Shown here: positions 1 through 40,955 of the stretch, one piece after another
Numbering within the stretch: the stretch's first letter is position 1
Layout of the letters: every line of letters begins with the position of its first letter
Notes under the pieces: generated by a model
Databases searched by the model: none
Seen by the model: the letters and a program-made list of their open reading frames with translations, nothing else
Told to the model about the DNA's origin: nothing
Made by a program: the position numbers and the translations under genes
Source of the DNA: Prolixibacteraceae bacterium
Lineage (GTDB): Bacteria; Bacteroidota; Bacteroidia; Bacteroidales; Prolixibacteraceae
NCBI GenBank assembly: GCA_009773765.1
Contig: WTWZ01000014.1
Span: forward strand, 1-40,955
Length of the DNA stretch: 40,955 nt
Direction of reading: 5' to 3'

Positions 1-704
1 ATATATTTTTTCTCTGCCAGAACCATGGCTGTATTGGCAAATCCGCAAGCTGAATCGCCGGCAGCAATTTTACCGTGTTTGCCGGCAACGGCAACAATTT
101 TCTGCCACAGAAACTGCATGTCGCGCACACCCAAAACAGCCAGAGCGAAAACCATTCCTTTTATATCGCACATCATCAGTGCTTCGTCCGAAACTTCTTT
201 TCCGCCGGTACTTTCAATCGACAGCAAATCGCCGCCTTCCCTGCATCCACGCTCAAAAAGCTCGAACATGGGTTCCAGGTACTGTGATGAACGTTGTTTG
301 GCTGGCCGTTCGAATTCGCGCAAATCGTTTGGAGTGAGGCGAATTTCGGATGCAAGCCCGTGATTTTGATAATATTTTTCACAAACTTCATTCATTATTT
401 TCACAATCTCAATACCGATTTGCGGGGTTTTTGTCATCTCTAAAAGGGTTTCAAGTTCGAGAATAACACCTTTTGTTTCGAGGTGTAATGCACGTTCCAG
501 AGCGCCTTCGGCAATTTCGCGGTAATGTCTGTAAACATCTGAAAGAGTGCTCTCGTTGATACTCATTACCGGCAATGTAAAATTAAGTTCGGCATAAACC
601 TGCCCACCACCAATTACCAATCCGCGCCTGGTTTTTACGGGTTTTGGCGCCATCCCGAACATTAAATCTTCAGGATTGGTTATTATCAAACTCTTGTACT
701 TCAT
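1..704 (-). CDS. mtaB: MtaB-like methanol:corrinoid methyltransferase (3' end off window)
   Basis: The first 234 codons are visible and the gene continues past the left edge. The translation opens with MKYKSLIITNPEDLMFG, then APKPVKTRRGLVIGGG, and has the segment GDSACGFANTAMVLAE, all typical of MtaB, the zinc protein that moves the methyl group of methanol to a corrinoid protein. The known MtaB zinc ligands Glu164 and Cys220 fall at exactly Glu164 and Cys220 here; the third ligand (Cys269) lies outside the window. The ATG overlaps the stop codon of the upstream corrinoid-protein gene (ATGA), which suggests translational coupling and a mtaC-mtaB order as in methanogens. The family assignment is firm. 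The actual methyl donor (methanol, another small methyl or a methoxy compound) is not proved. Probably cytoplasmic. Confidence 0.88.
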   Translation of the reverse strand, partial: MKYKSLIITNPEDLMFGMAPKPVKTRRGLVIGGGQVYAELNFTLPVMSINESTLSDVYRHYREIAEGALERALHLETKGVILELETLLEMTKTPQIGIEIVKIMNEVCEKYYQNHGLASEIRLTPNDLREFERPAKQRSSQYLEPMFELFERGCREGGDLLSIESTGGKEVSDEALMMCDIKGMVFALAVLGVRDMQFLWQKIVAVAGKHGKIAAGDSACGFANTAMVLAEKKY

Positions 705-1369
705 GAGGCCATTTTATTTAAGTATTCAACTGCACCTTGTGGGTCAGGAGCATAGAAATCGGCGCCAATTTTTTCACAGAAATCCATATTAACCGGCGCA
801 CCGCCAATCAGAATTTTAGTTTCGGGCGATTGTTTTTTAATGGCTGATACGATTTCACCCATGTTCACCATGGTAGTAGTAAGGAGTGCAGACAAACCAA
901 CAATTGCGCCCGGACTGTTTTTCAGCGCCTCAATAAACCTTTCTGAACCAACATCAACGCCTAAATCAACAATGGTCCAGCCACCGCCTTCAACCATCAT
1001 GGCAACCAGGTTTTTCCCGATGTCGTGCAAGTCGCCCTTTACAGTTCCGATTATGAATGTACCTTTTGTTTTTATTTCGCCTGATGTGAAAAATGGTTTT
1101 AACTGAATCATTGATGCACCCATAGCCCTGGCAGACATCAGCATCTGTGGGACAAAAATTTTGTTTTCGGAGAACTTTTTACCCACATTTGCCATGGCCG
1201 GAATCAATGCCAATTCAAGTATTTGCTGAGGATTGATGCCATTTTCAATGGCCTTTAAAGTCAGTTCAGTTGAGCCATCCTGACCTCTTAACTGAGGTGG
1301 ATAAGGAGATTTAATGTCAACTTTGCCAAATTCCACCGCTTCAAGTAATTTTTCGAGTATTTCGTTCAT
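701..1369 (-). CDS. mtaC: MtaC/MtbC-like corrinoid (B12-binding) protein
   Basis: This is a 222-residue two-domain corrinoid protein, the usual length for MtaC, MttC and MtbC. Residues 1-95 are the helical B12-binding cap. Residues 103-222 are a Rossmann-like B12 domain with the base-off motif GDLHDIGKN, whose His115 would be the lower cobalt ligand, followed by the conserved SALLTTTM and GGAPV segments. It would carry the methyl group between the MtaB-like protein encoded directly downstream (4-base ATGA overlap) and a second methyltransferase not seen here. It is transcribed away from an AraC regulator that starts 137 bases upstream. Substrate class cannot be read from this subunit alone. 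Confidence 0.9.
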   Translation of the reverse strand: MNEILEKLLEAVEFGKVDIKSPYPPQLRGQDGSTELTLKAIENGINPQQILELALIPAMANVGKKFSENKIFVPQMLMSARAMGASMIQLKPFFTSGEIKTKGTFIIGTVKGDLHDIGKNLVAMMVEGGGWTIVDLGVDVGSERFIEALKNSPGAIVGLSALLTTTMVNMGEIVSAIKKQSPETKILIGGAPVNMDFCEKIGADFYAPDPQGAVEYLNKMAS

Positions 1370-1506
1370 ATTTTATTGATTTAGTTATTTGTAATCAATT
1401 TATCAGGTCAAAAATAATGCATGAATTTTTCAAAATCTGTATCAATATTTACTACTTTCGGTGCGATATTCACATTTAATCATTTTTTTGTACATAAAAT
1501 ACCGGT

Positions 1507-2373
1507 GTGTCAGCTTTATTCGAAAAAATACTTTTAAAAGAAGATGAATCGTTTTTCATTGGTATTTTCCAGGATAACCTCGAAAAAAGCGCCTGGCATT
1601 ACCATAACAATTTCGAAATCAGTTTTATAACCGAAGGTTCAGGAAAACGAATAGTAGCCGATTCGATTGAAGAATTTCAGCCGGGCGACCTTGTTTTTTT
1701 AGGGCGAAACCTTCCGCATGTGTGGATTGCCGACAAAGAAACCCGAACTCCGTCGAACCGCACACTCGAAATGGTATTTCTTCAATTTACGTCGAATATT
1801 TTATCTCAACAACTATTGGTTTTACCCGAATTTGGGAATGTGAAACGGGCTTTGGAATTTTCGGAAAGGGGCATCCAGATTGTTGATCAAACACTGAATG
1901 AAGTCAGTGAGATCATGCTTCAACTGCCCTATCTGAAAAGCTTTGAAAGAATGCTCCATTTTTTCAGGATGATGGATATTATCGGGAAAAGTGATTCGAA
2001 TATCAGTCTGGCGAGTGAAGATTATATAAAAAAGCGCTTTAAAACCGGGAATAAACGGATTGCCACTATACACGAGTATTTAATGAAAAATTACCGTGAG
2101 GAGGTGAACCTGAGTGAATTAGCGCAGTTGGTGAATATGGCGGAAGGCTCGCTGTGCCGGTTTTTCAGGGAAAACATGGGTTTGACATTGTTTGAATACC
2201 TTAACCGCATTAAAACCGACTTTGCCTGCAAACTGCTGATGGACCCCGATTTAAGCATTATGGAAGTGTGTTTTGACAGTGGATTTAACAACCTCAGTCA
2301 TTTTAACAAACAATTCAGGAAAATGGCCGGAATGTCGCCAAGTGAATTCAGAAAACAATTTAACTTGCTGTAG
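1507..2373 (+). CDS. AraC-family transcriptional regulator with cupin domain
   Basis: The protein has 288 residues and starts at GTG; no ATG is available close upstream in frame. The N-terminal part (about 1-110) is a cupin-like sensor with WHYHNNFE and the segment PGDLVFLGRNLPHVW. The C-terminal part (about 185-288) is a double helix-turn-helix of the AraC/XylS type, ending with the family signature GFNNLSHFNKQFRKMAGMSP. It is divergent from the mtaC-mtaB-like pair, so it is the obvious candidate regulator of those genes, though the effector is unknown. Its stop lies one base from the stop of the convergent thioredoxin-like gene. Related cupin-AraC proteins in Bacteroidota often sense small sugars, so a role unrelated to methyl metabolism is possible. 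Confidence 0.88.
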   Translation: MSALFEKILLKEDESFFIGIFQDNLEKSAWHYHNNFEISFITEGSGKRIVADSIEEFQPGDLVFLGRNLPHVWIADKETRTPSNRTLEMVFLQFTSNILSQQLLVLPEFGNVKRALEFSERGIQIVDQTLNEVSEIMLQLPYLKSFERMLHFFRMMDIIGKSDSNISLASEDYIKKRFKTGNKRIATIHEYLMKNYREEVNLSELAQLVNMAEGSLCRFFRENMGLTLFEYLNRIKTDFACKLLMDPDLSIMEVCFDSGFNNLSHFNKQFRKMAGMSPSEFRKQFNLL

Positions 2374-2374
2374 T

Positions 2375-2845
2375 TTAATCTGATGCAATGAATTTCGCCA
2401 GCAAATCCCCGGACGAAATAAACCCGTAATGCCTGAAAAATTCCTTGCCCCGATTGTCCAAAAGAATTTGCATAGGTACTGCCGAAATCCCGAAATACTT
2501 CATCATTGACTGGTTTTCCGGGTACATGATGTTGATGAAAACCACGTTTACTTTTGGATGCTCCAGTTTGCGCATTTCTTCAAGTACCGGTTCCATTTGT
2601 TTACAAACAGTACATCCGGTTGAACCAAATTGGAGCAATGTAAAATCGAAAAATTGTTTGTTTTGAAGATAATTGTATTTCGCATCAATCTGTTTTTCAA
2701 CCGAAAATGTGATTTCTCTGCCAGCCAGCCCTTTCATTTTTTTGGAAATGAAGTTGTTTAGTGTGTTTTTGCCAAGAAATCCAATTATCAGATACACCGC
2801 TAATAAAACAACCAAAACAAATGGAAAAATCTTTTTCATTTTCAA
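2375..2845 (-). CDS. membrane-anchored thioredoxin-fold protein
   Basis: The protein has 156 residues with one N-terminal hydrophobic segment (about residues 5-24) that should anchor it with the rest in the periplasm. The thioredoxin-like domain carries the redox motif C78-T-V-C81 within FGSTGCTVCKQMEPVLEEM and a later AVP segment fitting the cis-proline loop. It begins 10 bases after the corA stop on the same strand, so the two probably share a transcript. A second start two codons downstream (MKK) is equally plausible. It may act as a thiol-disulfide oxidoreductase, but the CTVC active site is not that of a named subfamily, so partner proteins cannot be assigned. Confidence 0.8.
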   Translation of the reverse strand: MKMKKIFPFVLVVLLAVYLIIGFLGKNTLNNFISKKMKGLAGREITFSVEKQIDAKYNYLQNKQFFDFTLLQFGSTGCTVCKQMEPVLEEMRKLEHPKVNVVFINIMYPENQSMMKYFGISAVPMQILLDNRGKEFFRHYGFISSGDLLAKFIASD

Positions 2846-2855
2846 GGTTTTTGGA

Positions 2856-3788
2856 TTAAAACCATTTTCTTCTTCTGAAAAGAAGCACCCCTAAAAACGA
2901 CATTGTTCCTGAAATGCCAATAACAGCCGGGAAAGCCCAGTTCACATTTTCAAAATGGTTGGGAACATTCATCCCGTACAAACTTGCAATCAAAGTCGGT
3001 ATCATCAAAACAATTGAAATCATCGTGAGTTGTTTCATCACTACGTTCAGGTTGTTGGAAATTACCGAAGCAAATGCATCCATCATCCCGCTTTGGATAT
3101 CAGAATAAATCTGGGCCATATCGAGTGCCTGTTTATTTTCAATAATTGCATCTTCGAGCAAATCCCCGTTGATTTCGTTGATGTTGTATTTTCTTGACGA
3201 ACGCAATTTAACCAGAATCAATTCATTGGCTTTCAGCGAGGTGATAAAGTAAACCAGGCATTTTTCCATTTTCAGCAGTTTGTTCAACTCTTTATTTCGG
3301 ATTGATTTTTCAAGGTCCTGCTCAATGAGGTTGGTTTGCTGGTTGATTTGTTTCAGGTAGCGCAAATACGTATTTGAAGAACGCAGGAAAAGTTTCAATA
3401 TAAAATTGAGCACATCGCTTACCTGCTGGCGGTTTTCGCGGTAGAGCGAGGGTTGCTCAAATGGTAAAACTTCGTTAGGGACAGAGCAAATTGTTACCGT
3501 AAAACCGGGAGCTATAAAAATGCCAAGCGGCACAGTAAAATAAGGGACACCATTGTCGGGGCTGGTAATTGGGACACGCAAAATCACCAGTTGCCATTCG
3601 TCGTCGAATTCCACGCGCGGGCGTTCGTCAGCGTCAAGAATATCCTGAACAATGTCGGGAGGGATATTAAACTCGTCGGATAACCGCGCGATTTCTTCCT
3701 GCGTGGGCGCTGAAACATTAATCCAGCAATCTTTTTCAACCTGTGGAATTTCGATGTAACCACCGAAAGTTTTGAACATTTTTAACAT
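2856..3788 (-). CDS. corA: CorA-family magnesium/divalent cation transporter
   Basis: The predicted protein has 310 residues. The long soluble N-terminal domain is followed by two C-terminal membrane segments, the first ending in YGMNVPNHF, which contains the GMN signature (about residues 272-274) that forms the CorA selectivity loop. The C terminus is basic (RRRKWF), as in CorA proteins. I place the start at ATG 3788 because it sits 7 bases after a strong AAAGGAGG Shine-Dalgarno sequence; an upstream in-frame TTG at 3827 would place that sequence inside the coding region. The start region lies in a hairpin preceded by a small upstream ORF, suggesting regulated translation. A thioredoxin-like gene follows 10 bases downstream. 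CorA proteins carry Mg2+, Co2+ or Ni2+; a zinc-efflux (ZntB-like) role cannot be excluded. Confidence 0.88.
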   Translation of the reverse strand: MLKMFKTFGGYIEIPQVEKDCWINVSAPTQEEIARLSDEFNIPPDIVQDILDADERPRVEFDDEWQLVILRVPITSPDNGVPYFTVPLGIFIAPGFTVTICSVPNEVLPFEQPSLYRENRQQVSDVLNFILKLFLRSSNTYLRYLKQINQQTNLIEQDLEKSIRNKELNKLLKMEKCLVYFITSLKANELILVKLRSSRKYNINEINGDLLEDAIIENKQALDMAQIYSDIQSGMMDAFASVISNNLNVVMKQLTMISIVLMIPTLIASLYGMNVPNHFENVNWAFPAVIGISGTMSFLGVLLFRRRKWF

Positions 3789-3794
3789 GATAAC

Positions 3795-3825
3795 GCCTCC
3801 TTTAAATTTACACTGCAAAGGAGGC
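3795..3825 (-). promoter_or_regulatory. hairpin sequestering the corA Shine-Dalgarno sequence
   Basis: Read on the minus strand, GCCTCCTTT (3825-3817) is perfectly complementary to AAAGGAGGC (3803-3795), with a 13-nt loop. The right arm contains the corA ribosome binding site, so the folded RNA should block initiation at ATG 3788. It begins 15 bases after the stop codon of a 16-codon upstream ORF, an arrangement that allows ribosome position on the leader to change folding. The structure is seen in the sequence; the regulatory role is inference. Confidence 0.65.
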
Positions 3826-3840
3826 AAACGGGAGCCGCCC

Positions 3841-3891
3841 TTACAGAAAGGTTATTAATTTGTACTGCTTATGGTATGGGCCTTCGTCCAT
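3841..3891 (-). CDS. putative 16-residue leader peptide of corA
   Basis: An ATG at 3891 opens a short frame encoding MDEGPYHKQYKLITFL and ending with TAA at 3841, 52 bases upstream of the corA start. It has no Shine-Dalgarno sequence but is preceded by an A/T-rich stretch (AAAGTTAAA), which is normal for Bacteroidota. Leader peptides that control Mg2+ transporter genes are known in other bacteria (mgtL, corL), but this peptide has no similarity that I recognise. It could be a chance ORF; the adjacent SD-sequestering hairpin is what makes it credible. Confidence 0.45.
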   Translation of the reverse strand: MDEGPYHKQYKLITFL

Positions 3892-4056
3892 TTTAACTTT
3901 TAATTTTTACAGTCGCAAAAGTAGGTTTTTTTACCGGGTAACGGTTATGAATATCAGATTATTTTTTGGGATTTGATGCACTAAAGAATTAATGAATGCT
4001 TCGTCCTTAACAAAGAATTAGTTTCACATTTTTTATGCAACAGATGAAGTTCAATG

Positions 4057-4602
4057 CTATGGAAGCGGACTCCCTACCGCAATTTCGCAACGATGAAACG
4101 GCTGTCCGTGTGGCGGATTCAGCTTTGGTTTAGTTGCATTTGCCACTGTTGGGGAATTTGGATTATTAGCATTTGCCACTGTTGGAGAATTTGGGTTGTT
4201 TGCCTGCGGATTATTCAGGCGTGCAGCATTTTCCAATGTTGGCGCAGTTCCTGTTCTGTTAATTTGCGGAGCAGTTTGAACAGTTGCTGATTTTGCCGGC
4301 GCAGCAGCACTCAGTGGACTTCCAACCGGAATATCGCAACGATGAAATGGTTGTCCGTGCGGTGGATTGAGTTCCGGGGGAGTTGCAGTTGCATTTACAA
4401 TTGCTGTTTCATTTGATGTGGCTGTGGCCGGAACAATTGCCGGAACAGAAGAAATTACTGCCGAAGTATCGGCTTTTAACATTGTTTGTGGCACCTGATT
4501 TTGCTGTTGAACGGCTGCAGGTTTTGACTCTTTTTGTGCTGGCGTGCAGGAAATGATTGTACCCAAAACAACTGTTGCTATTAAAATAATGTATTTATTC
4601 AT
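4057..4602 (-). CDS. lipoprotein with duplicated PHGQPFHRC motif
   Basis: The 181-residue protein starts MNKYIILIATVV and has a lipobox-like GTIISC, so it should be a lipoprotein with a low-complexity Ala/Thr/Pro/Asn-rich body. A motif of the form LNPPHGQPFHRC(D/E)I.VGSPL occurs twice, near the middle and at the extreme C terminus. Between them the block NNPNSPTVAN occurs twice in tandem. The PHGQPxHRC-type motif recurs in Bacteroidota surface or periplasmic proteins of unknown function; its His and Cys residues would suit metal or haem binding, but that is speculation. ATG 4602 is preferred over the ATG nine codons upstream because it gives a standard signal peptide. Confidence 0.7.
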   Translation of the reverse strand: MNKYIILIATVVLGTIISCTPAQKESKPAAVQQQNQVPQTMLKADTSAVISSVPAIVPATATSNETAIVNATATPPELNPPHGQPFHRCDIPVGSPLSAAAPAKSATVQTAPQINRTGTAPTLENAARLNNPQANNPNSPTVANANNPNSPTVANATKPKLNPPHGQPFHRCEIAVGSPLP

Positions 4603-4840
4603 TTGATATTGATTCTGTAAGTTTCTCATAATAATTTAATTTGCATTTTTTTAATGCCTTAAACCTAACTTATTTTTTTGGAATAGCAATAAAAAGACAA
4701 AATAATCTGGAATTTTTCAATAACAAAATAACGTCTGAACCGGGATTTATTGGATTACACTGATTTTTCTTCAATGAGAATCCCGGTAATCGTGTTAATC
4801 TCATAAAATCCTTGTACAGACTTTTTCCAGGTTCAGACTT

Positions 4841-5130
4841 TTAGAATGTCACAGTTTTATCTGCCCAAACAACCATATTCACACAGTCAAACATAGTCGA
4901 AATCGGACAAGATGTGTCATCTTCCAGTTTCCTTGATTTTAAACAGGTTCCGCAGGCCAGCAACACGCCTCCAGCTTCCACAAATGCTTTCAGTTGCTCA
5001 TCAACATCATATTTTTCGTGGGTAAGACCTTCACATTCAACAGCTTCGCCCATGTAAAACACTTTGGTTCACTGCCCCGGTTTTTCGAAGTATTTGCAAA
5101 TCTGGAATTCAGGGACTTCAAAACCATTTT
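4841..5130 (-). pseudogene. decayed DsrE-family protein gene
   Basis: The C-terminal half is a recognisable DsrE-like protein: KVFYMGEAVEC, then DEQLKAFVEAGGVLLACGTC, then MVVWADKTVTF. In this frame a TGA stop lies three codons before the conserved FYMGEAVEC. The missing upstream piece (LNSRFANTSKNRGSEPK) continues in another frame and lines up with the family pattern of FANxxxxxGxEVKVFxMGE, so a frameshift near 5060 is the best explanation. The first strand and start of the family fold are not recognisable. A sequencing error could give the same picture. Confidence 0.55.
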
Positions 5131-5513
5131 TCTCAAACCTTCCTGCGCCAACAAGTTCGGGAAAAGAAATTTTTGATTTCCTCCGGAAAGTAAACCAACC
5201 CGGCAATCAGGCGTGGAATGATATACGAAAATACAGGGTTCGGTTGAAAAAGCACTTTTTGCCATTTCATAATTGCTGAATTTCTTGGAAAAGCGAAAAC
5301 CGGCATTATAATCGTGCCAATTCGCAAAAAGTTGTGGCCAGGATAATGAAACCTGCGTTTAAAAAACAATAAATATCTTTAACACATAATCTGTTTCATG
5401 TTACTTAATTATTATTTTCAGGCAGTTAACTCAATAATTTTAGAAACATCAAAAATATCTAATCCAAAATTTATTAATCTTGCAGCGATTTTAACCATCT
5501 AAAAAATAAGAAA
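5131..5513. other. stretch without a convincing gene
   Basis: Several short overlapping frames are open on the minus strand here, but none has a recognisable family, a good start or a consistent frame. It probably holds the eroded 5' part of the DsrE gene and perhaps a second fragment. The last 100 bases are A/T-rich and should contain the promoter of the H1-like gene. Confidence 0.4.
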
Positions 5514-5756
5514 ATGGCAACAAAAAAAGCTACTCAAGCCGCTGAAAAAACTACGTTAAAGAAAACCACTGAAAAACCTGCAGCGGCCAAAACAACCAAA
5601 TCGACTAAAACCACTACCAAAAAAGCGGCTGTAACCGAAACTGAAATACGTGCGAAAGCAGTAGAAATTTATCAGGCACGCGTTGCTGCCGGCACTGAAG
5701 GCACTGCTGAAGGAGACTGGATTGATGCCGAGAAAGCGCTAATTGTAAAAAAGTAA
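5514..5756 (+). CDS. histone H1-like basic protein with DUF2934-like C terminus
   Basis: The 80-residue protein has a Lys/Ala/Thr-rich N-terminal tail (residues 1-43, repeated KKAT/KTTKSTK patterns) resembling histone H1-like nucleoid proteins of Bacteroidota. Residues 45-80 (IRAKAVEIYQARVAAG...GDWIDAEKAL) match the short helical DUF2934 pattern. The tail should bind DNA or RNA by charge; the role of the C-terminal module is unknown. It starts at ATG after an A-rich leader (AAAAAATAAGAAA), typical for the phylum, and is convergent with the beta-helix gene. Confidence 0.75.
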   Translation: MATKKATQAAEKTTLKKTTEKPAAAKTTKSTKTTTKKAAVTETEIRAKAVEIYQARVAAGTEGTAEGDWIDAEKALIVKK

Positions 5757-5799
5757 ACCGCTCTTATTCAACCTGTTGTGGTTGTTTAATTTTTCCGGT

Positions 5800-7737
5800 T
5801 TAGTTGCCCCCTATCATCTTTTGGTAAACCGTTTTGAAATTACCGCGGTAACCTGTTCCCAAAAATGCTTCCGGTAGTTTTGATTGCAGATTTTCCCTTT
5901 TGCCTTTATCTGCAATTTGCTGGTTCCCGTTGTAACTGAAATCTTCTTTTCTAACGAAATTGTACACATGCAAAACTTCTTGCACCACTTTGCCGGCAAA
6001 CAACTGGTTTCCTTCAAATTCAACAATGCCGTTACATTCATAATATTTCTGAAACACGGCATTCAGGCTTTCTTTTGGCGTTGGGCCAATTTCTCCGGTC
6101 GGGCCTGAAAAGAGGATTTCTTCGGCAACAAAAATGTTTCCCGAAAAACTGAGGTTTGAGCAAAGCGGGTAGCTGATTTTCTGACGGCCTTCATCAATAA
6201 ACAGATTGTTTGTTATCGTTATTTTATCGGCCATGTGATGATGCACCGGCACAATGGTATTCACTGCCAGGTTATTGTCCATAATGCAGTTTACTGAGAG
6301 TTCATCGAAATAATAGGTCCAGCCTTCGGTTTTATTTCCTTTCGGGGCAAGCACAGCATTGTGGCGGTAAATGGTGGAATCGCCGCCGTACATGTAAATT
6401 GCGCCGCCATCGACCATAGTTTGTTTGAAGTTGTACATCAGGTTGTATTCGGCCACCGAATATTTTCCGATACCATTGATTGCGCAATAAGGAATGTTAT
6501 ACAACTCGCAGTGCGATACTGAATTCCGGTTGCCGTCGCCATAAATACCTACTGATCCAAAATATAGTTTCCCCAAATCGTGAATTCCGCAACGCTCAAC
6601 CGTGATATTGTCCCCAGTCATGTACAATCCTCCGGCGCCTGTAAAAGAAAATTCGCAATCACTGATTTTTACATGCGAGCCCCGGGTTTTTACCGCCCAG
6701 CCAGCTACATTTTTTACAACCAGGTTTTTTAGTGTGAGGTTGTTTACTTTTCCTGCCAAAACTGCTCCGGTTATGTTGATTGTGGCATAGCCCGTATTGC
6801 CCACAGGGGCTCCGGCACAACTCAGTTGAAGATTTTCGATGGTAACTTCCGATGTGTTATCTTTAATTTCGAAAATATGGTTTTGTGTTGGAACCATTAT
6901 TTTTAACAGGCCTGCTTTTTCATGAGCAAACGGCCAGTAAACAATTTTCCGGCTGGTTCGATCGATATACCACTGTCCTGGCCGTGCCATACCCTCTTTG
7001 ATGTTCCACACAATATACTGGCGCGTTTTTTCGCCTGCCCACGACGCATAAGCGCCTGCGGGGTGTGATGCCTGATTTGAAAACCGGAGTGAATTATTTA
7101 TGGTATCGATTCCTGCCAGGGCGACATAAGAATCGTCCCATGCGTGAAAAACGGTAAGTTCAGCATTTTTTACATCGAGCCAGGGCCCGATATCCGCCGG
7201 ATTGTAATATAAAGTTGTGAGGTCGTCGTGAGTTGGTTTTACCGACCAGCCACCCTGTGAACTCTGCCATTGGTGAGGCCATTCGTTTTTATGGTTAAAA
7301 GCCCCGGTTTCAGGCAGCCGTGCCCTGTCGCGCAGGGTATCGTTCACAATCAGAATCCTGAAATCGAGATCTGGCCACAACGAATCGGGAACCTGTGCTT
7401 CAAGCCAGCCGCCGTTTTGCTGCCAGTCGCCAAAAATTATTCCTCCCATCAACCTGACTGGCTTTCCCTTCTGTCCGGAAATATGTAATCCCGAATCGGC
7501 TTCGGTAATGACAACTGAAACATCAAAATAATCGCCTTCTGTAACTATAATTTTCTTTAAACCCGAACTTCTGCTGATTTCAACCGCTTTTTGAACCGAG
7601 GCTACCGGTTGTGATTTTGTGCCATTATTGGTATCACTACCGTTTACAGCCACATAAACTGTTGTCTGTTTACATGAAATTATGCTGAAACTTATTAAAA
7701 TACAAGCAAATACTGATTTGGTAAATTTGATTTTCAT
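5800..7737 (-). CDS. lipoprotein with right-handed parallel beta-helix, probable carbohydrate-active enzyme
   Basis: The 645-residue protein has a lipoprotein signal (ISFSIISCKQ) followed by YVAVNGSDTNNGT, the usual opening of secreted beta-helix enzymes. Residues of about 290-560 contain the irregular repeats of a right-handed parallel beta-helix (KISDCEFSFTGAGGLYM, NITVERCGIHDLG, YNLMYNFKQTMVDGGAIYMY). Relatives include polysaccharide lyases and glycosidases such as GH120- and GH141-type enzymes, but I cannot assign a family or catalytic residues. It is the last gene of a three-gene minus-strand unit, 29 bases after the Gfo/Idh/MocA gene and below a ThuA gene, which supports a role in glycan breakdown. 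Confidence 0.78.
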   Translation of the reverse strand: MKIKFTKSVFACILISFSIISCKQTTVYVAVNGSDTNNGTKSQPVASVQKAVEISRSSGLKKIIVTEGDYFDVSVVITEADSGLHISGQKGKPVRLMGGIIFGDWQQNGGWLEAQVPDSLWPDLDFRILIVNDTLRDRARLPETGAFNHKNEWPHQWQSSQGGWSVKPTHDDLTTLYYNPADIGPWLDVKNAELTVFHAWDDSYVALAGIDTINNSLRFSNQASHPAGAYASWAGEKTRQYIVWNIKEGMARPGQWYIDRTSRKIVYWPFAHEKAGLLKIMVPTQNHIFEIKDNTSEVTIENLQLSCAGAPVGNTGYATINITGAVLAGKVNNLTLKNLVVKNVAGWAVKTRGSHVKISDCEFSFTGAGGLYMTGDNITVERCGIHDLGKLYFGSVGIYGDGNRNSVSHCELYNIPYCAINGIGKYSVAEYNLMYNFKQTMVDGGAIYMYGGDSTIYRHNAVLAPKGNKTEGWTYYFDELSVNCIMDNNLAVNTIVPVHHHMADKITITNNLFIDEGRQKISYPLCSNLSFSGNIFVAEEILFSGPTGEIGPTPKESLNAVFQKYYECNGIVEFEGNQLFAGKVVQEVLHVYNFVRKEDFSYNGNQQIADKGKRENLQSKLPEAFLGTGYRGNFKTVYQKMIGGN

Positions 7738-7766
7738 TTTGGTTTTTCGTTTAGTGTAATTTGATT

Positions 7767-9128
7767 TTAAACATTAAATGGTTCCCTGTGTGTGCGAATA
7801 AACCAGTTGTTTGCGTCAGCATCGCCAACCACTTCGCCAACTATTGGATCCCAGGTAACTTTTCGTCCGGTACGGATGGCAATATTACTGATATGGCTTA
7901 CCGTATCAGAAAGAATGGCTTCATCAAGCGGGCAAACTTCGGGCACATTCCCTTTTACAACATCTATAAAAAGTTCGCCCATGGTATTGTTTTCACCTGC
8001 GAGCATACCGTTGCTGTCCCGTGGTAACCGGCTGTCATTCAGCTTTTCATTGATTTCAGGAATATCGGATAAAGCAGAGTTTCTGCCCAGCGAAATCCAT
8101 CCTTTCGAACCAAAAAAGGTTGTGCCGTTGCCGTCTTTGAATGGCAGGTAATTCAACATACCCGCACTGTTTGCGCCATCGGTGTCCATAAAATGCAGTT
8201 TGATGCCCGGTTCGTATTCAATATTCACATCCCACGCCCTGATATTATTGTAAATTCCACCGGGTTGCCAGAATCCACCAGATCCCTCGCAGGTATATTT
8301 ACCGCTGAGTTTATCCTTCAATCCCCAAATCATTACGTCTAACGGATGAGCGCCCCAGCCTGCCAGAAAACCGATGCTGTAATCCCACTGAAACCATGAG
8401 CCGTTATTGGTTACACGTTCCGGACAGTAAGGATTCCGCGGTGCAGGGCCGGTCCAGCGGTCATAATCGAAACTTGCGGGAACCGGCACTTCATTGCAAA
8501 CGGGCGATTCAACCGGATTATAACCGGGAGCCCACACTTCAATCCGGTCAATTTCACCAATTTCACCATCTTTAATCATTTGGATACCCAGTTTTATATG
8601 TTCCAGTGTTCTTTGCTGAGTTCCGTAATGAAATTTGACATTGTTGGCGACCAGCTCTTTTTCTAAAATTTTGAAATCGGGGTAACTCAAACCAAGCGGT
8701 TTTGCCAGCATAATGTGTTTTCCCGCCCGCGCTGCTTTTATTGCCAGCGGAACGTGCCAGTGGTCGGGTGTGGTGATGTGAACCGCATCAATATCAGTCC
8801 GTTCGAGAATATCTTCAAATTTTAAATATGGTTTGCATTTAGGCGCTTTTATGCCCGCTTTTTTGTAATACTCATTGATATGGCCTGCTACATTTTCGCG
8901 CCTGTCCTGAAACGGGTCGCAGGAAGCCACAGAGTATAATCTTTCGAAGGGCAGAAAATAATTCAGCAATTCATCCTGGCCGCGCGAACCGACCCCGATA
9001 TGACCGATTAAAATCCGGTCGTTGGCGCCTTTGGCACACGATGATAAAATGGTTGGGACAGCTATTGCGCCTGCAACTCCGATGGAAGCATTTCGGATAA
9101 AATGTCGTCTTGAAAAATTTTGGTTCAT
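7767..9128 (-). CDS. Gfo/Idh/MocA oxidoreductase with Tat signal
   Basis: The 453-residue protein begins with a twin-arginine signal (SRRHFIRNASIGVAGAIAVP) and a possible lipobox (LSSC), so it should be exported folded and perhaps lipid-anchored. The Rossmann motif is GHIGVGSRG. The family segment TTPDHWHVPLA is followed by AKPLGL, where Ala replaces the usual Glu of the EKP motif while the Lys is kept. The C-terminal domain is the long type found in Bacteroidota exported oxidoreductases. These proteins act on sugars, with NAD(P) tightly bound in known exported members. It lies 41 bases after the ThuA gene and 29 before the beta-helix gene on the same strand. The exact sugar is unknown. Confidence 0.88.
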   Translation of the reverse strand: MNQNFSRRHFIRNASIGVAGAIAVPTILSSCAKGANDRILIGHIGVGSRGQDELLNYFLPFERLYSVASCDPFQDRRENVAGHINEYYKKAGIKAPKCKPYLKFEDILERTDIDAVHITTPDHWHVPLAIKAARAGKHIMLAKPLGLSYPDFKILEKELVANNVKFHYGTQQRTLEHIKLGIQMIKDGEIGEIDRIEVWAPGYNPVESPVCNEVPVPASFDYDRWTGPAPRNPYCPERVTNNGSWFQWDYSIGFLAGWGAHPLDVMIWGLKDKLSGKYTCEGSGGFWQPGGIYNNIRAWDVNIEYEPGIKLHFMDTDGANSAGMLNYLPFKDGNGTTFFGSKGWISLGRNSALSDIPEINEKLNDSRLPRDSNGMLAGENNTMGELFIDVVKGNVPEVCPLDEAILSDTVSHISNIAIRTGRKVTWDPIVGEVVGDADANNWFIRTHREPFNV

Positions 9129-9169
9129 ATTGATTTAGTTTTAGTTAATTGAAATTTAATTGTTTATTT

Positions 9170-9931
9170 CTATTCTGAAGAAAGTATTTGTAAAACTTTT
9201 CCTGTTCCCGCCCATTCAGTCCCGCGAAGAACCAGTGCTTGAAAACATGTACTTTGCACCGCTTTCAAATCGTGCCCCAAAATGGTGTGAAAAATTCTTC
9301 CTTTCCCATATTCGGCAACCATAATTGCGGGCTGATTTTCAACTCCTTTTTGAGCAAGTCCCTCATTTGTCGCTGTTCCCAACACTTCAAATTTATTGTT
9401 TTTTGATGCATTAATCCATAGTTCATCTAAAATTTCAAAACCTTTCATCCCCTGGGTTACAGGATGTTCATTATTGCTGATTTCGACACGGGTTTCCGAT
9501 GGTTTACCGTGACCGGTAACATCTATTATCCATGCAGCGGTGCTGATTTCCTGAAATTCAGGCCAGTTGTAAAATGCTGAAGTTGAAGAATGAAAAGTAA
9601 CAAACCCTCCCCCTTTTTTTATAAACCCAAGCAGCGCGTTTTCCGTTTCTGCCGGCCAGCGCAAATCGTTTTCGGGCCACGAATTCCAGTTACTTAAAAC
9701 CACATCGAACTTTTCAAAATCAGCAAATTTCAATGTGTCGGGCCGGTTGGTAATTTCAGTTTTAAAAAACCCGGTTTGCGAAAACATTTTTTCAAGAAAA
9801 GGAGTGGTTTGCTGCCACTCGTGGTTGTTGCGTCCGCTGAGGATTAAAATATTGACTGGTTTTGAACCTGATTCACAAGCAAACTGGGTTAACAGGATTA
9901 AAAGCAAAACGGGGAAAGCTAAATATTTCAT
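9170..9931 (-). CDS. ThuA-domain lipoprotein
   Basis: The 253-residue protein has a lipoprotein signal (LLLILLTQFACESG). The mature part is a ThuA/glutamine-amidotransferase-like fold: VNILILSGRNNHEWQQTTPF at the start, FDVVLSNWNSWP in the middle, then GGGFVTFHSSTSAF and GKGRIFHTILGHD. ThuA proteins are linked to trehalose and related sugar use and commonly sit beside Gfo/Idh/MocA oxidoreductases and DUF1080 proteins, as here. It is the first gene of the ThuA, oxidoreductase, beta-helix unit, so the promoter should lie just upstream of 9931. The biochemical reaction of this family is not clearly established. Confidence 0.87.
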   Translation of the reverse strand: MKYLAFPVLLLILLTQFACESGSKPVNILILSGRNNHEWQQTTPFLEKMFSQTGFFKTEITNRPDTLKFADFEKFDVVLSNWNSWPENDLRWPAETENALLGFIKKGGGFVTFHSSTSAFYNWPEFQEISTAAWIIDVTGHGKPSETRVEISNNEHPVTQGMKGFEILDELWINASKNNKFEVLGTATNEGLAQKGVENQPAIMVAEYGKGRIFHTILGHDLKAVQSTCFQALVLRGTEWAGTGKVLQILSSE

Positions 9932-10684
9932 TCTCAGATAAATTAATTGCCTGTTTTTTTGAATGGCAATTTACAAATTATTCAATATTGAAAGTCAGTT
10001 CAAAAAAAAAACAGAAGGGTAATTTTTCAGATTCAGGCAACCTTTCTTTTCTACATAGAAGATTCGCAGGTCTTTAAAAGCAGAAGATATTTAAAGCGGA
10101 AAAACGGTTCTTTCAATTCCTTTTCTTGTCACTATTTAAACTCAACCTTCAAAGTTACCACCTCCCAGCCGGGCGAATCCCCCCGTTGCAGCGGAAGTTT
10201 GTGATGCCGCCCGGGATTGGGGGATACTGTTCGAAAAACCAGTTGCGGCCGTCGCCAAAGCGCTGAATTTGTTTAGTCCCATTATGAGATTGATGATTTT
10301 CATCTCATTATAATTGTTGATTTTTAAAGGTATTCGATGTAACTCGCTTTATAATATTCCATCTGTGTGGCAAAATTTTGTCATGCTCGTTTCATTAGTA
10401 GAAAAACCGCATGTACATGAAGAAAACAGCGGCGCGGATACAACGAAATAAATCAACTTCAGCGTAAAGCATTGCATTCCCTAAAAATTGTTGCAGAACA
10501 TTTTTTGTAAGTTTGAAGTAATTATAAATCATTGGTGAAAAGATTTCTGAAAAAAGTGGAAGATTTTATTGATGGTATCAATGAAAGGGTAAATCAGTGC
10601 CCAAATAAAAACAACAATTCCTAAAACAGCACACCATCAATTGAATAAACGCCAATAATCCGGGAATATGTAAGAACCGTGATT
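9932..10684. other. 750-base stretch with only gene debris
   Basis: No complete gene is supported. The part next to 9931 should carry the thuA promoter. A decayed coding fragment lies at about 10132-10310. A 30-codon plus-strand frame near 10535 (VKRFLKKVEDFIDGINERV...) has no recognisable relative. The rest shows no structure I can interpret. Confidence 0.5.
10132..10310 (-). pseudogene. decayed fragment, possibly of a glycoside hydrolase gene
   Basis: One frame reads KQIQRFGDGRNWFFEQYPP, reminiscent of the N-terminal RFGDGRDWFFEKRFG segment of GH29-type fucosidase-like proteins. A second frame of the same stretch ends HHKLPLQRGDSPGWEVVTL-KVEFK with a TAG stop at 10132, looking like a protein C terminus. 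The two pieces are only a few codons apart, as if most of a gene had been deleted. The family suggestion is weak; it is supported only by one short motif and by the glycan-related operon next to it. Confidence 0.3.
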
Positions 10685-11161
10685 TTAATCCACTTTTTGA
10701 AATAAAATTTCGGAACATAGAACGGGCGCTTTTTTGCCCTTGTGTATAAAACTATGAGCGCCAAAATTAACAACATCAACCGGAATTTGAGGGTTTGATG
10801 TATCAGAAACAATAACCACCGTAGCGTCTGATTTCTTTTGTTTTATACTTTTTAAAATCTGGCTCCCTGTAATATTGTCCTCTAAAAAATAGTCGGAAAA
10901 AACAATTAATTTTGATCCAGTAAAATCATTGTTTTGAAAATAGTTTAAAAAATCGCCACCCTTGTGAAATTGCGAAAACCTTATACAGATATTTTTTAAA
11001 TTTTGAATTGTTTTTATAGTTGAGTTTAGCGATTTGCTTAAAACCATATTAACCAAATGATTGTCTTCTATTACAACTACTTCTATTGACGGTTTTTCAT
11101 TAATTGTTGGGTTATACTGTTTTTTTGGTTCTACACCTGCAATTCCCTTTATTGTCTCCAT
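10685..11161 (-). CDS. stand-alone response-regulator receiver-like protein
   Basis: The 158-residue protein (from METIKG; an upstream in-frame ATG at 11203 is less likely) is a receiver domain after about 22 unstructured residues. It has the acidic pair in VVVIEDNHLVN, the phosphoacceptor Asp in LIVFSDYFLED, the switch region VVIVSDTSNP and the conserved Lys in SFIHKGKK. There is no output domain, so it would signal by protein contact, as CheY- or Spo0F-like proteins do. No sensor kinase is nearby. A perfect 8-base inverted repeat (TTTTCTAA / TTAGAAAA, 11261-11287) lies about 100 bases upstream and could be a regulatory site. Confidence 0.75.
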   Translation of the reverse strand: METIKGIAGVEPKKQYNPTINEKPSIEVVVIEDNHLVNMVLSKSLNSTIKTIQNLKNICIRFSQFHKGGDFLNYFQNNDFTGSKLIVFSDYFLEDNITGSQILKSIKQKKSDATVVIVSDTSNPQIPVDVVNFGAHSFIHKGKKAPVLCSEILFQKVD

Positions 11162-11469
11162 TTTAAGATATTTTGGTGCATTACGAAGCAAGTGGTATGC
11201 CAAAATTTTAAGTCTAAGAATTCAGTTCAATAACATGTTGAATTGATTGCACTTAATTTATTTTCTAATTTATTCTAATTTAGAAAACAATATCAATTAG
11301 AGAAAATCCTTACCAGACTTGTTATTTATGAGAATTATCTGCTGAAAACAGTAAATTAGAATTGGCAATTTTTAAACAAAGCTTCAAACGGAGCCAAATA
11401 ACCAAACTCCCTTAACAGGCACAAATTTGTAACTATACTTACTGTATTTTCTGTTATTAAACCGGACTT
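11162..11469. other. A/T-rich intergenic stretch
   Basis: It holds the probable promoter region of the receiver gene, including the inverted repeat TTTTCTAA (11261-11268) / TTAGAAAA (11280-11287). Nothing else could be recognised. Confidence 0.4.
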
Positions 11470-11687
11470 TCAACCTTTCCATTCTTTTACAGTTAAACCT
11501 TCAACTCCTTCAAATAATATGCGTTTGCGCCATTGCCGGAGTGTTTCTCTTGTAATGTTCAATACGGTACAAACAGTGTTGCACTTACATTTTTCGTAAG
11601 CGCAATTAATGCCTGACATTTAATTGTATTTTGACGGTCACGGCTTTCATTAATCCAACATTCAAGCTCACTAGCATTTATCGCCAT
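11470..11687 (-). pseudogene. N-terminal remnant of a helix-turn-helix (IS630-like) transposase
   Basis: The fragment starts MAINASELECWINESRDRQ, shifts frame near 11600, and continues VCTVLNITRETLRQWRKRI-LFEGVEGLTVKEWKG to a stop at 11470. The segment TRETLRQWRKR...GVEGL is the helix-turn-helix pattern seen at the start of IS630-type transposases. The catalytic domain is missing and no terminal repeats could be identified, so it is a dead remnant. Confidence 0.55.
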
Positions 11688-11993
<306 letters not shown>

Positions 11994-12104
11994 ATGGTTG
12001 CTCAAACTAACCCGACAAGTGTTGAAATTATCGATTCAAAGAGTATGGTTCCCCAGCGTATTGTTAATACCCTACTGCTTAATGCCAGCTTTATCGGCAA
12101 ATGA
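11994..12104 (+). CDS. 36-residue ORF overlapping the RND remnant
   Basis: The frame encodes MVAQTNPTSVEIIDSKSM... and ends ...LLLNASFIGK. Its TGA overlaps the ATG at 12101 (ATGA), so ribosomes finishing it could initiate the truncated RND frame. I do not recognise the sequence. It may be the end or start of a gene broken by the same deletion that removed the RND 5' half, or a chance frame. Confidence 0.3.
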   Translation: MVAQTNPTSVEIIDSKSMVPQRIVNTLLLNASFIGK

Positions 12105-13420
12105 ACGAATCTGTCAAAAAGATGGAGCAGTACATAAGTAAATTCGCTGAAGCAGAGCAATTTGAGACAAGAATTTCAGGATATAGAAATTCGTATATCA
12201 TTCTGAGTTTTACAAAAGAAGCAGAAAATTCATCATTTCCGTACATTTTGAAAAGCCAACTGGAATCGAAAGCCATTTCATTGGGAGGAATGGACTGGTC
12301 AATATGGGGAGTTGGAAAGGGATTTTCAAATTCACTAAACTCCGATTTCAGAAGCAACCACATCTTGCTCACCGGGTACAATTATCATCAGCTTTACAAT
12401 TATGCCAGGCAACTTGAACATCAGTTGCTAAAATACGACCGGGTGGAGAAAACGGAAATAACGAGTTCAAATTCATGGTATTCTGATTCAAGATATGAAT
12501 ACAACCTTGAAATAGACAAAAACCTGCTTGCGGTTAATAATCAGGGGTATGCCGATTTCACGCAATCACTGTTTACCGTTCTCTACTCCCGGAACTTAAA
12601 TCCGTTTTACAATAAAAATGAGCTTCAGCCCGTGGCATTGATTTCCAACGAAAGTGAAACCTACAACAAATGGAATTTTTATAATATGCCGGTTTCTACT
12701 GTTAGTGGCGACAAAAAGCTTTCTTTTGGCGGGAAAATTTCCAAACAACTTACTGGAAAAAGCATCGAGAAAAAAGACCAGGTGTATCAGATGTACCTAA
12801 ACTATAATTTTATAGGTCCGGGTCCGCTGGCTGAAATGGTTCAGGAAAGAGAGCTAAAAGCGTTTAATGAAGTATTGCCACTTGGGTTTAAAGCCCAAAA
12901 ACCCGAATCGCCCTACTTTTTCTGGGATAAAAAGGACAAAAAACAATATTGGTTACTTTTGTTGATTATCACAATTATTTGGTTTATCACTTCAATTCTT
13001 TTTGAGTCGTTACTCAAGCCGCTGGCCGTTATTGTTCTGATACCCATTTCATTTATCGGGGTGTTTCTCACTTTTTATCTGTTCGGGTTTAATTTCGACC
13101 AGGGAGGATTTGCCTCTTTTATACTACTATGCGGATTGGTAGTCAACGCAGCAATATATATTATTAACGACATGAATAATCTTGTGAGCCGGAAAGGAAG
13201 ATCTGAAACAATACAAACTTATGTCAGGGCATTCAATCAAAAAATCATCACAATTATGCTTACAATCTTGTCCACGGTTCTCGGATTGGTTCCATTTATT
13301 TGGGGAGGACAAAACGAAGTATTTTGGTTTGCTTTTGCTGTCGGTGCCAGCGGAGGGCTCATTTTCTCGCTGATAGCAATTATCGTGTTTTTGCCGTTGT
13401 TTTTGAGGTTGAGGATTTAA
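12101..13420 (+). pseudogene. 5'-truncated RND-family efflux transporter
   Basis: The 439-residue frame is the C-terminal part of an RND inner-membrane pump. Residues 1-280 match the second periplasmic region of the Bacteroidota type (SFPYILKSQLESKAISLGGM, GVGKGFSNSL). Five membrane segments follow (YWLLLLIITIIWFITSILF, LAVIVLIPISFIGVFL, FASFILLCGLVVNAAIYII, IITIMLTILSTVLGL and the last, ending FLPLFLRL), fitting TM8-TM12. Full-length pumps have about 1,000 residues, so more than half of the gene, including TM1-TM7 and the proton-relay region, is absent. No adaptor or outer-membrane gene is adjacent. The ATG at 12101 lies inside what was the coding region, so a functional product is unlikely. 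Confidence 0.85.
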
Positions 13421-13823
13421 TAATTGGCGCCAGCGCTTCAACCACAGGCCAGAATGGGTACGATTGTAACTTTCCGCCAGCAAATTGCCCGATACGGTTG
13501 GCATGAAACTTAAAATACTTATTGTATGATAGTTCAACCTGGATGGACCTGTAAATCATACTATAAAATTCGCGGTGATTATAAGCGTTAAGAATCCTAT
13601 CTCCCAAATCCCTTATCTGCCAGTTGATTTAGTTTGTTTCGGGTTATTAAGAAATGTAGAAATGCTTTATATTCTAAAACAAATTAAACAGTTATAAACG
13701 GTGCGTTCACTTCCAAACAAAATATCACCTGAATTTGTCAGAATAAATTTAAGCATGATTCACTTTCTTTTGTAGTTTAGCAAACTTTAATTATATACCT
13801 ATAATCAAATCAACTGAATAAAA
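13421..13823. other. 400-base stretch with an unidentified minus-strand frame
   Basis: Between about 13430 and 13607 the minus strand is open and reads MIYRSIQVELSYNKYFKF, then HANRIGQFAGGKLQSYPFW. It has a protein-like composition, but the frame runs into the end of the RND remnant and I recognise no family. It may be a remnant. The last 150 bases before the oxidoreductase gene are A/T-rich and probably hold its promoter. Confidence 0.4.
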
Positions 13824-15137
13824 ATGAATAAAGAAAAATCACGCAGGGATTTCATTCGTAATTCACTTTCGGCTGTGGCCGGAACCATTGTTTTACCTGG
13901 CATTATTCCTGCCTCAGCATTGGGACGTAACGGATTTACTGCTCCCAGCGACCGGATTGTAATGGGGTCAATCGGGGTTGGTTCCCAGGGAATCAGTAAT
14001 TTAAAAGAATTTCTTGATTTTAAGGAAGTTCAGTTTGTTTCGGTTTGCGATGTGGACTCAAAACACCAGCTTAACGGGCAAACTGTAATCAACCAGAAAT
14101 ATGGCAATACCGATTGCCGGAAATACAAGGACTACCGAGAATTGCTGGAAAAGGAAAAGCTGGATGCTGTTTGCATTTCGGTGCCCGACCACTGGCACAG
14201 TTTAACTTACATTGCCGCAGCGCAGAAAAAACTGGATATTTACGGGGAAAAACCACTTGCACGCACTATTGGCGAAGGACAACAGATTGTGAAAGCCGTA
14301 CAGAAAAACAACATTATTTGGCAAACCGGAAGCTGGCAGCGTTCGCAGGCCCATTTCCATAAAGCTGCTGAATTGGTTTTCAATGGCCGGATTGGAAATG
14401 TTAAACGGGTTGAAGTTGGTTTGCCCAACGCTCCAAAACTGGTTGGAATGCCCCCTGTTAGGCCCGTTCCCGAAAACATTGACTGGGATTTCTGGCTTGG
14501 CCCGGCTCCAAAAGTTGAATACAGGGGAATTTGCCACTGGAACTGGCGCTGGATTCTCGATTATTCAGGCGGACAACTGACCGACTGGGCAGGCCACCAC
14601 ATCGACATTGCACACTGGGGGCTTGGCCTCGACCGCACAGGACCGGTTGAAGTTGAAGGAGAAGGTGTTTACCCTGCAAAAACCGAATTGTACAACGTGC
14701 CGCTTGAATACGATTTTAATTGCAAATACAAAACCGGCGTTGAAATACGGGTGGCCAATTCTGCCCGTCTGCCGCACGGAATGGGTGTTACCTGGTATGG
14801 CGATGAAGGCTGGGTTCATGTTGACCGAGGGAACAAACTTACCGCTTCCAAAGAAAACCTGTTGACTAAAGAACTGGGAGCCAATAAAAAAGCCCTGTAT
14901 AAAAGTGATAATCATATCGGGAATTTTATTGAATGTATCCGCAGCCGGAAGGAAACAATTACGCCGGTTGACATTGCGCACCGTTCAATTTCGGTTGGTT
15001 TGCTTGGCGAAATTGCCATGACAACCGAAAAAACCATTAAATGGGATCCTGATAAGGAAGTGATTTTAAACAACGAAAATGCAAGTAAAATGCTGATGCG
15101 AAATTTCAGGATTCCATGGAAACTTCCTGAAGTATAA
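13824..15137 (+). CDS. Gfo/Idh/MocA oxidoreductase with Tat signal
   Basis: The 437-residue protein begins with a twin-arginine signal (KSRRDFIRNSLSAVAGTIVL) and should be exported. The Rossmann motif is GSIGVGSQG, the conserved segment VCISVPDHWHSLTY follows, and the EKP-type motif is intact (YGEKPLAR). The C-terminal half (WNWRWILDYSGGQLTDWAGH onward) is the long substrate-domain type of exported Bacteroidota members. The reaction would be NAD(P)-dependent redox chemistry on a sugar or sugar derivative. It is not closely similar to the oxidoreductase at 7767-9128 and is followed after 12 bases by an E2-like acyltransferase gene, an unusual partner. Confidence 0.88.
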   Translation: MNKEKSRRDFIRNSLSAVAGTIVLPGIIPASALGRNGFTAPSDRIVMGSIGVGSQGISNLKEFLDFKEVQFVSVCDVDSKHQLNGQTVINQKYGNTDCRKYKDYRELLEKEKLDAVCISVPDHWHSLTYIAAAQKKLDIYGEKPLARTIGEGQQIVKAVQKNNIIWQTGSWQRSQAHFHKAAELVFNGRIGNVKRVEVGLPNAPKLVGMPPVRPVPENIDWDFWLGPAPKVEYRGICHWNWRWILDYSGGQLTDWAGHHIDIAHWGLGLDRTGPVEVEGEGVYPAKTELYNVPLEYDFNCKYKTGVEIRVANSARLPHGMGVTWYGDEGWVHVDRGNKLTASKENLLTKELGANKKALYKSDNHIGNFIECIRSRKETITPVDIAHRSISVGLLGEIAMTTEKTIKWDPDKEVILNNENASKMLMRNFRIPWKLPEV

Positions 15138-15149
15138 AAACAGAGAAAT

Positions 15150-15977
15150 ATGGCTGAAACTATCAATTACAATACCAACTGGCGTAAGGTGGCTTCCACC
15201 ATTTACAAAAAACCTGTCGATTCGAAAATTTTTGGCATTGTTGAACTTGATGTAACCGAACTCGAAAAATATGTTGCGCAAAAACGAAAAGAAGGTATTA
15301 AAACCACGCTTACCTATTTGATTACCCTGATTATAGGACGCGCCATCAGACAGGAAGTGCCAGCGCTGAATACCTATGTTAAACGGGGTAAAATTATACA
15401 GCGAAAGCAGGTTGACGCAACAGTGAGCGTTTTGCTCCCAGGCGGCCAAATGGGTTCGGTAAAAGTTGAAAATGCCGACCAACTTACCACTGCAGAAATT
15501 TCTGAAGATATTGGAAAAAACATAGCTAATTCGCGAAAAGGAAACGAAAACGATACAATGCAGTCGAAATCGTTTCTGGCAAAACTTCCGTGGCCAATTA
15601 GAAACTGGTTCTTCAAATTTTATCAGATTATTACAATTAACTGGGGAATCTCGTTACCTGTAATCGGACTGGATTCCAATAGTTTTGGTTCATATATTGT
15701 TTCAAACATCGGAACCGTTGGCCTCGATACCGGATTTGCATCACTTCTGCCTTCATCGAATATCTCGTTTGTTTTTGTTTTGGGGGCAGTGTCTAAAAAG
15801 CCAGTGGTAGTAAATGATGAAATTGTAATAAGAAGAGTTATGTTACTTGCATCAACACTCGACCACCGTGTTGTGGACGGTTCGCATGGTGGTTTACTTT
15901 TCAGGTTCATCAAACAAATAGCAAAAAACCCGGAGTTACTCGACAAAAAACCCGACCCTGCAACCGCTTTGTTTTAA
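15150..15977 (+). CDS. stand-alone 2-oxoacid dehydrogenase E2-type acyltransferase domain
   Basis: The 275-residue protein matches the catalytic domain of dihydrolipoamide acyltransferases, with the active-site motif LDHRVVDG (His239, Asp243) near the C terminus and the strand pattern SNIGTVGLDTGFASLLPSSN before it. There is no N-terminal lipoyl domain and no E1- or E3-binding domain; normal E2 proteins exceed 400 residues. It is therefore not a standard dehydrogenase core. It could be a chloramphenicol-acetyltransferase-fold enzyme acting on free CoA thioesters. No E1 or E3 genes are present. It lies 12 bases after the Tat-exported oxidoreductase gene and is probably cotranscribed with it, though it has no signal peptide itself. 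Confidence 0.82.
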   Translation: MAETINYNTNWRKVASTIYKKPVDSKIFGIVELDVTELEKYVAQKRKEGIKTTLTYLITLIIGRAIRQEVPALNTYVKRGKIIQRKQVDATVSVLLPGGQMGSVKVENADQLTTAEISEDIGKNIANSRKGNENDTMQSKSFLAKLPWPIRNWFFKFYQIITINWGISLPVIGLDSNSFGSYIVSNIGTVGLDTGFASLLPSSNISFVFVLGAVSKKPVVVNDEIVIRRVMLLASTLDHRVVDGSHGGLLFRFIKQIAKNPELLDKKPDPATALF

Positions 15978-16081
15978 AATTTTATTTTCAAAAATTTTCT
16001 GTCCGCTGATGTGAGTTTTAATTACATATTATAACCCTTAACTCCCTTTTTTCAATTTAAAATTTTAATTGCGATTTTTTC

Positions 16082-16095
16082 CGTGTACGAACACG
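16082..16095. promoter_or_regulatory. candidate LacI-type operator
   Basis: CGTGTACGAACACG is an inverted repeat (CGTGT / ACACG around ACGA) 74 bases upstream of the likely lacI start. Bacteroidota LacI-family regulators of sugar genes bind palindromes with a central CG of this style (TGTnCGnACA-like), so autoregulation is plausible. No second copy was found near the downstream genes. Confidence 0.4.
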
Positions 16096-16168
16096 AAATC
16101 AAAAAAAATCAGTAGTTTTGTAATATGTATTAATATATTTAAACAATTAAACTACATAAAATCAAATA

Positions 16169-17233
16169 ATTATAGAAACAAATAATCAAATACGAATCAA
16201 AGATATTGCTGAAAAAGCTAAGGTTTCGATAGGCACAGTCGATCGGGTGTTACATAACAGGGGAGAGGTATCTGAACTGACCAAAAAAAAAATTCTCGAT
16301 ATCATTTCCGAACTCGATTACAAACCCAATATTTTCGCTAGCAACCTTGCATCGAAAAAACCGGCCGTTTTTGCAACGTTGCTTCCCCAACCACCTTCAA
16401 AAGAGGGTTACTGGAATAAACCATTTATAGGAATTCAAAAACGAATAGCTGAATTAAAACAGTTTGGCGTTCAGATTCAGCCTTTTACATTTAGTCAGAC
16501 TGACAGGGCCGAATTCATCACAGAAGCTGAAAAAATACTTGCCCTGAAACCCGATGGGATTATTTTAGCCCCATTCTATAAAAAGGAATCTCTCGAATTC
16601 ATTGAAAAACTGAAAAAACACAATATTCCCTTTGTTTTTATCGATTCGGAAATCAAAAATGCCGGGCAAATCAGTTATATCGGGCAGGACTCTTACCAGA
16701 GTGGGCTTGTTTCCGGAAAACTGCTCGGACTGATGCTGCCGGAGGGAAATATCCTGGTTATCCATTTCGCCAAAGAAATGGACAATCAAAACCATTTGGT
16801 CGAACGTGAAAAAGGCTTTTATGACTGGTACAAAAAGAATAATTTTAAAATGCACCAGTTATTTACTTGCGAAGTACCGGATACCAACGATGTAAGCTGG
16901 ATGGGAAAAGTTAATGCCATTATTGAAGAAAAACAGATTAAAGGGATATTTGTCACTAATTCGAAAGTCTTTTTTGTTGGCAGATTGATTGAAAAGTATA
17001 ACCTAACCGGTTTTAAAGTAATCGGGCACGACCTTGTAAAATGGAATGTTGAATATCTCAGAAAAGGGACCGTACAGTTTTTAATCTGCCAAAGGCCTGA
17101 AGAACAGGGATATAACGCTATTAACAAGCTGTTCAGGTATGTTGTTGAAAAAAACAAAATATCTGAACATAATTACACTTCCATTGATATCATTACAAAA
17201 GAAAATATTGATTATTACAAAGAATTTAAATAA
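16169..17233 (+). CDS. LacI-family transcriptional regulator with a non-canonical start codon
   Basis: The N-terminal helix-turn-helix is clear (IRIKDIAEKAKVSIGTVDRV, then LHNRGEVSE), followed by a hinge (LDYKPNIFASNLASKK) and a periplasmic-binding-protein-type effector domain (VIGHDLVKWNVEYLRKG, QRPEEQGYNAINKLF). Between the in-frame TAA at 16157 and the helix-turn-helix there is no ATG, GTG or TTG. The first usable codons are ATA 16166, ATT 16169 and ATA 16172, so I place the start at ATT 16169 with caution, giving 354 residues, normal for the family. The first GTG, at 16247, would delete half the DNA-binding domain. The gene precedes the sugar-acid genes by 11 bases and is likely their local regulator. 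Confidence 0.82.
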   Translation: MIETNNQIRIKDIAEKAKVSIGTVDRVLHNRGEVSELTKKKILDIISELDYKPNIFASNLASKKPAVFATLLPQPPSKEGYWNKPFIGIQKRIAELKQFGVQIQPFTFSQTDRAEFITEAEKILALKPDGIILAPFYKKESLEFIEKLKKHNIPFVFIDSEIKNAGQISYIGQDSYQSGLVSGKLLGLMLPEGNILVIHFAKEMDNQNHLVEREKGFYDWYKKNNFKMHQLFTCEVPDTNDVSWMGKVNAIIEEKQIKGIFVTNSKVFFVGRLIEKYNLTGFKVIGHDLVKWNVEYLRKGTVQFLICQRPEEQGYNAINKLFRYVVEKNKISEHNYTSIDIITKENIDYYKEFK

Positions 17234-17244
17234 TCAGATTAATT

Positions 17245-18096
17245 ATGAAACCAATATCGTTTGACGACCTGAAAGGAAAAGTTTGCGTAATTACCGGCGG
17301 CGCCGGTGTGCTTGGCAATGCACTGGTTAAAGCGCTTGCTTCAGTGGAAATGAAAATCGCAATTGCCGATATAAACAAAGAAGTGGCAGATGCAGTGGCT
17401 GCGGAAATTGCAGCAGAAAGCAATGCAACAGTTATTGGTATTGAAGCAAATGTTTTGGATAAAGCATCGCTGGAAAAAGCAAAACTTGAAATCAATGAAA
17501 AACTGGGTGAAATTGATATTCTTATCAACGGTGCCGGCGGCAACAGTCCGCAGGCCACAACCAAAGTGGAACAGATGACCGAAGAAAATATCGACAAACT
17601 TGAAGATACGTTCTATGGCCTGGAAATGGAAGGATTCGACAAGGTTTTTGCGCTCAACTTTAAAGGGACCCTGCTGCCAACAATGGTTTTCACAAAAGAC
17701 ATGCTGAAAAAACGCAAAGGTGTTGTGTTGAATATTTCATCGATGAATTCGTATAAACCTTTGACAAAAATTCCCGCCTATTCGGCAGCAAAAGCATCCA
17801 TAAATAACTTAACACAATGGCTGGCTGTACATTTAGCCAAAGTTGGCATTAGGGTAAATGCCATTGCTCCGGGTTTTTTCATTACCAACCAGAACCGCTT
17901 TCTGGTCACCGACGAAAAAACAGGAAACTTTTCGCCCCGCGGCCAGAAAATTGTAAATAACACACCCATGGGAAAATTTGGGGATCCGGAGGATTTACAG
18001 GGTGCAACGTTATTTCTTATTTCCGATGTATCCAGTTTTGTTACCGGCGTTATTATTCCGGTTGACGGCGGTTACAGTGCATTTGGGGGAGTATGA
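17245..18096 (+). CDS. uxuB: SDR oxidoreductase, D-mannonate/fructuronate-type
   Basis: The 283-residue protein is a classical short-chain dehydrogenase. The nucleotide motif TGGAGVLG is at residues 17-24, NGAGG follows the fourth strand, the catalytic Ser is in NISSM (165-166) and the YxxxK pair is Tyr179-Lys183. The long insertion after GAGGN and the C terminus VDGGYSAFGGV are typical of the SDR group annotated as D-mannonate oxidoreductase in Bacteroidota, which does the same job as the unrelated E. coli UxuB: interconversion of fructuronate and mannonate. It is 11 bases after lacI and is followed by KDG kinase, which supports this assignment. A 5-ketogluconate-type reductase is the alternative. 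Confidence 0.75.
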   Translation: MKPISFDDLKGKVCVITGGAGVLGNALVKALASVEMKIAIADINKEVADAVAAEIAAESNATVIGIEANVLDKASLEKAKLEINEKLGEIDILINGAGGNSPQATTKVEQMTEENIDKLEDTFYGLEMEGFDKVFALNFKGTLLPTMVFTKDMLKKRKGVVLNISSMNSYKPLTKIPAYSAAKASINNLTQWLAVHLAKVGIRVNAIAPGFFITNQNRFLVTDEKTGNFSPRGQKIVNNTPMGKFGDPEDLQGATLFLISDVSSFVTGVIIPVDGGYSAFGGV

Positions 18097-18229
18097 GAGA
18101 AGCCTCCCCTGACCCCTCCGAAGGAGGGGAAAAAGAAATATTAGAATTGAATTATCTAAAAAATATTGTATAACAAGCTTCAAAAAGTCTCCCATTTGGG
18201 GAGATTTAGAGAAGCCAAGAGTTTATATC
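18097..18229. repeat. two palindromic intergenic repeats (CCCCTCC family)
   Basis: The first element (18099-18131) contains AAGCCTCCCC and then ACCCCTCCGAAGGAGGGG, a hairpin directly after the SDR stop. The second (18188-18204) is TCTCCC-ATTTG-GGGAGA followed by TTTAGAGAAGCC. The first is nearly identical, in reverse orientation, to the copy inside the oxidoreductase gene at 20841-20876, so these are dispersed elements, not simple terminators. Neither is followed by a clear T tract. Confidence 0.75.
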
Positions 18230-19303
18230 ATGGAATTAAAACAAAATTGCAAATACGCCATGCTTGTTCCTACAAGCATGGGGGTTAGGATTACCCCGTT
18301 TAACGGACAGCCGGTGCACAGCAGCGACACATACACAATGTATGCAACAAGCGCCGAAACCAATGTCGCCAGTATTGCTTCATACCTCGGATTGCCGGTT
18401 AAAGTGCTGACAACCTTTGTAAAAGGCAGCCCCATTGCACAGTTTATAAAAAGTAACCTGAAAAGCCGCAATATGGACTTTGAAGGGCCCGAAGTTGAGC
18501 AGGGCGATCCGTGGGGTTTCCGCCACCAGTTTAATATTGCCGACAGCGGATATGGTTCGCGCGGTCCGCGGGTTCACAACGATCGCGCCGGTGAAGTTGG
18601 ACGGACTTTGAGCGTGAAAGACTTCGATCTCGAAAGGATTTTTGGGGTTGAAGGGGTTCAAATCGTCCATCTTTCGGGATTGATTGCTGCGCTTTCCACC
18701 GAAACCAGCCAGTTTTGCCTCGAAATTGCAAAAGCTGCAAAAAAATACGGAACCAAGATTTCTTTCGATCTTAATTACCGCGCTTCATTCTGGAAAGGCC
18801 GCGAAAAAGAGCTACACGAAAATTTTGCTGAAATTGCTTCTGTTTCCGATATTTTAATCGGCAATGAAGAAGATTTCCAGCTTTGTTTTGGAATTGAAGG
18901 CCCACCCGCAGGTGGCGAAGGTTTATATGCTAAAATCGACGGGTTCAAGGGATTAATAATGCGTGTAAAGGAGACTTTCCCAAATGCCGCGGTTTTTGCC
19001 ACTACACTGCGCGAAGTAATCAGCGTAAACGAGCATCTCTGGGGCGCTATCATGCTTGAAGGGGAAAACTGGCATGTGGCCGAACCACGCACAATTCACG
19101 TCCTCGACCGAATTGGCGGCGGTGACGGTTATGTAGGCGGTATGCTTTACGGAATTCTGAAAGGTTGGCCGCCGGAAAAATGGCCACAGTTTGGATGGGC
19201 AACAGGCGCTCTGGCCACTACATTCCTCACCGACTACGCCCAACCGGCTGATGAGGAAATGGTGTGGAGCGTTTGGAAAGGGAATGCTCGCGTAAAACGA
19301 TAA
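18230..19303 (+). CDS. kdgK: PfkB-family 2-keto-3-deoxygluconate kinase
   Basis: The 357-residue protein is a ribokinase-fold sugar kinase. The N terminus has the Gly-rich substrate region (ATSAETNVASIASYLGLPVK), the centre has FDLNYRASFWKG, which is characteristic of KDG kinases, and the ATP-binding/catalytic motif is DRIGGGDGYVGG, with the catalytic base at about Asp299. It would phosphorylate KDG to KDPG for cleavage by an aldolase (not in the window). The gene lies between the mannonate-type SDR and the LarA-family gene and is separated from each by palindromic repeats. A fructokinase-like specificity is possible but less consistent with the neighbours. Confidence 0.82.
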   Translation: MELKQNCKYAMLVPTSMGVRITPFNGQPVHSSDTYTMYATSAETNVASIASYLGLPVKVLTTFVKGSPIAQFIKSNLKSRNMDFEGPEVEQGDPWGFRHQFNIADSGYGSRGPRVHNDRAGEVGRTLSVKDFDLERIFGVEGVQIVHLSGLIAALSTETSQFCLEIAKAAKKYGTKISFDLNYRASFWKGREKELHENFAEIASVSDILIGNEEDFQLCFGIEGPPAGGEGLYAKIDGFKGLIMRVKETFPNAAVFATTLREVISVNEHLWGAIMLEGENWHVAEPRTIHVLDRIGGGDGYVGGMLYGILKGWPPEKWPQFGWATGALATTFLTDYAQPADEEMVWSVWKGNARVKR

Positions 19304-19310
19304 AAACTCT

Positions 19311-19371
19311 CTATGCGCCCTATGTGCCTATTGTGTTAAAAATTACCACATAGACACATAGGACACAATAG
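19311..19371. repeat. palindromic intergenic repeat (ACACATAGG family)
   Basis: The left arm (CTATGCGCCCTATGTGCC...) and right arm (...TAGACACATAGGACACAATAG) form an imperfect inverted repeat with about 20 paired bases per arm around an A/T-rich loop. It fills nearly all of the space between kdgK and the LarA-family gene and is a different family from the CCCCTCC repeats next to it. Confidence 0.7.
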
Positions 19372-19393
19372 ATTAATAGAAAATAAAAAGATA

Positions 19394-20683
19394 ATGATAC
19401 TCTACGAAACTGGTTCAAAAGATACCGAACTCTCGGCAGAACATCTGCGGGTGGGTTTGTACCAGGCGCTCAGCAAGCTGGGCCCAAGAAAAAAAGTGTT
19501 GGCTATTCCACCTGATTACACACGATTTCCGAGCCGTGCAGGCGAACTAACAGAAATGGCATGGAATTTTTACGGCGATAAACTTACCGATGTGCTTCCG
19601 GCACTGGGAACTCATACCCCAATGACCGACCAACAAATCAGTCACATGTTTGGCGAAACACCGCGTTCGATATTCCGCGATCACGATTGGCGCAATGATG
19701 TGGTAACTTTGGGAACCGTTCCTGCTGAATTTATAAAAGAGGTTTCGGAAGGGGCAGTTGATTACTCCTGGCCGGCACAGGTAAACAAATTGCTGGTTGA
19801 AGGTAATTTCGACCTCATTCTTTCAATTGGCCAGGTTGTCCCGCACGAAGTAGTTGGGATGGCCAATTACAATAAAAATATTTTTGTGGGAACAGGCGGT
19901 TCCGAAGGAATCAACAAAAGCCATTTTATTGGCGCTGCCTACGGAATGGAAAAAATGATGGGCCGCGCTGACACACCGGTTCGAAAGATTTTTAATTACG
20001 CATCCGATAATTTCAGCGCACATTTACCCATTGTTTATATACAAACCGTTGTGGGATTGAATAAATTAACCGGCAAACTTCAAACTTACGGATTGTATAT
20101 CGGCGACGATTTCAGTGTGTTCGACAAAGCTGCAAAACTTTCGTTACTTGTTAATTTCGAAATGGTTGAAAAACCCCTGAAAAAAGTCGTGGTTTGGCTC
20201 GATCCTTCTGAATTTAAAAGCACATGGCTGGGCAATAAAAGTGTTTATCGTACCCGCATGGCACTGGCCGATGGCGGCGAACTAATCGTACTGGCTCCTG
20301 CTTTGATTGAATTTGGCGAGGACAAGCAAATCGACAAGCTAATCAGAAAATACGGCTATTTCGGAACGTCGCACACACTGAAACTGGTAAAGGAAAACGA
20401 AGACCTGCAAGGCAGCCTGGGAGCCGCGGCTCATCTGATCCACGGTTCTTCCGAAGGCAGGTTTAGCATTACTTATTGCCCCGGGAAAGATGAAAAAAAC
20501 CTCACTAAACAGGAAATTGAAAGCGTGGGTTTTCAGTGGGCCGATTACGATGAAATGACATCGAAATACAATCCTGAAAAGTTGAAAGAAGGATTCAACA
20601 CGATGCCCGGCGGCGAGGAGATTTTTTATATTTCAAATCCTGCACTGGGTTTATGGGCGTACAGGGAAAGGTTTGAGTATTAA
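19394..20683 (+). CDS. larA: LarA-family nickel-dependent 2-hydroxyacid racemase/epimerase
   Basis: The 429-residue protein matches LarA in length and fold. The cofactor-binding elements are visible: LGTHTPMTDQQ (His74), VPHEVVGMANYNK with His151 and Lys161, and His177 in NKSHF. The His-to-Lys distance (10) and Lys-to-second-His distance (16) are the same as for His174, Lys184 and His200 of Lactobacillus LarA, where Lys184 carries the nickel-pincer nucleotide. The LarA superfamily includes lactate and malate racemases and a D-gluconate C2-epimerase. With an SDR of mannonate type, KDG kinase and 6-phosphogluconate dehydrogenase nearby, a gluconate/mannonate epimerase is the best guess. The larB, larC and larE cofactor genes are not in the window. 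Confidence 0.85.
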   Translation: MILYETGSKDTELSAEHLRVGLYQALSKLGPRKKVLAIPPDYTRFPSRAGELTEMAWNFYGDKLTDVLPALGTHTPMTDQQISHMFGETPRSIFRDHDWRNDVVTLGTVPAEFIKEVSEGAVDYSWPAQVNKLLVEGNFDLILSIGQVVPHEVVGMANYNKNIFVGTGGSEGINKSHFIGAAYGMEKMMGRADTPVRKIFNYASDNFSAHLPIVYIQTVVGLNKLTGKLQTYGLYIGDDFSVFDKAAKLSLLVNFEMVEKPLKKVVVWLDPSEFKSTWLGNKSVYRTRMALADGGELIVLAPALIEFGEDKQIDKLIRKYGYFGTSHTLKLVKENEDLQGSLGAAAHLIHGSSEGRFSITYCPGKDEKNLTKQEIESVGFQWADYDEMTSKYNPEKLKEGFNTMPGGEEIFYISNPALGLWAYRERFEY

Positions 20684-20731
20684 AGAAGCCCAAAGCCCCT
20701 CTAAATCTCCCCGAAGGGTAGACTTTGGTGT
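20684..20731. repeat. palindromic intergenic repeat (CCCCTCC family, variant)
   Basis: Directly after the larA stop, AGAAGCCCAAAGCCCCTC is followed by TAAATCTCCCCGAAGGG and GACTTTGG. CCAAAG and CTTTGG form the outer stem, and the TAAATCTCCCC core matches the complement of the copy at 18188-18210. Confidence 0.65.
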
Positions 20732-20807
20732 TTAAAAATTAGGACTGGCAAAAAGTAAAAAGTTTTAACTAAAAAAAATCCTTCGTTTTAAAATTTATGA
20801 AGTCAGC

Positions 20808-21878
20808 ATGAATAAACCGGTAAATAAAACTACAGACCGCAAGCCCCTCCTTCGGAGGGGTTGGGGAGGCTTTTTTGAGGGGGCAGTTCGCTGGGGAATC
20901 ATTGGTGTGGGCAATGTTACAGAAATGAAAAGCGGACCTGCATTTTATAAAACCGAAAATTCAGAATTGGTTGCCGTGATGAGGAGGGATACTAAAAAAG
21001 CTGCTGATTACGCACGAAGACATAACGTTAAAAAATGGTATCCTGATGCTTCAGCTTTGATTTATGACCCGGTAGTGGATGCAGTTTACATTGCCACCCC
21101 ACCTAACCACCATGCACGCTATGCAATTGAAACAATGCGTGCCGGAAAACCGGTTTACATTGAAAAACCAATGGCCAGAAATTATGCTGAGTGTCTTGAA
21201 ATACTAAAAGTGTCGGAAGAAACCGGAATGCCTGTTTTTGTGGCATATTACCGTCGGACGCTGCCAGCATTTTTAAAAGTAAAGGAATTGGTTTTTGGGG
21301 GTACAATTGGTAAGCCGCTGATGATAAATATAAAATTACACAAACCTGCCAGAGAACGCGGAAAAACTCCTGAAGAGATGAGTTGGCATGTATTTCCGGA
21401 GATTGGCGGAGCAGGCCACTTTTTCGATTTGGCATCACACCAGTTCGATTATCTTGATTTTGTATTTGGCAAGATTACAAATGTTACTGGCATTGCAACA
21501 AACCAGTCAGGGTTGTATCCCGCTGAAGATACAGTAACTGCAGCCTGGAAACATGAATCGGGCGTTGTTGGCTCGGGAAGCTGGTGTTTTGTAGTGGATA
21601 AAAGTCAGTTTACTGATGAAATCGAAATAATTGGGGAAGAAGGAAAAATTATCCTTCCAACTTTTACTCACGGAAAAGTAAGTGTTTTCAATAAAAACGG
21701 AATAACAGAACTCGAATTTACCAACCCGGAACATATACAAATGAATTTAGTAAAACAGGTTGTTGATGAGCTTCGGGGAATTGGAAAATGTGTTGGCACA
21801 GGCGTTTCTGCTGCACGAACAAGCTGGGTAATGGAGGAAATTGTGAAGGACTATTATATTGAGAAAGAGATTGATTGA
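20808..21878 (+). CDS. Gfo/Idh/MocA oxidoreductase, cytoplasmic, with repeat-derived N terminus
   Basis: The 356-residue protein has the Rossmann motif WGIIGVGNV starting near residue 29, AVYIATPPNHHARYA, an intact EKP motif (VYIEKPMARN) and a C-terminal domain with GGAGHFFDLASHQFDYLDFV. There is no signal peptide. Homologues usually begin just before the RWGIIG strand; here the only in-frame start is ATG 20808, and residues 12-23 (KPLLRRGWGGFF) are encoded by a palindromic repeat. The last residues (EKEID) and the stop are likewise inside the repeat array of the following cassette. It could oxidise the same sugar acid handled by its neighbours; the substrate is unknown. Confidence 0.85.
   Translation: MNKPVNKTTDRKPLLRRGWGGFFEGAVRWGIIGVGNVTEMKSGPAFYKTENSELVAVMRRDTKKAADYARRHNVKKWYPDASALIYDPVVDAVYIATPPNHHARYAIETMRAGKPVYIEKPMARNYAECLEILKVSEETGMPVFVAYYRRTLPAFLKVKELVFGGTIGKPLMINIKLHKPARERGKTPEEMSWHVFPEIGGAGHFFDLASHQFDYLDFVFGKITNVTGIATNQSGLYPAEDTVTAAWKHESGVVGSGSWCFVVDKSQFTDEIEIIGEEGKIILPTFTHGKVSVFNKNGITELEFTNPEHIQMNLVKQVVDELRGIGKCVGTGVSAARTSWVMEEIVKDYYIEKEID
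20841..20876 (+). repeat. palindromic repeat inside the oxidoreductase coding sequence
   Basis: AAGCCCCTCCTTCGGAGGGG followed by TTGGGGAGGCTTTTTT is nearly the reverse complement of the element at 18099-18131. It is 36 bases long, so it keeps the reading frame, and is translated as KPLLRRGWGGFF. Confidence 0.8.
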
Positions 21879-21970
21879 GATTAAAAAGAAGAAAGAGATT
21901 AGTGGAGATTGATTGAGATTGGTAGAGAAGAAAGAGATTAGTGGAGATTGATTGAGATTGATTGCTTGAA
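21866..21970 (+). repeat. 5' repeat array of the first S23 cassette
   Basis: Two perfect 35-base copies (21887-21921 and 21926-21960, period 39) contain AGAAGAAAGAGATTAGTGG and GATTGATTGAGATT; a partial copy at 21866-21882 overlaps the end of the preceding gene. GATTGATTGAGATT (21946-21959) is complementary, with one G-U pair, to 22360-22373 just after the four-helix-bundle gene. Confidence 0.85.
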
Positions 21971-21988
21971 AACTTAAAAAATCAAATT

Positions 21989-22360
21989 ATGAAACTGGAG
22001 GACATGGAAATTTACAACATCTCGATGGAAATTGGTGATGAGATTTGGTTTTCGGTTGTTGAGTGGGAAAACCTTGCGAAATATTCAATTGGACAACAAA
22101 TTTTTCGAAGTGCTGATTCAATCGCAGCCAACATTTCCGAAGGATATGGAAGATATTATTACAAAGACCGTAAAAATTTCATGTTTTATGCCAGAGGCTC
22201 ACATTACGAAACAATAACCTGGCTCACCAAAGCAAGAAACAGAAAAATTATCAGCAATGAGTTTTATGAAGGAATCATTTCAAAAATGGATAAATTGGGT
22301 GTTAAAATGAATAATTATATCAATACCCTCGAATCTAAAACCAGCAACAAATCACAATAA
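21989..22360 (+). CDS. S23/IVP-type four-helix-bundle protein, copy 1
   Basis: The 123-residue protein matches the four-helix-bundle family first known from ORFs in 23S rRNA intervening sequences and related to the Avd accessory protein of diversity-generating retroelements. Visible family features are EDMEIYNISMEIGDEIW at the start, RSADSIAANISEGYGR in the middle (the most conserved segment), FYARGSHYETITWL and a C-terminal helix with KMDKLGVKMNNYINTLESK. I chose ATG 21989 because the second copy of the gene has the same start and because upstream sequence is repeat. The gene sits between complementary repeat arrays. The family's biochemical role is unknown; nucleic-acid binding is suspected from the Avd relationship. 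Confidence 0.9.
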   Translation: MKLEDMEIYNISMEIGDEIWFSVVEWENLAKYSIGQQIFRSADSIAANISEGYGRYYYKDRKNFMFYARGSHYETITWLTKARNRKIISNEFYEGIISKMDKLGVKMNNYINTLESKTSNKSQ

Positions 22361-22471
22361 ATCTCGATCAATCACATAAATCAACATGAATATCAAAAAA
22401 TCTCAATGAGTCGCTATAAATCACCATGAGTCGCTATAAATCACCATGAATCTCAATAAGTCTCTTTCCTC
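22360..22471 (+). repeat. 3' repeat array of the first S23 cassette
   Basis: Beginning at the S23 stop codon, AATCTCGATCAATC is complementary to the 5' array. It is followed by degenerate AAATCACCATGA-type units including two perfect tandem 20-base copies of ATGAGTCGCTATAAATCACC (22406-22425 and 22426-22445). The array ends directly at the pdxB start. Confidence 0.85.
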
Positions 22472-23605
22472 ATGAAAATCATCATCGACGATAAAATACC
22501 ATACATACATGGCGTCTTCGAGCAGGTTGCAGAAGTAATTTATTTGCCGGGAAACAAAACCACACCCGAAGTAGTGAGGGACGCTGACGCAATCATTACC
22601 CGCACAAGAACCATTTGTAATGAAAATTTGCTGAAGGGTTCCACTGTGAAATTTATTGCAACTGCCACCATCGGTTTCGACCATATCGATACTGATTACT
22701 GCGAACGTGTCGGCATTCAATGGACAAACGCCCCGGGTTGCAATGCAGGAAGCGTGAACCAGTACATTGCCTCTGCCCTCTTTTCGTGGTCGATGCGACA
22801 AAGAACTGATTTGGCAGGAAAAACCATCGGGATAGTTGGTGTCGGACAGGTGGGCTCGCGGGTGGCAAAAACCTGCGAAACAATCGGTATGAAAGCGCTG
22901 CTGAACGACCCGCCGCGAGAAAGAGCAGAAGGTGCGAAAATATTTACCAATTTAAAAACCATTCAGCAGGAAGCCGATATTATCACTTTTCATGTTCCTC
23001 TAAACATGACTGGTAAAGATGCAACTTTTCACCTGGCGAATACAGAGTTTCTTGCCGGACTGAAAAAACAACCGCTGCTCATCAATTCATGCCGAGGGGA
23101 AGTTTTTGATACCGAAGCTGTAAAACAAGCCAGAAATTCGGGATTGATTTCAGGTTTGGTTATCGACTGCTGGGAAAACGAACCCGACCTCGATTTGGAA
23201 TTATTGAAGATGGCAGATTTTGGGACTCCTCACATTGCCGGTTACTCAAAAGACGGAAAAGCCAACGGAACGATGATGAGTGTTCAGGCAGTGAGCCGGT
23301 TTTTCAATCTTGGTCTCGACGACTGGAAACCCTCGGGTGTGGAACCACCGGAGAATGCAATAATCAGTACCGATGGCAACCAGCGACGTGAATATTCAAT
23401 TCTCGCCGAGGTAATTTTATCGGCTTACGACATTGAAAACGATGATAATGAACTACGTAGAGATACTTTATCCTTTGAAAAACTAAGGGGAGATTATCCG
23501 GTTCGAAGGGAATTTGATTCGTTTACAGTTGAAGCAAAAAATGTAAAAGAGGAAACTTTGGACAAACTTAAAAAACTTGGATTTGGAATAGGGAAAAGAG
23601 ACTAA
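22472..23605 (+). CDS. pdxB: 4-phosphoerythronate dehydrogenase (vitamin B6 synthesis)
   Basis: The 377-residue protein matches PdxB in length and domain order: a D-2-hydroxyacid dehydrogenase substrate domain (KIIIDDKIPYIHGVFEQV), the NAD-binding domain with GIVGVGQVG at residues 120-128, and a C-terminal PdxB dimerisation region. The catalytic residues of the family are in place: Arg208 in NSCRGEVFD, Glu237 in CWENEP and His254 in TPHIAGYSKDG. It oxidises 4-phosphoerythronate in the DXP-dependent pyridoxal phosphate route. It has no obvious link to the sugar-acid genes around it and is flanked on both sides by S23 cassettes; its last codons run into the repeat array of the second cassette. 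Confidence 0.9.
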   Translation: MKIIIDDKIPYIHGVFEQVAEVIYLPGNKTTPEVVRDADAIITRTRTICNENLLKGSTVKFIATATIGFDHIDTDYCERVGIQWTNAPGCNAGSVNQYIASALFSWSMRQRTDLAGKTIGIVGVGQVGSRVAKTCETIGMKALLNDPPRERAEGAKIFTNLKTIQQEADIITFHVPLNMTGKDATFHLANTEFLAGLKKQPLLINSCRGEVFDTEAVKQARNSGLISGLVIDCWENEPDLDLELLKMADFGTPHIAGYSKDGKANGTMMSVQAVSRFFNLGLDDWKPSGVEPPENAIISTDGNQRREYSILAEVILSAYDIENDDNELRRDTLSFEKLRGDYPVRREFDSFTVEAKNVKEETLDKLKKLGFGIGKRD

Positions 23606-23710
23606 TGGAGATTGATTGAGATTTGTAGGGAAGAAAAAGATTAGTGGAGACGGATGGAGATTGGTAAAGAAGAAAGAGATTAGTGGAGATTTGTAGAGAT
23701 TGATTGTTGG
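23594..23710 (+). repeat. 5' repeat array of the second S23 cassette
   Basis: Three degenerate units of the form AAAGAGATTAGTGGAGATT occur with a period near 39. The array overlaps the last four codons of pdxB. GATTTGTAGAGATTGAT (23688-23704) is complementary, with one mismatch, to 24107-24123 after the gene; GATTGATTGAGATT is at 23610-23623. Confidence 0.8.
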
Positions 23711-23728
23711 AAATCTAAAAATCAGAAT

Positions 23729-24100
23729 ATGAAACTGGAGGACATGGAAATTTACAACATCTCAATGGAGATTGGAGATGAGATTTGGTTTTCGGTTGTA
23801 GAATGGGAAAACCTTGCCAAATATTCAATCGGTCAGCAAATTGTTCGAAGTGCTGATTCTATTGCCGCCAATATTTCTGAAGGATATGGCAGGTATCATT
23901 TCAAAGACCGTAAAAATTTCATGTTTTATGCCAGGGGCTCACATTACGAAACAATTACATGGCTTACAAAAGCACAAAACAGAAAAATTATCAGCAATGA
24001 GTTTTTTGAAGGAATCATTGCCAAAATGGAAAAACTGGGAGTAAAAATGAACAACTACATCAACACCCTCGAATCAAAAACCAACAACAAATCCCAATAA
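23729..24100 (+). CDS. S23/IVP-type four-helix-bundle protein, copy 2
   Basis: This is a second 123-residue four-helix-bundle protein, differing from copy 1 at about 8 positions (for example Val for Phe in GQQIVRSADS, His-Phe for Tyr-Tyr in GRYHFKDRK, and Asn for Ser near the end). The DNA of the two copies differs at many more, mostly silent, positions, so the duplication is not recent and the protein is under selection. The copies are 1,740 bases apart in the same orientation with pdxB between them. The 3' neighbour is gnd, 57 bases downstream. Function is unknown; see the note on the surrounding complementary repeats. Confidence 0.9.
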   Translation: MKLEDMEIYNISMEIGDEIWFSVVEWENLAKYSIGQQIVRSADSIAANISEGYGRYHFKDRKNFMFYARGSHYETITWLTKAQNRKIISNEFFEGIIAKMEKLGVKMNNYINTLESKTNNKSQ

Positions 24101-24150
24101 ATCTCTATCAATCACTACAAATCACAATAAATCTTTATAAATCACAAATT
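24100..24150 (+). repeat. 3' repeat array of the second S23 cassette
   Basis: AATCTCTATCAATC begins at the S23 stop codon, followed by ATCACTACAAATC and further AAATCACAATAAATC-type units, ending just before the gnd start. It pairs with the 5' array of this same cassette better than with that of cassette 1. Confidence 0.8.
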
Positions 24151-24157
24151 AATAAAT

Positions 24158-25612
24158 ATGAAAAAGTTAGCAGACATTGGCCTTATCGGCCTCGCCGTGA
24201 TGGGCGAAAACCTTGTGCTGAACATGGAGAGCAAAGGTTACACTGTAGCAGTTTACAACCGCACAGTTTCAAAAGTTGACGAATTTATGAACACACGCGG
24301 TGCAGGCAAAAAATTCATCGGGGCGCAATCCATAGCCGAACTTTGTGCTTCACTCGAAAAACCACGAAAAGTGATGATGCTCGTAAAAGCCGGAAAACCG
24401 GTTGACGATTTTATCGATTTGATAATTCCCCACCTTGAATCAGGCGACATCATCATCGATGGCGGGAACTCGCATTTTCCCGACACTATTCGACGCACCA
24501 AATATGTGGAAAGCAAAGGGTTCCTTTACATTGGAACAGGTGTTTCAGGCGGCGAGGAAGGCGCACTTTTGGGACCATCAATTATGCCTGGCGGTTCGCC
24601 CGCAGCCTGGCCTGCAGTGAAGGATATTTTCCAGAGCATTTCGGCCAAAGTGGAAAACGGAGCAGCTTGTTGCGACTGGGTTGGCGAAGGCGGTGCCGGT
24701 CATTTTATAAAAATGGTACACAACGGAATCGAGTATGGCGACATGCAGATTATTAACGAAGCTTACCAGTTGATGAAAGACCTGCTGGGCATGAACAACA
24801 CTGAAATGCACGAGGTTTTCAAAAAATGGAATAAAGGAATTCTGGATAGCTACCTCATTGAAATCACCCGCGATATTCTGGGTTACAAAGACGAAAACGG
24901 AGAGGAAACCCTTGATTTTATTCTTGATACAGCCGGACAAAAAGGCACAGGCAAATGGACAGGTGTTGCAGCACTCGACCTGGGTATTCCGCTCACCTTA
25001 ATTGGCGAATCGGTTTTTGCCCGTTGTTTGTCGTCACAAAAAGACCTGCGTGTTCAGGCTTCGAAAGTAATCAGCGGACCAAAGGCAGTATTTAAAGGCG
25101 ACAAAAAACAGTTTATCGACGATATTGAAAGCGCATTGCTGGGAGCCAAAATCATTTCGTATGCACAGGGTTACAACCTGATGATGGAAGCCGCCAAGGA
25201 ATATGGTTGGAACCTGAACTACGGCGGCATCGCGCTGATGTGGCGTGGTGGTTGTATCATCCGTTCGGTATTTTTAGGCGACATCAAAAAGGCATTCGAT
25301 AAAAATCCTGAACTGCCCAACTTGTTGTTAGACCCATTCTTTAAAGAAAAAGTGGAAGCAGCACAGGCAGGCTGGCGCAGGGTTTGTGCCACAGCTCTCG
25401 AAAACGGTGTTCCGGTTCCGGCACTTACATCTGCACTTTGCTATTTCGATGGTTTCCGCAGCGAACGTTTGCCGGCCAACCTTTTGCAGGCACAGCGCGA
25501 CTATTTTGGCGCACACACTTACGAACGTACCGACAAACCACGCGGACAATTCTTCCATACCAACTGGACAGGCCGCGGTGGAAATACGGCTTCAACAACT
25601 TATGTAGTATAG
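24158..25612 (+). CDS. gnd: 6-phosphogluconate dehydrogenase (decarboxylating)
   Basis: The 484-residue protein is full length. The NADP-binding motif is GLIGLAVMGENL (residues 8-19), followed by YNRTVSK, GGNSHFPDT and the substrate/catalytic segment GGAGHFIKMVHNGIEYGDMQ with Lys185, Asn189 and Glu192. The C-terminal signature QAQRDYFGAHTYER is also present. It converts 6-phosphogluconate to ribulose 5-phosphate and CO2 in the cytoplasm. Its position after the LarA-family and KDG-kinase genes suggests a region for gluconate-type acids. A double hairpin follows the stop and probably terminates transcription. Confidence 0.96.
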   Translation: MKKLADIGLIGLAVMGENLVLNMESKGYTVAVYNRTVSKVDEFMNTRGAGKKFIGAQSIAELCASLEKPRKVMMLVKAGKPVDDFIDLIIPHLESGDIIIDGGNSHFPDTIRRTKYVESKGFLYIGTGVSGGEEGALLGPSIMPGGSPAAWPAVKDIFQSISAKVENGAACCDWVGEGGAGHFIKMVHNGIEYGDMQIINEAYQLMKDLLGMNNTEMHEVFKKWNKGILDSYLIEITRDILGYKDENGEETLDFILDTAGQKGTGKWTGVAALDLGIPLTLIGESVFARCLSSQKDLRVQASKVISGPKAVFKGDKKQFIDDIESALLGAKIISYAQGYNLMMEAAKEYGWNLNYGGIALMWRGGCIIRSVFLGDIKKAFDKNPELPNLLLDPFFKEKVEAAQAGWRRVCATALENGVPVPALTSALCYFDGFRSERLPANLLQAQRDYFGAHTYERTDKPRGQFFHTNWTGRGGNTASTTYVV

Positions 25613-25630
25613 AAGAAAGCCCCCTCCCTG

Positions 25631-25696
25631 CCTCCCCCGAGGTGGGAGGAGAAGGAAGAGCCGCTTTCCGGGTTGGAGGGCGGCTCTTTGATTTTT
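25631..25696 (+). terminator. probable terminator after gnd, within a repeat-like hairpin region
   Basis: CCTCCC/GGGAGG (25631-25649) is followed by AAGAGCCG (25656-25663) pairing with CGGCTCTT (25681-25688) and a T-rich run to 25696. The first hairpin resembles the CCCCTCC palindromes between upstream genes, so an old repeat may have been adopted as a terminator. Confidence 0.5.
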
Positions 25697-25839
25697 AAAT
25701 CCAATATTCACTTTTGTTAAAATCGATAGTATGATAACAATTAGTTAAATGTTCAAAAGATGGTTCAATTGAATACTTGATATATTGTTTTTTGAGAAGA
25801 AGTGCATATCTATTTTCATAGTAAAATGCATTCATTGTT

Positions 25840-28218
25840 TCATTTTGCATTTATAATTTCCACTGCCTTTTCCAAATATTCATCAACACCATCCCTGATG
25901 CCAGTAACGGTTCGTTTTACTTCAATATCAGGAATTATCCCGATCCTTTGTGTTTCACTTTCATCAGGATTAAGGGGACTGATTCCACTAAAACCAGTAA
26001 AAATCCTGCCAGGTAAATAAAACATTGTCATACCACCATCCGCGCCGGCTGTAGTACTTCCAATAACTAGCGAACCTGGTGCTTGTCTTAACATCATTAT
26101 AGTCCATTCGGACTGACTTTGTGTGTATTCATCACACAATATCACAACTTGCCCTTTATAGTAATTCTCATTCTTTTTACCTGCTGTTATAGGATTTATA
26201 GATGAAGAATAATTTGCAAAAAGTCCAGGGTAATATTCGTTACCAAATCGAAAAAGTATAAATATTTTTTCATCTGGATATAAATAATCGCAAATCTTCC
26301 GGACGGGATTTTCGCCCGGATAAATCCTGCAATCAATAATTAATCCTTTTGAATTTTTAAGTTGGGAAAATACATCGTCCACCTGGTTGGATTTAATAGC
26401 GTTAATACTGATATATCCTATTCCCGGCTTGATAAAAAAGAAACTACTATCGAGAATATGAGAACACTGATAATTGAAAGGCAGAATTTCACTCCACTTA
26501 TCAGGCCTAAAACGTTGCAGTTTAACGTTTAAAAGCTTGCCATTCCTTTCTATTGTCAGTTCCGAGTGTTTATTATTGTTCCTTAACAACCTTTCTGCCA
26601 AATCCCTAAGTTGAGTGGTATAATTGGAACCAGGTAAATTGGGCAAATTTTCAGCTATAATCTCTTTGGTTTTTTTGCCATCAATTCGTTTAATGATATC
26701 GCCTCGTAAAAGGTTACTTGTTTTTGCGAGGCTGTCGTTGATAATACGCAAAACAACAGGTTCATTGTTGACAAACCTGAAACTAACAGGCGGATAATAT
26801 ATTCCACGGTACCGGTTTAGCAGATTATAATTACTTTGCATTATTAAGGCATGGCTATCCTGTATTTTACCTATTAGTTGTTCGGTGGCCAATATGTAGC
26901 CAATATCATCTTTTACCTCCACCATTTTTGGAATAAACTGATTTAATACAACTTTCCAGTCTTCATCCATTAAATGTTTGTTCGGAAACCAATATTGTAC
27001 AATATTCCAATATCGGAAAAGACATAATAGCCTGTAACCTGTATCAGGAAATGAAAACTGGTCATACCAATTCTCATTCAAGAAATATGGTACACTAATA
27101 TGGTTTCCAAGTGAAACATAGAAATGTTTACCCTGAAATCTGTTAATTTTTATGTAATTCAAAAGCTGCGACAGGGTATCATTAACGCTTCTCTTATCAT
27201 TAATCCAATCCAAATCAGGCAACCAGGTTTTAAAATTTAAACTCTCGTCGGTGCATTCCTTATTTCTTATTAGAATTGAATCCGGACTGTTTTTGAAGGC
27301 TTTACAAATGGGGTTCAAACAATCATAACATAAGGGAACATCCCCTAGTTTATTGATCCAGTTTACAAGAAAATCATTGATGCTATCCTTATTCTTCAGT
27401 TTTAGATAATCTGGCAAAATGCGGAATAATTCAAAATCCCAGTTATAATTTCCTGAGGCAACCGAAGGATGATAGTATTTTAACAATCCCCAGATTTTAC
27501 ATAGTAAAGATAGACTTTCAATTTGCAAAGGTGTTACTTTGTCGATTTCAATTCCAGATCCTTCTCTGAATTCTTTGGTATCTTTAAATGCTTTATAATG
27601 AAATCGGGGTTGCTTTTTAAAATTTTGTACAGTTTTATAATCTAAAAACAATTCTATATCATCAATCCAGACTTTTCCATTGCCAGTAAATGAAAATCCA
27701 AAGAATGCATTATGTGCATCATCAGGAATATAGCATGAGTTCAAAAAGAATTGCTTCCATTCAGCATTTGCTGAAAGAGTATCCAGACCAGGTGAATAAA
27801 TATTTACAACAGGAAAAAGAAATTCTTTAACCTTTTGACCATCTGCATCTTCCATATATAACCAAATACAAACCGGATCAGTTAATTCTTCGGTTTTAAT
27901 CCAAAAAGAACCTGATATAACACGAACATTACAATTAACATCAATTTTAATGTTGAATTGCTGGTTATAATTATTCAATACTCCGGCTGTCCGGTCTATC
28001 AACAATGATTGTTTTCCGGAGTGCTTTATTTCATTATCCAAACTAAATGATTCATCGGGGATAGATTTACCATCTTTCAGTTTCCAGTCTTTTAATATTT
28101 CGGTATTTGGTAAAAATTCTTCAAATCCCAGGTTATATAGGGGTGGTTGATTCTCCGACTGTCCTGATACAATTATTCCTAATCCCGAAAAAAGCAGAAT
28201 AAATAAAAAACTTTTCAT
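25840..28218 (-). CDS. S41-family (C-terminal processing type) peptidase
   Basis: The 792-residue protein has a signal peptide (FLFILLFSGLGIIVSGQ). Residues of about 25-205 look like a jelly-roll module (NLGFEEFLPNTEILKDW, VRVISGSFWIKTEEL, VWIDDIELFLD). A helical segment, a short PDZ-like region (KTSNLLRGDIIKRIDGK) and the S41 catalytic domain follow. The catalytic Ser is probably that of TQSQSEW (about residue 703), followed by GSTTAGADGG, a typical S41 strand. It should act in the periplasm or at the outer membrane. It is on the opposite strand to gnd and stands alone. Bacteroidota encode many such peptidases of unknown substrate. Confidence 0.85.
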   Translation of the reverse strand: MKSFLFILLFSGLGIIVSGQSENQPPLYNLGFEEFLPNTEILKDWKLKDGKSIPDESFSLDNEIKHSGKQSLLIDRTAGVLNNYNQQFNIKIDVNCNVRVISGSFWIKTEELTDPVCIWLYMEDADGQKVKEFLFPVVNIYSPGLDTLSANAEWKQFFLNSCYIPDDAHNAFFGFSFTGNGKVWIDDIELFLDYKTVQNFKKQPRFHYKAFKDTKEFREGSGIEIDKVTPLQIESLSLLCKIWGLLKYYHPSVASGNYNWDFELFRILPDYLKLKNKDSINDFLVNWINKLGDVPLCYDCLNPICKAFKNSPDSILIRNKECTDESLNFKTWLPDLDWINDKRSVNDTLSQLLNYIKINRFQGKHFYVSLGNHISVPYFLNENWYDQFSFPDTGYRLLCLFRYWNIVQYWFPNKHLMDEDWKVVLNQFIPKMVEVKDDIGYILATEQLIGKIQDSHALIMQSNYNLLNRYRGIYYPPVSFRFVNNEPVVLRIINDSLAKTSNLLRGDIIKRIDGKKTKEIIAENLPNLPGSNYTTQLRDLAERLLRNNNKHSELTIERNGKLLNVKLQRFRPDKWSEILPFNYQCSHILDSSFFFIKPGIGYISINAIKSNQVDDVFSQLKNSKGLIIDCRIYPGENPVRKICDYLYPDEKIFILFRFGNEYYPGLFANYSSSINPITAGKKNENYYKGQVVILCDEYTQSQSEWTIMMLRQAPGSLVIGSTTAGADGGMTMFYLPGRIFTGFSGISPLNPDESETQRIGIIPDIEVKRTVTGIRDGVDEYLEKAVEIINAK

Positions 28219-28634
28219 AAGATTTATAAATAGTTTTAAAGTTAAACTTACACATGATGAAAATTATTAAAAAATCAAACAATAAACAATACAATCTTTA
28301 AAAAACATTAAAGTTATCGTCCCGATTTGGATATCCTCAGTCTCTGTATCTAATCTTCGAACTGTATCTTGTTATACAAAGACAAAATACTACTTGACTC
28401 CAAGGGTAACAAGCAATTTACTAATTTGCTACATCGAGTTAAAATGAGAACTGCCCGTGCTCGCGCCGATTTACAATCGGTGTGCAATTCCGAAAGAATT
28501 GAAAATATCCTTCAAATAAACATTAACCAACTGCACCAAACAACCGCTCTGTTTTCTGCCTCTAATCATGTTTTAAACCAGCGGGATTTTTCAATTTCGC
28601 ATCAAAATTTTTTATAATGAAGACAATCATCGAA
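28219..28634. other. intergenic stretch with one small hairpin
   Basis: No gene is supported. It includes the probable promoter of the S41 peptidase gene and a CCGATT-TAC-AATCGG hairpin (28466-28480) inside a sequence that resembles a common Bacteroidota intergenic repeat; its translation (ADLQSVCNSERIEN) recurs in many spurious small proteins. Confidence 0.45.
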
Positions 28635-29183
28635 CCTGCTACCCCTCGTTTGTAACGAGGGATGGGCTGTTTGGCATTTGTAATGCAATTATTTTCAGCA
28701 CCAAATAGTTCGTTACCTCTATTTTCATAACGAAAATGAGTTTCAAACCCAAAAACCGCTTACCCCTCGTTACAAACGAGGGGCAGGTTGGGGACATTAA
28801 GATTGATGAACTTAAGGAGTTAATTACCTTCTTAAAGAACCGTTCTTTCTATATTCAATTCAGAGAGAACGGTTCTCTTTTCAAAGTCATACAATCCTAT
28901 AAATCCCCTGCTACCCCTCGTTTGCAACGAGGGGTGGGCTGTTTCGCATTTGTAATGCTTTTTTAATCATCAAATTGATTGAAAACGTATTATCAATTAT
29001 AAAACTAGTGAGTTGCAAACTTAAAAACCGCTTACTCTGCTACCCCTCGTTTGTAACGAGGGGTGGGCTGTTTGGCATTTGCAATGCTTTTAAATCATTA
29101 AATTGATTGAAAACGTTGTATCAATTTTAAAACTAATGAGTTACAAACTCAAAAAGCGCTTACCCCTCGTCGCAAACGAGGGG
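28635..29183. repeat. REP-like palindrome array (five hairpins)
   Basis: Five copies of the hairpin CCCCTCGTT-n3-AACGAGGGG lie at 28642, 28763, 28914, 29043 and 29163. Copies 1, 3 and 4 are followed by GGGCTGTTTGGCATTTGTAA (or close variants) ending in TGC; copies 2 and 5 are preceded by AAAACCGCTTA-like sequence and followed by GCAGGTT. The blocks starting at 28914 and 29043 are about 125-base direct repeats including their spacers. The head/tail alternation resembles BIME structures made of REP sequences. Confidence 0.85.
28836..28876. repeat. 11-bp inverted repeat within the REP-like array
   Basis: AGAACCGTTCT (28836-28846) and AGAACGGTTCT (28866-28876) are perfect complements with a 19-base loop. 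Each arm is itself a palindrome around its central base, so several alternative folds are possible. Confidence 0.75.
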
Positions 29184-29191
29184 CAGGTTAG

Positions 29192-29629
29192 ACAAAAGTT
29201 AGGGAAGAACTGATAATATTAGAGATACAAGAAAAAGAGCTATTGGCAAAAAGAACAAAAACACCCTCCCGGATGAAGATAAAAGATATGCCTGAGCATA
29301 TAAAATACACCAAACTCAATATCGAAAGCAAACGCTTCCAAAATACAATTAAAATGATATGTTACAGGGCAGAAACTTCTTTTGCCAACCAGTTGGCTTT
29401 AAACTTTAAAAAGGATGCCAATGAAAAAAGGGCTTTGGCTAAAAGCCTGATAAACTCTACCACAGATATTTTGCCCGATTATGCAAACAACAAATTAAAC
29501 ATAAACATCTATAGTCAGGCAAACCCCAGAATGAATCTTGCAATCTAAAAATTAATCCCTCTGCTAAACGAATGTGAAACGGTTTATCCTGGTACTAATC
29601 TTATTCTAAACTACCAAATCGCGACTTGA
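29192..29629 (+). pseudogene. C-terminal remnant of a transposase
   Basis: The frame after a TAG at 29189 reads RMKIKDMPEHIKYTKLNIES, then KMICYRAETSFANQLALNFK, and ILPDYANNKLNINIYS, which I recognise as the C-terminal end of a Bacteroidota transposase family of roughly 500 residues. An in-frame TAA at 29546 interrupts it; the same frame continues with KLIPLLNECETVYPGTNLIL and ends at TGA 29627-29629. The DDE catalytic part is missing. It directly follows the last REP-like hairpin, which suggests the array and the transposon debris accumulated together. Confidence 0.7.
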
Positions 29630-29744
29630 GTTTTACGACAGGTCAGGAGTTCTGAATTTGTGGACAAATATCTTATGGATAAGTTCAAAAACAACAAAAT
29701 GAATGTTACATTGTTATTGGTAGTTATAAAAATGAAATATATTT

Positions 29745-30200
29745 ATGAATAACCTGATTTTAAAAATTGACCAATTTATTGCCCGTTGGATGAAGCGTTG
29801 GAGTATTATATCCATAAGAATTTCATTTGGAATTATATTTATCTGGTTTGGTATATTAAAACCTTTTGATGTTTCGTCAGCCGAAAGCCTGCTTAAAGCT
29901 ACCGTAGTTTGGTTGCCGTTTGGTACACCTGATTTTTGGTTAATAGTTATTGGCTGGTGGGAAGTTGCCATCGGAGTCACTTTTTTATTTTCGCGAACTA
30001 CTAAAATTGCCATTGCATTGCTTTTCCTTCAAATGTTTGGAACTTTCATGCCTTTGATTGTATTGCCTGAAGTAACATTCCAAAACGGGAATATTCTTAC
30101 ACCATCACTTGAGGGACAATACATTATAAAAAATGTAATGATTATTTCTGCTGCCTTGGTGCTTGGGGGTAAATTTTATACTGAAAAAAAAATAATATAA
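29745..30200 (+). CDS. DoxX-like/DUF417-like integral membrane protein
   Basis: The 151-residue protein has four predicted membrane segments: ISIRISFGIIFIWFGILKPF, FWLIVIGWWEVAIGVTFLFS, IAIALLFLQMFGTFMPLIVL and NVMIISAALVLGG. This pattern, with WFGILKPF after the first segment and GWWEVAIG in the second, fits the DoxX/DUF417 group of small membrane proteins. Function in this group is poorly known; some members relate to thiosulfate or quinone redox or oxidative stress. It stands alone between transposon debris and a degenerate REP-like element. Confidence 0.7.
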   Translation: MNNLILKIDQFIARWMKRWSIISIRISFGIIFIWFGILKPFDVSSAESLLKATVVWLPFGTPDFWLIVIGWWEVAIGVTFLFSRTTKIAIALLFLQMFGTFMPLIVLPEVTFQNGNILTPSLEGQYIIKNVMIISAALVLGGKFYTEKKII

Positions 30201-30205
30201 TCTTG

Positions 30206-30253
30206 GTATCCCTCGATTGTAACAAGAGATGGGCTGCCTGGCATTTGTAATGG
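30206..30253. repeat. degenerate REP-like element
   Basis: TCCCTCGATTGTAACAAGAG followed by ATGGGCTGCCTGGCATTTGTAA matches the head-type element of the array at 28635-29183, with several mismatches in the stem. It lies right after the DoxX-like stop codon. Confidence 0.7.
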
Positions 30254-30274
30254 TATTAAAACCCCTCCATCAAT

Positions 30275-30901
30275 TCACACAATCCTGTATATTTCCATAA
30301 TTTTTTGAAGCATGGTATGGAAATCTATTTTAAGGTCGATAAGTTCGCCGGTGTGAATGTCCCAAACCCAGCCGTGAAGCGTTACATTTCGTTTTACAAT
30401 TGCCCTTTGTGCATCGGGTGTTTTAATGATATTTATGCACTGTTCCTGCACATTAAGTTCAACAAAACGGCGGTATTTCTGCTCTTCATCGGTTATGAGT
30501 TCAAGTTCATCATGGTGAATATGGTAAACATCGCGTATAGCGCGCAGCCACGGATTAAGGATTCCAAAATCCTGCTGTATCATGGCCGATTTTATTCCAC
30601 CGCAATTGTAATGGCCGCAAACCACAATGTGATCGACCTTCAGATACGTGACCGCGTAGCTCAAAACGGAAAGCGAATTGAGGTCGTTGGCCGGAACCAT
30701 ATTGGCAATGTTGCGGTGCACAAAAACCTCGCCTGGTTGCACACCCATCAACTCTTCAGCAGTAACCCGGCTGTCAGAACAACCAATATACAGTATTCTT
30801 GGGTTTTGCCCTTCGGCTAATTTTTTAAAGTAGTCAACATCGGCGCTGAGTTTAGTTTCAATCCATTTCCGGTTGTTTGCAAAAATCTGCTGAATATCCA
30901 T
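30275..30901 (-). CDS. beta-class carbonic anhydrase
   Basis: The 208-residue protein has the expected beta-class zinc site: Cys41 with the Asp43-Arg45 dyad in GCSDSRVTAEE, and His97 and Cys100 in CGHYNCGG. The spacing and length match bacterial beta-carbonic anhydrases. It interconverts CO2 and bicarbonate in the cytoplasm. No SulP-type bicarbonate transporter gene is adjacent. It is divergent from the cytidylate-kinase-like gene, with 76 bases between starts. Confidence 0.95.
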   Translation of the reverse strand: MDIQQIFANNRKWIETKLSADVDYFKKLAEGQNPRILYIGCSDSRVTAEELMGVQPGEVFVHRNIANMVPANDLNSLSVLSYAVTYLKVDHIVVCGHYNCGGIKSAMIQQDFGILNPWLRAIRDVYHIHHDELELITDEEQKYRRFVELNVQEQCINIIKTPDAQRAIVKRNVTLHGWVWDIHTGELIDLKIDFHTMLQKIMEIYRIV

Positions 30902-30977
30902 TGTTTTTCTATTTTTATGTTTTGTAACAATAAAACCAAACCTTAATAATTATCGTAAATAACAAAAAATAAAGACG

Positions 30978-31673
30978 ATGAGCAACACTTTGATTAGTTA
31001 TTTGAATAAGCGATATCTGGAAGAAAAAGAATCTATCGCCCGAATCTCTCAAAAACCTGGCCCGGTAATTACCATTTCGCGCGAAGTTGGCTGTAATGGC
31101 CTGAAAATGGCTAAATTACTGGCTGCGCAGCTAAACTCAGAGAAACCAAAGACAAAATGGGAAGTTATAAGTAAAGAAATTCTGGTTGCAAGCGCGAATG
31201 AACTAAACATGAATATTGAGGATGTTCGTAAAACGGTAAAACAGTCGGAGAAATTTACATTCTCAGAAATATTAAAGGCATTTAACGACAAGAACTTTAA
31301 GAGCGAGCAAAAAATAACAAAAACAATTATTGATACAATTCTGAAATTTGCAACCGAAGGATATTGCATTATTGTTGGCCGCGATGGGCACATGATAGCT
31401 AAGGATATAGAAAAATCTCTTCATATACGAATGGTTGCCCCAATGGAATACCGGGTTAAAAACATTATGCAAAACAACCAGCTCAGCAGGTTGAAGGCAA
31501 TTGAATTCATTAATCAAGTTGAAAATGAAAGGCAGTCATTTCGCGACTCTATCCGCCCTAAATGGATGAAAGAGGAGTTGTTTGACATCACTCTCAATCT
31601 GGAATCTTTCAGCGATGATGAAGTTTTGCAAATAATCCGGTGTGCTGTCGAAAAAAAGAAATTACTGAAATAA
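30978..31673 (+). CDS. cytidylate-kinase-like family protein
   Basis: The 231-residue protein has a P-loop-like start, ITISREVGCNGLKMAKLLAA, where the usual GxxGxGKS/T is altered in the way typical of the cytidylate kinase-like family, plus IIVGRDGHMIA and RMVAPMEYRVKNI in the body. The family is related to CMP kinase, but its substrate is unproven; it is not the housekeeping Cmk. The stop is 4 bases from the stop of the convergent DUF1080 gene. Confidence 0.8.
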   Translation: MSNTLISYLNKRYLEEKESIARISQKPGPVITISREVGCNGLKMAKLLAAQLNSEKPKTKWEVISKEILVASANELNMNIEDVRKTVKQSEKFTFSEILKAFNDKNFKSEQKITKTIIDTILKFATEGYCIIVGRDGHMIAKDIEKSLHIRMVAPMEYRVKNIMQNNQLSRLKAIEFINQVENERQSFRDSIRPKWMKEELFDITLNLESFSDDEVLQIIRCAVEKKKLLK

Positions 31674-31677
31674 AGTT

Positions 31678-33144
31678 TTATCCCGTAATTTTTGCAGGTA
31701 ATCCTTTTACCTTTATCGGTTTCAGATGGTCGGGTTTAATTTCGAACATATCGCCAGGTGTGAGATTACATTCCTCAATCATTTGAATGCAATATTCCAA
31801 CCGGCCTAAATCATTACCCGTGTTGTTTGTGCCAAATGAAAATTTCACACCTGCTTCTTTCGCCATTTTTATCATTTCGGCTTTTGGTAATTTATACCGG
31901 GCGTTAATCTCAAGTGCAATATTATTATCCGCCAGTACTTTTACAATCCGCTGCATTCTTTCCTTTGTCCACAGTTCATCGTATTCCGGGGTTAATTCGG
32001 CTGGTAAAACGGTTGGATTTACATAAATATCCACAGGTTCCTGCGAGAAAATAGCTTCAATTTTACTAACCAGATCATCCATAAATTGTTGTTTATCGTC
32101 AACCCAAACTTCTTCGGGAATCCAAATCCGGTTGCGGCGACCTTTCGAATCAGTAAAAGTCATTGCATCTGTAAAAACATAATCGAATTTTGCAATTGCT
32201 TCAGGGGAAAAAAGCGTAATCCATTCCCGGCCTTCAGCCTGCATTCCCTTAAATGTCGGGCTGCCTTTTACTTCATTCATATAGGCATAAAGTGAAGAGT
32301 CGTTGGTAACGGGAAAATGCAACCCGCAATTGGGGGCAATTCCGTAGTTGATTCCCAGTTGTTGTGATGATTGAAGCACGCTGTCAATGGTTAATGTTCC
32401 TTTTAGGTGAACATGAAAATCGATAAACGGAAACCCGGGATGCATTAGTTTGGTGATTGTTGCATCCCAGTTTTCATCGAAAACCGGGGTTTTTTCGCTT
32501 TCGGGCAATTCCCTCACTTTTATGTTTCTGTAATAGACTGTGCTTTTGGGGTCGTGTGCCTGCAAGGCGAATGTTCCTTTTCTTAGTTTTAAACCTTCTC
32601 CCCCATCCCACCGCCAGGGTTTATCGGGCTGAACATATTCATTCACTTTAACATCGTTTACAAAAACCTCAATCATATTTTCAACCACTTTAATCCGCAT
32701 TTTAAACCATTCATTATCGCCAACAAATGGATAATAAACATTGCGGATACTGTAAATGCTGCCTGTTTTTTTGCGTTCCTTGTAATTTTCACTCCCTTTG
32801 TACGAATTATTGACCTGAATTTCATACCCCGCAGCCGGCCAGTCTTTAGCCTGATATTTGGTGTGTATAAAAATTCCCGAATTTGAATGCTCCAGCGTTT
32901 TAATTTCGGTTTCAAACTCAAAGTTTTTAAAGTCCTTTTTGAAGAACAAGTGGCTGCGTTCGCCGCTGCATTTAATTGTGCCGTTTTCAATGGTAAAACT
33001 GCCTGGATTTTCGGCTGCAGTTTTCCATCCATCAAAATTCTCGCCGTTAAAAATGGTTTGCCATTCGGTGTTGATGGTTTTGGGTTGACATGAAATCATA
33101 AATGCTGTAAATCCGATGAAAACGATGAATAAAAGGTTTTTCAT
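31678..33144 (-). CDS. lipoprotein fusing a DUF1080 domain to a PHP-like metal-hydrolase domain
   Basis: The 488-residue protein has a lipobox (FMISCQP). Residues of about 25-215 are a DUF1080 (3-keto-disaccharide hydrolase-like) jelly roll: WQTIFNGENFDGWKT, NSGIFIHTKYQ, GYEIQVNN, TFALQAHDPKSTVYYRNIKV. Residues of about 235-488 form a second domain with metal-ligand-like FIDFHVHLKG (Asp242, His244, His246), ALEINARYKLPKAEMI and FSFGTNNTGNDLGRL, resembling PHP or TIM-barrel amidohydrolase proteins. Such a fusion suggests a two-step extracellular or periplasmic reaction on a sugar. It lies 174 bases beyond the metal-related HMA gene, probably as a separate unit. Confidence 0.78.
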   Translation of the reverse strand: MKNLLFIVFIGFTAFMISCQPKTINTEWQTIFNGENFDGWKTAAENPGSFTIENGTIKCSGERSHLFFKKDFKNFEFETEIKTLEHSNSGIFIHTKYQAKDWPAAGYEIQVNNSYKGSENYKERKKTGSIYSIRNVYYPFVGDNEWFKMRIKVVENMIEVFVNDVKVNEYVQPDKPWRWDGGEGLKLRKGTFALQAHDPKSTVYYRNIKVRELPESEKTPVFDENWDATITKLMHPGFPFIDFHVHLKGTLTIDSVLQSSQQLGINYGIAPNCGLHFPVTNDSSLYAYMNEVKGSPTFKGMQAEGREWITLFSPEAIAKFDYVFTDAMTFTDSKGRRNRIWIPEEVWVDDKQQFMDDLVSKIEAIFSQEPVDIYVNPTVLPAELTPEYDELWTKERMQRIVKVLADNNIALEINARYKLPKAEMIKMAKEAGVKFSFGTNNTGNDLGRLEYCIQMIEECNLTPGDMFEIKPDHLKPIKVKGLPAKITG

Positions 33145-33318
33145 AATTTTATGGTTAAGAATTTTTAAACTTAATCAAAACTAACAATTTTTATCGAGAG
33201 TTTTGAATCACAGGTTGCGGGATTTTTCTGTCACTTGCAAAAAATGTTATTCTAATTAAACACCGTATTTCTCGCCTTTAGACGGAATGTCACCCAAATG
33301 CAACATTTTCAGGAAATT

Positions 33319-33684
33319 TTATTTCCTGACTTTATGAATTTCAGCCTCATGTACATTACTTTTTTCGGCTGTTTCTTTCAATACTTTATCATAATCAGCC
33401 TTTGATATTTTTTCGGCTTTGTAGCCTTTTTTTTCGATTGCTTTTACAAAACCGTCATCGGTATTTTTGCCATCCTTGTACCCAATCAGGATTGTGTTCG
33501 AAACATGGTCAACTTTTAAATCCTTCACACCCTTTTCAAATTTAAGATGCTCAGTAAGCGTTTTTTCACAATTTGCACAATCCATGTCCGATTTGAAACA
33601 AACCACTTTGTTCTCCACTTTTTGGGCTGTTGCAATAAAAGTTAACCCAAAAATCAAAACAATAAAAACTGCTAAATTTTTCAT
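33319..33684 (-). CDS. secreted heavy-metal-associated (HMA) domain protein
   Basis: The 121-residue protein has a signal peptide (LAVFIVLIFGLTFIATAQ) and one HMA domain with the metal motif MDCANC (Cys36, Cys39), followed by the beta-alpha-beta pattern GVKDLKVDHVSNTILIGYK and KAIEKKGYKAEKIS. Usual HMA motifs are MxCxxC; MDCANC fits. It probably binds copper or a similar soft metal in the periplasm. The gene starts 15 bases after the TonB-receptor stop, so it is the last gene of the metal operon. Confidence 0.87.
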   Translation of the reverse strand: MKNLAVFIVLIFGLTFIATAQKVENKVVCFKSDMDCANCEKTLTEHLKFEKGVKDLKVDHVSNTILIGYKDGKNTDDGFVKAIEKKGYKAEKISKADYDKVLKETAEKSNVHEAEIHKVRK

Positions 33685-33699
33685 CTCTACACTTTTAAA

Positions 33700-35922
33700 T
33701 TAGTTATAATTCAACAAGAACCGAACTCCCAAATAAACTTTACGCCCAACAACAGGCCCCCATATATTCGAGGCATCAAATCCATGGTTGAAAGGATTAT
33801 AAGCTCCTTCAATTGGATTTGGCTGTTTGAAATTGGTAATGTTTTCAGACCCCAGGTAAACATTCCAGTACCTGAAATACCTGGTAACCTGTGCATTCAT
33901 AACTGTATAGGGCTGAAACGCATAAAAACTTCCGGAAATATCAGTAAGATTCTGCCCTTCCTCGTAGTGCCTTGGGATTCTGCCGCCGCCATTAAACTGG
34001 ATAGTATAGTTGAACATCCATTTTTTCAGGTTTGTTGAATAGTTCAGGTTTAATAAACCTTTGTACCGGCTGTTCAATGGCAATTCTTTCAATTCTCCGC
34101 CAATAGTATGTTTTGTATCACTTAAACGGTAAGCCAGCAAAACATCGAACCTTTCGATTGGCTGATACCGAACATCAAGCTGCAGGCTGTTCGCATACGA
34201 TTTTCCTGACAAAGGAGATAAAATTACAAATTCCGCTGACGATTCGCGGTCAACAACCAGTTGCGAGTGAAAATCGGTCTTGAAAAATTCGGTATTAATT
34301 TGTAATTCGCGTCCCCACAAAATGTAATCCTGCACAAGGCTGACCCCGTAATTCCAGGCTTCTTCCTGCATATTCTTATCGTGCCACTGCAACTTACGGT
34401 AACCGGCAAGCAAATAATTGTTTTCGGTTACAATGTTTGCTGTGCGGTAACCTTTACCGGCATTGGCCCTCAAAGTTAAATGGTCGTTTATTTTGTACCT
34501 GAAATGCATACGCGGTGTAACAAATGTTCCGAACATATTGTGCGAATCGGCACGAATTCCAGCCATTAATGTCATATTTTCAACTGGTTTCAGAGTATAT
34601 TCTGCAAAAACACCAGGCACATTTTCAACCCTGTCGAGATTGATGTTGTACAAACTTTCAGAAAAATTATCGTGTATAAAACTTACACCGGCATTTAATG
34701 TGTGAACAGCATTTTTATCCAAATCGCGCGTTAAAATCAAACTCCCGTAAAACCTTGTTTCGGAGGCATCGTAATTTGTCAGTCCGTAAAACGAATTTGT
34801 TTTGTGCCCGGTGAAATTGGTCAGAATGGCAAGCGCTGTTCGCTGATCCTGCGAAACTATCCCAGATTTCATGAACCCGGTAACCCTGTTATTTTTAATG
34901 CTAATTCCATAAGGATTAGAAACCGACTGTGCCATCCCCTCTTCAAAACCAACCTGGCCGCCCAACCTGTCTTCTGTAAGAATATTAATGCCGGCCTGGA
35001 TCATAAAACCTTTGTAGTTGGTAAATTTCCACCGGTTCGAAATCTGCAGTTGTTTCGAAAGCGGGTCATCCAAGAACCCATCTCCGTTGTCGTCATTTCG
35101 AATTCCCAAACCTGAGGCATGAACCAGAATTCCTGTTGAAAGCATATCTTTATACACTTTCAGGCTTGTATTTGCGTTGAACTCCAATCTCCCATGATGG
35201 TTTGCGTAAGCATTCAAAAACAGTTTTTCTCCCGAATCAGGTTTTTTAATTTCGGCATTAATCTGGCCAGCGATTGATTCGTAACCACCTACAACTGAGG
35301 AAGCTCCCTTTGAAACCTGTATAGACTCCATCCACGGGCCGGGAATATATGTTAATCCGAACGTGGTGGCAAGTCCGCGCAAATCGGGCAGGTTTTCGAT
35401 CTGTAACTGCGAATAAATACCGTCGAGTCCGAGTAACCTGATTTGTTTTGCGCCGGTAACCGCATCGCTGTAACTAATATCTACCGAAGGATTGGTTTCG
35501 AAACTTTCGGCCAGGTTGCAACAGGCGGCCTTGTGTAGTTCGGCGCTGCCAATGCGTTCGGTATGAATTGTTTCCATCGCCGACAGGTAAGTTCCCCTGT
35601 CTTTTTTCACCACGGTAACTTCCTCTATTTCAAGGTTAGGTTCAAGTACCACCTCGAGTTTATCGAGATTATCAACATGAACTACCTTGGTTTCATAACC
35701 AACAAAACTAAAAACCAACATGTGCTGGTTATTACCTTTTTTGATTTCAAAAGTACCTTCGTCGGTTGAAACGACTCCGCGATTTGTTCCCTGCCAGTAA
35801 ATATTAACTCCCGGCAGAGTTGTTTTTCCGTCCTCTTCATTCCCAAAAACTACTCCCTGCAGATTTTGAGCGTTGGAAATGAAAGGCAGAATGATGTAAA
35901 TTATAAAAATTAACTTTCTCAT
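33700..35922 (-). CDS. TonB-dependent receptor, metal-associated
   Basis: The 740-residue protein has a signal peptide (LIFIIYIILPFISNAQ), a CarboxypepD_reg-like domain (LQGVVFGNEEDGKTTLPGVN to about residue 95), a plug (AELHKAACCNLAESFETNPS, GAKQIRLLGLDGIYSQL) and an outer-membrane barrel ending in YLGVRFLLNYN with a terminal aromatic-residue pattern. The AACCNLAESF segment with paired Cys is seen in receptors found with copper-handling genes. It lies between the HYC_CC_PP-like gene and the HMA gene on the same strand. Role: uptake or binding of a metal or metal complex across the outer membrane; the ligand is not known. Confidence 0.88.
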   Translation of the reverse strand: MRKLIFIIYIILPFISNAQNLQGVVFGNEEDGKTTLPGVNIYWQGTNRGVVSTDEGTFEIKKGNNQHMLVFSFVGYETKVVHVDNLDKLEVVLEPNLEIEEVTVVKKDRGTYLSAMETIHTERIGSAELHKAACCNLAESFETNPSVDISYSDAVTGAKQIRLLGLDGIYSQLQIENLPDLRGLATTFGLTYIPGPWMESIQVSKGASSVVGGYESIAGQINAEIKKPDSGEKLFLNAYANHHGRLEFNANTSLKVYKDMLSTGILVHASGLGIRNDDNGDGFLDDPLSKQLQISNRWKFTNYKGFMIQAGINILTEDRLGGQVGFEEGMAQSVSNPYGISIKNNRVTGFMKSGIVSQDQRTALAILTNFTGHKTNSFYGLTNYDASETRFYGSLILTRDLDKNAVHTLNAGVSFIHDNFSESLYNINLDRVENVPGVFAEYTLKPVENMTLMAGIRADSHNMFGTFVTPRMHFRYKINDHLTLRANAGKGYRTANIVTENNYLLAGYRKLQWHDKNMQEEAWNYGVSLVQDYILWGRELQINTEFFKTDFHSQLVVDRESSAEFVILSPLSGKSYANSLQLDVRYQPIERFDVLLAYRLSDTKHTIGGELKELPLNSRYKGLLNLNYSTNLKKWMFNYTIQFNGGGRIPRHYEEGQNLTDISGSFYAFQPYTVMNAQVTRYFRYWNVYLGSENITNFKQPNPIEGAYNPFNHGFDASNIWGPVVGRKVYLGVRFLLNYN

Positions 35923-35989
35923 TACTTAATATTTAGTGAATAAAAAATTACACATCAACCCCATTTTTATGGCAGTTGAAAAAAAAATA

Positions 35990-36484
35990 CTAAGCGAGTA
36001 ATGGAATTTTAAGCTGATGAATTGGTATTAAGAAATCGAGTGAGGAGGTTTTTACGGGAGGTGGCCCGGTATTTTCATGGATTTCAGAAATGTTATCTTT
36101 TTCAAAGGTTAATATCTGCAAAACAGCCGCATAAATTACTAATGTTTCAATCGGTTGTGCTTTAACAAATAATATTTCCTCGTTTACCAACGGGTTTACA
36201 AGTTTGAAAAAATAAGTTTCCGGTGACAGGCAACCACACCCGTCTTCAGTATCGCCACATTCGTGACATTCGTGTTCACAGCACGAAATTGTATTGTTGT
36301 AGTTGTCATGCTGATGATGCTGATGCTGGTGAATCTCAGTGTCGCAGGTTTCGGGAGTAACATAAACACTTACCTGTTCGTTGCCAAAACAAGAACAGTT
36401 GATTTTGTAAATAACAATGCCAGTTGATGAGATAAAATAAATAATCCCAGTTACAACAAGTAATATGCGGTTCATCAACTTCAT
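35990..36484 (-). CDS. HYC_CC_PP-like small His/Cys-rich protein
   Basis: The 164-residue protein has one N-terminal hydrophobic segment (ILLVVTGIIYFISSTGIVIY), then a His/Cys-rich region (CDTEIHQHQHHQHD, SCCEHECHECGDTEDGCGC) and near the end GPPPVKTSSLDFLIPIHQLK, the PP segment typical of this family. The metal-rich middle suggests metal sensing or binding in the periplasm. It is the first gene of the operon with the TonB receptor (67 bases) and HMA protein. ATG 36475 (MNRILL) is an alternative start. Confidence 0.82.
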   Translation of the reverse strand: MKLMNRILLVVTGIIYFISSTGIVIYKINCSCFGNEQVSVYVTPETCDTEIHQHQHHQHDNYNNTISCCEHECHECGDTEDGCGCLSPETYFFKLVNPLVNEEILFVKAQPIETLVIYAAVLQILTFEKDNISEIHENTGPPPVKTSSLDFLIPIHQLKIPLLA

Positions 36485-36627
36485 GCAACAAATATAGCAG
36501 AATATAATGCCAAGTGGTTGTTAATGAAAAGTTAAAAATACGATATCTCGTATACCATAACCCTTTTTCTGCATTTATGATGAATTTCAGTAATTCAAAA
36601 TTATTTATACTTAACTTTGGAATTACC

Positions 36628-38742
36628 ATGATAAAATCAATTCAAACAATACTGATTATTATACTACTTTTATCTTCAAACCATGTTTGCGGACAATGGG
36701 AAACTTCAGGTGGGCCGGTAACCAACATCTCAATATCAGGATTAGTATCTGTTGATTCATTTCTTTTTGCATCAGCGCCCTGTGGAATTTATATCAGCAT
36801 AAATGATGGAAAATCATGGTATACTTTTCATTATTACACATTTAGCAGTTATGTGTTTTTTAAAGATACGTTGATAATTGCTGATGATGGGTACCGCGAA
36901 AATAAAGGAATTGCCAAACTTTACAGATATGAAAACACCTGGAAACACAAATGGGTAAATTATAATCCTCAGGTGCATGATTTGTTTACCGACAATGAAA
37001 AAATTTATGCGGCCACAGAATCAGAGGGAATCATTTTTTCAAAAAATACCACGAATTGGGAAAAAATAAACTCCGGGCTGCCACTTGATACGATTAGTTC
37101 AACCAATCCGCCATTTTATTATGTTGTTAACAAGACTTATGCTGTTGCTGGTAATAAGCAATATCTGTATGCAGGCACCAAAAAAGGAATATTCAGGACC
37201 GAAAAACAGGGAATAAAATGGGAAAACATTAACAACGGCATTGAAAAATCGGTTGTAAGTTCTATATATTGTAACGATTCGGTTTTAATTATTTCAAATT
37301 CAAATGGTATTTATAAATCTGTAGATAATGGAAATAACTGGAATCTTACAAGCAACTTGGCTGTCAATAACAGAATAAACAATTTTGAATTTATTGAAAA
37401 TAAATTATTTGCCCTATCGCAAACTAAAGGAATACTGGTTTCAGTGGATTTTGGTTCAACCTGGGAAAAATTGAATGATGGCCTTCAGAGCTTGAATATA
37501 ACAAGTATTACTAAAACCGGAAATAATTGGTTTTCGGGTACAGGAGATGGTGTTTACAAGGATTACGGTAACTGGAAGAATTCAAGTTCAGGTATTGTGT
37601 GTTCAAGTGTGATTGATTTACTTTCAACCGATTCGATTCTGGTTTCTGTTGATTTTAATGATGTTTTTGTATTAAAAGATGCTGACATGCTTTGGAAAAA
37701 TACGACACAAACTATTGCAAAAGATTATTTTAATTCAGTAATTTATGCAAACCACCAACTGTTTTTTGCTGCAGATATTACAGGTAATTATCAATCAGAT
37801 TGTCGAGTATATACTTCAGTTGATTTGGGAAACATTTGGTCGGTTGTTTCAATTCTGACCGGTTATGATGATTCATACCGGTTGAGAACAAATGGAATTG
37901 ATATAATTGCTTTTGAAGATGATGTTCTAATGTTGTCGAAGGATGGAGCAAAAACCTGGAAAAATATAAGTCCTCCAAGAGGAATGGGATGCAATGGAGT
38001 TAATGACGCTGTTTTTTCAGGCAACGAAATTTATGTAGCATTATGTGGCAACAGGGAACTATTGAAATCAGAAGATTATGGAAATACCTGGGTTTTTATA
38101 AACAATGGATTACCTGCTTTCGAAGTTTACAACCTTGAAATAGGTAATAATGAATTATTCGCTGCCACACGATCAAGTTTATATAAGTCAGCCGATAAGG
38201 GCAAAACCTGGATATTCTGCGGAACCGGTATCCCAAATTCATCTTTACAGTTTAATACGGTTGAAGATATTGTTTGTGCTAAAAATATCTGCTTTATGTG
38301 TACCTCAAATATGGTTTATGCTTCGGCTACAAGAGGTGAAAGCTGGATAAATATAAGTGCAGGACTTCCCCCTTTACCTAATGGAATTTGGGGTGGTTCT
38401 CTTCAAATTAAGAATGATACCCTTTATTTTGGGACCAATAACTTCGGAATATGGAAAATTAATATTGAAAATCTACAGATTCCTGTTATTGAACCAGATG
38501 AACAACAGGAAATAATTGTGTTTCCCAATCCAACAACAGGGCAATTAACCATTAAACTGGAAGAAGGGTTTCAGGCAAACTATGTTGAAATATATCATCC
38601 GGCAGGAAAAATAATAACTGCCAGGTTGCCTTTTAACAACAAAATCAATATCAGTGATTTACCTGCCGGAATATATCTTCTAAAGATAAAAGCAAATGAA
38701 AAATATTATTATTCAAAAATCATTAAAACAAATCATTTTTAA
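36628..38742 (+). CDS. secreted propeller-like repeat protein with T9SS sorting domain
   Basis: The protein has 704 residues from ATG 36628 (MIKSIQTILIIILLLSSNHV), chosen because it gives a clean signal peptide; an in-frame ATG at 36514 would add 38 residues before it. The body has at least ten repeats of the type VDNGNNWNL or VDFGSTWEKLNDGL, YTSVDLGNIW, KDGAKTWKNIS, SADKGKTWIFCGTG: sialidase/Vps10-type Asp-box repeats forming one or more beta-propellers. The last 75 residues are a type A T9SS sorting domain (VFPNPTTGQLTIKL, ISDLPAGIYLLKI). It should be secreted and possibly surface-anchored. No catalytic site is recognisable; a binding role is likely. Confidence 0.85.
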   Translation: MIKSIQTILIIILLLSSNHVCGQWETSGGPVTNISISGLVSVDSFLFASAPCGIYISINDGKSWYTFHYYTFSSYVFFKDTLIIADDGYRENKGIAKLYRYENTWKHKWVNYNPQVHDLFTDNEKIYAATESEGIIFSKNTTNWEKINSGLPLDTISSTNPPFYYVVNKTYAVAGNKQYLYAGTKKGIFRTEKQGIKWENINNGIEKSVVSSIYCNDSVLIISNSNGIYKSVDNGNNWNLTSNLAVNNRINNFEFIENKLFALSQTKGILVSVDFGSTWEKLNDGLQSLNITSITKTGNNWFSGTGDGVYKDYGNWKNSSSGIVCSSVIDLLSTDSILVSVDFNDVFVLKDADMLWKNTTQTIAKDYFNSVIYANHQLFFAADITGNYQSDCRVYTSVDLGNIWSVVSILTGYDDSYRLRTNGIDIIAFEDDVLMLSKDGAKTWKNISPPRGMGCNGVNDAVFSGNEIYVALCGNRELLKSEDYGNTWVFINNGLPAFEVYNLEIGNNELFAATRSSLYKSADKGKTWIFCGTGIPNSSLQFNTVEDIVCAKNICFMCTSNMVYASATRGESWINISAGLPPLPNGIWGGSLQIKNDTLYFGTNNFGIWKINIENLQIPVIEPDEQQEIIVFPNPTTGQLTIKLEEGFQANYVEIYHPAGKIITARLPFNNKINISDLPAGIYLLKIKANEKYYYSKIIKTNHF

Positions 38743-38825
38743 AAGAGTACTGCTGAAATTGATTTCCGGATACGGGATGAACAATCGGAAACCAGCAATT
38801 TATTAATCACACAATTATAATTCTT

Positions 38826-40187
38826 CTATTTTAACCCCCAAACTTCCGCAGCCTGTTCAAATACAATGTCACGGGGAATTCCGGCTTCTCCTATCCTGTC
38901 CAAATCTTTTTGCAGTTCTTCACGGATAAATCCTTGCTCTTCAATCAGTTTTTTGGCTGTTGCATAATCGCCATCACCCTGAATTTTGAGAATCTGTTCT
39001 GATGAAGAGAGCATTGCCTCTTTCATTTTTTCGAAATTTACCCGGTAAGTTCCGGTTGCCGAATCGCGTTCAAATGCGCCGGATTCCTGGAAATAATAAA
39101 AACGCATCGAATTTTACATGTTTGCGCTGGTCTTCGGCAATTAAAATATCGGCAATCGGCACCAGAATTTTATCGAATTTTGCCTGCATCGAGTTTTTTA
39201 ACTGAAGTTTCCGGCTTCCCTTTTCCTGGCGGACTTTCTCATCGTTTGGCAGGTTGTGGCAATGGTTTTGCTTCCTGCATTGCAATCGTCGGCATAGTAA
39301 AGCGCATCGTAAACATTCATGTCTGAATCAATGCCGGGAGTTTCATCCTTGTATTTTTGTTGGCAGGGCAAGGCTTTTTGCAAACCTGGAAGTAGCGCTG
39401 CAAACCGGACGAGTTTTTCGCTCCAATCGCGGTCTTTAATTAAAATAAATGCTTCGTGAGCCGCTTTGTATCCGTAAAGTTGATCTTCATAGTTTTCAAT
39501 TGGGCCGATGATAAAATCGATGGTGTTGTTTTTCATCTCCATCCAGGCTATGTCACTTTCGTAATATTCGTCGGTTAGCAAGGCGATTGCCCGTTTCTGA
39601 AGGTAGTTTTTCAAACCAGCATCTTCCGCCAGTTCGGCAGCCTGATTCAACAAACCGGCTGCTTTATCTGTCTGCCCTTTAAACGCGGCGCGATATGGGA
39701 TTGCCTCCAGGCTGCCATCATCGCTTCTTCGGATTAATGTATATAGACTGGTTTTCGTTTCATCTTCCCATGCATCAAATTCTTCCTTTGTTATGTCGGC
39801 AGGATAAAAATTAGCGCCAGCAGGCTTTGTTCCGTAATCCGCTAAAAATGGTTCATTGTTTTTTAAACGCTCACACGGCCCGTAATTGATTTGTAGAAAA
39901 TTTTTTGTGTACCCATCCAAATCAGCAGTAAATAATTCTTCCTTATTGCCGAAAGCTTCATACCAGAAGATTTCATCCATTAACTGTGCTGCTTCAAGCA
40001 AAAGCGGGAGCATTTGCCTCTCTTTTTCAGTTAAAACAGTTAAATCGGCAGTCAGTGCAAAAGTTGCAAACTCTCCGGCTTTTTTCATTATCTCCTGGTT
40101 AACTTCCATTTTTTTTTCTTTTTTTGAAGTTGAGTTGCAGCCAAACATTAAAGCCGCCATCACAAACAGAACTGCAATATTTTTCAT
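38826..40187 (-). pseudogene. M49-type peptidase (dipeptidyl peptidase III-like) gene, inactivated
   Basis: The 5' part encodes a lipoprotein signal (LFVMAALMFGCNSTSK) and an M49-like N-terminal region (FGNKEELFTADLDGY, PIENYEDQLYGYKAAHEAF, YYADDCNAGSKTIA). A frameshift near 39250 puts the next part (NLPNDEKVRQEKG, VPIADILIAEDQRKHVKFDAF) in another frame. At about 39107-39117 the sequence jumps directly to the conserved C-terminal part (RFYYFQESGAFERD, AGIPRDIVFEQAAEVWGLK). The segment with the zinc-binding HExxxH and second Glu motif, normally between KFDAF and RFxYF, is deleted. With a frameshift plus loss of the active site, no peptidase can be made. Confidence 0.82.
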
Positions 40188-40333
40188 TTTTATCCGATTT
40201 GATATGAGCAGCCACGAAACTACAAATTGTGGATGAAACAAATAAACACAGATTAAATAACCTTTTTATTTTGCGCTGAAAGATTAGTATGGCTTTCTAT
40301 TAACTGAACTTTGAATAATAGTATCTTTGCAAC

Positions 40334-40705
40334 GTGAAAAACGGAATCAGAATTACCGGAATTATTTTAATCTCATTGCTTTATTGCTACGCAACAGGCA
40401 GGGTAAATGCTTATTCCGGTGATTGGGCTTCAGAAAAAAATACAGCTTCAAACCAGGTATTTTATTCACAGGCAAATTCTGTTTCAAAATTTTATCATGT
40501 TTTACAATCCAAAATATCAGTAAACACTTTAAATAATAATCTGCCCTCTCCCGGCGAAAAACAATTTAATGATTTTTATTGTGCCATTAAGCATAAAGAA
40601 CGATTTCTGTTCAGTAAAATAACCCGCATTCTGTTCCGCGATTCGGGAATATTCATATTTTTTCCAAAAACCAGCATTATCTTCCCCTTTCATTATTTCT
40701 GGTAA
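40334..40705 (+). CDS. hypothetical small secreted protein
   Basis: The frame starts at GTG 40334 and encodes 123 residues with an N-terminal signal-like segment (ITGIILISLLYCYATGRVNA) followed by a hydrophilic middle and an unusual aromatic, hydrophobic C terminus (DSGIFIFFPKTSIIFPFHYFW). I recognise no family. The peculiar end could mean a membrane-associated tail or a frame change. The gene stands alone, divergent from the dead M49 gene. Confidence 0.5.
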   Translation: MKNGIRITGIILISLLYCYATGRVNAYSGDWASEKNTASNQVFYSQANSVSKFYHVLQSKISVNTLNNNLPSPGEKQFNDFYCAIKHKERFLFSKITRILFRDSGIFIFFPKTSIIFPFHYFW

Positions 40706-40907
40706 TTCATAGTTTATATTAAACGGTAAGCTTCAATTGGCTGAAAAATGGTCGGCCATTGTAATTGCAAGACTGAATTTAAAAAAGGTAAATCTTTAAA
40801 ATATATTTGTTTCAAAGGGATTTTATAAATAAAATTGATTACAAATCTTAAAAATGTTAACTGCTTATCCACAACAGGCAAGTTGACGAAATGATTAAAT
40901 TTACTGC

Positions 40908-40955
40908 ATGGAAATAGAAGAAAAATACCCAAAGGATTTTCAAGAATTTCTTGCA
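40908..40955 (+). CDS. N terminus of an IS1595-like transposase (runs off window)
   Basis: Sixteen codons are visible, MEIEEKYPKDFQEFLA, which resemble the start of IS1595-family transposases (FPKTFQEFLAxF followed by a zinc-ribbon). The left inverted repeat of the element should lie in 40706-40907 but could not be identified. Only the beginning is seen, so the assignment is tentative. Confidence 0.45.
   Translation, partial: MEIEEKYPKDFQEFLA

Follow-up and report, generated by a model that had tools for sequence, protein, structure and literature searches.

Intervening sequences (IVS) of rRNA genes occur in Salmonella and others in hairpin-only forms without an open reading frame (ORF). The 23S rRNA IVS resemble the locus analyzed here in having a long inverted repeat whose loop carries an S23-family ORF, and PMC4990558 describes inverted termini and a 28-bp stem for the Coxiella IVS, a pentamer for the four-helix-bundle S23-family structure and a function for S23 proteins that was not known. 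REP/REPIN-RAYT systems, as presented in PMC3116915, are alike in having inverted repeats around a single gene and gene-less hairpin relatives between genes. Avd of diversity-generating retroelements (DGR) belongs to the same protein superfamily as S23, and GxxExxY (PF13366) genes have flanking arrays in a similar layout. Searches of open-licence PMC literature (titles and abstract openings) gave no description of S23 inverted-repeat cassettes outside rRNA, which is weak evidence of absence.

The window is the whole stretch of DNA that was analyzed, 40,955 nt of Prolixibacteraceae bacterium (GCA_009773765.1, contig WTWZ01000014.1, forward strand). A sequence-only reading had placed two S23 genes and four repeat arrays at 21866-24150, all of which were present (Table 1). 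As in an IVS, the ORF of each window cassette is framed by terminal inverted repeats, whereas the flanking genes are protein genes and the cassettes sit at stop codons rather than in rRNA; an Rfam scan of the window gave no match. We favor slightly, at a rough probability of 0.56, the reading that the cassette is an inverted-repeat insertion element behaving at the DNA level, whose mobility we infer.

Table 1. Host genes, S23 genes and array arms at the two cassettes of the window
Feature	Position	Strand	Basis
Gfo/Idh/MocA oxidoreductase gene	20808..21878	+	PF01408
Cassette 1 5' arm, GAGATTGATTGAGATT-type array, period 39	21863..21964	+	Repeat analysis and pairing
S23 (four-helix-bundle) gene 1, 123 aa	21989..22360	+	PF05635 E 1.4e-24; TIGR02436; PDB 2gsc E 3.9e-5
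Cassette 1 3' arm, AATCTCnATCAATC-type array	22350..22468	+	Pairs with 5' arm in RNA fold
pdxB (4-phosphoerythronate dehydrogenase), host gene separating cassettes 1 and 2	22472..23605	+	NF001309 450.8 bits, cut-off 434
Cassette 2 5' arm	23595..23706	+	Overlaps pdxB stop codon TAA 23603-23605; homologous to cassette 1 from 23608
S23 gene 2, 123 aa	23729..24100	+	PF05635 E 1.6e-24; 93% identical to gene 1
Cassette 2 3' arm	24087..24147	+	Likeness to cassette 1 stops at 24147; pairs with 5' arm in fold
gnd (6-phosphogluconate dehydrogenase), downstream host gene	24158..25612	+	TIGR00873 753.7 bits

Two S23 cassettes between protein genes

The predicted products of genes 1 and 2 scored well above the cut-offs of PF05635 (86.8 and 86.6 bits, cut-off 33.8) and TIGR02436 (90.4 and 89.3 bits, cut-off 24). 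An S23 profile (A2) matched PDB 2gsc with an E value of 2.3e-33, and by sequence, from this match and that of gene 1, the window proteins are predicted relatives of that solved four-helix-bundle pentamer. The two genes differ by a dN of 0.029 and a dS of 0.695, a low dN/dS of approximately 0.04 for this one pair. Membership of a defence system was rejected as PADLOC gave no match for the three S23 proteins scanned (both window proteins and one further relative). One GxxExxY protein scanned in the same manner gave weak Cas4 matches (E 0.003-0.004). The S23 relative at L017 matched phrog_3206, annotated as Avd protein of DGR (E 4.7e-10), while window gene 1, the one searched against PHROG, had no match at E ≤ 0.01. 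A reverse-transcriptase partner for S23 was also rejected, since the genome to which the window belongs (118 contigs, 99.91% complete) had no RVT_1 match at E ≤ 0.001.

The base pairing proposed earlier for the arms was confirmed: 21946-21959 (GATTGATTGAGATT) pairs with 22360-22373 (AATCTCGATCAATC) over 14 nt with one G-U, and 23688-23704 (GATTTGTAGAGATTGAT) pairs with 24107-24123 (ATCAATCACTACAAATC) at 16/17 positions. At the extreme ends of cassette 1, the 20 nt at 21863-21882 show 90% complementarity to those at 22449-22468. By Tandem Repeats Finder (TRF) both 5' arrays have a period of 39 (2.5 and 2.8 copies), in agreement with the sequence-only reading, but in the 3' arrays the periods are 10, 20 and 30. 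The complementarity of the 3' array therefore lies in its words, and it is not, as had been supposed, a plain reverse-complement copy. The suggestion that the arms had changed together between cassettes 1 and 2 did not survive scoring, as crossed arms scored 36 and 39 against 31 and 33 for each cassette's own arms; the arms of the two cassettes are interchangeable and covariation between them was rejected.

The stop codon of the upstream oxidoreductase gene (TGA, 21876-21878) falls within the first array and is provided by the array itself. The 3' end of S23 gene 1 overlaps the 3' array of its cassette, which stops 3 nt short of the pdxB start. Likeness between the two cassettes is confined to the span from array to array, and they are copies of one unit at two different junctions, Gfo|pdxB and pdxB|gnd.

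Complementary flanks of S23 genes in other genomes

Two sets of S23 genes were scored for complementarity between upstream and downstream flanks. Set 1 (n=105, own and related genomes) derived from 115 S23 frames found across 103 loci, with none at L039, after removal of identical cores and of flanks shorter than 150 nt; it retains some broken copies, and the interrupted gene at L066 is counted twice. Set 2 comprised 117 genes from 109 loci. Median complementarity was 28 for own pairs against 18.5 for swapped partners in set 1 and 31 against 18 in set 2. A score of at least 28 was reached by 12 of the 14 set 2 genes from records titled outside Bacteroidota (15 loci carry such titles, L216 being the one missing from the count), and no rRNA match was found at these 15 loci. 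In an 823 kb control sample, 11/16 S23 genes scored at least 28 as compared with 16/599 other genes; the stretches of this sample were picked to include S23 genes, and those genes overlap the set of 105. The own inverted score exceeded the own direct score in 86/105 and 100/117 genes. These results support the earlier proposal: IVS-like cassettes with complementary ends are general among S23 genes outside rRNA, and their complementarity is cassette-specific and greatly exceeds that of the swapped, shuffled and non-S23 controls.

An inverted layout does not account for all S23 flanks. Scores fell below 28 for 51/105 (set 1) and 41/117 (set 2) genes, direct similarity between flanks exceeded 40 in 4/105 and 11/117, and some S23 genes had one complete hairpin on either side (L189, L129).

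Accidental complementarity of low-complexity intergenic arrays is hardly credible as an explanation. The arms are simple-sequence-like and the swapped scores are tailed, with a 99th percentile of 34 in set 1 (31/105 own pairs lay above it), yet the swapped, shuffled and direct-orientation controls and the 599 other genes contradict chance, and in most pairs of neighboring unrelated cassettes the match within a cassette was better than the match between the two.

Array words vary from cassette to cassette while both arms of one cassette match each other, which, along with the lack of an RNA-strand signature (see below), sets S23 cassettes apart from the 23S rRNA IVS. For S23 proteins sharing 60-70% identity (a sample of 400 out of 524 pairs) own complementarity stayed at 31, whereas comparison of the 5' arms (19) and of crossed arms (19.5) gave background values. 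In three close pairs (86-93%) the word was common or nearly common to both cassettes. At an S23 identity of at least 80% own arms did not beat crossed arms (own better in 30, crossed in 49, of 86 pairs), so co-change at fine scale is not supported. Coordinated turnover of arms approximately 400 nt from each other is an unusual evolutionary pattern. Both arms would change words together, probably by copying of one arm from the other through template switching or inverted-repeat conversion; alternatively, an S23 protein that needs a matched pair may be the cause. The S23 protein probably binds the arms of its own cassette; it is not a known recombinase, a point against the insertion reading.

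Polarity, position and strand of the arms

Among cassettes scoring at least 28 the 5' arm had more G than C in 46 and more C than G in 4 (set 1), and in 66 and 3 respectively (set 2, 75 of 76 used as flanks with N were left out); ties were omitted (4/54 and 6/75). Overall, 5' arms contained 25.3% G and 9.9% C and 3' arms 23.5% C and 10.5% G. The 5' arm started at a median of +2 nt from the upstream stop codon, and within 15 nt of it in 81/106 cassettes, a count restricted to those scoring at least 28 with a co-directional neighbor. S23 genes were co-directional with both neighbors in 179/199 triples against 122/167 background triples (p 3.1e-5); the 199 remained from 222 once 15 that were not found, 5 lying at edges and 3 that were far had been set aside.

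One speculative and very unlikely reading of this composition is that of a regulatory insulator, in which the C-rich, G-poor 3' arm would be a Rho-loading stretch masked by the G-rich 5' arm, so that transcription of the operon is kept going. The skew itself, the fixed position at the gene end and the rarity of ATG in 5' arms (72, against 124-189 for the other permutations of A, T and G) agree with it. The junction is empty in many relatives, however, the pairing energy shows no strand preference (below) and TGA and TAG are no commoner in the arms than their reversed forms. Arm stop codons did number 423 against 356 (sd 12) in mononucleotide shuffles, and TAA was commoner than its reversed form (122 vs 96); given the TGA and TAG counts the excess is mostly composition, and three-frame stops were rejected as the reason for the words.

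IVS-like RNA processing, in which RNase III or a similar enzyme would cut the arm stem in the operon mRNA and free the S23 message from its neighbors, is in our judgment unlikely. Folding as RNA placed the arms of both window cassettes in enclosing stems (cassette 1, z -2.78, 0/20 shuffles as good; cassette 2, z -2.90, 0/100), the stem begins at the stop codon, the co-direction with both neighbors could mean an RNA role, and PMC4990558 reports RNase III cleavage of the Coxiella rRNA IVS with its S23 ORF. Against this, mismatches in the arms showed no excess of G-U over A-C (66 vs 56 in set 1, 71 vs 76 in set 2), duplex energies of sense and antisense strands were the same (-38.40 and -38.43 kcal/mol, p 0.88; sense lower in 62 and antisense in 66 of 128), and a stem does not require a G-rich 5' arm. 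Selection on an RNA stem was rejected on these two comparisons, which were run without a positive control on RNA stems, and pairing without RNA-strand preference argues against RNA processing as the keeper of arm matching. The sequence-only reading had offered a mobile or an RNA-processing element: the array-to-array copy and the presence and absence at junctions support the former, and the latter is weakened.

Orthologous junctions and spread of the cassettes

In relatives the junctions of the window cassettes were either empty or held gene-less hairpins, GxxExxY genes or S23, so that S23 is present at some orthologous junctions and absent from others. After pdxB, 11/24 of the junctions listed measured only 6-14 nt. 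At a second junction S23 was present in 9/30 same-genus loci. GxxExxY genes occupied the junction before pdxB in 6/28 loci. Solo hairpins in some relatives were not equaled by any of 100 shuffles (L175, L177, L178, L192). Against the insertion reading, neither a transposase nor an excision product was seen, nor, at the junctions read by eye, a target duplication. A repeat of approximately 240 nt at the second junction of L328, L332 and L334 was by eye unrelated and no cassette remnant, and the Acido-Lenti-1 RNA matches in L267, located beyond the 3' side of its S23 cassette, seem to be another kind of palindromic repeat.

Within 8 genomes (63 S23 genes, 13 of them from among the 14 in the own genome) the median identity of copies was 22-33%, and only 3/8 had a pair at an identity of at least 86%; within-genome copies are thus mostly old, which argues against a recent S23 burst. 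The 5' word of the window occurred in its 2 cassettes and at 3 further places in the 4.27 Mb genome (E ≤ 0.01). These 3 places have no listed S23 gene and, together with the gene-less hairpins at some junctions, go part of the way towards the observation of arrays without S23 that had been named as counting against the proposal.

Such hairpins also favor an origin in the arms, with the S23 or GxxExxY gene as a passenger that settled in REP-like hairpins whose dispersal was the work of some other enzyme, such as a Y1 transposase, a reading which we find quite unlikely. There are 6 Y1_Tnp matches in the own genome, palindromic arms were seen at 2/3 of the Y1_Tnp loci inspected, and the layout is common to two cargo families that are unrelated. 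However, the scarcity of the window word means that it is no genome-wide repeat, as the repeats of a REPIN-RAYT system would be; the framed gene here is PF05635 with no Y1 transposase in the cassette, and the Y1 loci with their own palindromes sit separately. The near-common words of the three close S23 pairs also count against it, as does an arm polarity tied to the S23 gene. GxxExxY genes (28 from 30 loci, placed by profile) encode a protein unrelated to S23 and show a weaker effect, with 9/28 reaching a score of 28 against 3.7% of swaps, and their 5' arm is not G-rich (4 vs 6, few cases).

Under the preferred reading of a DNA-level insertion element, the cassette would be bounded by inverted terminal arrays built of short tandem words, one G-rich and 5', the other C-rich and 3' of a single S23 gene in the loop. 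It would sit right where an operon gene ends, at its stop codon, with the leader of the next gene kept intact, and because this placement spares the leader we propose that the operon still works and that S23 may be expressed from the host transcript. In time a cassette may copy to another junction together with its arms, presumably by its own action, may be reduced to a gene-less hairpin by loss of its S23 gene, or may be joined by unrelated cassettes at neighboring junctions.

Matched-arm S23 cassettes look like a widespread inserting genetic element with a design akin to that of rRNA intervening sequences. More tentatively, and at somewhat less than even odds, S23 genes across bacteria may be the cargo of unrecognized DNA inverted-repeat cassettes that cross phyla, sit at operon stop codons and rewrite the words of their arms in step, with the rRNA IVS being only those members whose site happened to be a helix of 23S rRNA, and GxxExxY genes marking a sister class. 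If S23 cassettes are general, the rRNA IVS would become a special case. The cassettes also bear on the annotation of operon junctions. S23 genes traveling in matched-arm operon cassettes would gain a common context, and the purpose of S23 would be testable via its own arms.

Anatomy of the two window cassettes

The two S23 genes lie among host genes identified by profile matches as a Gfo/Idh oxidoreductase gene, pdxB and gnd, with cassette 1 at the junction before pdxB and cassette 2 at the junction after it. Each gene is preceded by an array of G-rich words (5' arm) and followed by an array of C-rich words (3' arm). The arrays overlap gene ends: the oxidoreductase stop codon (21876-21878) falls inside the cassette 1 array, the pdxB stop codon (23603-23605) inside the cassette 2 array, and the 3' arrays overlap the last S23 codons. 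Sequence, repeat and inverted-repeat analysis confirmed the coordinates and pairings that the sequence-only reading had given for both cassettes, and RNA folding paired the arms of each (z -2.78 and -2.90). It was also observed that the upstream gene can take its stop codon from the 5' array and that the 3' array is apparently translated as a variable S23 C-terminal tail (22346-22360; S23 ends at loci L324 and L339).

Features of the window and their coordinates
Feature	Position	Detail
S23 gene 1	21989-22360	PF05635 and TIGR02436 matches
S23 gene 2	23729-24100	PF05635 and TIGR02436 matches
Cassette 1 terminal inverted repeats, 20 nt	21863-21882 and 22449-22468	90% complementary
Gene-less hairpin, CACATAG word type	19310-19372	Between PfkB-type kinase and LarA-like genes
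Period-128 repeat with CCCCTCGTTTGCAACGAGGGG palindrome	28908-29163	Tandem-repeat analysis

The cassettes align over 21867-22406 (cassette 1) and 23608-24147 (cassette 2), with similarity starting in the 5' arrays, stopping in the 3' arrays and extending no further. Since these copies at different junctions are alike from array to array, the arms travelled with the gene. The S23 pair has a dN of 0.029 and a dS of 0.695, which suggests an old copy and strong purifying selection on the protein.

Arm complementarity beyond chance

Set 1 was drawn from the same genome (14 S23 matches at E <= 0.001, 13 above the cut-off) and from relatives, where 27 of the 31 genomes searched (own included) had a match, plus further regions. 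Each gene was scored by the best local complementarity between the 300 nt before and the 300 nt after it. For 105 unique genes the own-arm median was 28, as compared to 18.5 for flanks swapped between genes, 19 for dinucleotide-shuffled flanks and 20 for the same flanks in direct orientation; own inverted exceeded own direct matching in 86/105 and fell below it in 16/105. In an 822,857-base control sample a score of 28 was reached by 11/16 S23 genes and 16/599 other genes, the sample being unselected for the other genes only, as its stretches were picked to contain S23 genes, which overlap the 105. By eye, the high-scoring other genes had mainly transposon-like ends, terminator-like palindromes and A+T-rich matches; among them were three neighbouring genes at one locus (L104) beside repeat palindromes, pdxB itself, flanked by cassettes 1 and 2, and a hairpin of CACAAAG words at L124.

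Set 2 came from titled genome records (at least 80 loci) and from 148 genomes of the phylum, 116 of which had an S23 match (own included). Its 117 further genes with flanks gave a median of 31 versus 18 for swaps, and 28 was reached by 76/117 versus 3.3% of swaps. Records titled as other phyla, including Geobacter, Anaerolineae, Omnitrophica, Poribacteria, Nomurabacteria and Planctomycetota, had 12/14 S23 genes at 28; most of the records are MAGs, and titles may be wrong. A contig from Geobacter sp. AOG1 is 3.7 Mb long. No rRNA matches were found at 15 loci titled outside the phylum. At one of the loci (L267, titled KSB1 MAG) Acido-Lenti-1 RNA matches at 3986-4031 and 4559-4604, downstream of the S23 cassette, both fall within REP-like palindromes.

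Relative to S23, the 5' arm is rich in G and the 3' arm in C, with counts for and against of 46 vs 4 in set 1 and 66 vs 3 in set 2 (p 1.9e-16). Cassettes scoring at least 28 have a 5' arm that begins at the stop codon of the preceding gene (median +2 nt; within 15 nt in 81/106, overlapping it in 43/106) and leave a median of 13 nt between their 3' arm and the start of the following gene (n = 112). S23 was co-directional with both neighbours in 179/199 cases versus 122/167 background triples (Fisher p 3.1e-5). The layout is not always simple: direct flank similarity exceeded 40 in 4/105 (set 1) and 11/117 (set 2), and at two loci (L189; L129, 15981-17052) S23 is flanked on both sides by complete hairpins rather than single arms. 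Among 128 5' arms ATG was rarer than other orderings of its letters (72 vs 124-189), perhaps an avoidance of false starts before S23.

Turnover, junctions and other cargo

In a sample of 400 of the 524 S23 protein pairs with 60-70% identity, the own-arm score was 31, whereas 5' against 5' arms (19) and crossed arms (19.5) were at background, that is, unrelated; arm words turn over while own-arm matching persists. Neighbouring cassettes at 29 multi-gene or phylum loci mostly match themselves only; in a four-cassette locus (L349) self scores were 37, 55, 25 and 60 and scores across 17-24. Neighbouring same-strand S23 genes, 1.0-5.0 kb apart, are mostly unrelated (23/26 pairs at 21-47% identity). 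As counter-evidence, at 80% or more protein identity own arms do not beat crossed arms (30 vs 49 of 86 pairs). The proposal that the arms of cassettes 1 and 2 had changed together was not borne out, their arms being interchangeable.

After pdxB (28 loci), 11 of the 24 junctions read in relatives have only 6-14 nt. Others carry a solo hairpin of another word (L175, L177), one of the window's word type (L192) or, within 420 nt, three gene-less hairpins in tandem that share one word (L178), each better than 100/100 shuffles, and the tandem suggests in-place multiplication; hairpins at L181, L186, L197 and L198 did not pass this test. Before pdxB an S23 cassette was present in 2/28 loci (window, L189) and a GxxExxY (PF13366) gene in 6/28. 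At a second junction S23 was found in 9/30 same-genus loci, directly after the TAG stop and with the next gene's leader (~40 nt) kept; L330 and L336 hold apparent short array remnants, and L346 a frameshifted S23 with arms still on both sides.

A possible mobile or RNA-processing element of repeats plus S23 had been suggested; arrays also occur without S23, which tells in part against it. The window's word recurs at three other places in the same genome with no S23 match listed, one cut by a masked stretch. The hairpin between the kinase and LarA-like genes starts 7 nt after a stop codon and was equalled by 0/100 shuffles, but its score is no higher than roughly the 95th percentile among same-strand gaps. 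GxxExxY genes have a similar, weaker layout (9/28 reach 28 versus 3.7% of swaps), in which the G-rich/C-rich polarity was not seen. Their cassettes (L144-L173; L163 and L195 at the pdxB junction) contain complementary-array words such as ACACAAAGACGCAAAGACAC and can take the junction that S23 uses elsewhere.

Known systems and a proposed mechanism

The closest known system is the 23S rRNA IVS. PMC4990558 describes it as a stem-loop that contains an S23 ORF, has a terminal stem of 28 bp and is cleaved by RNase III, and also mentions earlier proposals that it originated by transposition. The build is shared, but the defining rRNA location is absent here. REPIN-RAYT (PMC3116915) is nearest in life style, and the present cassettes differ in shared word and gene. 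Two genome papers touch on four-helix-bundle genes: they count one between guanylate kinase and nicotinate-nucleotide adenylyltransferase genes among phage elements (PMC5524665) and give two such genes as unique to one strain (PMC8700078). We found no description of S23 cassettes outside rRNA in open-licence literature. The period-128 repeat looks like the REP element of a RAYT; very similar palindromes surround the Y1-transposase gene at another locus of the genome, L371. The genome has six Y1 matches, and 2 of the 3 such loci examined have palindromes of their own.

Selection for RNA pairing would leave more G-U than A-C mismatches; no such excess was observed (66 vs 56 in set 1, 71 vs 76 in set 2). 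Sense and antisense arm duplexes did not differ in stability (means -38.40 vs -38.43 kcal/mol, p 0.88), antisense being lower in 66/128 cassettes and sense in 62/128. An RNA role may still exist, but the strand tests gave no signal for the RNA-processing reading and suggest that the complementarity of the arms arises or is maintained in the DNA. Since the genome yielded no reverse transcriptase, a DGR-like partner need not be invoked. Most likely the cassette is an inverted-repeat insertion element with the arms as its ends, on which the S23 protein would act, and cassettes would move and have one arm copied from the other.
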